A stretch of 41,297 nucleotides of DNA from the NCBI GenBank assembly GCA_946405625.1, contig CAMJHQ010000031.1, positions 1 through 41,297 on the forward strand, given 5' to 3'. The stretch is from an uncultured Lachnospiraceae bacterium. Its GTDB lineage: Bacteria > Bacillota > Clostridia > Lachnospirales > Lachnospiraceae. This document shows, one piece after another, positions 1 through 41,297 of the stretch (position 1 is its first letter; the number at the start of each line of letters is the position of its first letter). The notes beneath the pieces were generated by a model. The model saw only the letters and a program-made list of their open reading frames with translations. It was not told the origin of the DNA and did not search any database. Both the position numbers and the translations under genes were made by a program.

Positions 1-12
1 AGAGGGGTTAAT

Positions 13-1209
13 ATGAGAAGGGTAATATGGATTGTTCTTGACAGTGTGGGTATGGGGGAAGCTCCCGATGCCGCAGCATTTGATGACATAGGTTGTAATA
101 CTATAGGACATATTTTGGATAAATATCCGGATCTTGAAATACCTAATCTCAGGAGTATCGGATACGGTAATATCGATGGAATGCAGGGTGTAAAGCCGGT
201 GGATAAACCGTTAGGTGCATATGGAAGAATGCAGGAAATGTCGGCCGGTAAAGATACGACGATAGGACATTGGGAGATGGTAGGTATATATACACCCGAG
301 AGATTCCCGACTTATCCTGACGGATTCCCTAAAGAAATCATAGATGAATTCATTGAGAAGACCGGTGTTCCGGGAGTTCTTTATAATGGAGTAGCTTCGG
401 GAACCGCGATAATTAATGAACTCGGCGATGAGATGAAGGCTACCGGAAAGCCTATAGTTTATACATCTGCCGACAGTGTATTTCAGATTGCTTGTGATGA
501 AAGCGTATATCCACCTGAGAAGCTTTATGAAATGTGTAAAGCGGCCAGAGAGATTTTGACCGGAAAGCATAATGTAGCCAGAGTTATCGCCAGGCCGTAC
601 ATTTGGGAAAATGATAAATATGTAAGGACCGCTAATCGCCGTGACTTTTCGAGAAAACCGGATGAGAATAATCTTCTTTCTATCCTGAAGAATGCGGGAA
701 AAACTGTATATGCCGTAGGAAAAATAGAAGATATCTTTGCAGGTGTGGGAATTACGGAAGCAGTTCATACCAGGGACAACGAAGACGGAATGGATAAGAC
801 TGTTGAAGCTCTTGATATTGTAAAGGACGGCCTCATATTTACGAATCTGGTGGAATTTGATTCTACCTGGGGACATAGAAGAGATGTGGATGGTTATGCA
901 AAGGGACTGGAATGCTTCGATAAAAGACTTGGCGAATTGATGAGCAGGATCGGAAAATATAAAGATGAAGAGTCGGATGACATCATCATTATAACAGCAG
1001 ATCATGGCTGTGATCCTACATTTAAGGGAACAGATCATACGAGAGAATATGTTCCGCTTCTGGTTTACGGAAATAGTATCAAACCGGATACTAATCTCGG
1101 AACAACCCGTACTTTTGCGGACAGCGGAGAGATTGCAGGTGAATTCCTGGGAATTACCGATACGCTTGAATATGCTCAGTCCGGAATATTGAAGAGTTGT
1201 TCCAAATAA
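13..1209 (+). CDS. deoB: Phosphopentomutase
   Basis: Interconverts ribose/deoxyribose 1-phosphate and 5-phosphate, linking nucleoside phosphorolysis to the pentose pool; cytosolic, alkaline-phosphatase superfamily, Mn-dependent. The 398-residue length is normal for DeoB. The N-terminal metal motif VLDSVGMG is present, followed by the GKDTTIGHWE segment around the phospho-acceptor Thr, and C-terminal metal ligands in TADHGCDPT and GTDHTRE. The start follows an AGAGGGG ribosome site at the very edge of the window, so any upstream operon partner is out of view. The next gene begins 27 bp downstream, suggesting co-transcription with the NUDIX gene. No other family fits this motif set. Confidence 0.97.
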   Translation: MRRVIWIVLDSVGMGEAPDAAAFDDIGCNTIGHILDKYPDLEIPNLRSIGYGNIDGMQGVKPVDKPLGAYGRMQEMSAGKDTTIGHWEMVGIYTPERFPTYPDGFPKEIIDEFIEKTGVPGVLYNGVASGTAIINELGDEMKATGKPIVYTSADSVFQIACDESVYPPEKLYEMCKAAREILTGKHNVARVIARPYIWENDKYVRTANRRDFSRKPDENNLLSILKNAGKTVYAVGKIEDIFAGVGITEAVHTRDNEDGMDKTVEALDIVKDGLIFTNLVEFDSTWGHRRDVDGYAKGLECFDKRLGELMSRIGKYKDEESDDIIIITADHGCDPTFKGTDHTREYVPLLVYGNSIKPDTNLGTTRTFADSGEIAGEFLGITDTLEYAQSGILKSCSK

Positions 1210-1236
1210 GTAACAGACAGTAAAAGGAAGTATAAA

Positions 1237-1848
1237 ATGAATCATAATTTTGAAGGTGAAGATAAAAATCTGATGTGGGAAGAAGTCAGTACCGAACATA
1301 TAGTTCAGGATGAATGGATAGATTTCAGGAAGACTTCATTCAGATTTCCGGATGGGAAAATATTCGAGCCGTATTATACATATAGCAGAAGGGATTATGT
1401 AGTTATAGTAGCCTCTGATGAAGAAGGAAAATATCTATGCGTGAGACAGTTCAGGCAGGGAATCCGGGAGGTTACTACAGAATTCGTGGCAGGCGGAATA
1501 GAACGAAAAGACGGAATGCAGTTTGGGGATAAAGGCGGTCATGCTTTCGATGATTCACTCGAAGCTGCACTTGAAGCTGCGAAAAGAGAACTGCTTGAAG
1601 AAACGGGATATGAATCGGATGATTGGAAGCATCTGATGACCATACCTTCAAATGCTACGATGGCTGACAATATGGCATACATTTATGTGGCAAAAAATTG
1701 TCGGAAGAAGTCGGAACAATCACTTGATGAGATGGAATTTCTGAATGTGAAAAGGCTCACAGCAGCCGAGATTGAACAGATGATTTCGGACGGAGAGTTT
1801 AAACAGGCAATGCATGTTATGGCATGGCTGCTGGCGTTGAGACAATAA
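1237..1848 (+). CDS. NUDIX hydrolase, ADP-ribose pyrophosphatase-like
   Basis: 203 residues. The NUDIX helix is clear as EAALEAAKRELLEETGY (E, seven residues, RE..EE.G), the Mg-binding catalytic motif. The first Gly of the classical box is replaced by Ala and is preceded by an insertion of about 15 residues (KDGMQFGDKGG region) between the GG of the preceding strand and the helix. The upstream part (VVIVASDEEGKYLCVRQFRQG, then a TTEFVAGGIE segment) matches the ADP-sugar pyrophosphatase subgroup, where the conserved QFR lies on the substrate side. Likely hydrolyses ADP-ribose or a related nucleoside diphosphate. Starts 27 bp after deoB behind AAGGAAG, so probably the same transcript. Substrate cannot be fixed from sequence. 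Confidence 0.88.
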   Translation: MNHNFEGEDKNLMWEEVSTEHIVQDEWIDFRKTSFRFPDGKIFEPYYTYSRRDYVVIVASDEEGKYLCVRQFRQGIREVTTEFVAGGIERKDGMQFGDKGGHAFDDSLEAALEAAKRELLEETGYESDDWKHLMTIPSNATMADNMAYIYVAKNCRKKSEQSLDEMEFLNVKRLTAAEIEQMISDGEFKQAMHVMAWLLALRQ

Positions 1849-1934
1849 ATGTTCCGCCGGAGATATAACTTATCTCGAAAAGCGTATGACCATCTTTCTT
1901 TGGCAGAAGTTATGACACAAAATATAAAGGATAA

Positions 1935-2492
1935 GTGCAGAGTATAATGAAAAAGATATATTTTACCAGACATGGCGAAACATTCTGGAATGTAGAAAAT
2001 AAGATATGCGGTGCGACTGATATCGGTCTTACGGATCGAGGCCATGAACAGGCGGTCGAACTTGGAAAGCATATAAAGGATTTGATCGATGCGAAGAAAA
2101 TCCATATTGATGAGATCGTTGCTTCACCGCTTTCAAGGGCATATGATACGGCACAGCATATAGCTGATGTGACGGGAATTCCCATCAGAGCTGATGAACG
2201 TTTGAGAGAACAGAATTTTGGTAAATATGAGGGTACACCGCGTAACGGTGAAGTATTTAAGCTGGATAAAAGGAATTTTGTAAATTCTTATGAAGGCGGC
2301 GAATCTATGCTGCGATTGGCTCAAAGAATATATAATCTGCTGGATGAACTGGCACAGGATGATAAGATATATCTTCTTGTTGCACATAATGGAATAGTGA
2401 GATGTGTGAATTCATATTTCAATGATATGACGAATGAAGACTATGGCAATTTCGGAATCAAGAATTGTGAGCTTGTCGAATATGAATTGTAA
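1935..2492 (+). CDS. Histidine phosphatase family protein (phosphoglycerate mutase-like)
   Basis: About 185 residues. The phospho-accepting motif TRHGETFWN lies at the N-terminus, the middle Arg is in SPLSRAYDTA, and the second catalytic His is in VAHNGIVR, all as in the two-His phosphatase branch 1 fold. Probably a small-molecule phosphatase (cobalamin-pathway, sugar phosphate or broad-range type) rather than glycolytic mutase, given its small size. The frame opens at a GTG (1935) four bases after AAAGG; an ATG at 1947 gives the more usual N-terminus MKKIYFTRHGE but a 16-base spacing, so the start is uncertain. It follows the NUDIX gene by 86 bp. Confidence 0.88.
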   Translation: MQSIMKKIYFTRHGETFWNVENKICGATDIGLTDRGHEQAVELGKHIKDLIDAKKIHIDEIVASPLSRAYDTAQHIADVTGIPIRADERLREQNFGKYEGTPRNGEVFKLDKRNFVNSYEGGESMLRLAQRIYNLLDELAQDDKIYLLVAHNGIVRCVNSYFNDMTNEDYGNFGIKNCELVEYEL

Positions 2493-2503
2493 CAGCATGC
2501 GTT

Positions 2504-2539
2504 CATGAGTATGCAGCGAAGCGGAATTCGAATGTCCGC
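2504..2539 (+). repeat. Dispersed REP-like repeat, copy 1
   Basis: A 36-bp stretch (core GCAGCGAAGCGGAATTCG) recurs at 3049-3084 with about 30 of 36 identities, sharing the order CATGAG-ATG-AGCGAAGCG-AAT-CGAATG. It is directly followed by a copy of a 16-mer (2530-2545, GAATGTCCGCTTTACA) that also forms the tandem array at 6454-6517. The two copies flank the leader region of the RtcB operon. No coding capacity; function unknown. Confidence 0.6.
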
Positions 2540-2655
2540 TTTACATTCATGTTCCGGTACAGGGATGCTGAAATTCCGAAGAATTGTTCATGGTATTTTT
2601 TGAGAACGGATATTGAATTATTTGAGAAACGGATATTGAAATATTTGTGAAATGA

Positions 2656-2684
2656 TTGACATGGATATGGTTTTGCGATATATT
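2656..2684 (+). promoter_or_regulatory. Strong sigma-A promoter of the RtcB operon leader
   Basis: TTGACA at 2656-2661 and TATATT at 2679-2684 with exactly 17 bases between. This is the best consensus -35/-10 pair I found in the window. Transcription would start near 2691. Reading downstream there is a GAGAC/GTCTC hairpin (2696-2713), a strong AAGGAGG site with a short ORF, long inverted repeats, and then the Cys-rich protein and RtcB. The leader would be about 455 nt before the first substantial gene. Confidence 0.72.
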
Positions 2685-2749
2685 CCGTAATTGTTGAGAC
2701 GAGCACGGGTCTCTATGTAACTATTAACCCCGGGACAAAAGGAGGACAA

Positions 2750-2824
2750 AATGCGAACACTTAAAATTAATAACAGAATAATAACAGCAGAGGCAGCAGT
2801 TGTCCTTGGTGTGTCATTGGAATA
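2750..2824 (+). CDS. Possible 24-residue leader peptide ORF
   Basis: ATG at 2750 follows AAAGGAGGACAAA, one of the best ribosome sites in the window, and the frame stops at TAG after 24 codons. The peptide begins MRTLKINNR and ends VVLGVSLE; the ITAEAAVVLGVS part faintly recalls an excisionase-type helix-turn-helix, so a decayed gene remnant is possible. Two hairpins follow (GCACC/GGTGC at 2864-2879 and GCAGC/GCTGC just after) and then another AAAGGAGG at 2895-2902 with no useful ORF. A translated leader peptide controlling downstream genes is conceivable; I have no homologue in mind. Confidence 0.35.
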
Positions 2825-2920
2825 GTTTAGGGACTTTTTAATTTCATATTTTAGGATAACAGCACCTCTTTTGGTGCAGCATAAAAGCTGCGTCAAAGGA
2901 GGTTTTTTGCGTGTAATTGA

Positions 2921-3038
2921 GCCAAGGTCTCATATGCGGAGCATATGTATGATAAATACATATGTTCGCATGCTTGCATGCCAGAACATTATGTATTTAT
3001 TCATACATATCTGCCTTTGGCAGATATGAGACTTTGGC
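2921..3038. repeat. Very long imperfect inverted repeat in the RtcB operon leader
   Basis: The outer arm GCCAAGGTCTCATAT (2921-2935) pairs with 3024-3038 with a single G-T wobble. The inner arm 2942-2967 pairs almost fully with 2984-3010, and the tip is GCATGC-TT-GCATGC (2968-2981). The 3' side carries an extra small CTGCC-TTT-GGCAG hairpin. Over 40 base pairs can form, giving a cruciform in DNA or a long rod in RNA. The inner arm is itself palindromic (CATATGTAT/ATACATATG). Short overlapping frames inside it are artefacts of the repeat. It could be a mobile palindromic element or a functional leader structure. Confidence 0.75.
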
Positions 3039-3039
3039 G

Positions 3040-3118
3040 AGATCGCGACATGAGCATGAAGCGAAGCGAAATGCGAATGCTCGATTTATACATATGTTCG
3101 CATGCTCGATCTGCGATC
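3040..3118 (+). other. Second structured hairpin in the RtcB leader
   Basis: AGATCGC near 3040 pairs with GCGATCT ending at 3118, and inside it GAGCAT (3052-3057) can pair with a downstream ATGCTC. The element contains REP-like copy 2 (3049-3084) and a direct repeat of ACATATGTTCGCATGCT that also occurs in the preceding inverted repeat. It ends about 28 bases before the start of the Cys-rich ORF, so folding could influence translation or processing of the operon messenger. Confidence 0.5.
3049..3084 (+). repeat. Dispersed REP-like repeat, copy 2
   Basis: Second copy of the 36-bp element at 2504-2539 (core GAAGCGAAGCGAAATGCG), with changes that create a better GAGCAT/ATGCTC hairpin here. Together the two copies bracket the leader of the RtcB operon. 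Confidence 0.6.
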
Positions 3119-3145
3119 TGCACATAGAATATAGGAGATTCAAAA

Positions 3146-3337
3146 ATGAAAGATAGATCAGAACCATGCATTTATTACGTTTGTAAAGATGCAGATTGTA
3201 AAAAAGGATATGTAAAAGTTGATTTGAAAAAGTGCAAGAATTGTCCGAAATATCAGCCTCGGAAATCTGCGAAGAAGCAGGAATCCGTCAGAGCAAAAAG
3301 ACAGAAGGATAAGGACAGGCACGATAAATGGAATTAG
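3146..3337 (+). CDS. Small Cys-rich (zinc-ribbon-like) basic protein upstream of rtcB
   Basis: 63 residues beginning MKDRSEPCIYYVCKDADC. Cysteines at about 8, 13 and 18 and a CKNC pair near 30-33 suggest a compact zinc-binding knuckle, followed by a highly charged Lys/Arg-rich tail (KKQESVRAKRQKDKDRHDK) suited to RNA binding. The ribosome site is ATAGGAGATTC. It ends 15 bp before RtcB and is certainly co-transcribed. I recall similar small Cys proteins next to RtcB in other Clostridia, but have no named function. A role as an RNA-binding helper of the ligase is inference from context and charge. Confidence 0.8.
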   Translation: MKDRSEPCIYYVCKDADCKKGYVKVDLKKCKNCPKYQPRKSAKKQESVRAKRQKDKDRHDKWN

Positions 3338-3352
3338 AAATGAGGGATTTAT

Positions 3353-4513
3353 ATGATTACTATATACGGAAAATATACAAATGCTATCGTTTACACGGTA
3401 GAAAATGAGCTTTATGCTCTTGAGGAACATGCTCGTAAACAGCTTCAGATGATATGCAATCATCCAAGCTCGGAGGGCAGTATGATAAGGGTAATGCCGG
3501 ATGTTCATCCGGGAAAAGTCGGAACAATCGGCCTTACAATGACAGTCGGAGATTCGATTCTGCCAAGTCTTGTCGGAGTTGATATAGGCTGCGGAATGAC
3601 TATGGCTCGGATTAAGACAAAGGGACTTCAGTTTCAGCAGCTTGACACTGTTATCAGAGAAAATGTACCGGTTGGACCGAGAATCAGAGCAAAACAGCAT
3701 AAGTTTGCCGACAGGATCGATCTGTCACAGCTGAGATGTGCGAAAGGAATAAATGCCGTAAAAGCAAGCAGGAGTATAGGTACACTTGGCGGAGGAAATC
3801 ATTTCATTGAGGTTGATAAGGATGAAGAGGGAAATGTATATCTCGTTATTCATTCGGGCAGCAGGCATCTTGGAATGGAGGTTGCGGATTATTATCTGAG
3901 AACAGGTCAGAAGGAAATGCAGATGAAGAAGGAGGGATATGCTTCTTACGAGATGACATGCCTGTCAGGGCAGCTTATGGAGGATTATCTTCATGATCTT
4001 CTCGTTATTCAGGAATTTGCAAGGCTCAATCGGGATGCAATCGTAGATTCAATAGTTAACGGAATGAAGTGGAAGATTGAAGAAAGTTTTACATGTATTC
4101 ATAATTATGTGGATTTTTCAGATGTAAAGCCGGGTCAGGATGACGGAGCAAGGCCTATCCTCAGGAAGGGAGCGATCAGTGCTAAGAAAGGTGAGAATGT
4201 GATCATCCCGATCAACATGAGAGACGGAATAATCCTTGGAACAGGTCTTGGAAATCCGGACTGGAACTGTTCGGCGCCGCACGGAGCCGGAAGAATCTAT
4301 AAGCGTTCAGAGGTTGCCGAACATCATACAGTATCTGACTTTAAGAAAGCAATGGATGGAATATACTCAATATGCATAAACAAGGATACGCTGGATGAGA
4401 GCCCATTTGCTTACAGAGGAGTGGATGATATAGCTGAAGTTATCATAGATACGGTAAAAATCGATAAGATAATTAAGCCTGTTTACAATTATAAAGCCGG
4501 CGGAGTGAATTGA
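3353..4513 (+). CDS. rtcB: RNA ligase RtcB
   Basis: 386 residues. RtcB joins RNA 2',3'-cyclic phosphate or 3'-phosphate ends to 5'-OH ends using GTP and Mn, and serves in repair of cleaved tRNA/rRNA and other RNAs. Visible signatures: metal Cys in VGVDIGCGM (C80), GGGNHFIE (N149, H150), HSGSRHLG (H167), HNYV (H250), and the guanylated His in SAPHGAGR (H310). It is a little shorter than the E. coli protein (408), typical of the short bacterial subgroup. The start follows GAGGG. No RtcA, archease or RtcR-type sigma-54 regulator is nearby; control may lie in the structured leader. A candidate tRNA-like RNA pair sits about 4.2 kb downstream. Confidence 0.96.
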   Translation: MITIYGKYTNAIVYTVENELYALEEHARKQLQMICNHPSSEGSMIRVMPDVHPGKVGTIGLTMTVGDSILPSLVGVDIGCGMTMARIKTKGLQFQQLDTVIRENVPVGPRIRAKQHKFADRIDLSQLRCAKGINAVKASRSIGTLGGGNHFIEVDKDEEGNVYLVIHSGSRHLGMEVADYYLRTGQKEMQMKKEGYASYEMTCLSGQLMEDYLHDLLVIQEFARLNRDAIVDSIVNGMKWKIEESFTCIHNYVDFSDVKPGQDDGARPILRKGAISAKKGENVIIPINMRDGIILGTGLGNPDWNCSAPHGAGRIYKRSEVAEHHTVSDFKKAMDGIYSICINKDTLDESPFAYRGVDDIAEVIIDTVKIDKIIKPVYNYKAGGVN

Positions 4514-4623
4514 GAGAATATATTTATGATATCAGAGTGAGATTGCTGAAAATTTTATATCAATATTCTGCAATAAACATAAAGATTCTTGACTAAGATT
4601 AAATTTCACACAAAAAACAGTCG

Positions 4624-4650
4624 CCAAATACCCTGCTGATTTGGTATAAT
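4624..4650 (+). promoter_or_regulatory. Extended -10 promoter with inverted repeat
   Basis: TGGTATAAT at 4642-4650 is an extended -10 element; no convincing -35 is seen at the expected distance. CCAAAT (4624-4629) and ATTTGG (4639-4644) form a 6-bp inverted repeat abutting and overlapping the extended -10, a plausible operator. It would drive the GGDEF-EAL gene starting at 4723. Confidence 0.5.
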
Positions 4651-4722
4651 ATAAAAGCAGTTGAGTATTAGTTTTTATGCGGTTTAGAATATTGCAGCGA
4701 AAATATTCAGAAGGGTGGTAGG

Positions 4723-6402
4723 ATGGTAGATATTGAAAGGTATAACTCTTTTCTGGAACGCCTTGTGCGAATTACCCATGAAGAGCCCTATAATCGAAAT
4801 AGCTATTTAGAACTCATTACTGAAATGTGTAAAGAATATAGACTTGCTAAGGGAGTTACACGTTTTTATCAGACGCCTATGATGGAAACAAGGGGATTAG
4901 GCGACAGTTTTTGTGATTTTGATAATGGCAAAGCAGAGAAAATTCTGCTTAATATCCGAATTGAAACTCAGACCAAGGCAATCATTGTAGGCACGGTTTA
5001 TGGTGAGGCTGAGGAAGAAGAGCGTACAGAGGAAGAGTTGGTACAGCTTGATACCCTGTACAGAATTATTCTGGGATTTGTGAGTCGAAGAAGGCTTTTG
5101 AACAAGCTGGAAGAGTTTGGTTTCTATGATCTTGACGGATATAGAAATTTCCGATCTTTTGCACGTTTTCTGGATATCGCGAATTCTGAGAACAGATTGG
5201 GTGGGATGATCACATTTCACTTTGATCTTCGCAATTTCACAATGGTTAATCGTGAGATAGGAAGAGCAAACGGAGATACAGTTCTTCGCAGATATTATGA
5301 TATGTTACAAGAAGCCATGGGCAGTAATGGAATTATATCACGTCTTGGCGGAGATAAGTTTGTCGGTGCATTTGACAGAGAAGTCAAGAGAAGAGTGTAT
5401 GAGATTTTTTCCGGAGCACCGGTAGCATATGATGATGCGGGCGAAAAGAAGATTAATGTAGCTGCAGCGGTGGGTGTATATATGCTTCCGAATCCTTTCA
5501 TGATGAAGTCATACGGCGATATCATGGATAAGATCATGATTGCCGGCGAATCTGCCAAAAGGCAGGCATCATCAGTTCCGGTAATCTATGATGACAAGAT
5601 GAAGATGGCGAAGGCCCATGTGAAGCAGGTTCAGAATGAATTCAGAGCTGCACTTGAAAATGAGGAATTTGCTGTATATTATCAGCCGAAGGTTGATATA
5701 GAGACAGGTAAACTTGTGGGCGCTGAAGCACTTTGCAGATGGATCAAGGAGCGTGAGATTGTTCCGCCGATGGATTTTATTCCTATTCTTGAAATGAATA
5801 CGGACATCTGTGATCTGGATTTTTATATGCTTGACCATGTTTGTGCTGATATCAGAAGGTGGCTGGATCAAGGACGTGAAGCAGTTCGTGTTTCGGTTAA
5901 TTTCTCCAGAAAGCATCTGGTTGATATAGATCTTCTCGATAAGATCATCCGTGTTGTCGATAAGCATAAGGTACCTCATGAATATATTGAGATTGAGCTT
6001 ACCGAGACGACGACAGATGTTCTCTTCCGTGATCTGAAGCGTGTTGTATGCGGACTTCAGGAACAGGGAATATGGACGGCAGTAGATGATTTCGGTATCG
6101 GATATTCATCACTCAATCTTATCAGAGATATTCCATGGAATGTGCTGAAGGTTGATAAGAGCTTTGTTCCGAAGAATAACGAAGATCAGGACAACATATC
6201 CAATAAAATGTTTAAGCATGTTATCATGCTTGCACATGATATCGGTCTTGAATGTGTTATCGAGGGCGTTGAAAGTATAGATCAGCTTGAAGTGCTGAGA
6301 CAGAACAATTGTAATATTGCTCAGGGCTATTTCTTTGACAGACCTCTTCCACTGGAAGACTTCGAAGAGAGGATTGATCGGAAGATTTATCCGGGATATT
6401 AA
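4723..6402 (+). CDS. GGDEF-EAL protein, probable c-di-GMP phosphodiesterase with degenerate cyclase domain
   Basis: 559 residues, soluble, no membrane segment. Residues 1-130 resemble a small sensory region; 150-290 are a GGDEF domain whose signature reads GGDKF (209-213), so the Glu needed for cyclase activity is Lys; 300-555 are an EAL domain with QPKVD, GAEALCRW (EAL at 335-337), VNFS, ELTET, AVDDFGIGYSS, DKSF, EGVE and QGYFF all intact. The likely activity is hydrolysis of cyclic di-GMP to pGpG, with the GGDEF part acting as a GTP- or c-di-GMP-sensing module. The ribosome site is AAGGGTGG. Monocistronic: its own promoter upstream and a strong terminator downstream. Confidence 0.93.
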   Translation: MVDIERYNSFLERLVRITHEEPYNRNSYLELITEMCKEYRLAKGVTRFYQTPMMETRGLGDSFCDFDNGKAEKILLNIRIETQTKAIIVGTVYGEAEEEERTEEELVQLDTLYRIILGFVSRRRLLNKLEEFGFYDLDGYRNFRSFARFLDIANSENRLGGMITFHFDLRNFTMVNREIGRANGDTVLRRYYDMLQEAMGSNGIISRLGGDKFVGAFDREVKRRVYEIFSGAPVAYDDAGEKKINVAAAVGVYMLPNPFMMKSYGDIMDKIMIAGESAKRQASSVPVIYDDKMKMAKAHVKQVQNEFRAALENEEFAVYYQPKVDIETGKLVGAEALCRWIKEREIVPPMDFIPILEMNTDICDLDFYMLDHVCADIRRWLDQGREAVRVSVNFSRKHLVDIDLLDKIIRVVDKHKVPHEYIEIELTETTTDVLFRDLKRVVCGLQEQGIWTAVDDFGIGYSSLNLIRDIPWNVLKVDKSFVPKNNEDQDNISNKMFKHVIMLAHDIGLECVIEGVESIDQLEVLRQNNCNIAQGYFFDRPLPLEDFEERIDRKIYPGY

Positions 6403-6421
6403 TTTAATAATGAATTATAAA

Positions 6422-6449
6422 ACGGAGCGAGTGTATCGCTCCGTTTTTT
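6422..6449 (+). terminator. Intrinsic terminator of the GGDEF-EAL gene
   Basis: Perfect 9-bp stem ACGGAGCGA/TCGCTCCGT with a 5-base loop (GTGTA), followed by six T. It lies 20 bp after the stop codon at 6402. Confidence 0.93.
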
Positions 6450-6453
6450 GAAT

Positions 6454-6517
6454 GAATGTCCACTTTACCGAATGTCTGCTTTACCGAATGTCCACTTTAC
6501 TAAATGTCCGCTATAAT
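6454..6517. repeat. Tandem array of a 16-bp unit (four copies)
   Basis: Four back-to-back 16-mers at 6454, 6470, 6486 and 6502 with consensus GAATGTCCACTTTACC; the last is degenerate and runs into the end of the convergent repressor gene. A further single copy lies at 2530-2545. There are no spacers, so this is not a CRISPR array. It sits between two convergent genes. Confidence 0.85.
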
Positions 6518-6526
6518 ATTTTTCGG

Positions 6527-7243
6527 TCAAGATACAACACGGCCGAATATTTTGAAGTCGCTGGATTCCTTGATCCGTATAGGTTTATAGTCGGGATTGA
6601 ATGACAGAAGCTCGAGGGAATTTTTACCTTTATGAAGCTTCTTACAGTAGGCCTGACCGTCAAGATAGAAGATTCCGATATCTCCGTCAAGCAGCTCTGT
6701 GGTTCTGTATACCCACACAATCTGCCCGTCCATATATCTCGGCTCCATACTGTTTCCGTGAAGTCTAATACCGAAGCTTGCAGTATCGGGAACCTCGCTT
6801 CCGACGATGACCATCTCATGAGCTTCGCTGTCAAGAAATTCTCCGGTACCTGCGGATGCTGCGAGAAGAAAGAGAGGAAGTTCTCTTGTTCGTGCGGGAA
6901 GCTCTGTTACATTATCGCCTTGTACATCGTAAGTGTTGTACTGCCTTGTGAGTTCCAGAATTCTGATATAATCCAGAACTTTTTCCTTACCGGCTTCGTT
7001 AAGCGAGGCAAGCGGATTATCCGGATTCGGTTCGATGAACGCGGAATATATATCAGTTATTCCATACAGCTTACATAGAAAAAGAAACTGAGTCGGGTTC
7101 GGAGTCGATTTGTTCTTCTCCCACGCATAGATACTCTTGTTCTGTATCGGGTAGCCTGCCCTGGTAAGCTCGGCAGCAACATCAATCTGTGTATAGCCGG
7201 CCGCCTTCCTGAAGGCAGCTAAGGTTTCGCCTATATTTTTCAT
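6527..7243 (-). CDS. XRE/S24 repressor with LexA-type self-cleavage domain
   Basis: 238 residues. The N-terminal helix-turn-helix (about 4-68, FRKAAGYTQIDVAAELT and NKSIYAWEKNKSTP) binds DNA. The C-terminal S24 domain has a candidate Ala-Gly cleavage site (A131-G132 in AASAGTGEF), nucleophile Ser165 in GNSMEP and general-base Lys201 in AYCKKL. Such proteins are cleaved after RecA activation or other stress and then release their operators. The start ATG follows GGGAG. It is transcribed divergently from the small gene at 7532, and the shared spacer contains several palindromes (TTTGATCAAA near 7300, and the repeat at 7408-7428). No phage genes are near, so it looks like a chromosomal stress regulator. 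Confidence 0.9.
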   Translation of the reverse strand: MKNIGETLAAFRKAAGYTQIDVAAELTRAGYPIQNKSIYAWEKNKSTPNPTQFLFLCKLYGITDIYSAFIEPNPDNPLASLNEAGKEKVLDYIRILELTRQYNTYDVQGDNVTELPARTRELPLFLLAASAGTGEFLDSEAHEMVIVGSEVPDTASFGIRLHGNSMEPRYMDGQIVWVYRTTELLDGDIGIFYLDGQAYCKKLHKGKNSLELLSFNPDYKPIRIKESSDFKIFGRVVS

Positions 7244-7404
7244 AATTTACTCCCAATAAAATATTTTCATGGACTATTTGACATTATCAGATATTTATTT
7301 GATCAAACTGTTTTGATACCAATATCATAATATGACTATATAGTATTATATATCTTAATGCAAGAAAAATCCACATATAATCATAAAAAGTTTGAAAAAA
7401 TGAC

Positions 7405-7433
7405 TTGAAATCTATAAAAAATAGATTTATACT
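7405..7433 (+). promoter_or_regulatory. Promoter with embedded operator-like inverted repeat
   Basis: TTGAAA (7405-7410) and TATACT (7428-7433) are separated by exactly 17 bases. The whole spacer is occupied by a perfect inverted repeat, AAATCTAT (7408-7415) and ATAGATTT (7421-7428), which overlaps both hexamers. This is a classic arrangement for repression by a dimeric regulator. The divergent S24 repressor is the obvious candidate, but that link is inference. Confidence 0.6.
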
Positions 7434-7531
7434 GTGAATACCATACGGAACAATATATAGATATCGAATTAATATCGATAAGATATTGGCAGTATATATA
7501 GATTTTTTGTTGAGGAGACGGAGATGATAAT

Positions 7532-7801
7532 ATGTTTGAAGAGAGTCCATATAAGATTTATGTTGATGTGAATGTTGAATTTACCAAGGACGGAAGCTTG
7601 ATTCCGAGGGTTATTCATTGGAGCGACGACAAGACTTATGAGATACAGAAGATAACCGATATAAGACGTGCGGCAAGCCTGATAGCAGGAGCAACCGGAA
7701 TAAGATATACCATTTATGTCGACGGATATGAGAGTCATCTGTATTATGGCGACGATCATAGATGGTTTGTTGAACTAAAGAAAAGTAAGATTCCGGGATG
7801 A
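7532..7801 (+). CDS. Small conserved protein divergent from the S24 repressor
   Basis: 89 residues, beta-rich by appearance, with no membrane segment. It contains VDVNVEFTKDGSLIP near the start, then ITDIRRAASLIAGATGIRYT and a C-terminal HRWFVE. I recall similar short proteins in many Clostridia with the pattern of a polar strand, R-AASL-AG-GIRYT and RWFVE, often beside SOS-type or LexA-like genes, but I know no established function. The ribosome site is GGAGACGGAG. Its promoter seems to contain an operator, so stress induction together with loss of the S24 repressor is plausible. Confidence 0.75.
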   Translation: MFEESPYKIYVDVNVEFTKDGSLIPRVIHWSDDKTYEIQKITDIRRAASLIAGATGIRYTIYVDGYESHLYYGDDHRWFVELKKSKIPG

Positions 7802-7845
7802 TATCATAAAAATGTGAAAAATTTCAAAATTATACTACAGGTTTA

Positions 7846-7874
7846 ATGACAAATCCTTTTCTATGTGTTATTAT
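7846..7874 (+). promoter_or_regulatory. Candidate promoter for the structured ncRNA
   Basis: ATGACA (7846-7851) and TATTAT (7869-7874) with 17 bases between; the predicted start is near 7881. The -35 has one mismatch (first position A). Confidence 0.45.
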
Positions 7875-7880
7875 CAACGA

Positions 7881-8140
7881 GGTTGTTGAAAAAAAGGGCA
7901 AGCTATGCCCGGAAAGGAAGAAAACTATGTTCACGTCAAGATATATTAATAGCTTTAATAACAGAATTAAGACAGCGCTTCCGTGCACGACGGATAAGGG
8001 CCATGGTTTGGCGTGCGCATATAAGATAAGCAGATTTAGATGTATTGGCTGGCGGGATTTACCGTAAACAGCAGGCTTTTGTAGGAATACATTTTGAATT
8101 ATCGGACCGCTTATCTTTATGCGAAGATAAGCGGTCTTTT
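7881..8140 (+). ncRNA. Structured ncRNA candidate, possibly raiA-motif RNA
   Basis: About 260 nt between a candidate promoter and a strong intrinsic terminator with no credible gene. Local helices are visible: GGGC-AAGCTAT-GCCC near 7896, GTGCACG pairing with CGTGCGC across a GGATAAGGGCC segment (about 7983-8020), ATGTATT (8040-8046) pairing with AATACAT (8087-8093) around a region with GGCGGGATTTACCG and TAAACAGC. The size, complexity and Clostridial context recall the raiA motif RNA described by comparative genomics; I give that identity only moderate weight because I cannot run a covariance search. Two short frames across it (7846-8067 and 8045-8260) run through the terminator hairpin and lack ribosome sites. 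Confidence 0.6.
8105..8140 (+). terminator. Intrinsic terminator of the structured ncRNA
   Basis: 13-bp perfect stem GACCGCTTATCTT (8105-8117) and AAGATAAGCGGTC (8124-8136), loop TATGCG, then TTTTATGTTTTT. Confidence 0.93.
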
Positions 8141-8302
8141 ATGTTTTTGAGGAATAATATGTTAAAGATCAGAGAACAAGTAAATGCATCTTTCTGCTAT
8201 ATAGCTGTAGCTGAGGATGCAAATAGCAAAACGGTATATAATTTTGGGGCTTCAGAGTAGTATCAGGTGATCTCCTCTTTGAAGCCGGAACAGGAGGAAA
8301 CG

Positions 8303-8557
8303 ATGGATATGATACCGATGATAGACACCGTAGGTACAGGTAGAAATATCATAATCCTACGTAAGAGAGCAGGTCTCACAGTAGCGGATCTGCAAGACAT
8401 TTTCGGATTTACCACTCCACAGGCTATTTACAAGTGGCAGCGTGGTGCGGCACTTCCGACCATCGATAATCTGGTAGTTCTTGCTGCAGCATTTGGAGTG
8501 ACAATGGATGATATAATAGTGATCGACCATGGAAATGCAGCTTGCATGACAGCTTAA
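8303..8557 (+). CDS. Small XRE-family transcriptional regulator
   Basis: 84 residues from the ATG at 8303, which follows CAGGAGGAAACG; the longer frame from 8267 has no better site. A single helix-turn-helix covers roughly residues 12-65 (GRNIIILRKRAGLTVADLQD, then PQAIYKWQRGAALPTIDNLVVLA), followed by AFGVTMDDII. The MIPMIDTVGTGRNI opening is typical of a common Lachnospiraceae XRE group that lacks any effector domain. It sits between the structured ncRNA and the tRNA-like RNA pair; a TATAAT at 8237-8242 may be its -10. Its targets are unknown. Confidence 0.88.
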   Translation: MDMIPMIDTVGTGRNIIILRKRAGLTVADLQDIFGFTTPQAIYKWQRGAALPTIDNLVVLAAAFGVTMDDIIVIDHGNAACMTA

Positions 8558-8612
8558 GTCGAGGGTATAATTATTCCGTGATATGCACGGATATTACTTA
8601 AAAATATTGTGT

Positions 8613-8641
8613 TTCAATATGAATAAGATGATTCATATGAA
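8613..8641. repeat. Inverted repeat upstream of the tRNA-like RNA locus
   Basis: TTCAATATGAAT (8613-8624) and ATTCATATGAA (8631-8641) are complementary over 11 bp with one bulged A and a 6-base loop. It ends 27 bases before the first RNA hairpin, so it may be an operator or part of the promoter region. I could not find a confident -35/-10 pair here; TTGTGT at 8607-8612 is a weak -35 candidate. Confidence 0.5.
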
Positions 8642-8667
8642 GCAGATAAACAAAATTCGTCATTTAA

Positions 8668-8788
8668 TCGGCAGCTAGTCAGATTTACTTCATTTTAGGG
8701 TGGCGGTTGCGGGTTCGAGTCCCGTCGGCTGTTTCGGCAGCCGTAGCTCAATTGGTAGAGCACCAAGCGAATCTGATAATATCGCCGA
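8668..8788 (+). ncRNA. Y-RNA-like transcript with circularly permuted tRNA module
   Basis: Outer stem 8668-8672/8784-8788 (TCGGC/GCCGA), asymmetric internal loop AGCTA (8673-8677) against AATATC (8778-8783), inner stem 8678-8685/8770-8777 (GTCAGATT/AATCTGAT). The inside is a tRNA body in permuted order: T-arm GCGGG-TTCGAGT-CCCGT (8709-8725), 3' acceptor strand 8726-8732, UUCG loop 8733-8736, 5' acceptor strand 8737-8743, TA (positions 8-9), D-arm GCTC-AATTGGTA-GAGC (8746-8761). The residues for tRNA tertiary contacts (U8, A14, G18G19, A21, U54U55C56, A58) are present. TGG (8701-8703) pairs with CCA (8763-8765) where an anticodon stem would begin. There is no free acceptor end and no anticodon arm, so it cannot be an ordinary tRNA. 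Y RNAs of bacteria carry tRNA-like modules; this fits that idea. Confidence 0.85.
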
Positions 8789-8794
8789 AGAAAA

Positions 8795-8858
8795 TGATAG
8801 CTAGTCGGATTTACTTCATGTAGACTGTTAATCTAATAAAAATCCGACGATACCATCA
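8795..8858 (+). ncRNA. Second Y-RNA-like hairpin with tRNA-Asn-like anticodon loop
   Basis: Same chassis as the preceding RNA: outer stem TGAT (8795-8798)/ATCA (8855-8858), internal loop AGCTA (8799-8803) against GATACC (8849-8854), inner stem GTCGGATTT (8804-8812)/AAATCCGAC (8840-8848). The stems differ from copy 1 by compensatory changes (A-U to G-C in the inner stem, a wholly different outer stem), while AGCTA and the following TTTACTTCAT are identical. The apical part contains TAGA-CTGTTAA-TCTA (8821-8835), a 7-base loop with U33, GUU at 34-36 and A37, matching a tRNA-Asn anticodon stem-loop. It is followed immediately by an intrinsic terminator. Confidence 0.75.
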
Positions 8859-8861
8859 ATT

Positions 8862-8895
8862 ATGTACATGCAGCTTCGGCGGCATGTACATTTTT
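8862..8895 (+). terminator. Intrinsic terminator after the tRNA-like RNA pair
   Basis: ATGTACATGC (8862-8871) pairs with GCATGTACAT (8882-8891), with an inner GC-TTCG-GC tip and a run of T at 8891-8895. It separates the small RNAs from the TerD-like gene, as expected for independent short transcripts. Confidence 0.9.
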
Positions 8896-8936
8896 AACAG
8901 AGTGCCGACGGTTTCCGGCGGCAAAATGAGGATAAG

Positions 8937-10982
8937 ATGATGAAGAAAATATATATTGATTACTTATTTGAAAAGCATTTAATGGTTTCGGAAGGTGAAG
9001 AGAGCAAGAATCCTCTGGAGACTCTCTTTGCGCTTGCGAACCTGTTCAATATCAGAATAGTTAAAGGCGACAAGCTGGTCCGCGACTATATGATAAGAAT
9101 TGCGGCAGATCAGCTCGGAGAGAATGTTCCGGAGCCTTTTTACAGGGGATTTCCGCAGTCGGTAAGACAGCTTACATCCGATCAGCTGCTGTTTGATCAG
9201 ATGATCCATTATATAACAACATACGGACTCGGAAACTTCTCGGAAGCCGGACATTCACTTTTTGAAGAGCAGTTCGAAAGAACAGCATTTAAGGAAGGCG
9301 CTGACATCAAGGAGTTTACCATTGTTACAAAAGAGGAAGCAGAGGCAATTCTCAGTGAGTCGGTAAATAACCTTCTGGCGGGTACAAGACCTCTCAGCGA
9401 TGAGCAGTATGAACTGGTAAAAACATATATCATAGATTACGGATTTAATGCAGAGTATATAGCATCGAAGAACACATGCGTACGTCTGCTTATGGATACA
9501 CATATTCTCGCAATCGCGGATTATATGGTTCTTTCGGACGTTATCCGACTGGTTGATGAGATCAATTACAGGGAATATGCAAATACAAATCTGAAGAAGC
9601 TCAATCTGAAGAATCAGACAAGAAAGTTTATAACTCAGGTTATTAATAGAATGTTTGAGACAGGCAGAGTTGATATAAGAAACTGCTTCGAGAAGAAGAA
9701 GCTCTGGAACGGACTGTTACATCATATACATTATAAGGCAGTTTCGGAGGAGGCGCAGAAGTTTGTCGATGCCATGAGAGGCAAAGTGAATGATTCTGTA
9801 TATTCAGAGTTTGAGAGACATATGACAGCTAAGAACATCAGGGCAGCGATTGATACGCTCAAGTCCGGTAAGGGTTCTGCAGCTGTGATCAGAAAGCTCA
9901 ATTATATGATAAGCAGATGCGGATCGCTTGAGGATTTGCAGTATATCTGCAGCAACATTGATACAAAGAATGTTATCGTACTCATCCAGCTGCTTGTTGA
10001 ATATTCTATGAGGAACGGCGGAAGTGCACCGAGAAGGTTCGCTTTCACAAAGTACAACATGCTGAAGGTTCATAATGAGACACTTGAAGAGCAGAAGAAG
10101 AGAAAGTCGATGATCTCTGAGGGACAGGCAGCAATGCTTGCTGATTATATCTCGGAGAATCTGAAGAAGGTACTGAAGGGGCGCCTTGGACGGGTTTATA
10201 TAGATCCGGCCATGAAGAATTATGCACTTCCGATCCAGGAGAATACTTCTCAGGGAGGTTTCGGCGTTCTTACAAGAGGCTCAAGAGTGAAGCTGCCTGA
10301 GACAAAGAAGCTTCGTGCTTTCACCTACTGGGAGAAGGTTAACGATATCGATCTTTCTGCTTTCGGAATCAACGATAAGGGCGAGAGAAGGGAGTTCTCA
10401 TGGAGAACGATGGCAGGTAATCAGTCACAGGCAATCACTTATTCAGGTGATGAGACCAGCGGATATAACGGAGGCTCTGAATATTTCGACATAGATATGG
10501 ATGAGTTCAGAAGAATGTATCCGGACCTGCAGTATATAATCTTATGCGATAATGTATATTCAGGAACCAGTTTTGCTAATTGTATATGCAAGGCAGGATA
10601 TATGACCAGGGATCTGAATGACTCGGGTGAGGTATATGAGCCTAAGACGGTAAAGACCTCTTTTGTTATCGACTGCAACAGTACATTTGCATATCTTTAC
10701 GGAATAGATCTCCGAACAAATGAGCTCATCTGGCTTAACATGGCACGTAACAGCAATGCAGCAGTTGCGGGTACAACAGACATGAGCTTCCTGACAGACT
10801 ATTTCCATGTGACTGATATCATAAATGTTTATACATTCTTTGAAATGATGGCAACTGAGCTTGTTACGGACATATCCGAAGCCGAGGTTGTTGTTACGGA
10901 TAAGGCTGTTGAATGTGGCGAGAACGTACAGGTTATAAGAGAATATGATACTGATAAGATGATTGCGATCATGAATAAATAG
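8937..10982 (+). CDS. Large helical protein with C-terminal TerD-like domain
   Basis: 681 residues, no signal or membrane segment. Residues about 1-400 look mostly helical and repeat-like (for example FYRGFPQSVRQLT at 69-81, KKLWNGLLHHIHYK at 254-267, helices at 300-360); I do not recognise a named domain and see no TROVE signature. Residues about 450-605 resemble TerD: WEKVNDIDLSAFGIND, ITYSGDETSGYNGGSEYFDI and LQYIILCDNVYSG correspond to the TerD pattern of D-D-SAF, H-GDN-G-G-GDDE and IVF-V-IY, including the acidic residues that bind Ca in that family. Start is ATG 8937 or 8940; GAGGATAAG favours the second. It directly follows the two tRNA-like RNAs, so it is the best candidate for their protein partner, by analogy with Ro60 and Y RNAs. 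That role is inference. Confidence 0.7.
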   Translation: MMKKIYIDYLFEKHLMVSEGEESKNPLETLFALANLFNIRIVKGDKLVRDYMIRIAADQLGENVPEPFYRGFPQSVRQLTSDQLLFDQMIHYITTYGLGNFSEAGHSLFEEQFERTAFKEGADIKEFTIVTKEEAEAILSESVNNLLAGTRPLSDEQYELVKTYIIDYGFNAEYIASKNTCVRLLMDTHILAIADYMVLSDVIRLVDEINYREYANTNLKKLNLKNQTRKFITQVINRMFETGRVDIRNCFEKKKLWNGLLHHIHYKAVSEEAQKFVDAMRGKVNDSVYSEFERHMTAKNIRAAIDTLKSGKGSAAVIRKLNYMISRCGSLEDLQYICSNIDTKNVIVLIQLLVEYSMRNGGSAPRRFAFTKYNMLKVHNETLEEQKKRKSMISEGQAAMLADYISENLKKVLKGRLGRVYIDPAMKNYALPIQENTSQGGFGVLTRGSRVKLPETKKLRAFTYWEKVNDIDLSAFGINDKGERREFSWRTMAGNQSQAITYSGDETSGYNGGSEYFDIDMDEFRRMYPDLQYIILCDNVYSGTSFANCICKAGYMTRDLNDSGEVYEPKTVKTSFVIDCNSTFAYLYGIDLRTNELIWLNMARNSNAAVAGTTDMSFLTDYFHVTDIINVYTFFEMMATELVTDISEAEVVVTDKAVECGENVQVIREYDTDKMIAIMNK

Positions 10983-10992
10983 TAATGCCTAT

Positions 10993-11031
10993 GGGGGCCG
11001 GGAGATTTTTGAATTTCGGCTCCCTATTTTT
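10993..11031 (+). terminator. Intrinsic terminator of the TerD-like gene
   Basis: GGGGGCCG (10993-11000) pairs with CGGCTCCC (11017-11024), 8 bp with one G-T pair, then TATTTTT. It lies 10 bases after the stop codon. Confidence 0.85.
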
Positions 11032-11040
11032 CATGCTTAA

Positions 11041-11069
11041 TTGCTTAATTAATCGCATTGTTTTATAAT
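11041..11069 (+). promoter_or_regulatory. Sigma-A promoter immediately before the SanA-like gene
   Basis: TTGCTT (11041-11046) and TATAAT (11064-11069) with 17 bases between. The predicted start of transcription (about 11076) coincides with the ATG at 11077, which implies a leaderless messenger. Confidence 0.65.
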
Positions 11070-11076
11070 ATATAGA

Positions 11077-11784
11077 ATGGACACAGAGAAGAAAAAAACG
11101 AAAAAAAAGAAAATAATTAAGGCACTGATCATTCTGGTCATATTGAGCTTAGCAGGGCTTGCCGCAGCACTGCTTATCAATCTTTATGTGAAGGGATCGA
11201 CAAAGAAAAGGCTTCTGGATGCGGGAACGGCGGCTCGTCTGGATGGAATTGACTGCATACTGGTTTTGGGCTGCGAAGTAAAGCCTGACGGAAATCCAAG
11301 CTATATGCTGGAAGACAGGCTGAAGCAGGCATATGAAATATATCGGATCAGATATGAAGAGACGGGTATAAAAACGAAAATAATCGTTTCCGGAGATCAC
11401 GGACAGACATTCTATGATGAGGTAAATGCGATGAAGGAGAGGCTGAAGGCGATGGGAGTGGACAGCTCCGATATTTTCATGGATCATGCCGGATTTTCAA
11501 CCTACGACAGTATGTACAGAGCCTCTGAAATATTCGGAGTAAAGAAGATGGTCATAGTATCTCAAGAGTATCATCTTTACAGGGCTATATATATAGCAAG
11601 AACACTTGGAATAGATGCTTACGGCTCGGGCATGGGAGACCCATATGTGGGAAATGATTACAGAGCTGTGAGAGAGATTATAGCGCGTGACAAGGATTGG
11701 CTTAAATGCATTTTTAAGCCGAAGGCCTCGATCATGGGAGACAAGATCGATATACACGGAGACGGAGATGTGACAAATGACTGA
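11077..11784 (+). CDS. SanA/YdcF-like (DUF218) membrane protein
   Basis: 235 residues. A Lys-rich N-terminus (KKKTKKKKIIK) precedes one membrane helix (about 14-37), and the rest is the DUF218 fold: DCILVLGCEV, MLEDRLKQAYEIY, KIIVSGDHG, NAMKERLKAMGV, MVIVSQEYHLYRAIYIA. The E. coli relatives SanA and YdcF/ElyC affect envelope integrity and lipid-carrier metabolism, but the biochemical activity is unclear. The domain should face outward given the positive N-terminal flank. There is no ribosome site: the ATG lies about 7 bases from a perfect TATAAT, so translation may be leaderless. It is preceded by a terminator and is probably monocistronic. Confidence 0.88.
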   Translation: MDTEKKKTKKKKIIKALIILVILSLAGLAAALLINLYVKGSTKKRLLDAGTAARLDGIDCILVLGCEVKPDGNPSYMLEDRLKQAYEIYRIRYEETGIKTKIIVSGDHGQTFYDEVNAMKERLKAMGVDSSDIFMDHAGFSTYDSMYRASEIFGVKKMVIVSQEYHLYRAIYIARTLGIDAYGSGMGDPYVGNDYRAVREIIARDKDWLKCIFKPKASIMGDKIDIHGDGDVTND

Positions 11785-11905
11785 AGATGTCCGGCAGATA
11801 CTCAGCAGACGATTGCCGGGTGATTGACGGAAGGGTTCACATTTCGCGGATATATAAATAGATTAATAAGCTGCCAAGTAGAAGCGGCTTTGGAGGAAAC
11901 AGTAG

Positions 11906-13996
11906 ATGGAAGGGAATTCTCTGAATTTACTGACAAGGATATATAACTCAACCAAGATAATGGATTTCGGCGCGCTGTTCAGTGACTGCACGCCGCAGTT
12001 TGTGACGCCTGCAGAACCTGCTGTGGGTGATAATGTGACCATCAAATTCCGTACGGCACGAAATAATATTGATGTGGTTTATTTTGTGTCCGGCGATGAG
12101 AAGACCAGAATGACTCATACCGAGTGCGATAAGATATTCGATTACTATTCGGTTGAGATAAAGAAAGCAACTGAAAGAATCAGTTATCATTTTGAAGTTC
12201 ACTGCGGAAGACTGGTTGTATGTTACAACAGAGCAGGCTGCTGCAAGGAACCGAATATGGATTTTGAATTTGTCCTTGTGCCGGGATTCAAAACTCCGGA
12301 TTGGGCAAAGGGAGCGGTATTCTATCAGATATATGTCGACCGATTCTGCAATGGCGATAAGACTAATGATGTTGAGACGGATGAGTACAGCTATCTCGGA
12401 CAGCATGTAAGAAGGATTACAGATTGGAATAAGCTTCCGGACAGCATGGATGTCGGAAATTTCTACGGAGGAGATCTGCAGGGTGTTCTGGATAAGCTGG
12501 ATTATCTGAAGAGCCTCGGAATAGATGTAATATATTTCAATCCTATTTTTGTTTCACCTTCAAATCATAAGTATGATATTCAGGATTATGATTATATCGA
12601 TCCGCATTACGGAAAGATCGTGAACGATGAAGGCGAACTGCTTCCGTGGGATACGAACGATAACACGAGAGCAAGCAAATATATAAACAGAGTTACCAAT
12701 CCCGAGAATCTTGAAGCATCGAACAAGTTCTTTATCCATCTTGTGGAGGAAGCACATAAGCGCGGCATCAGAATCGTGCTTGACGGAGTATTCAATCATT
12801 GCGGTTCCTTCAACAAATGGCTGGACAGGGAAAGAATATACGATCAGAACCCCGAATATGAGAAGGGTGCATATATATCGGGTGACAGCCCATACAGAAG
12901 CTTCTTCAAATTCAGTGATGACTATGCATGGCCGAACAACGGCAGCTATAATGGCTGGTGGGGACATGATACACTTCCGAAGCTGAACTATGAGGAATCC
13001 GAAAAACTCCATGATTATATAATGGAGATAGGAAAGAAATGGGTTTCGCCTCCTTATAATGTTGATGGCTGGAGACTTGATGTTGCTGCCGATCTCGGAT
13101 ATTCGGAGGAATATAACCACAGATTCTGGCGAGACTTCAGGCAGGCTGTTAAGTCAGCGAATCCTGATGCCATAATACTTGCGGAGCATTATGGAAATCC
13201 GAGAGCCTGGCTTCAGGGAGATGAATGGGATACCATAATGAATTACGGCGCTTTCATGGAGCCGATCACCTGGTTCCTTACAGGAGTAGAGAAGCATAGT
13301 GACGAGTTCAGAGGGGATTTCTTCGGAAATGCCGATGTGTTCCAGGGATCCATGAGAAGTTATATGTCATGTATGACGCACAACTCGCTCTATGTTGCAA
13401 TGAACGAACTTTCGAATCATGATCATTCGAGATTCCTGACTAGAACAAATCACAGAGTTGGACGAATCAATACACTTGGTCCTTTTGCGGCAAATGAAAA
13501 TATAAACAAGGGAATCTTCCGCGAAGCGGTTGTATTCCAGATGACCTGGCCGGGAGCGCCGACAATCTATTATGGTGATGAAGTAGGCGTGTGCGGCTGG
13601 ACCGATCCGGATTCAAGAAGAACATATCCTTGGGGAAATGAGGATATAGAGCTTCTCAAGTTCCATAAGAAGATGATCCAGATACATAAGAAATATCAGT
13701 CTCTTATTTCAGGAAGCCTTAAGTTTCTTCATGCTGATTATAAATGTATCGCATATGGACGATTTACCTTCGAGGAGGCTGTCGTTGTAGTGCTTAACAA
13801 CGATTATGCCGATAAAGAGGTTAAGATAAATGTACGTCAGCTCGGTGTACGAAATAAAAGAAACATGAAGAGAGTGATACTTACCACAGAGGACGGATTT
13901 GTTCAGGATGATCAGACCTGTACTGTTATGGACAGTGTGTTAAGTATTACGCTCCCGAAGCTTTCGGCAGCGGTATATGTTTGTAAGCTGGTATAG
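11906..13996 (+). CDS. GH13 alpha-amylase family enzyme, neopullulanase/cyclomaltodextrinase type
   Basis: 696 residues without signal peptide, so it acts on imported maltodextrins in the cytoplasm. Residues about 20-130 form an N-terminal beta-sandwich like CBM34; the barrel begins at WAKGAVFYQIYVDRFCNGD. The conserved GH13 regions are DGVFNHCG (I), DGWRLDVAAD with the nucleophile Asp (II), IILAEHYG with the acid/base Glu (III) and ELSNHDHSRF with the transition-state Asp (IV). A C-terminal beta domain closes the protein. Starts at ATG 11906 after GGAGGAAACA. No transporter or other maltodextrin gene is adjacent. Exact specificity (pullulan, cyclodextrin or maltose-producing) cannot be fixed. 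Confidence 0.93.
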   Translation: MEGNSLNLLTRIYNSTKIMDFGALFSDCTPQFVTPAEPAVGDNVTIKFRTARNNIDVVYFVSGDEKTRMTHTECDKIFDYYSVEIKKATERISYHFEVHCGRLVVCYNRAGCCKEPNMDFEFVLVPGFKTPDWAKGAVFYQIYVDRFCNGDKTNDVETDEYSYLGQHVRRITDWNKLPDSMDVGNFYGGDLQGVLDKLDYLKSLGIDVIYFNPIFVSPSNHKYDIQDYDYIDPHYGKIVNDEGELLPWDTNDNTRASKYINRVTNPENLEASNKFFIHLVEEAHKRGIRIVLDGVFNHCGSFNKWLDRERIYDQNPEYEKGAYISGDSPYRSFFKFSDDYAWPNNGSYNGWWGHDTLPKLNYEESEKLHDYIMEIGKKWVSPPYNVDGWRLDVAADLGYSEEYNHRFWRDFRQAVKSANPDAIILAEHYGNPRAWLQGDEWDTIMNYGAFMEPITWFLTGVEKHSDEFRGDFFGNADVFQGSMRSYMSCMTHNSLYVAMNELSNHDHSRFLTRTNHRVGRINTLGPFAANENINKGIFREAVVFQMTWPGAPTIYYGDEVGVCGWTDPDSRRTYPWGNEDIELLKFHKKMIQIHKKYQSLISGSLKFLHADYKCIAYGRFTFEEAVVVVLNNDYADKEVKINVRQLGVRNKRNMKRVILTTEDGFVQDDQTCTVMDSVLSITLPKLSAAVYVCKLV

Positions 13997-14008
13997 AGTT
14001 ACTATTCA

Positions 14009-14076
14009 CAGTTTAGAAGAATTGCAGTCAGTTTGCTTACTTGTAAGCGTAACTGGCTGTGATTCTTCTAAAACTG
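14009..14076. repeat. Long hairpin between the GH13 gene and uvrB
   Basis: CAGTTTAGAAGAAT (14009-14022) pairs with ATTCTTCTAAAACTG (14062-14076) with one bulged A. The stem continues inward as CAGTCAGTT/AACTGGCTG and GCTTAC-TT-GTAAGC, giving about 29 pairs in 68 bases. There is no T-run, so it is not a standard terminator. It ends 24 bases before the uvrB start and could be a leader element, an RNase III site or a small mobile palindrome. Confidence 0.75.
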
Positions 14077-14100
14077 AGTGTGGTATTTGGAGAATGCAAT

Positions 14101-16098
14101 ATGGAGTTTAAATTACACAGTGATTATCAGCCGACGGGCGATCAGCCTCAGGCTATAGAATATCTGGCAGAGGGCTTTAAGAACGGCAGAAAGAAGCAGA
14201 CACTTCTCGGAGTTACCGGTTCGGGAAAGACCTTTACCATGGCAAATATCATACAGAAGATTCAGAAGCCGACACTTATCATATCTCATAACAAAACTCT
14301 TGCAGCCCAGCTTTACGGTGAGATGAAGGCTTTCTTCCCCGAAAATGCAGTTGAATATTTTGTGTCATATTATGATTATTATCAGCCGGAGGCATATGTA
14401 CCTTCAACTGATACATATATAGCGAAGGATTCATCTATAAATGATGAGATCGATAAACTCAGACACAGTGCTACATCCGCTCTCATTGAGAGAAAGGATG
14501 TTATTGTTGTGTCTTCGGTATCATGCATTTACGGAATAGGAAATCCGGAGGATTATAAGGGCATGATGCTCGGCCTCCGACCCGGAATGACTCTTGACAG
14601 AGATGATCTTATAAGACGGCTCGTGGATATGCAGTATACAAGAAATGAAATGGATTTCAAGAGAAGTACATTTCGTGTTAAGGGTGATGTGGTCGATATA
14701 ATTCCCGCGAACAAAGCAGATGAAGCGGTAAGAGTTGAGTTTTTCGGAGATGAGATAGACAGGCTCTCGGAATTTGATCCTCTTACGGGTGAAATAAAGA
14801 GAGATGTAAATTTCTTCAGTATCTTTCCTGCATCCTACTATGTTCTTGCACCGGAGAAAATGAATAAGGCGCTTGAAGAAATCGAAGAAGAAATGGTTGA
14901 GAGAGTTGCATATTTCAAGTCTCATGATAAGCTTCTCGAAGCACAGCGTATTCAGGAACGTACAGAATATGATATAGAGATGCTCCGTGAGACGGGATTC
15001 TGCTCGGGAATAGAAAATTATACAAGAATTCTGGCCGGTGGGAAACCGGGAGATCCGCCGGATACATTGATAGATTTCTTCGGAGATGATTTCCTTATTA
15101 TCGTGGACGAGTCACATATGACTCTGCCACAGATAAGGGGAATGTTCGGCGGCAACAAAGCACGTAAGGAAACGCTGATCAACTTCGGATTCAGACTTCC
15201 TTCGGCGATGGACAATCGTCCGCTTAACTTTGAAGAATTTGAAGAGAGAACAGATAAGATCCTTTTTGTATCAGCTACTCCTGCTGATTATGAGAAGGAA
15301 CATGAAGAAGGCAGGACCGAGCAGGTTATAAGACCTACAGGGCTGCTTGATCCGGAAGTGGATGTCCGTCCTGTAACGGGACAGATAGAAGACCTGTTCA
15401 GTGAGATTCAGAAAGAAACTTCCAAGGGAAACAAGGTCCTTGTTACTACACTTACGAAGCGTATGGCTGAAGAGCTTACAGATTATCTGCGCGGACTTGA
15501 TGTAAAGGTAAAGTATCTTCATTCGGATATAGATACAATGGAACGTATGGAAATAGTACGTGACCTGAGACTCGGAGTATTTGATGTACTTGTCGGAATC
15601 AATCTTCTCCGAGAAGGACTTGATATTCCGGAGATTACGCTTGTTGCAATCCTTGATGCGGATAAGGAGGGCTTCCTTCGTTCGGAGACTTCGCTTGTTC
15701 AGACCATCGGACGTGCTGCAAGAAACGTGGACGGCCATGTTATCATGTATGCCGATACCATTACGGATTCGATGCGTGCGGCACTTGATGAAACAAACAG
15801 GCGTCGGGAGATTCAGCAGAAATATAATGACGAACACGGCATTACGCCGCAGACTATAAAGAAGGCAGTACGCGAGCTCATTTCAACGAGTATAGAAGAA
15901 GAGAAAAATAAGGCTTCATCTCGTGACAGAATAGGTAAGGATCCTGATCTGATGAACAAGAAGGAGCTCGGTAAGGAAATCGACAGATTGACAAAGAAGA
16001 TGAATCAGGCCGCAACAGAGCTTAACTTCGAGCTTGCCGCTCTTCTCAGGGATGAACTGTTCGAACTGAAAGTAAAGCTGAGAGATTATGATAAATAA
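14101..16098 (+). CDS. uvrB: Excinuclease ABC subunit B
   Basis: 665 residues from ATG 14101, which follows TTGGAGAATGC and gives the standard N-terminus [19 protein letters not shown]; the frame opens earlier at 14059 but that extension is not conserved. UvrB is the helicase-like damage verifier loaded by UvrA. Walker A is [15 protein letters not shown], the beta-hairpin region is [12 protein letters not shown], the DEAD-type box is VDESHM, and helicase motif VI is [11 protein letters not shown]-terminal UVR motif for UvrC contact is in the last 35 residues. It is 14 bp before uvrA and surely co-transcribed. No obvious Firmicute LexA box (GAAC-4-GTTC) precedes it; the long hairpin lies there instead. 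Confidence 0.98.
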
Positions 16099-16112
16099 AA
16101 GGATAGTATAAG

Positions 16113-18944
16113 ATGTCAGAACTAAAGTACATTACAATCCAGGGTGCGCGTGAGCATAACCTGAAAAATATTAATCTGAAATTGCCAAGGAACAAGTTTC
16201 TTGTATTTACAGGACTTTCGGGTTCGGGTAAATCATCACTTGCCTTTGACACCATATATGCCGAAGGACAGAGACGATATATAGAGTCACTCTCATCATA
16301 TGCGAGAATGTTCCTCGGACAGGCGGATAAGCCGGATGTAGATAAAATAGAAGGATTGTCACCGGCTATTTCGATAGATCAGAAATCAACAAACAGAAAT
16401 CCGAGATCTACAGTCGGAACTGTAACGGAAATATATGATTATCTGAGACTTCTTTTTGCTCGTATAGGAATCCCGCATTGTCCTAACTGCGGTAAGCCTA
16501 TCGAGAGACAGACAGTAGATCAGATAGTTGACTCTGTGCTTGAGCTTCCGGAGAAGACGAAATTCCAGATACTTGCACCTGTTGTGAAGGGCAAGAAAGG
16601 ACATCATGAAAAACTCCTTGAAAGAGCAAAGAAGAGCGGTTTCGTCAGAGTTATAGTAGACGGAGCGATGTATACTCTGGATGAAGAGATAGCTCTTGAT
16701 AAGAATATTAAGCATAACATAGATATAGTTGTGGACAGGCTTGTGATAAAGGAAGGCATCGAATCACGACTTGCAGAGTCAATCGAGACTGCGCTCCATC
16801 AGGCTGAAGGTACGGTAAAGATTGAAGTGATAGACGGAGAGACAAAGACCTATTCCGACAGTTTCTCATGTCCGGACTGCGATATATCGATAGATGAGAT
16901 AGAACCGCGAAGCTTCTCCTTCAATAATCCTTTCGGTGCATGCCCTGTATGTATGGGAATCGGATACAGGCAGGAACTCGATGTAGATCTGATGATCCCG
17001 GATAAGAGCCGTTCGCTGAACGAAGGTGCGATCGCGGTTATGGGATGGATGAACAGCGGAGATTCAAAGAGCTTCGGACATGCACTCCTTCAGGCACTTG
17101 CTGATGAGTACGGATTTTCACTGGATACGCCGTTCAAAGATCTTCCGGAAAAAGCGAAGGATGTTATCATTAACGGAACAGGTGGAAGAAGCATTACCAT
17201 TCATTATCAGAGCACACGTTCGAGAAGAAATGTATTCAGACATCCTTTCGAAGGTCTGGTTTCAAATGTACAGGAACGTTATAAATATTCAGGCTCTGAA
17301 GATATGAAGAGTGAGTATGAGTCATATATGACCCAGACACCGTGCGAAGCCTGCGGCGGTAGGAGGCTTAAGCCTTCATCGCTCGCGGTAACCGTCGGAG
17401 ATAAAAACATTTTCGATGTAACGGAAATGCCGATAGATGAAATGTCTGAGTTTGTTAACGGACTTGAGCTTACGGAAAGACAGCAGATGATCGGCCGCGA
17501 TATTCTGAAGGAGATCAGAGCAAGACTCAGCTTCATGGTGGATGTCGGACTTAATTATCTGACACTCAGCCGTGCAACCGCGTCACTTTCGGGAGGAGAG
17601 GCACAGCGTATCAGGCTTGCTACCCAGATAGGTTCGGGACTTGTCGGTGTTACATACATTTTGGATGAGCCATCGATCGGACTTCATCAGAGAGATAATG
17701 ATAAGCTTATTGCTTCACTTAAGCGACTCCAGAGTCTCGGAAATACGCTTATAGTTGTTGAACATGATGAGGATACAATGCTTGCGGCTGATGAAATAAT
17801 AGATATCGGACCGGGTGCGGGAAGACAGGGCGGAGAGGTTGTCGCCCAGGGAACCGCAAAGGAACTTATGAAGGTTGAACGCTCAATCACCGGACAATAT
17901 CTGGCACATAAGCTGATCATTCCTGTTCCGGATAAGAGAAGAAAACCGACCGGATGGATAAAGATCAAAGGCGCAAGAGAAAACAATCTGAAGAATATAG
18001 ATGTTGAAATACCGCGTGGAGTATTTACGGTTGTTACGGGAGTTTCAGGTTCGGGAAAGAGTTCTCTTATAAATGAAATTCTGAAGAAGAGACTGCTGAG
18101 AGATCTGAACCGTGCGCGTATCAAACCGGGTAAGCATGATGATATTGAGAATTATCGTGATCTTGATAAGGTAATCGATATAGATCAGTCGCCTATAGGA
18201 CGTTCACCGAGATCCAATCCCGCAACATATACGGGAGTATTCGATCCGATAAGAACTCTCTTTGCAGAGACGAAAGATGCAAAGACAATGGGTTATACAA
18301 AGGGAAGATTTTCCTTTAATGTTTCGGGCGGAAGATGTGAAGCCTGCAAGGGTGACGGAATAATAAAGATTGAAATGCATTTCCTGCCGGACATTTATGT
18401 TCCTTGTGAAGTGTGCGGCGGTAAGAGATATAACCGTGAGACTTTGGATGTCAGATACAAGGGAAAGAACATTTTTGAAGTGCTTGATATGACTGTTGAA
18501 GAAGCATGTGATTTCTTTGAAAGTGTTCCGACTATCAAGAGAAAGATAGAGACACTTCGTGATGTCGGACTTGGTTATATCAAGCTCGGACAGCCGTCGA
18601 CGACTCTTTCGGGTGGTGAGGCGCAGCGTATCAAGCTGGCTACCGAGCTTTCGAGAAGAAGTACGGGAAATACGATCTATATTCTGGATGAGCCTACGAC
18701 AGGACTGCATTTTGATGACGTAAAGAAGCTTCTGCAGATACTTCAGAGATTTGCAGATGGGGGAAATACAGTTATTGTCATCGAACATAACATGGACGTA
18801 ATTAAGCAGGCGGATTATATAATCGATATGGGACCTGAAGGGGGAAATGGCGGAGGAACCGTGGTTACACAGGGAACTCCGGAAGAGGTTGCAAAGTGTA
18901 AAGCATCTTACACAGGAAAATATCTGAAGAGATATCTGAAATAA
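16113..18944 (+). CDS. uvrA: Excinuclease ABC subunit A
   Basis: 943 residues, normal length. Two ABC modules: Walker [15 protein letters not shown] and [13 protein letters not shown], signatures [16 protein letters not shown] and [16 protein letters not shown], Walker B segments YILDEPS and YILDEPT. Zinc-binding Cys pairs appear as CPNCG, the CPDC/CPVC set, CEAC and CEACKGDG with CEVCGGKRY. It recognises DNA lesions and loads UvrB. The start follows AAAGGATAG, 14 bp after uvrB. Nothing unusual in the protein. Confidence 0.98.
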
Positions 18945-19005
18945 AGCTGAAGAGATGTGTACAGTGATAATGTTATTGGAAGGATGATTGTCGGAGGAGG
19001 ATAAG

Positions 19006-19911
19006 TTGGTATACACGGTTACATTCAATCCATCCTTGGATTATATAGTCACTGTTGATGATTTCAAATTCGGAAAGACCAACAGGACAACTTCGGAGCT
19101 GATGCTGCCGGGAGGAAAGGGAGTAAATGTATCAATAGTTCTTTCAAATCTCGGCATTGAAAATACGGCAATCTATTATTCGGCGGGTTTTGTCGGGAAT
19201 GAGATAACAAAGCGTATCAGTGAGATCGGGATAAATGCGGAGGAAATACGCATTTCGGAAGGCTGTTCAAGGATCAACCTTAAGCTGAAATCTGTTGAAG
19301 GAACAGAAATAAACGGTATGGGGCCGCACATTTCCGAAACGGATATAGAGAAACTTTATGATAAGCTCGACAGGATCGGAGAGGGAGATATTCTGGTGCT
19401 TGCGGGAAGTATCCCGTCGACTATGCCGGACTCCATATACAGTGACATAATGGAAAGGTTTGTCGGAAAAGGGGTAAAGATCGTAGTAGATTCGACGGGC
19501 GAGAGACTTACAAATGTGCTGAGATTCAAGCCGTTTCTCATTAAGCCGAACAATCATGAGCTGAGTGAGATTTTTGATGTTCCGCTTATGACTAAGGAGA
19601 GAATTATACCATATGCCAAGAAATTGGTGGAGCTTGGAGCGGAAAATGTAATCGTTTCCATGGCAGGCGATGGAGCTGTTTTCGTATCTTCAAAGGGTGA
19701 TGTATATACAATGGAGGTGCCGGAGGGCACACTTGTTAACGGAGTCGGAGCGGGAGATTCGATGGTTGCGGGATTTCTGGCAGGTTATCTGGAGAAGGGA
19801 GATCTGCAGTATGCATTCAGAATGGGGATTTCAGCCGGATCGGCGAGTGCATATTCGGAAAATCTTGCAACACGTGAAGAAATATACAACTTACTGGAGA
19901 AGACAAAATAA
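19006..19911 (+). CDS. fruK: PfkB-family sugar-phosphate kinase, 1-phosphofructokinase type
   Basis: About 301 residues from a TTG at 19006 placed 5 bases after GGAGGAGG; this gives MVYTVTFNPSLDYIV, the usual FruK/LacC opening, so I prefer it to the TTG at 18988. PfkB motifs: GGKGVNVSIVLSNLG for substrate binding, VLAGSIP, IKPNNHELSEIF and the catalytic NGVGAGDSMVAGF. The probable reaction is ATP-dependent phosphorylation of fructose 1-phosphate to the 1,6-bisphosphate; tagatose-6-phosphate kinase is the main alternative. It is followed by a DeoR regulator rather than preceded by one, and no PTS fructose permease is in view. Confidence 0.87.
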   Translation: MVYTVTFNPSLDYIVTVDDFKFGKTNRTTSELMLPGGKGVNVSIVLSNLGIENTAIYYSAGFVGNEITKRISEIGINAEEIRISEGCSRINLKLKSVEGTEINGMGPHISETDIEKLYDKLDRIGEGDILVLAGSIPSTMPDSIYSDIMERFVGKGVKIVVDSTGERLTNVLRFKPFLIKPNNHELSEIFDVPLMTKERIIPYAKKLVELGAENVIVSMAGDGAVFVSSKGDVYTMEVPEGTLVNGVGAGDSMVAGFLAGYLEKGDLQYAFRMGISAGSASAYSENLATREEIYNLLEKTK

Positions 19912-19951
19912 AGAATAAAGACTTTCTGTATTAAGAGAGAAGGTAAATAAA

Positions 19952-19998
19952 GCCTTCCCCCTCGGGAGAAGGTGTCAGAGAAGCTGACGGATGAGGGG
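19952..19998. repeat. Widely dispersed palindromic intergenic repeat
   Basis: The minus strand reads CCCCTCATCCGTCAGCTTC and continues through GACACCTTCTCCC to a GAAGG end. I recognise this type of sequence as a common intergenic palindromic repeat in many Firmicutes. Internal pairings are GTCAG/CTGAC, CCTTC/GAAGG and CCCCTC/GAGGGG. It lies between fruK and the DeoR gene. Confidence 0.65.
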
Positions 19999-20033
19999 CA
20001 AAACAGATCAATAAGTGAAAAGGGGTGTTGCAG

Positions 20034-20792
20034 TTGAGACAGATGCTTACAGAAGAACGTAAGTCAGAGATACTTAATCTCGTGAATGAAAAAAAGAGTG
20101 TCACGGTAAGAGAACTGGTAGAAATATTTGGGGTTTCGGAGGCGACAGTAAGGAGAGATATAACTGCACTCGGCAAGGAGGGCAGACTGGTCAAGGTATT
20201 CGGAGGAGCGGTTGCACTCGAAGACCCTGCGACGCAGACAGAACTATCGGTGATAATGAGAGAATCCATTAACAGAGATGCAAAACTTGCAATAGCAAAG
20301 TATGCAGCATCGCTGATAATGCCGGGAGACTATGTATATATTGACTCGGGAACCACAACGGAATATATGATCGGGTTCATATCCGAGAAGAGAGCAACAT
20401 ATGTAACAAATGCATTTGCTCATGCAAGAGATCTTGTGAGAAAAGGAATGAAAGTGCTTCTGATAGGCGGAGAGCTGAAGGAAAATACGGAAGCGATAGT
20501 CGGAGCGGATGCTATACTTCATATACAGAAATATCATTTCTCTAAGGGATTTTTCGGAACAAACGGCATAGATCTGAAGCAGGGGTTTACTACTCCTGAT
20601 GTCAGAGAAGCGTTGATCAAGAGGGTTGCAATACAGAATACAAAGGCAGGAGAAAGATATATACTTGCCGATCATGATAAATTCGGCGAGACAAGTGCGG
20701 TAACTTTCTCGGAATTTACCGGAACGGTAACTCTGACCGATAAATATCCGGGCGAGACCTACAGGAAGAAGATGGAAATTAAGGTTGTTTGA
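20034..20792 (+). CDS. DeoR-family transcriptional regulator
   Basis: About 252 residues. The N-terminal winged helix shows the family pattern ERKSEILNLVNEKKSVTVRE followed by EIFGVSEATVRRDI. The C-terminal effector domain has the ribose-5-phosphate isomerase-like fold with DYVYIDSGTTTEYM, LLIGGELKENTEAIVG and FFGTNGIDLKQGFTTPD. It would sense a sugar phosphate, most likely linked to the adjacent kinase. Start candidates are GTG 20025, TTG 20034 and ATG 20043; AAAGGGG gives best spacing to the TTG. It follows fruK by about 120 bp including a palindromic repeat. Confidence 0.92.
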   Translation: MRQMLTEERKSEILNLVNEKKSVTVRELVEIFGVSEATVRRDITALGKEGRLVKVFGGAVALEDPATQTELSVIMRESINRDAKLAIAKYAASLIMPGDYVYIDSGTTTEYMIGFISEKRATYVTNAFAHARDLVRKGMKVLLIGGELKENTEAIVGADAILHIQKYHFSKGFFGTNGIDLKQGFTTPDVREALIKRVAIQNTKAGERYILADHDKFGETSAVTFSEFTGTVTLTDKYPGETYRKKMEIKVV

Positions 20793-20863
20793 GACCGAAA
20801 ATGTATTTATATTGAATCAGGTCTATTAACAAAAAATGTAACGATAAAGAATCAGGTTGTCTT

Positions 20864-21604
20864 ATGAATATTTATCTGTATGAATTTGATAAAGATAAGA
20901 TAATTGAAAATGAGAAGACTCTGTTCGAAAGGCTTCCGGAGTGTCGCCGAGCCAAGGCGGAGAAATACTCAAATCCCTCGGTCCGTGCTGTTTCGATAGC
21001 AGCGGGGCTTCTTCTTGTTCATGCAATTAAAGAGGAGACAGGTTTTACATCAGAAGATTATGAGATTGTGGCCGATGAGAACGGAAAGCCGAAGGTCAGG
21101 CTTCTGTCTCGCGAAAATGTGAAGACAGGAACGGGTATTGAAACTGTCGATGAGAGTACACCGGAGATTCATGTCAGTTTGTCGCATTCAGCGGATTATG
21201 CTGCGGCAATCGTGGCAGACAGTCCGGTCGGAATAGATATCGAGGAAAAAAACGACAGGAATTTCATGGTTACAAAGAGGATGTATTCCGAAGTTGAGAA
21301 GGACAGAGTTTTTAATTCTGCGAATCCCGATAAGGAGTTTCAGGTCATCTGGACGGAGAAGGAAGCTTATCTTAAATGTACCGGAGAGGGAATATCCGTA
21401 CCGCTGAAAAGTTTCTACAAAGACAGCGAAAGCGGCGAAATACTTAGGCTTCCGAAGACTTCGGATTCTAATGAAGAAGGAGATAAATACCTTCAGACAG
21501 GGCTGTTTATATCATCTGTAATGACTGATAACCCAGATTACAGTATATCAGTTTGCAAAGATGAAAAGTTAGCTCTTGACATTCAGAGGGTAAGTGAATT
21601 ATAA
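20864..21604 (+). CDS. 4'-phosphopantetheinyl transferase, Sfp type
   Basis: 246 residues. Motifs of the Sfp group are present: ENGKPKV, HVSLSHSADYAAAIV, PVGIDIEEKND (Mg-binding Asp-x-Glu) and WTEKEAYLKCTGEG. It transfers phosphopantetheine from CoA to carrier-protein serines, either for fatty-acid ACP or for polyketide/peptide carriers; no carrier protein or synthase lies in the window, so its partner is unknown. The C-terminal 60 residues diverge. The ribosome site is weak (AGGTTG). Confidence 0.9.
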   Translation: MNIYLYEFDKDKIIENEKTLFERLPECRRAKAEKYSNPSVRAVSIAAGLLLVHAIKEETGFTSEDYEIVADENGKPKVRLLSRENVKTGTGIETVDESTPEIHVSLSHSADYAAAIVADSPVGIDIEEKNDRNFMVTKRMYSEVEKDRVFNSANPDKEFQVIWTEKEAYLKCTGEGISVPLKSFYKDSESGEILRLPKTSDSNEEGDKYLQTGLFISSVMTDNPDYSISVCKDEKLALDIQRVSEL

Positions 21605-21639
21605 TAGTCAAGCTGTGGAACATACCACATTATAAATAT

Positions 21640-21713
21640 GCGTGCTTAGCTCAGCTGGATAGAGCGTCTGGCTACGGACCAGAAGGTCGGGGGTTCGAAT
21701 CCTCTAGCACGCA
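21640..21713 (+). tRNA. tRNA-Arg (anticodon ACG)
   Basis: Full cloverleaf of 74 nt: acceptor GCGTGCT/AGCACGC, D-arm GCTC-AGCTGGATA-GAGC, anticodon stem TCTGG/CCAGA with loop CTACGGA, T-arm loop TTCGAAT, discriminator A. The anticodon ACG is read as ICG for CGN arginine codons. CCA is not encoded and must be added. A terminator follows. It serves as a useful canonical contrast to the permuted element at 8700. Confidence 0.97.
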
Positions 21714-21723
21714 AATAATCTTT

Positions 21724-21755
21724 GGGGAATTCTCGAGAGGGAATTCCTTTTTTTG
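21724..21755 (+). terminator. Intrinsic terminator of tRNA-Arg
   Basis: GGAATTCTC/GAG-GGAATTCC hairpin followed by TTTTTTT, starting 11 bases after the tRNA 3' end. Confidence 0.9.
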
Positions 21756-21797
21756 TTTTTAACGAAAAACATACAATTACTTAAAGGGGGTTAAAAA

Positions 21798-22496
21798 ATG
21801 GAAATGACTGGTGAAAAGAAAAAGAACAGATTTAAGGAAGGGCTTACATTTCTTATATATGCTCTTGAGGTTTTCGGAATCATCGGATTGGAACTGCTGA
21901 TCAGTGTGATCGAAAAGAAGATATATAGCATAGACATGAAGAACTATAATGCATTGCAGAATATATTACACTGGATCATCACATGCGCAGTATGGGGTAC
22001 AGGAGCAATTCTGGTTATGAAGGGCTGCAGGAAGAATACAGGTGTTGATCTTTTTGATGATATAAAGAACAGGAAGTTTATCGCAAAGGATATGAAGTTA
22101 TGGCAGTGGATTTCAATTGCTGTCGGTGTTGTTATCAGCCTTGTATCTACATGGATCGACTGGAAAGGAAGCAAGGTGGCTGCAGAGTTTAAGAGCCGTG
22201 GACTACTGCTGTTCCCGTTCCAGTACATTTATTATTTATTCGAGGTATGTATGGTACTTCTGATCATCATCTTCGGACAGATCGCATTTGAAAAATGGTT
22301 TAAGAATAACAAGATTCCTTTCGGCGGAATCCTCGTTGGTATCACATGGGGACTTGCACACTGGCTTTCAAAGGGTTCACTCGGAATAGGACTCTATAGT
22401 GCTGTTGGTGGATTCGTATTCGGAGCTGCTTACGTACTTACAAACAGAAATGTGAAGCTGTCATATCTGCTTCTCTGCATAATGTTTATCCTGTAA
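21798..22496 (+). CDS. Multi-pass membrane protein, degenerate CPBP (Abi) intramembrane protease-like
   Basis: 232 residues with about six hydrophobic segments. The C-terminal half follows the CPBP layout: a helix ending in FGQIAFEKWF where active enzymes have EE-x3-R, then ITWGLAHWLSKGS with a conserved His, then a third helix GGFVFGAAYVLT. The double Glu is not intact, so proteolytic activity is doubtful. CPBP proteins occur in prenyl-protein processing and bacteriocin immunity; no bacteriocin is seen. Ribosome site AAAGGGGG. Stands alone between terminators. Confidence 0.65.
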   Translation: MEMTGEKKKNRFKEGLTFLIYALEVFGIIGLELLISVIEKKIYSIDMKNYNALQNILHWIITCAVWGTGAILVMKGCRKNTGVDLFDDIKNRKFIAKDMKLWQWISIAVGVVISLVSTWIDWKGSKVAAEFKSRGLLLFPFQYIYYLFEVCMVLLIIIFGQIAFEKWFKNNKIPFGGILVGITWGLAHWLSKGSLGIGLYSAVGGFVFGAAYVLTNRNVKLSYLLLCIMFIL

Positions 22497-22548
22497 TTAT
22501 CGCAGATAGAGTTATGCTTCGGTATTGAAACTGAAAACAAAAAATAAA

Positions 22549-22582
22549 GGGTATCCGGCATGGTTGTTGGGTACCTTTTTTC
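22549..22582 (+). terminator. Intrinsic terminator after the CPBP-like gene
   Basis: GGTATCC/GGGTACC stem (7 bp, one T-G) around GGCATGGTTGTT, followed by a run of T (22576-22581). Confidence 0.82.
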
Positions 22583-22611
22583 TTGTTAAGACATATTATG
22601 AAGAGTATAAT
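22583..22611 (+). promoter_or_regulatory. Sigma-A promoter of the glycerol-1-phosphate dehydrogenase operon
   Basis: TTGTTA (22583-22588) and TATAAT (22606-22611) with 17 bases between, directly after a terminator and about 56 bases before the ATG. Confidence 0.7.
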
Positions 22612-22667
22612 TAAAAGGTATTTTAACTGAAAACAGACTATGTGGCAAAAATGGAGGAGAGTTTGTT

Positions 22668-23729
22668 ATGTTTGAAAGTCAGATAGCAATACCGACAATA
22701 CTGAAGGTCGGTAAGGGAGCCATGGATAATTTGGGACTTTATCTCAAGGAAAACGGTCTTGAGAATGCGGTTATATATTTCGGAAACGGACTTATCGATC
22801 TGTTTGGAAAAGGAATAATAGAGAATATTGAAAAAGCAGGTATCAAAATACTTGATTATATGGAGCTGGATACGGTTGATATTTCGGACATTATAAAGCT
22901 GGCTTTTGATATAGATTCAGATGCTCAGGTGATTCTCGGAATCGGAGGAGGTAAGGTTATCGATACAGCTAAGTATGCTGCATATCTGAGAAAGCTTCCT
23001 TTCATCAGTATTCCGACATCTGCATCCAGTGATGGATTTTCATCGGCAACCGCATCCCTTATCGTAAACGGAAGGAGAACTTCGGTTCCGGCAAAGATGG
23101 CATATGGAATTGTCGTTGATACGGACATCCTGAAGAGTGCTCCGGAGAGATTCATTTATTCCGGAATCGGAGATATGGTTGCAAAGATCACATCTTTATA
23201 TGACTGGGTATTCGAAGCAGAGAAGGGATATTCGGAGCTGAATGACTTCTCTGTAATGATCGCAAAGAAGGCGGTAAACAGCTTTGTCAGAACCCCATTC
23301 GAAACTATAAAGGATGATCTGTTCCTGAGAGAGTTGGTGGATTCTCTCGCAATGAGCGGAATAGCAAATGAGATTGCGGGAGGCAGTACACCTACCAGCG
23401 GAAGTGAGCATCTGATATCGCATGCACTTGATAAAATGCTTGAGCATCCGCAGCTTCACGGAGTTCAGGTAGGCATAGCAACTTATCTGATGGCTCGGGT
23501 TCAGGATCACAGATATGTCAGAGTAAACACAATCTTCGAACAGACAGGATTCTGGGATTTTGTAAGTACACTTGAGCTTTCAAGAGATGATTATGAAAAA
23601 GCAATAGATATGGCACCGACAATTAAGCCGTACAGACATACCTATCTGCATGAGGAAAAGTATAGAGAACTGGCAAAGAAGATACTTAGAGAGGATGAAG
23701 TTCTTAAACGAGTATTCGGGGAGGACTGA
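22668..23729 (+). CDS. egsA: sn-glycerol-1-phosphate dehydrogenase (AraM/EgsA type)
   Basis: 353 residues of the iron-containing alcohol dehydrogenase-like fold. The NAD(P) motif is LGIGGGKVIDTAK, the substrate loop is PTSASSDGFSSATASL, and metal ligands are Asp in YSGIGDMVAK and His in SGSEHLISH and HPQLHGVQVG. The enzyme reduces dihydroxyacetone phosphate to glycerol 1-phosphate, the enantiomer used in archaeal lipids; in B. subtilis AraM feeds heptaprenylglyceryl phosphate. Here its product may enter a surface polymer or lipid. Ribosome site GGAGGAG. It is 3 bp before the DUF3160 gene. Close relatives include 3-dehydroquinate and glycerol dehydrogenases, but the DGFSS loop favours this call. 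Confidence 0.88.
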   Translation: MFESQIAIPTILKVGKGAMDNLGLYLKENGLENAVIYFGNGLIDLFGKGIIENIEKAGIKILDYMELDTVDISDIIKLAFDIDSDAQVILGIGGGKVIDTAKYAAYLRKLPFISIPTSASSDGFSSATASLIVNGRRTSVPAKMAYGIVVDTDILKSAPERFIYSGIGDMVAKITSLYDWVFEAEKGYSELNDFSVMIAKKAVNSFVRTPFETIKDDLFLRELVDSLAMSGIANEIAGGSTPTSGSEHLISHALDKMLEHPQLHGVQVGIATYLMARVQDHRYVRVNTIFEQTGFWDFVSTLELSRDDYEKAIDMAPTIKPYRHTYLHEEKYRELAKKILREDEVLKRVFGED

Positions 23730-23732
23730 TAT

Positions 23733-26606
23733 ATGAAATGTAATATATGCGGATATATAAATACGGAAAATGCACCAACATGCCCGATATGCGGCAATAT
23801 TCTGATGCAGAATGTTCAGGAACAGAGTCAGCCGCAGGACATAGCAGCTCCACAGGGCGAGCCGAATTCTGCACCGCAGAGTCAGCTTAATTCTGTGCCG
23901 CAGGGTCAGCCACAGCAGACACAACCAACACAGTCAGGCCAGCTACAGCCGGTTCAGCAGCCACAGTCAGGTCAGCCGCAGCAGGTTCAGCAGCCACAGT
24001 CAGGCCAGCCAAATTCTGTGCCGACGATGCAGCCACAGCAGACACAACCAACACAGTCAGGCCAGCCGCAGCAGGTTCAGCAGCCACAGTCAGGCCAGCC
24101 ACAGCAGGTTCAGCAGCCACAGTCAGGCCAGCCAAATTCTGTGCCGATGATGCAGCCGCCGAAACCGCTGTCAAAGTCACAGGACAACACGTCTGCACAG
24201 CTCAGTTCAGGGGCGCAGGCTCAGACAGCATCAAGCGCACAGCCGCAAGGTAAAGAGGCAGTACCCGTAAAGGCGTCTGCAGATAAGAAGAGCAAGATCA
24301 TACTTGGATCGATAATAGGTGCAATCTTAATTGCTGCTATTATCCTTGTTGTAGTAATAGTGAGCGGTAAGTCTGGTTCGAATCGCAGTGGTATTGGAAA
24401 TGATGGAGATGCTGGTGACGGATATTATGGTCTCCCGAAGGATAATACTACGGAAAGTACAACTGAGGCAGCTGTTGATCCTACAACGGAAAACGGTGGC
24501 GGCAGCACAGCGGATCCATCCGGTGGCTCAGCTGCGACAAGTGTAGCATATTTTAAGAGACCGTCGATCATTGAAGACAACATGTCTCTTGATTATAGTG
24601 AGGTACAGCCTTCGGTTCCATCGCAGACTATCAGCGATATAAGTGAGCTTAATAATTCGGACCTGTTAGAATTCCGGGATCAGGAGCTTAAAGATAAGCT
24701 TCTCAAGAACCAGTTTGTTGTAACAGAAGACTACAGTGCTGAATTTTTCGAAGTATATGAGTATAACAGGTATGATCAGATAGCAAACTTTGTAACAGTT
24801 GACTCGATCATGCATACCTATCATCTGTATTTTGCTCATGTTCTGAAGAATACTGAAATTAATTATCTTTCTTATGACTTGGCGGAACTCGGAAGCAAAA
24901 TGCAGCAGAAATCCGAAGAACAATATGCGACTCTCAAGGGTACGGAATGGGAGAATGCAGCAAGGATCAATCTTGCTTATTTCACAGTCGGTAATGCTCT
25001 GATGAATAAGGATGTGTCGATTAATCCTGATGTACAGGACGTAGTAAATGCAGAGCTTAATTTTATTAATGAGGCGTCTCAGGTGACGAGTTCACCTCTC
25101 ATGAATGGTACTATGGAGGATTACAGTCAGTATAAGCCAAGAGGCTATTATGATAATGACGAGAGACTTCAAAAGTACTTCAAAGCCATGATGTGGTATG
25201 GAAGAAGAAACTTCACACAGAAGGATGAAGATCTGGACAGAGCAGCGCTTCTCATGACACTTGCTCTTGATAATGACACACTGCCTTTGTGGGATAAAAT
25301 ATATACCGTTACTTCATTTTTCGCAGGCGCATCCGATGACAGCGGTTACTATGAGTATAGACCTATTATTGATGCTGCATACGGAGCTGACGTAAAGGTT
25401 TCGGATCTTCCCGGAAATGTGGACGGATGGAATACATTTCACTCTCTTACAGGAAGTCTTGAACCGCCGAAGATCAACTCGGTTGTAGTACTGCAGAGTG
25501 ACAGCGATGAAGAAAAAGAAGAGAAGAAACTCGGATACAGATTTATGGGTCAGAGATTTTCGATAGATGCGGCTATTTTCCAGAATCTCTGTTTCAGTAG
25601 TACAAAGGAAAATGCTCAGGGTGGTAAAAGAATGCTTCCGAATTCACTTGATGTTCCGGCAGCCATGGGATCTGATACCGCATATACGATCCTCGATTCA
25701 AAGGGAGAAACCGGATATAAGAATTATCCGGAAAATATGGAGAAAATGCGTGCCATGGTTGAAGCTGCACCGGATTCGATGTGGCAGGCAAGTCTTTATT
25801 CACAGTGGATAAATACTTTAAGACCGCTTCTTGATGAGAAGGGAGAGGGCTATCCGACTTACATGCAGTCCGAAGAGTGGAGAAAGAAGAATCTTGTTTC
25901 ATTTCTCGGAAGTTATGCAGAGCTTAAGCATGACACGATTCTTTATTCAAAGCAGATGATGGCCGAAATGGGCGGCGAGCCAATTCCGGATAGAGATGAC
26001 AGAGGATATGTTGAAGCGGAACCTCTCATATATGCGAGACTTACAGGACTGGTAAATGCAACATCTTCAGGCCTTGAGGGATATGGCGTTCTTTCGGCTG
26101 AGGATAAAGAGAATCTGAAGCTGCTTGCAGAAATCACAGGGCAGCTTCAGGTGATATCAGAGAAAGAGCTTAGAAATGAACTTCCTACAGATGAAGAATT
26201 TGATTTTATCCGTACGTATGGCGGACAGTTAGAGCATTTCTGGCAGGAAGCTAACAAGGATATGCTTGATCAGAGTGAGTACGGAAGACTTACAACAAAG
26301 GAATTTCCTGCAGCTCTTGTGGTTGATGTTGCGACTGATCCTAACGGTTCATGCCTTGAACTCGGAACCGGAAGACCGAACGAGATTATTGTTGTAATAA
26401 CCGTTGATGGTGTAAAGAAGGCTGCTTTTGGTTCGGTTTATTCATATTATGAATTTGAACAGCCTCTCAGCGACAGACTTACAGATCATGAGTGGAAACA
26501 GATGATCGGTCTTGAGCTTAAAGATGATAATACTTATACACCACGTGAAGAATGGCCTAAACAGGTTGACTGGTCAGAAAGTTATCGTTATGACAGAGAG
26601 TACTAG
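23733..26606 (+). CDS. Zinc-ribbon, membrane-anchored DUF3160 protein
   Basis: 957 residues. An N-terminal zinc ribbon (MKCNICGYIN, then CPICG) is followed by a Pro/Gln/Ser linker with repeats of QSGQPQQVQQP (about 30-150), a single membrane helix (about 190-212), a Thr/Gly/Ser-rich stalk, and a large extracellular domain (about 290-950) that I recognise as DUF3160 from segments such as FVTVDSIMHTYHLYFAHVL and YAELKHDTILYSKQ. This domain has no known activity. The topology is ribbon inside, domain outside. It starts 3 bp after the dehydrogenase gene behind GGGAGG and overlaps the next gene by 17 bp, so three genes form an operon. Confidence 0.83.
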   Translation: MKCNICGYINTENAPTCPICGNILMQNVQEQSQPQDIAAPQGEPNSAPQSQLNSVPQGQPQQTQPTQSGQLQPVQQPQSGQPQQVQQPQSGQPNSVPTMQPQQTQPTQSGQPQQVQQPQSGQPQQVQQPQSGQPNSVPMMQPPKPLSKSQDNTSAQLSSGAQAQTASSAQPQGKEAVPVKASADKKSKIILGSIIGAILIAAIILVVVIVSGKSGSNRSGIGNDGDAGDGYYGLPKDNTTESTTEAAVDPTTENGGGSTADPSGGSAATSVAYFKRPSIIEDNMSLDYSEVQPSVPSQTISDISELNNSDLLEFRDQELKDKLLKNQFVVTEDYSAEFFEVYEYNRYDQIANFVTVDSIMHTYHLYFAHVLKNTEINYLSYDLAELGSKMQQKSEEQYATLKGTEWENAARINLAYFTVGNALMNKDVSINPDVQDVVNAELNFINEASQVTSSPLMNGTMEDYSQYKPRGYYDNDERLQKYFKAMMWYGRRNFTQKDEDLDRAALLMTLALDNDTLPLWDKIYTVTSFFAGASDDSGYYEYRPIIDAAYGADVKVSDLPGNVDGWNTFHSLTGSLEPPKINSVVVLQSDSDEEKEEKKLGYRFMGQRFSIDAAIFQNLCFSSTKENAQGGKRMLPNSLDVPAAMGSDTAYTILDSKGETGYKNYPENMEKMRAMVEAAPDSMWQASLYSQWINTLRPLLDEKGEGYPTYMQSEEWRKKNLVSFLGSYAELKHDTILYSKQMMAEMGGEPIPDRDDRGYVEAEPLIYARLTGLVNATSSGLEGYGVLSAEDKENLKLLAEITGQLQVISEKELRNELPTDEEFDFIRTYGGQLEHFWQEANKDMLDQSEYGRLTTKEFPAALVVDVATDPNGSCLELGTGRPNEIIVVITVDGVKKAAFGSVYSYYEFEQPLSDRLTDHEWKQMIGLELKDDNTYTPREEWPKQVDWSESYRYDREY
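23890..24155. repeat. In-frame minisatellite, 33-bp unit, in the DUF3160 linker
   Basis: Repeated unit CAGTCAGGCCAGCCGCAGCA and variants, 33 bp coding for QSGQPQQVQQP, alternating with a longer unit ending in NSVPTMQP or NSVPMMQP. The reading frame is kept. Length variation between strains is expected. Confidence 0.85.
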
Positions 26607-27261
26607 GAACAAAAAAACGATAAAAGTAATAAGATGGCTGCTGCTTGCTGCAGCAGCCTCTTTCGTATGTTTTTTTGCACTTAGATACATGTGGAAGAGG
26701 GGCTATTTTCTTCCCGGATGGATACAGTGGAAAGAAAATTCGGAGGATCACACATTTACTGTAGGATATGATCCGGGTTTTAAGGAAGTGAGCAGAGCAT
26801 CCAGAAAGAAGATGGCGCAGACTTCAAACGATGATTTGGAATATATTTCGGAAATAGTAAATGTATCGCTGGAAGATAAAAAGATAAGAATAGAAACTTC
26901 GGACGGAGTTCTGCTTTGGGAAAGCGATGATGAGTGGCTGGTTTCCGATTATCTGATCGGAGATATAGATCATGATGACGAAGACGAGCTGGTCCTTCTT
27001 GTATGGAAGATCGGAAGCTATGGAGAGTATAAGCCGATCTGGGTGAAAGAGGACGAGAATAAATGGTCGGAGCACATTTTCATATATGATTATGAACCGA
27101 CAGAGGAATCGAGAATATATCCGATCTGGATGTCATCAAAAATCGGAATTGAGGCGAAGAGTATTTCTTTGGACAGTGATGAAAAGCTGCACATAATGCT
27201 CCCTGAGGATAAGGAATCTGTATGGTATTGGGAAAGTTGGGGCTTGACACTGCTGGAATAA
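26590..27261 (+). CDS. Membrane-anchored extracellular protein of unknown function
   Basis: 223 residues from ATG 26590 (MTESTRNKKTIK), overlapping the DUF3160 gene by 17 bp; an upstream extension to 26512 lies wholly inside that gene and is unlikely. One membrane helix (about 15-35, WLLLAAAASFVCFFALRYMW) anchors a C-terminal domain with alternating acidic strands. An Asp-rich loop GDIDHDDEDELVLLVW resembles Ca-binding FG-GAP/integrin-like repeats. It probably works with DUF3160 at the cell surface. I do not recognise a family. Confidence 0.75.
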   Translation: MTESTRNKKTIKVIRWLLLAAAASFVCFFALRYMWKRGYFLPGWIQWKENSEDHTFTVGYDPGFKEVSRASRKKMAQTSNDDLEYISEIVNVSLEDKKIRIETSDGVLLWESDDEWLVSDYLIGDIDHDDEDELVLLVWKIGSYGEYKPIWVKEDENKWSEHIFIYDYEPTEESRIYPIWMSSKIGIEAKSISLDSDEKLHIMLPEDKESVWYWESWGLTLLE

Positions 27262-27303
27262 TCTATAAGATAGACAGAAAATGCTTGGATGAGGAGAATC
27301 AAC

Positions 27304-28089
27304 ATGTCTTCAGGAAAATATAAATACTTGTTCTGGGATCTGGACGGAACACTGACCCAATCCGAATTCGGAATTATAGATTCGGTTATATATGCACTCG
27401 GAAAGATGAACATAGAACCGGAACCAAGGGAGAATCTTAAGAAGTTTATCGGACCGCCGCTTTACGAGTCTTTCAAGAATTTCTATAACATGACTCCCGA
27501 AAATGCGGAGGAGGCAGTAAGGCTCTATCGTGAATTCTACACGAAGGAAGGAGTTTTCAGAGCTCCGCTTTATGACGGGATCAGCGAGCTGCTTGAGAAG
27601 CTTACTGTGCTTGGTTACAGAAATATGGTAGTAACATCAAAGCCTGCGGATCTGGCGGATGTGGTTGTTGAACATAACGGAATCAGGCAATATTTTGATG
27701 CTATTGTCGGACCGACAAGGGCGGAGAAACATTCCGATAAGACGATACTTATCGAGACGGCAATGAAGCTTTGTAAGACAGAGGGAGTACATGGTGTGGT
27801 AACGCCCGGAGATGTTATGAATAAAGAGTCGTCTGAGAATTCATCTGAGGAAAAAACAGGTGCATCATCAGAGACAGATAATGCTGCAGAGAATATAATT
27901 GCTGAGGAAATCAGAAAATCCGCAGTAATGATCGGCGACAGGCATTATGATATAAATGCTGCAGTAAAATGCGGCATCGATTCGATAGGAGTTCTCTTCG
28001 GCTATGGTTCCGAGGAAGAGCTTAAGGCTGCCGGGGCAACCTATATAGCCGAAACATCGGAGAAAATATTAAGTCTGTTAGAAAAATAG
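27304..28089 (+). CDS. HAD-superfamily phosphatase, phosphoglycolate phosphatase-like, with acidic insertion
   Basis: 261 residues from ATG 27304, just after GAGGAG. Motif I is FWDLDGTLT, motif II VVTSKP, motif III RAEKHSDK and motif IV VMIGDRHYD, with a helical cap domain between I and II. It probably dephosphorylates a small sugar- or nucleotide-type phosphate. Odd: a Ser/Glu-rich stretch of about 45 residues (MNKESSENSSEEKTGASSE and on) lies between motifs III and IV, where related proteins have a short loop. The gene precedes the flippase by 12 bp and may be part of the glycan operon. Confidence 0.85.
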   Translation: MSSGKYKYLFWDLDGTLTQSEFGIIDSVIYALGKMNIEPEPRENLKKFIGPPLYESFKNFYNMTPENAEEAVRLYREFYTKEGVFRAPLYDGISELLEKLTVLGYRNMVVTSKPADLADVVVEHNGIRQYFDAIVGPTRAEKHSDKTILIETAMKLCKTEGVHGVVTPGDVMNKESSENSSEEKTGASSETDNAAENIIAEEIRKSAVMIGDRHYDINAAVKCGIDSIGVLFGYGSEEELKAAGATYIAETSEKILSLLEK

Positions 28090-28101
28090 GGGCAATGAAA
28101 A

Positions 28102-29649
28102 ATGCGTTTAGAGAGATCTGCCAACACAAAACGTAATATCATAGTAGGCATGCTTGATAAAATCACAGGCATTCTTCTACCCTTTATCGTGAGGACGCTC
28201 ATTATACATATAATGGGGGCCGATTATCTGGGACTGACAGGACTTTTCTATTCGATAATTCAGATGCTCAATCTCGCAGAGCTGGGCTTCGGAACGGCTA
28301 TCGTCTACAGTATGTATAAGCCGATTGCCGAAGAAGATACAAAAGCAATCAATTCATTAATGAAATATTATGCAAAAGTATACAGACGTGTGGGCACGGT
28401 TGTTCTGTTTGCAGGTCTTTCGGTGATGCTTTTCTTACCTTATCTCATCAATGATGAGGTACCGAATGACATAAATATATATATTTTATACTTCATTTAT
28501 CTTTTCAGTTCGGTATCAAACTGTTTTTTGTATCCGAACAGGAGAGCACTTCTTTCCGCATTTCAAAGAGATGATATGATCGGACGTACTCATGTGCTTA
28601 CACAGGCGTTGATGTATATGCTCCAGATCGTGAGTATAATACTTGCGAAGGATTATTATCTGTATGCATTGACGGTTCCGATCACTTCAATACTTTTCAG
28701 TATTCTTTCAAAGAACAGAGCGGATAAGCTTTTTCCTCAGTATAAGGAGGAGGGAGAGCTTGATCCGGAGCAGAGCAGTGAAATAAAGAGGCAGGTAACC
28801 GGACTTATGATCAGAAAGGTTGCGGTACTGTCGAGAAATGCACTTGATTCAATGTTCATTTCTGCGTTCATCAATCTGAAAATGACTACAATATACGGTA
28901 ATTATTATTATATAGTCGATTCGGTTGTCATGCTGCTTGCCGTATTCGGAAGCTCAATGACCGGAGGTGTCGGAAACAGTATTGCTCTGGATTCGGAAGA
29001 GAAGAACCTGAAGGATATGTATTCCGTCAATTTTCTTTTTATGCTTATAAGTGGCTGGTGTGCTATAATCATGCTATGTCTGTATCAGCCGTTTATGCTG
29101 ATGTGGGTAGGAGAAAAGCTGATGCTTCCGTTCGGATATACAGTAGCTTTCTCGCTTTATTTCTATATATTGAAAATGAGTGACATACGTTCGCTCTACT
29201 CCGGATCTGCGGGCATCTGGTGGCAGATGAGACATATATCTGTTGCGGAAGCGTTAACCAATTTGGTACTTAACTGGTGCCTTATCCAATTTCTCGGACT
29301 CATGGGCGTAATACTTGCCTCCATGATCTCTTACATCATTTTCAATTTTATCGGTGGAGCGCTGATGCTCTTCAGATATTATTTCACAAACGAAAAACCG
29401 ACATTATATTTCATCAAACATGGAGTGTATTTTGCAGTGACAATGCTGATAGGAACGGTTACATTTCTTGTGGTATCGCTGATAGGAATTGAAGGAATTC
29501 CCGGTTTTATAATTAAGGCGGTTGTGAGCGCCTCGGTTTCCGCTGCTTTGTACCTGGTTATATATTGTTGGACCAAGGATTGGAAACAGGCAGAACCGAT
29601 GATAAAAAAGATGCTGAAAAGGAAACAGAAAAGCAATGAACAGAATTAA
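28102..29649 (+). CDS. Polysaccharide flippase (Wzx/MOP superfamily)
   Basis: 515 residues, with about 12-14 hydrophobic helices. The opening RSANTKRNIIVGMLDKITG and the segment HIMGADYLGLTGLFYSIIQMLNLAELGFG are characteristic of the oligosaccharide-repeat exporters of Gram-positive capsule loci, with the conserved GLFYS and the AELG turn. It would move undecaprenyl-linked repeat units across the membrane. Ribosome site weak (GGGGCAATG). Its end overlaps the aldolase gene by 14 bp, so the two are translationally coupled. Confidence 0.88.
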   Translation: MRLERSANTKRNIIVGMLDKITGILLPFIVRTLIIHIMGADYLGLTGLFYSIIQMLNLAELGFGTAIVYSMYKPIAEEDTKAINSLMKYYAKVYRRVGTVVLFAGLSVMLFLPYLINDEVPNDINIYILYFIYLFSSVSNCFLYPNRRALLSAFQRDDMIGRTHVLTQALMYMLQIVSIILAKDYYLYALTVPITSILFSILSKNRADKLFPQYKEEGELDPEQSSEIKRQVTGLMIRKVAVLSRNALDSMFISAFINLKMTTIYGNYYYIVDSVVMLLAVFGSSMTGGVGNSIALDSEEKNLKDMYSVNFLFMLISGWCAIIMLCLYQPFMLMWVGEKLMLPFGYTVAFSLYFYILKMSDIRSLYSGSAGIWWQMRHISVAEALTNLVLNWCLIQFLGLMGVILASMISYIIFNFIGGALMLFRYYFTNEKPTLYFIKHGVYFAVTMLIGTVTFLVVSLIGIEGIPGFIIKAVVSASVSAALYLVIYCWTKDWKQAEPMIKKMLKRKQKSNEQN

Positions 29650-30700
29650 TGTGATGGATTGTACACTTCGTGACGGAGGATGGGTCAACGGATTTAATTT
29701 CGGACGAAATGAAATGCGTGAGATATTATCCGGTATTGCAAGGGCGGGAGTAGAGTTTATCGAGATGGGTTATGTAGAGGAAGATGCGGCTCGTGAAGAG
29801 GGATTTTCCATGTATAATGACTTCTCAATGCTTGAAAAGAATTTCTCTGATATGCCGGGTCTTTCGGAGATTGAAAAATACATTATGATAGATTACGGAA
29901 AGTTCCCTATCGAAAAGATTCCGGATGCGGAGAGTGAGTATGGAAAATATACTGACGGAATCAGGCTGTGCTTCCATAAGAAGGACTATAGAGATGCTGT
30001 GGAGATGGGGAAAAGAATCCTGGATAAGGGTTACAAGCTGATCATTCAGCCGATGGTCGTGTCGCGTTACAGTGATGATGATCTGAAGGAACTTATGGAG
30101 CTTGTTATGAAAGAAACTCCGGAGGCGAAGGCGTTTTATATAGTTGACAGTTTCGGAGTTATGGATCCGGAGGAGACAACTCACAGACTGATGCTGGTAG
30201 ATGGTTATCTTGATGAAAACATTTCGGTCGGAACGCATATTCATAATAACAGAGATCTCTGTATGATAAATGCGGAAGCCGCCTGCAGACTGACAAAAGA
30301 AAAGAGCAGCGAGCATTTTGCGACAGGACGCGAACTCTATATTGACAGTACTCTCGGTGGACTCGGAAAAGGAGCAGGTAATCTTCAGACAGAAAAAATC
30401 GTAGAATATCTTAATACAAAATTCTACAAAGGCTATAACGAAAGCATGATGCAGAACATGAATGAGAAGTTTATTGAACCGTTGAAGGATAGATTTGTAT
30501 GGGGCTTCAGTGAGGAATATGTTCTGACATCCGTATATCGTGCGACACCGACTTATGCAAAAATGCTGTACAGAGAATACGGACTGACATTGGATGAGCT
30601 GAAGGAATTTCTGATGAATATGCCTGAAGAGAAAAAGGATTCGTTCGATAAGAAATTTGCGGATGCGTATGTAAAGGAAATGCGCGGCGAATATATCTGA
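29636..30700 (+). CDS. DRE-TIM barrel aldolase (HMG-CoA lyase/4-hydroxy-2-oxovalerate aldolase-like)
   Basis: 354 residues. The DRE-TIM signature MDCTLRDGGWVNGFNF lies at the N-terminus, FIEMGYVEE follows on strand two, the divalent-metal His pair is in GTHIHNNRDL, and the Gly-rich GLGKGAGNLQTE matches the family loop. Such enzymes cleave or form carbon-carbon bonds at a 2-keto acid. Homologues occur in capsule and O-antigen loci, where substrates are mostly unknown. The overlap with the flippase gene, and the nearby kdsB-like gene, make supply of a keto-sugar acid or branched precursor an attractive guess only. Confidence 0.82.
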   Translation: MNRINVMDCTLRDGGWVNGFNFGRNEMREILSGIARAGVEFIEMGYVEEDAAREEGFSMYNDFSMLEKNFSDMPGLSEIEKYIMIDYGKFPIEKIPDAESEYGKYTDGIRLCFHKKDYRDAVEMGKRILDKGYKLIIQPMVVSRYSDDDLKELMELVMKETPEAKAFYIVDSFGVMDPEETTHRLMLVDGYLDENISVGTHIHNNRDLCMINAEAACRLTKEKSSEHFATGRELYIDSTLGGLGKGAGNLQTEKIVEYLNTKFYKGYNESMMQNMNEKFIEPLKDRFVWGFSEEYVLTSVYRATPTYAKMLYREYGLTLDELKEFLMNMPEEKKDSFDKKFADAYVKEMRGEYI

Positions 30701-30773
30701 TATGAAGAATGGATTACCAACGCCGTTACATAATGGACGTGGTATTTAGTATACAGGTAGAATAGGTGTTGAT

Positions 30774-32753
30774 ATGGGAGCTTTGGTTTCGGTAGTGATA
30801 CCGGTTTATAATGTTGAAAAATATGTATCTGATTGTCTGAACAGTGTAACAGCACAGACTCTAAAGGATATAGAAATTATCTGTATAAATGATTGCAGCA
30901 CCGATGATTCACGTTCCGTAGTTAAGTCGTTTTCAGACCGGGATTCGAGGATCAGTCTATATGATAATGAGAAGAATCTCGGACTTGCCACAACAAGAAA
31001 TCGTGGTATAAGTCTTGCAAAGGGGAAGTACATTTATTTCCTGGATTCGGATGATATGATAGAACCGTCGGCGCTGGAGGAACTTTACAATGCCGCGGAG
31101 AGAGACAGTCTTGATGCGGCTGTTTTTGCGGCCAGATTTATCTACGAGGATGAATCTATGAAACAGCAGTTCGGTACGAATCCTGCCGCTTTCAGAGGTG
31201 ATTATCACAGTATTTTATCCGGAAAAGAATTATATAAGAAATGGATGGAACATTGGGATTGGATGCCGTCACAGCCGAGATTCTTCTATAGACTGGATTT
31301 TCTGTTGAAGAATAAAATCAGATTTATCGATTGGATGCTTCATGAAGATGAGACATTTACCTTTGATGTACTTATGAATGCGGAAAAGATCAGAATCCTG
31401 AAGGAAGAATATTTTATCCGCAGATTCAGAGCGTCTTCTATTATGAGCAGCGTGCCGACTATGAGAAATGTAGAAGGCTGTATGAAAATACTGTCTCATG
31501 TCGGTTCATTTAATACAGATGATGAAAAACTGAAAAAGGCTATAGGATTTTATAAGTATAAGATTTTTTCAGATGTGACGAGGAAGTTTAAAGCTGTACG
31601 TGACAGTGGGCAGGATGTGTCATATACGTCATTGGCGGCAGCGGATGATATGAAGGACTTGTATGATAAGATCAAAGCTGCGGCGGATAAGAGCTGCGAA
31701 CTCTTTGCATGTTCTTCATACTATCAGGTGCTTGTGACTCTGATGATCGCAATGACGAAGAAAATCCGTGTGGATATTGTGCTTGAGGTGCATGGAGTTG
31801 AGACCGCTGAAAATCTGGCGGAGAGACTCATGGAATGCCTTCCGGATACAGTCGGATATGCATATGTTATGCCGGACAGTCCTGAAGTTGATCCGTATAT
31901 TCAGCGTGAGACAGCGGCTGATGAAAAGCTGTCCGAACTCCTGGTTCAACATGTTGACGGAGTGATGAGACAGAAGGTCATGCGATATGACAGGATCAAT
32001 GTATTCTGGGATCTTGGTTATCTCGGAACATATCTGAATATAAAGGGAATTCCGTATACTCTTCATGAGGACAGTCTCAACTCGTATCAGCATATAAGAG
32101 AGAATCGTCCGAATTACAGATACATTTTTAATGACGAAGAGAGAATAGCTCATAAGGGAGTTGTCCCGTTTGGATATTCACCATACTGCGAAGAGGTTCA
32201 TGTAAATGAAATAGCAGGTGTGCAGGTGATTGATGGTACAGCGGACAGTGCTGTAACAAAAACCGGTAAACAAACAAAGTCCGACGGAGAAACGGTTGAA
32301 ATCAGATCCGTTTTAGATAAGCTTGTTGAAGAGCCGAGACAGGAAATGATGCATGCACTTTCGAAGGAAGATAAGAAGATTATATTCGATATTTTTCTTC
32401 CTAAAGATTTTAAAGCTGAAAGAGTTGATCTCCTGATTCTCACTGAGCCTTTTGCGGTTACAGGACGTTTGCCGAGTGAAGAGGCTCAGATCAAGCTGTA
32501 TAAGGATCTGATAGAAAACTATGCGGACAGGCGGGTAGTAATTAAAGCACACCCGCGCGATACGCTTGATTATGAAAAACTGTTTCCTGAAGTGGCAGTA
32601 ATTGAAAAAACTATTCCGATGGAAGTGATGAACTTTGATACAAACTTCCATGCTGATAGGGCGATAACCGTTGCGTCGTCGGCAATCTACGGCCTCGAGC
32701 AGGTTGATGAGAAGATATATCTCGGTGCAGATTATCTGGAAAAATATAAGTAA
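30774..32753 (+). CDS. Two-domain glycosyltransferase: GT2 fused to GT52-like
   Basis: 659 residues. Residues 1-260 are a GT-A family 2 transferase: VSVVIPVYNVEKYVSDCLNS, ICINDCSTDDS and the DxD-type YFLDSDDMIEP. Residues about 300-659 resemble GT52/polysialyltransferase-type GT-B proteins: it opens with LFACSSYYQVLVTLMIAMT, has LGTYLNIKGIPYTLHEDS, DLLILTEPFAVTG and the conserved RRVVIKAHPRDTLDY. GT52 members use CMP-activated donors, which fits the CMP-Kdo synthetase homologue 40 bp downstream. The two domains may add consecutive sugars. The ribosome site is weak (AGGTG). Confidence 0.82.
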   Translation: MGALVSVVIPVYNVEKYVSDCLNSVTAQTLKDIEIICINDCSTDDSRSVVKSFSDRDSRISLYDNEKNLGLATTRNRGISLAKGKYIYFLDSDDMIEPSALEELYNAAERDSLDAAVFAARFIYEDESMKQQFGTNPAAFRGDYHSILSGKELYKKWMEHWDWMPSQPRFFYRLDFLLKNKIRFIDWMLHEDETFTFDVLMNAEKIRILKEEYFIRRFRASSIMSSVPTMRNVEGCMKILSHVGSFNTDDEKLKKAIGFYKYKIFSDVTRKFKAVRDSGQDVSYTSLAAADDMKDLYDKIKAAADKSCELFACSSYYQVLVTLMIAMTKKIRVDIVLEVHGVETAENLAERLMECLPDTVGYAYVMPDSPEVDPYIQRETAADEKLSELLVQHVDGVMRQKVMRYDRINVFWDLGYLGTYLNIKGIPYTLHEDSLNSYQHIRENRPNYRYIFNDEERIAHKGVVPFGYSPYCEEVHVNEIAGVQVIDGTADSAVTKTGKQTKSDGETVEIRSVLDKLVEEPRQEMMHALSKEDKKIIFDIFLPKDFKAERVDLLILTEPFAVTGRLPSEEAQIKLYKDLIENYADRRVVIKAHPRDTLDYEKLFPEVAVIEKTIPMEVMNFDTNFHADRAITVASSAIYGLEQVDEKIYLGADYLEKYK

Positions 32754-32793
32754 ATTTATCAGAGAGTTTCTCCGGTAAAAGAGGAGGTATGTT

Positions 32794-33525
32794 ATGAAAA
32801 TTGTTGGAGTTATTCCGGCGAGATATCAGTCGTCGAGGTTTCCGGGCAAGCCGCTGGCACTTATTCAGGGTAAGCCGATGATATGGTGGGTATATCAGCA
32901 GGCATCGAAGGTGACTGCATTTGATGAACTTATGGTTGCGACAGACAGCGACAAGATATATGAGGAATGTGAGAAACTTGGAATCAAAGTCGCAATGACA
33001 AGTGATAAGCACCCGACAGGAACGGATCGTCTCGGAGAGATAGCTGAAAAGAGTGACGCAGATTTCTTTGTAAATATTCAGGGGGATGAGCCTCTTATTG
33101 AGCCGCGAGTGATAGAGAGCATAATTGATTATAAGAAAGCACATCCGGAAGTCGAGGTCATAAATACTATGGCGGCGCTTAAACCGGATCAGGATGTAAA
33201 TGAACTGTCCATCGTTAAGGCTGCTGCAGCGAAGAATGATGATCTGCTTTATCTTTCGAGATCTCCTATCCCGAGATCAAAGAAGGGCGAAAAGGTTGAT
33301 TATAAGAGACATCTCGGTCTCTACGGACTTTCGAGAGAAGCACTTCTTTTCTATTCACATACGGAAAGAGGATATCTTGAAGGAATAGAAGATGTTGAAA
33401 TGCTTCGATTCATGGAAAACGGTTACAGGATTAAGATACTCGAGGTTGTGTCCGACAGTATCGGAGTTGATAATCCGGAAGATATTGCAAAGGTTGAGGC
33501 GGTTCTGAATAGTAACGCCCAGTAG
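32794..33525 (+). CDS. kdsB: 3-deoxy-manno-octulosonate cytidylyltransferase homologue
   Basis: 243 residues, full length. Signatures: VGVIPARYQSSRFPGKPL (nucleotide loop), MVATDSDKIY, HPTGTDRLGE, VNIQGDEPLIEP (metal Asp) and LSRSPIPRS, HLGLYGLSREALLFY. The enzyme makes CMP-Kdo or a related CMP-ulosonic acid from CTP. Kdo is classically a lipopolysaccharide sugar, so its presence in a Firmicute points to a capsular or wall glycan containing Kdo-like acid. No kdsA, kdsC or kdsD is seen in this window; HAD and DRE-TIM proteins nearby might supply steps. Ribosome site GAGGAGG. Confidence 0.9.
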   Translation: MKIVGVIPARYQSSRFPGKPLALIQGKPMIWWVYQQASKVTAFDELMVATDSDKIYEECEKLGIKVAMTSDKHPTGTDRLGEIAEKSDADFFVNIQGDEPLIEPRVIESIIDYKKAHPEVEVINTMAALKPDQDVNELSIVKAAAAKNDDLLYLSRSPIPRSKKGEKVDYKRHLGLYGLSREALLFYSHTERGYLEGIEDVEMLRFMENGYRIKILEVVSDSIGVDNPEDIAKVEAVLNSNAQ

Positions 33526-33544
33526 TATGTGAAGGAGGTCTGTT

Positions 33545-34897
33545 ATGCCAAAGATTTCAGTACTGATTCCGGCTTATAATGTAGAGCCTTATTTAAGAGA
33601 ATGTATCGACAGCGTTCTTAATCAGACCATGCAGGATTTTGAAATCATATGTATTGATGATGCTTCAACAGACGGGACGCGAAACATTTTAGAGGATTAT
33701 CAGAAGAAGGACAGCAGGATAAAAGTCTTCTGTCATGAGAAGAATAAGGGACAGTCATCGGGCAGGAATGATGCACTCGCGCATGCGACCGGTGATTATG
33801 TATATATGCTGGATGCGGATGACAGGATAGTTCCTGAGGCTTTTGAAGAGCTCTATGAAATATGCAGCCGCGATAACCTGGATGTTGTCGGATTTGAAAC
33901 AAGGAATTTTTCGGATGATCCGTCATATGAAAAAAATGTCCGCATCAAGACGATCACTTATCGTGATACGGAAGTGATGAACGGAAGAGCTGCACTTGTT
34001 TACTGCATGGAGAATGAGTCTTTCTCGCTCAGCACGCCTACATTTATGATGAAGAGAGAATATCTTAATGATAAGAATATCCGATTTGTTGAAGGTATTC
34101 TACATGAGGATGTAGGTTATATTCTCGAGCTGATCGTTAGAGCAAATGCGGTCCGTTTCATTCATAAGGTATATTTTGAAAGAAGAATCCGAAGCAATTC
34201 GACAATGACGAAGGGCTTTACGGAGAAAAATATTGCAGGTTATCTGAAGAGCTTTTATAAGTCGTTTGAACTTGAGACGGCGCTTAAGAAATATCTTGAT
34301 TCAGATGGACGTTTCAAGGAAGCTTTCGGAAAATGGCAGAGAGACATATTCGGACGTCTGAATCAGATCATGCAGATGGTTGCCGGTACAGACAGGCCGA
34401 TTCCGGAAGGATTCAGCTCAAAGAAGGCATCAGATAACAGCAGAACATCTGATAATATCAGAACGTCAGGCGATGAACGTAAGACATTAGATGCGGTGTC
34501 CGGTAATGAAACAGGAGAGAAGCCTGCTGCTGATAAGGATGATTCAACCGCTTCAATGTTGGAAGGAATTGTCGGCGAGGAAATAAAAAGATTACTCGAG
34601 ACAGTTAAGCTTATGCATTGGAGAACCGAGAAGCTTTCAATTTCCGAATGCTATCTCTGCGGAACAGGGCAGTATACGGAACGCGCAATTGAGGCACTCG
34701 GAGCACAGGATATAATAATCCGCGGAATTATAGTGCTTGAGAAGAATGCGACAGCATTCAAAGGTTTTCCGCTTATTACTGTTGAAGAGGCAGATAAGTC
34801 AATCCCTGTAGTTATCAGCGTTTCGAAATATATGAAGAAGGAATATAGTGACGCAGTTAAGGCAAATGGAAACAGGATCATTGAAATATTATTGTGA
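33545..34897 (+). CDS. GT2 glycosyltransferase with extra C-terminal domain
   Basis: 450 residues. The N-terminal 1-250 is GT2: ISVLIPAYNVEPYLRECIDS, ICIDDASTDGTR, VYMLDADDRIVPEA and LHEDVGY as acid/base region. A low-complexity Ser/Asp/Arg linker (about 297-345, NSRTSDNIRTSGDE) separates a C-terminal Rossmann-like module (SECYLCGTGQYTERAIEALG, then IIIRGIIV and FPLITVEEADKSIPVVISV), the type seen at the ends of capsule enzymes for sensing or binding nucleotide sugars. Ribosome site GAAGGAGG, 19 bp after kdsB. Confidence 0.87.
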   Translation: MPKISVLIPAYNVEPYLRECIDSVLNQTMQDFEIICIDDASTDGTRNILEDYQKKDSRIKVFCHEKNKGQSSGRNDALAHATGDYVYMLDADDRIVPEAFEELYEICSRDNLDVVGFETRNFSDDPSYEKNVRIKTITYRDTEVMNGRAALVYCMENESFSLSTPTFMMKREYLNDKNIRFVEGILHEDVGYILELIVRANAVRFIHKVYFERRIRSNSTMTKGFTEKNIAGYLKSFYKSFELETALKKYLDSDGRFKEAFGKWQRDIFGRLNQIMQMVAGTDRPIPEGFSSKKASDNSRTSDNIRTSGDERKTLDAVSGNETGEKPAADKDDSTASMLEGIVGEEIKRLLETVKLMHWRTEKLSISECYLCGTGQYTERAIEALGAQDIIIRGIIVLEKNATAFKGFPLITVEEADKSIPVVISVSKYMKKEYSDAVKANGNRIIEILL

Positions 34898-34956
34898 TAG
34901 TCTGATCAGTAAAGGATTTAATCTATTTTTAATATTTCTTAAAAGACTGATTAACC

Positions 34957-34984
34957 TTGAACTGTTAAATTATCACCATAAGAT
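34957..34984 (+). promoter_or_regulatory. Candidate promoter of the DUF4097 lipoprotein gene
   Basis: TTGAAC (34957-34962) and TAAGAT (34979-34984), 16 bases apart. TTAAC and GTTAA around the -35 form a short inverted repeat (34951-34968), a possible operator. Confidence 0.45.
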
Positions 34985-35033
34985 ACACGGTATCATATGT
35001 AGAATGATATTTTAATGACGGAGGATTAATAAT

Positions 35034-35918
35034 ATGAAGAAGCTTAAATTACTTGCTTGTGGTGCAGCGATTGCAGCAATGATCGCATGTGTGAGCGGAT
35101 GCACATTTACTATCGGAGGAAAGACCAGTTATTCTTATAAGAATTCCGATGATTATGTGGTGGGTGATCGGGAGATATCCGATAAGGTAGATTCAATCGA
35201 TGTAGATTATATATCGGGTGAGGTAAAGATCGTAACTGCTGATACAGATGTAATAACAATTAAGGAAACCGCAAAAAAGACTTTAAATGATAAAACCAAG
35301 GTGCATACTTGGGTTGACGGGTCGACACTTCGTATAAAATATTGCGAATCAAATAAGAATATCAATCTTTCAAATCTTGATAAGAAACTTGAGATAACGA
35401 TTCCTAAAGATTTAAAGCTTGATAATCTGAAATTCGATATGGCTTCGGGCGATGTTGATGTGACTTGCGAAGCAAAAGAGGTTGATATGGATACGGCTTC
35501 GGGAGAAATCAAGCTGAATCTGACCGGCGACTCTGAAAAGATTACAATCGGTTCGGCTTCGGGAAATGTTAAGATTGATGCAAAAAATATAGAGAACTTC
35601 AGTGTAAGTACTGCTTCAGGAGATGTTGTATTAAATGCGGATTCTGTTAAGGAATTTGATTCGGATACAGCAAGTGGTTCCTGTGAATGCCATTTCAAAA
35701 ATGTTCCTGAAAAAATGGATATGGATTCCGCATCAGGAGATGCAAAGGTTTATCTGCCTAAGGATGCGGATGCCACAGTGGACTTCGAGACAGCAAGCGG
35801 TGATTTCTCATGTGATCAGTCGTATGAGAAAAAAGACGATAAGTATGTTTTAGGCAAGGGTACAAATAAAATTGTTATGAATTCGGCTTCGGGAGATCTT
35901 AAGATAGTCGAAGAGTAA
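35034..35918 (+). CDS. DUF4097-family beta-helix lipoprotein
   Basis: 294 residues. A signal peptide (KKLKLLACGAAIAAMIACVS) ends at the lipobox VSGC with Cys23 as the lipid anchor. The mature part has about six repeats of a strand unit containing MASGDV, TASGEI, SASGNV, TASGDV, SASGDA and SASGDL, a right-handed beta-helix typical of DUF4097 (putative adhesin-like) proteins, often regulated with envelope-stress operons. The role is unknown. Ribosome site GACGGAGGATT. Own promoter and terminator. Confidence 0.88.
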   Translation: MKKLKLLACGAAIAAMIACVSGCTFTIGGKTSYSYKNSDDYVVGDREISDKVDSIDVDYISGEVKIVTADTDVITIKETAKKTLNDKTKVHTWVDGSTLRIKYCESNKNINLSNLDKKLEITIPKDLKLDNLKFDMASGDVDVTCEAKEVDMDTASGEIKLNLTGDSEKITIGSASGNVKIDAKNIENFSVSTASGDVVLNADSVKEFDSDTASGSCECHFKNVPEKMDMDSASGDAKVYLPKDADATVDFETASGDFSCDQSYEKKDDKYVLGKGTNKIVMNSASGDLKIVEE

Positions 35919-35941
35919 ATCGGAAATATATGAATATGAAT

Positions 35942-35983
35942 CCGTCTGACTCGTTATTATAGCAGCGAGCCAGGCGGTTTTTG
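35942..35983 (+). terminator. Intrinsic terminator of the lipoprotein gene
   Basis: CCGTCTGACTCG (35942-35953) pairs with CGAGCCAGGCGG (35966-35977) with two mismatches, followed by TTTTTGTTT. Confidence 0.85.
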
Positions 35984-36153
35984 TTTGGACGGAAATAGTC
36001 ATAAAAATATCACCGATCGGGCGTTTAAAATGGTGAAAGAGTTTATGGGATATGTTAAAATAATGAGCAGTGGGTGTGCTTTATATTATATTGTTTGGTT
36101 TCTTTATAGAACGTAAGTCAAATTAAATCCCAACCTATCAAACGGAGTTTGGA

Positions 36154-37590
36154 ATGTTAGAGATTAAGAAGGAATGCACCGGGTGTATGGCTTGTGTGAA
36201 CGGCTGTCCGATCGGCGCAATAAATATAAAAAAAGACGAATTCGGATTTGCAATGCCTGAAATTGATATAGAGGCATGCGTTGACTGCGGACAGTGCGAA
36301 CTCGTATGTCCGATCAACGGCCTTCCGGAAGGCCGGGAAAAAGAAGATGCGATACTGAGCGGAAAATGGAAGAGTGAACCGAAACCGATTGCTGCATGGT
36401 CTATGTTTCATATGGATGAGAAGGTTGTCGAAAAATCATCATCCGGCGGAGCATTCTATGCACTTGCAGAGGCTGTACTTGAAGGTGGTATGTCCGGAAA
36501 CCATGCGGTGACATCGCAGAATGACGGCGACATAAGTACAGTATGTGGCAGAACAGCACAGAATGATGAACATAAAGTATGTGATAACTCGAATCAGAAT
36601 ATCGATGTAGATATAGTATGTGATAACTCGAATCAGAATATTGATGCAGATATAGTATGTGATAAAACATCGCATCAGACCGGAATTGTCTTTGGATGCA
36701 TGTATGATATCAGCAGCCGCTCGGCATATCTTACAGACACGGATCATGTGTCTCTTGATTCGCTTCTGACAAGTAAATATGTTGAGAGCTATATTTCAGA
36801 GGATGGATTGAGAAGAGTCAAATCGGAAGTTGAGACCGGACGACAGGTTCTCTTCTGCGGAACACCATGTCAGGCGGCGGGACTCAGAAGCTTCCTCGGA
36901 CGGGATTACGATAATCTCCTGATAGTCGACTTCGCATGTGGAGGTGTGGCTGCACAGCCGTATCTTTCGGATTATATATCATATCTTGAAGCTGAACATG
37001 ATTCACAAGTAATTCGCATCAGCTTTCGAGATAAGCATTACGGATGGGGACAGTACTGTTTCCTTGCAGAGTTTGAGGACGGAAGCATTTACAGAAAAAC
37101 TGCAATGTCGGATCCGTACTTCTTCTCGTTCCTGCGTTCTTCAATGCAAAGACTATCATGCCATGGATGTCATTTCTCTGATGCACATAGATCGGATATC
37201 TGCTTGTCGGATTTCTGGAGATGCGATTTCTTTGATGTGGAACGAAACGACAGACGGGGATTATCGATGGCACTCGCATTTACGGAGAAGGGACAAAGGG
37301 CACTTGAAGAACTGAAAAATGTAATGCATATGGATAAGCTTCCCTTGGACGGTGCATCATATCATTTGAAGAGCAGGTTCTGTCCGGAGACCAAGCTTGA
37401 AGAAATACATAGAGATATGAGAATTGCGATAAATAGTGGCGTGAAGGCTCTCAGAGAGTCGCTCCTTTCGGAGGAAGAGCTTGAAGCATATGAAAGGCGT
37501 CAGCAGATAATGGATGATGAGAACGAGAGAAATCTTCATCCGGAAATAGTCGGTAACGGACAGATAGTTCCGAAGCCGGTAAGTGAATGA
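36154..37590 (+). CDS. Fe-S, coenzyme F420 hydrogenase beta-subunit-like protein
   Basis: 478 residues. Two 4Fe-4S motifs open the protein: CTGCMACVNGCP and CVDCGQCELVCP. The F420-hydrogenase/dehydrogenase beta-like regions follow: KSSSGGAFYALAEAVL, LFCGTPCQAAGLRSFLG, DFACGGVAAQPYLSDYISYLE, FRDKHYGWGQYCF and SCHGCHF. Such proteins are frequent in capsule and exopolysaccharide loci with polysaccharide pyruvyltransferases, where they probably carry out a flavin-dependent redox step. Odd: a repeat insertion (about 130-175, with VCDNSNQNIDVDI twice) interrupts the region before GIVFGCMYD, and the stop codon lies inside a 38-bp tandem array. Confidence 0.85.
   Translation: MLEIKKECTGCMACVNGCPIGAINIKKDEFGFAMPEIDIEACVDCGQCELVCPINGLPEGREKEDAILSGKWKSEPKPIAAWSMFHMDEKVVEKSSSGGAFYALAEAVLEGGMSGNHAVTSQNDGDISTVCGRTAQNDEHKVCDNSNQNIDVDIVCDNSNQNIDADIVCDKTSHQTGIVFGCMYDISSRSAYLTDTDHVSLDSLLTSKYVESYISEDGLRRVKSEVETGRQVLFCGTPCQAAGLRSFLGRDYDNLLIVDFACGGVAAQPYLSDYISYLEAEHDSQVIRISFRDKHYGWGQYCFLAEFEDGSIYRKTAMSDPYFFSFLRSSMQRLSCHGCHFSDAHRSDICLSDFWRCDFFDVERNDRRGLSMALAFTEKGQRALEELKNVMHMDKLPLDGASYHLKSRFCPETKLEEIHRDMRIAINSGVKALRESLLSEEELEAYERRQQIMDDENERNLHPEIVGNGQIVPKPVSE
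36577..36663. repeat. 39-bp in-frame tandem repeat in the Fe-S protein gene
   Basis: Units start at 36577, 36616 and 36655 (GTATGTGATAACTCGAATCA and on), giving two full copies and a partial third. They code for VCDNSNQNIDVDI, in frame. Confidence 0.88.
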
Positions 37591-37690
37591 TGAATTGACA
37601 GGTGGTTCCGAAGCCGGTAAGTGAATGATGAATTGGCAGGTGGTTTCGAAGCCGGTAAGTGAATGATGAATTGGCAGATGATTTTGGAGC
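37566..37690. repeat. 38-bp tandem repeat spanning a stop codon
   Basis: Units begin at 37566, 37604 and 37642 with a degenerate fourth at 37680 (core GTTCCGAAGCCGGTAAGTGA). The stop codon of the Fe-S protein (37588-37590) is inside the first unit. As 38 is not a multiple of three, copy changes would not extend the frame cleanly, but deletions in it could alter the C-terminus. Confidence 0.9.
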
Positions 37691-37735
37691 CGATTTGGGA
37701 ATGATAGATTATTTGAATTTGGATAGGATAGAAAA

Positions 37736-40700
37736 ATGTACAGCAGTCTTGATGAAATAGCCGAAGGATTTTTAAATGAAAATATAGATGTGGTGAGCTT
37801 CGATCTCTTTGATACATTGGTTACCAGACCTCTTGAATCATCAACGGATGTTTTTGAAATGCTCGACCGCGACTTTGGCAGACTTCACGGGGCATCCGTA
37901 AGTTTCAAGAAGCTTCGCATGGATGCTGAAGCAACTCTTCGAAGAAGGATCATTCGCGGAGAGATAGAGAAGGAAGATATAAGGCTTTCAGATATTTATA
38001 AGGCGCTTATCTCCGATTTCGGAATTGATGAAAGTTTAGCTTACAAGCTGATGGACGAGGAAGTATCTCTGGAGATCAGTCTCAGTCGCCCAAGAGAGAG
38101 CGGAATGTTTCTGTGGGACAAAGCGATGGATTCGGGCAAAGCCGTGATCGTAACATCTGATATGTACCTTGAGAAAAGCTGTCTTATGGAAATACTCAAG
38201 GAGAACGGTTACGACGGATATCAGGATATTTATGTTTCATCGGAAATAGGTAAACGTAAGATTTCCGGAAATCTGTACAAGGCTGTTTCTGAAATACTCG
38301 GAGTTGCGCCGGAAAGGATATTTCATATAGGTGACAATGAGGAGTCAGATTACAATATTCCTATACAGCTTGGATTCAAGGCGGCATATCTTCCGTCAAC
38401 GATGAAAATGTATGACAGCCGCGGATGCAGCCACCAGGTTGAGAAAATCTGTGCAGATCTGACCGATTGGGAAGCTGCAAAGCGTTCAGTCGGCATCGGC
38501 GCCATGAGGCAAATGGCCGCCAATATATATTTTGATGATCCATTTCGTACGTTTGATGATAATTCGGATTATAATTCAGATCCTTATTTCGTCGGATACG
38601 GAGCACTCGGAATGCATTTGCTTGCACTTACGAAATGGCTTTCCGAAAATGCGGAGCGTGACAGTATTAAGCACCTTATCTTTATGGCACGCGACGGATA
38701 TCTTCCGAAGAAGGCATATGACATTTATAGAAAAATTCATCCATCGCTTCCGGAGTCGATGTATCTTCATGTTTCAAGAAGGTCTGTACTTCCGGCAATG
38801 ATCAGGGAACCAGAGGATCTTTATGACCTTCCGGTGGATATAACTTATCAGACACCGAAGAAGCTGCTCAGTCTGCTTGAGTTTTGTGATGGAAAAGCAT
38901 GCGTTGACACGAATGTCAACCAAATCACTGAAACGGGTGACAATCATTTTACACCTGATTCATTCAGAGAATTCATACATGATTTTATTATAGAAAGATA
39001 TGACAGAAATAAGCATAATGAGGCAAAACAAAGAATTGCCGATTATATAAGGAATAAGACACAGGATTCCTTAAAGGACTGTGCCGCTCTGTTTGATATG
39101 GGCTACAGCGGACGTATTCCGGCGGCTGTAATGGATGTAACAGAAACGAATCCGGCAGTTTATTATTTCCATGCTGACGGAAGAAATCATTTCAGATTTG
39201 AGAAACGTTCGGGAATGAAAATCAGAAGTTTCTTCGATTTCAATCCGTACATGGAAGCATCGCTAAGGGAATATTCATACCTTGAGGCAACGGCTTCATG
39301 CATTGGCTATACCGATGATCTTGAGGAAATATATGATGCGGGACCGGCCGATGGATATTATAAAGCAGCTCTTCAAATGCAGAAAGGTGCAATAGATTTC
39401 GTTAAGGATTATCTGGACTTCTTCCGGGATTATGAAAATGAAGTGTCATTCAGATATCATGATGCGGCAATGCCTTTTGAGGCGTTCATCCGCTATTGTC
39501 GAGGATCGGATCTCGGTATTTACGATAAGGTTTTGATCGATGATGAACTCTGGGGAGGAAGAAGAGATATCGATCTCAAATATCTCATTGAAGCAAGACG
39601 AAGCAAGATTCCGGAATATGCACTTAACTCCGAAGAACGAGACGAGAGAAAATCCCAAGCTTCGAATAAGACGAAGAGTGAAAGTGAAACCATTGGCCAT
39701 CTGAAGAATGAATGCGAAAAAATCAAGCCGAATGAAAGTGGATGTGAAAAAGGTGAGTGCCCGGAGAACAGTGTAAGGGATAATGTAAATAAGTCTGTTT
39801 TGTCTGATGTAAGCGAACAGGATAATTGTCCGGAGTGGGATAGTGAGATAAATACATCTCAGATGCGAGAATCAGCCCTTAACTGGTATGAATTTAAAGC
39901 AAACAGCAGTGCGCTTCTGATAGGTTCGGAAGATGATGTACTTATGGGACTTCTTAAAAGAAAGTGCGGAAGCGTAGATTGCACGGAATCAAAGACTTCA
40001 ATGGATGCAGAAGTCGGTTCGGGAGCGAAGATATCAGCAGAGACAGAAGTCGGTTCGGGAGCGAAGATATCAGCAGAGACAGAAGTTGGTTCGGGAGCGA
40101 AGATATCAGCAGAGACAGAAGTTGGTTCAGAGTCAGAAATATCGGCTGATACATATTATAATTCAGATGATTGCACTGCACCTAAAAAATACGATTACAT
40201 CGTGTGCATGGATGGAAAGAAGCTTGCCGATGGCGGAGCAGCCATCATCAAGGTGTGGAGAAGACTTCTGAATCCGAGAGGAGTCATCATTCTCGGAGTT
40301 GATAACAGATATGCACTTCGCGAGTTTTGCGGTAACGGAGAAGGAATCGACAGCCGGGATGATTCAATGAGCCGGCTCGGACGTTTCAGTAAGCTTGAGC
40401 TTGAAGAAATGATAAAGTCAGCTGGAATAAGTAACTATAAATTCTATTATCCTGTACCGGATATGAGAATGCCGCAGATGATATTCACTGATAGTTACAT
40501 GAATGGAATAAATACACGAGAGAGACTCAATGATTATAACTATCATGATTATCCTATGCGTGTTATGGAGCATAGATTATTCGGTGATGTAATAGACAGT
40601 GGTGCACTTCCTTTTATGTCTGACTCATATATTATCGAAATATGTCCGGATACAGCCACTATCGCTGCTATGGCAGAGTCGGTGGATGAAGTATGCAGAG

Positions 40701-41297
40701 ATTCTACAGATGTTTTGAATGAAAGACAGTCGGGTGAAGTATGTGGAAGACTGGCAGATGTTTTGAATGATAGACAGTCCGATGGAGCAAGTGGAAGACT
40801 GGCAGATGTTTTGAATAATAGGCAGTCCGATGGAGCAAGTGGAAGACTGACAGATATTTTGAATAATAGGCAGTCGGATGAAGTATGTGAAAAATCGACA
40901 GTTCGACAGAACAGTAAACTTTCGGATATTGATTATGCCGTGATTACAACTGACAGAGGCAGTATGCTCGGGATGGCAACAACCATCAGACATGATGGTC
41001 GTGTGATCAAGAGAGCTCTTTATCCTGAAGGAGAAGCTCAGCTGAGAAAGCTGAATGCTTATACAGAAAAGTTAAAGAAATGCAAAGTACCTGTAGTTGA
41101 GACTAAACTTTGCAGCGATGAAACGGGAATGTATCTTGAGATGCCGTACATTTCCTATGAAGGCATGTCGGGAGTCCTTGAAAGAATGGTAAATTCGGAT
41201 CGGAAAAGATTCCTTGAGATATTTGATGCGATATTTATGTATATAAAGAGAAGCACCGGCAGAGATGAAGCGTCTGATTGTAAAATGAACAGCGTAG
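37736..41297 (+). CDS. Giant HAD / methyltransferase-like / kinase-like glycan-locus protein (partial, runs off the window)
   Basis: At least 1187 codons with no stop before the window ends. Residues 1-210 are HAD-like: VSFDLFDTLVTRP, VIVTSDMYLEK, GKRKISGNLYKAV and HIGDNEESD. A domain about 280-470 contains HLIFMARDGYLPKKAYDIY and LFDMGYSGRIPAA, known from HAD-fused proteins of Clostridial capsule loci. About 720-960 looks like a class I methyltransferase (ALLIGSEDD, RLLNPRGVIILGVDNRYALR, FCGNGEG) whose glycine loop is poor and which is split by a repeat insertion. From about 1060 (YAVITTDRGSMLGMATTIR) a kinase-like fold begins. Ribosome site TAGGATAG. Two minisatellites lie inside. Function is unknown; assembly or modification of repeat units is likely. 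Confidence 0.75.
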   Translation, partial: MYSSLDEIAEGFLNENIDVVSFDLFDTLVTRPLESSTDVFEMLDRDFGRLHGASVSFKKLRMDAEATLRRRIIRGEIEKEDIRLSDIYKALISDFGIDESLAYKLMDEEVSLEISLSRPRESGMFLWDKAMDSGKAVIVTSDMYLEKSCLMEILKENGYDGYQDIYVSSEIGKRKISGNLYKAVSEILGVAPERIFHIGDNEESDYNIPIQLGFKAAYLPSTMKMYDSRGCSHQVEKICADLTDWEAAKRSVGIGAMRQMAANIYFDDPFRTFDDNSDYNSDPYFVGYGALGMHLLALTKWLSENAERDSIKHLIFMARDGYLPKKAYDIYRKIHPSLPESMYLHVSRRSVLPAMIREPEDLYDLPVDITYQTPKKLLSLLEFCDGKACVDTNVNQITETGDNHFTPDSFREFIHDFIIERYDRNKHNEAKQRIADYIRNKTQDSLKDCAALFDMGYSGRIPAAVMDVTETNPAVYYFHADGRNHFRFEKRSGMKIRSFFDFNPYMEASLREYSYLEATASCIGYTDDLEEIYDAGPADGYYKAALQMQKGAIDFVKDYLDFFRDYENEVSFRYHDAAMPFEAFIRYCRGSDLGIYDKVLIDDELWGGRRDIDLKYLIEARRSKIPEYALNSEERDERKSQASNKTKSESETIGHLKNECEKIKPNESGCEKGECPENSVRDNVNKSVLSDVSEQDNCPEWDSEINTSQMRESALNWYEFKANSSALLIGSEDDVLMGLLKRKCGSVDCTESKTSMDAEVGSGAKISAETEVGSGAKISAETEVGSGAKISAETEVGSESEISADTYYNSDDCTAPKKYDYIVCMDGKKLADGGAAIIKVWRRLLNPRGVIILGVDNRYALREFCGNGEGIDSRDDSMSRLGRFSKLELEEMIKSAGISNYKFYYPVPDMRMPQMIFTDSYMNGINTRERLNDYNYHDYPMRVMEHRLFGDVIDSGALPFMSDSYIIEICPDTATIAAMAESVDEVCRDSTDVLNERQSGEVCGRLADVLNDRQSDGASGRLADVLNNRQSDGASGRLTDILNNRQSDEVCEKSTVRQNSKLSDIDYAVITTDRGSMLGMATTIRHDGRVIKRALYPEGEAQLRKLNAYTEKLKKCKVPVVETKLCSDETGMYLEMPYISYEGMSGVLERMVNSDRKRFLEIFDAIFMYIKRSTGRDEASDCKMNSV
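40010..40145. repeat. 36-bp in-frame tandem repeat in the giant protein
   Basis: Unit starts at 40010, 40046, 40082 and 40118 (GAAGTCGGTTCGGGAGCGAA and on), coding for EVGSGAKISAET; about 3.7 copies. It lies within the methyltransferase-like region. Confidence 0.92.
40709..40900. repeat. 48-bp in-frame tandem repeat in the giant protein
   Basis: Units start at 40709, 40757, 40805 and 40853 (GATGTTTTGAATGAAAGACA and on), coding for about DVLNERQSGEVCGRLA, four copies with small substitutions. It separates the methyltransferase-like part from the kinase-like part. Confidence 0.92.

Follow-up and report, generated by a model that had tools for sequence, protein, structure and literature searches.

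Bacterial Y RNAs and their Ro60-type partners provide the closest described systems for the locus reported here. The Salmonella rsr-yrlBA-rtcBA operon is controlled by RtcR (PMC7790460), a Y RNA tethers Deinococcus Rsr to PNPase (PMC7790460; PMC8394870), YrlA is modified by DusA and TruB (PMC8394870), and phages with Ro60-related or TROVE proteins are mentioned (PMC7824862; PMC7765460). YrlA RNAs (Rfam RF02553) have a stem formed from the RNA ends, an internal loop and, optionally, a tRNA-like body in which T-arm, acceptor and D-arm are permuted. We found RNAs of the same layout in a 41,297-nt stretch of DNA from an uncultured Lachnospiraceae bacterium (the window), next to a gene that is not TROVE by sequence and Ro60-like by model only. 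We propose, with a probability of about 0.74, that they are the dedicated Y RNAs of a divergent Ro60-like protein whose gene adjoins them and whose TerD-like domain lies within, or displaces, much of the vWA part.

RNA 1 (8668..8788, on the forward strand like the window's other RNA, hairpin and genes described below) contains every element listed for it by the sequence-only reading, in the order claimed. A 5-bp outer stem (8668-8672/8784-8788) is followed by an AGCTA/AATATC internal loop (8673-8677/8778-8783), a 7-bp inner stem (8678-8684/8771-8777; the claimed 8 bp if U8685-A8770 is counted) and the strand UUACUUC (8685-8691). Mounted on this stem is a permuted tRNA body (8709..8761), composed of T-arm (8709-8725), acceptor 3′ strand (8726-8732), a UUCG loop closing the acceptor (8733-8736), acceptor 5′ strand (8737-8743), U8/A9 (8744-8745) and D-arm (8746-8761). 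ARAGORN detected no tRNA in the region. The Rfam YrlA model matched 8687-8794 with 47.1 bits (E 1.6e-9), below its gathering score of 69; RNAs near the TROVE gene in three of four TROVE loci (L055 of genome G462, L057 of G501 and L058 of G399) also miss that score, with 34-40 bits, so the gathering test does not discriminate. Folded as a single strand, 8668-8788 gave an MFE of -42.9 kcal/mol (z -2.35; 3 of 200 shuffles equally good), with stem and acceptor formed and the arms misfolded. Against R1, a covariance model of 16 tRNA-body units, RNA 1 scored 123.5 bits, itself being part of the R1 alignment.

RNA 2 (8795..8858), recovered by structural scans and scoring 42.2 bits with R1 at 8792-8862, has the same type of stem and lacks the tRNA body, which is replaced by a short loop. 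It comprises an outer stem (8795-8798/8855-8858), an AGCTA/GATACC internal loop (8799-8803/8849-8854), a 7-bp inner stem (8804-8810/8842-8848) and the strand UUACUUC (8811-8817). Its fold on its own is weak (z -1.40), and the support for RNA 2 is therefore comparative. The two RNAs lie between an HTH gene (8267..8557; Pfam HTH_3) and the gene of protein P0001 (681 aa, 8937..10982). Homologues of the HTH gene were found by tblastn upstream of the cassette in L001, L002, L003, L015 and L016, making six loci with the window, and its product is possibly a regulator. Between RNA 2 and the P0001 gene stands a terminator-like hairpin with a 10-bp stem and a T run (8862..8895; -16.8 kcal/mol in a ViennaRNA fold of 8859-8900); a consensus terminator scan did not list it and returned a sole site at 8575-8591. 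An RtcB-family RNA ligase gene (386 aa, 3353..4513; Pfam RtcB, 197 bits) lies about 4 kb upstream of RNA 1. By eye, positions 2930-3110, between an upstream phosphatase-like gene and RtcB, are densely palindromic and repeat-like.

With P0001 as query, we retrieved 19 loci, mostly from Lachnospiraceae and Eubacterium metagenome genomes. Sixteen of them have between one and four units ahead of the gene; L010 and L012 have little or no upstream sequence, and L013 shows no unit upstream of its gene. Using MAFFT, and without fitting to a structure, we aligned sixteen tRNA-body units taken from these loci, from the window and from two additional genomes; the structure itself was derived from the same sequences. 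RNAalifold predicted 29 pairs, of which 20 were changed on both sides. In a formal count over 28 pairs, 99.1% of cells were paired and 20 of the 28 pairs were doubly changed, against 10.9 in shuffles and with 0 of 500 shuffles as high; sliding one partner by 1-3 columns left 35-48% of cells paired and at most eight doubly changed pairs. All five outer and all seven inner stem pairs were doubly changed. This covariation settles the proposed double stem with its internal loop and supplies compensatory changes among the homologues.

In the same alignment AGCTA, TTACTT, GGTTC.A and TAGCTCA are among the invariant letters. All 16 units retain the T and D arms, with G18 in 16/16 and G19 in 15/16 (lost in the second L001 unit), but they had been picked for their tRNA body. 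The UUCG seal of RNA 1 varies among homologues, and the tRNA body itself, present in RNA 1 and 15 further aligned units, proved optional: many units with the same stem lack it, and some have a T-arm without a D-arm (e.g. L001 2446, L002 3936, L008 740). Conservation of both arms thus holds for tRNA-body units and fails in other homologues.

Structural scans were extended to 94 loci, 80 of which contain the gene, using a strict pattern of outer helix of at least 4 bp, 5′ loop of 4-6, 7-bp helix, [AT]T[AC]CTT[CT], loop, helix, 3′ loop of 4-8 and outer helix. A T-arm was detected in 15 of 29 strict units beside close relatives of P0001 and in 3 of 65 beside distant ones. The common part of the RNA family is the stem; because of these counts, selection for mimicry of the tRNA elbow, as suggested from the window alone, could account for no more than part of the family.

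Ten named phage records matched P0001, including Rhodococcus phage Weasels2, Rhodobacter phage RcXuper and Lactobacillus phage LpeD. In Weasels2 the gene is followed by three strict units and a fourth recognized by eye, one unit having a tRNA body (R1 66.9 bits); tRNA genes precede the TerD-Ro-like gene, and RtcB follows about 3 kb after it. In RcXuper (L085, 2128-2730) we noted by eye about four Y-like units upstream of the TerD-Ro-like gene, placed after a tmRNA match and among tRNA genes. Viral contigs, some of which may be mis-sorted host DNA, contributed 58 loci, 43 of them with genes other than exact copies; 32 of these 43 distinct genes had a strict match within about 1 kb, with antisense matches numbering two in all. 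Up to six units flank a single gene (L163, L166, L176, L191), and several contigs have units on both sides. Such numbers, the tRNA genes near the gene in two named phages and the conserved elbow of tRNA-type units would suit decoys for tRNA-cleaving nucleases or tRNA-modifying enzymes, which the protein merely stabilises with no role in repair or decay; competitive inhibition by YrlA has been proposed (PMC7790460). We consider the decoy reading unlikely, as many units have no tRNA body and an anticodon nuclease would find no anticodon arm to cut.

The reading as dedicated Y RNAs depends on the neighbouring protein. Two structure models of P0001, computed from separate alignments, predict a Ro60-like helical part and a C-terminal remainder with a TerD-like domain (about residues 451-619); both models returned TerD and show its fold. 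Among the matches listed, Ro60 entries alone aligned over about 300 residues (290-314; rmsd 4.5-6.9 Å) in both models, and in both the aligned range extends to the C-terminus; other helical matches listed mostly covered about 60-160 residues, the longest being 212 at 17.7 Å and 205 at 19.6 Å. The predicted TerD-like domain is better supported than the Ro60-like fold, which is supported but not proven. P0001 resembles Ro60/Rsr (TROVE, PF05731) in this modelled fold, over about 300 residues, and in the kind of RNA adjoining it, and differs by its TerD-like domain, by having no Pfam TROVE match and by the absence of a visible vWA metal-site signature DxSxS (by eye, YIDPAMKN against FLDISGSM in the L057 TROVE protein). 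An hhalign comparison of the P0001 family with a shallow, three-row TROVE alignment was also negative. Pfam TROVE matched nothing in the window's own genome or in any of 397 genomes of its family, and matched 4 of 199 across the phylum. The earlier remark that no Ro60 is visible thus stands by sequence, whereas the adjoining gene yields a Ro60-like model. That the RNAs are Y-like and their neighbour a helical-repeat TerD protein which is not Ro60-like and gained Y RNA binding independently appears quite unlikely, since in both models no other listed match aligned at such length and the range aligned with Ro60 reaches the C-terminus.

Sequence comparison relates P0001 distantly to NCBIfam NF041916 (MXAN_6230/SCO0854 family RING domain-containing protein), with E 2.6e-23 and 82 of the 600 bits needed. 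In G462's family NF041916 matched 46 of 148 genomes, with up to 358 bits; none of the 148 passed the cut-off of 600 bits, and no match listed extends beyond position 796 of the 842 in the profile. With hhalign, the profile of the close protein group aligned to that of the distant one (probability 100, E 1e-43). The records examined annotate family members variously as hypothetical, cytoplasmic, TerD family or RING domain-containing protein. Within the literature searched, which did not extend to the main Y RNA surveys, nothing linked Y RNAs to TerD or to the NF041916 (MXAN_6230/SCO0854) family.

The adjacency of RNAs and gene was counted in near regions, defined as the 900 nt preceding the reading frame, its first 400 nt and the 900 nt following it. 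Over 175,955 nt of such regions from 80 genes, the strict scan yielded 94 matches in 57 of 80 loci, many of which are close relatives and hence non-independent; the null was 0-4 matches per dinucleotide shuffle (ten shuffles), and three matches were antisense. Elsewhere, 28 matches occurred in 1,219,361 nt, several of them evidently real (two in L042, and those in L137, L141 and the TROVE loci L055 and L057). A relaxed scan added 12 loci (L003, L005, L015, L019, L053, L082, L117, L118, L119, L120, L134 and L151), R1 added L036 and L042 (with a remnant of the gene some 3 kb distant), L141 has its strict match within an over-long reading frame, and the units of L084 and L085 were added by eye. 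By any route, 74 of the 80 gene-bearing loci have a unit, the relaxed and by-eye additions having no null of their own. The loci that lack one are L010, L012, L013, L081, L087 and L152. An array standing just upstream of the gene, as in the window and many loci, could also be a cis-regulatory leader of the protein gene instead of free RNAs. This is very improbable: in L040, L041, L079 and L086 the gene comes first and the array follows it, several viral contigs have units on both sides, units are often tandem, and in the window the terminator-like hairpin intervenes between units and gene.

Protein alignment A1 matched 11 of 397 family genomes at E ≤0.001, with one marginal match (G282, 18.4 bits), and R1 exceeded 70 bits in eight, all among these 11. 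G000, G160, G002 and G092 match R1 by construction, because they contributed units to it; genomes outside its alignment were G294 (92 bits), G175 (88), G194 (75) and G242 (72). Background begins with the next scores, 51 bits in G073 and 50 bits in G377, and 282 of the 397 genomes pass E 0.001; only eight candidates were scored per genome, a limit under which weak units may have escaped. Tandem tRNAs do score with R1, up to about 50 bits (e.g. L069, three tRNA-Gly). Of 10 sampled background loci, 6 lie within tRNA clusters; L070, L072 and L075 are RtcB-linked and L074 precedes a DUF2828 gene (see below). A tandem tRNA gene remnant, in which the T-arm of one tRNA and the acceptor and D-arm of the next mimic a permuted tRNA by chance, is nevertheless refuted by the covariation of both outer and inner helices; the 72-92 bits of gene-adjoining tRNA-type units outside R1 (L037, L036, L041, L040) and a stem common to units without any tRNA part also speak against it.

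The suggested placing of RNA 1 in or near the YrlA/Y RNA class is supported by the sub-threshold Rfam match, by the covariation and by the layout shared with RNAs beside TROVE genes in related genomes. The L055 and L057 RNAs fit the strict scan, with stem end GG/CC, an inner 7-bp helix and UUACUUC, and by eye the L058 RNA resembles them in layout, with UACUUC. GACUGUUAAUC, which follows UUACUUC in the L055 RNA and in the first RNA of L057, is present again in RNA 2 of the window. Next to the distant TerD group, all 65 strict units likewise have a G-C closing pair. The internal loops differ: CGCCA or CGCCU with a pyrimidine-rich strand opposite in L055 and L057 (CGCCA/ACCUUUUU), mostly CUAU/GCUUU in the distant TerD group and AGCUA/AUAUC in the P0001 group. 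The presence of up to six units per gene is a further difference from YrlA.

Seven of the 80 gene-bearing loci contain RtcB homologues (the window, L003, L016, L035, L037, L040 and the phage locus L086); in L035 the homologue directly precedes the RNAs, and in L040 it directly precedes the gene. A Variovorax relative has an annotated rtcR gene nearby, on the opposite strand and with three small genes between. In L003, two different RtcB genes (3996-5189 and 8386-9513; 39% and 85% identity to the window's RtcB) flank the cassette. Separately, RtcB adjoins a permuted tRNA-like RNA in L070, L072 and L075, with Band_7 as the next gene in L072. Burroughs and Aravind reportedly described RtcB with an SPFH/Band-7 protein and a tRNA-like RNA in 2016, and the three loci presumably resemble that system; their stem differs, and the strict stem scan found nothing in them. 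They belong to a system separate from the window's. L074, from a genome of the window's family, has a permuted tRNA-like RNA (1490-1680; R1 42.6 bits) shortly before a DUF2828/DUF7788 gene (1746-3098), which possibly encodes yet another, third Ro-like protein paired with a Y-like RNA.

The structure and conservation of the RNAs, their frequent adjacency to one gene family and their resemblance to the RNAs of TROVE loci are observed; for every step beyond structure and adjacency we infer a mechanism as follows. P0001 would bind the stem, with the internal loop, the helix of 7-8 bp and the strand UU[A/C]CUUC as its contacts. The stem would serve as the protein's handle, and the outer part as interchangeable cargo (tRNA mimic, T-arm alone or plain loop) that may gate the ring or tether partners such as tRNA-handling enzymes, after the example of Rsr/Y RNA/PNPase. 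A metal or nucleotide signal may be sensed by the TerD-like domain. The particle as a whole might serve the quality control or repair of RNA or tRNA, together with RtcB in some genomes.

We think it probable that these loci represent a second Ro-Y RNA branch, made up of TerD-containing Ro60-like proteins with their own Y RNA arrays, across bacteria and phages; it would have escaped recognition because protein and RNAs fall below library cut-offs, and the loop letters would mark which Ro-like protein is served. Y RNA function is a long-standing open question, and here the same stem is paired with a different, signal-domain-bearing Ro-like protein. G462 and G501 each hold a TROVE protein and a TerD-containing relative, each protein with its own RNAs, and thus provide a natural setting for testing which letters of an RNA select its protein. 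For genes so far annotated as hypothetical, cytoplasmic, TerD or RING, a testable function would be gained, and the occurrence of several RNAs beside viral copies suggests that the system plays a part when phage and host compete over RNA damage.
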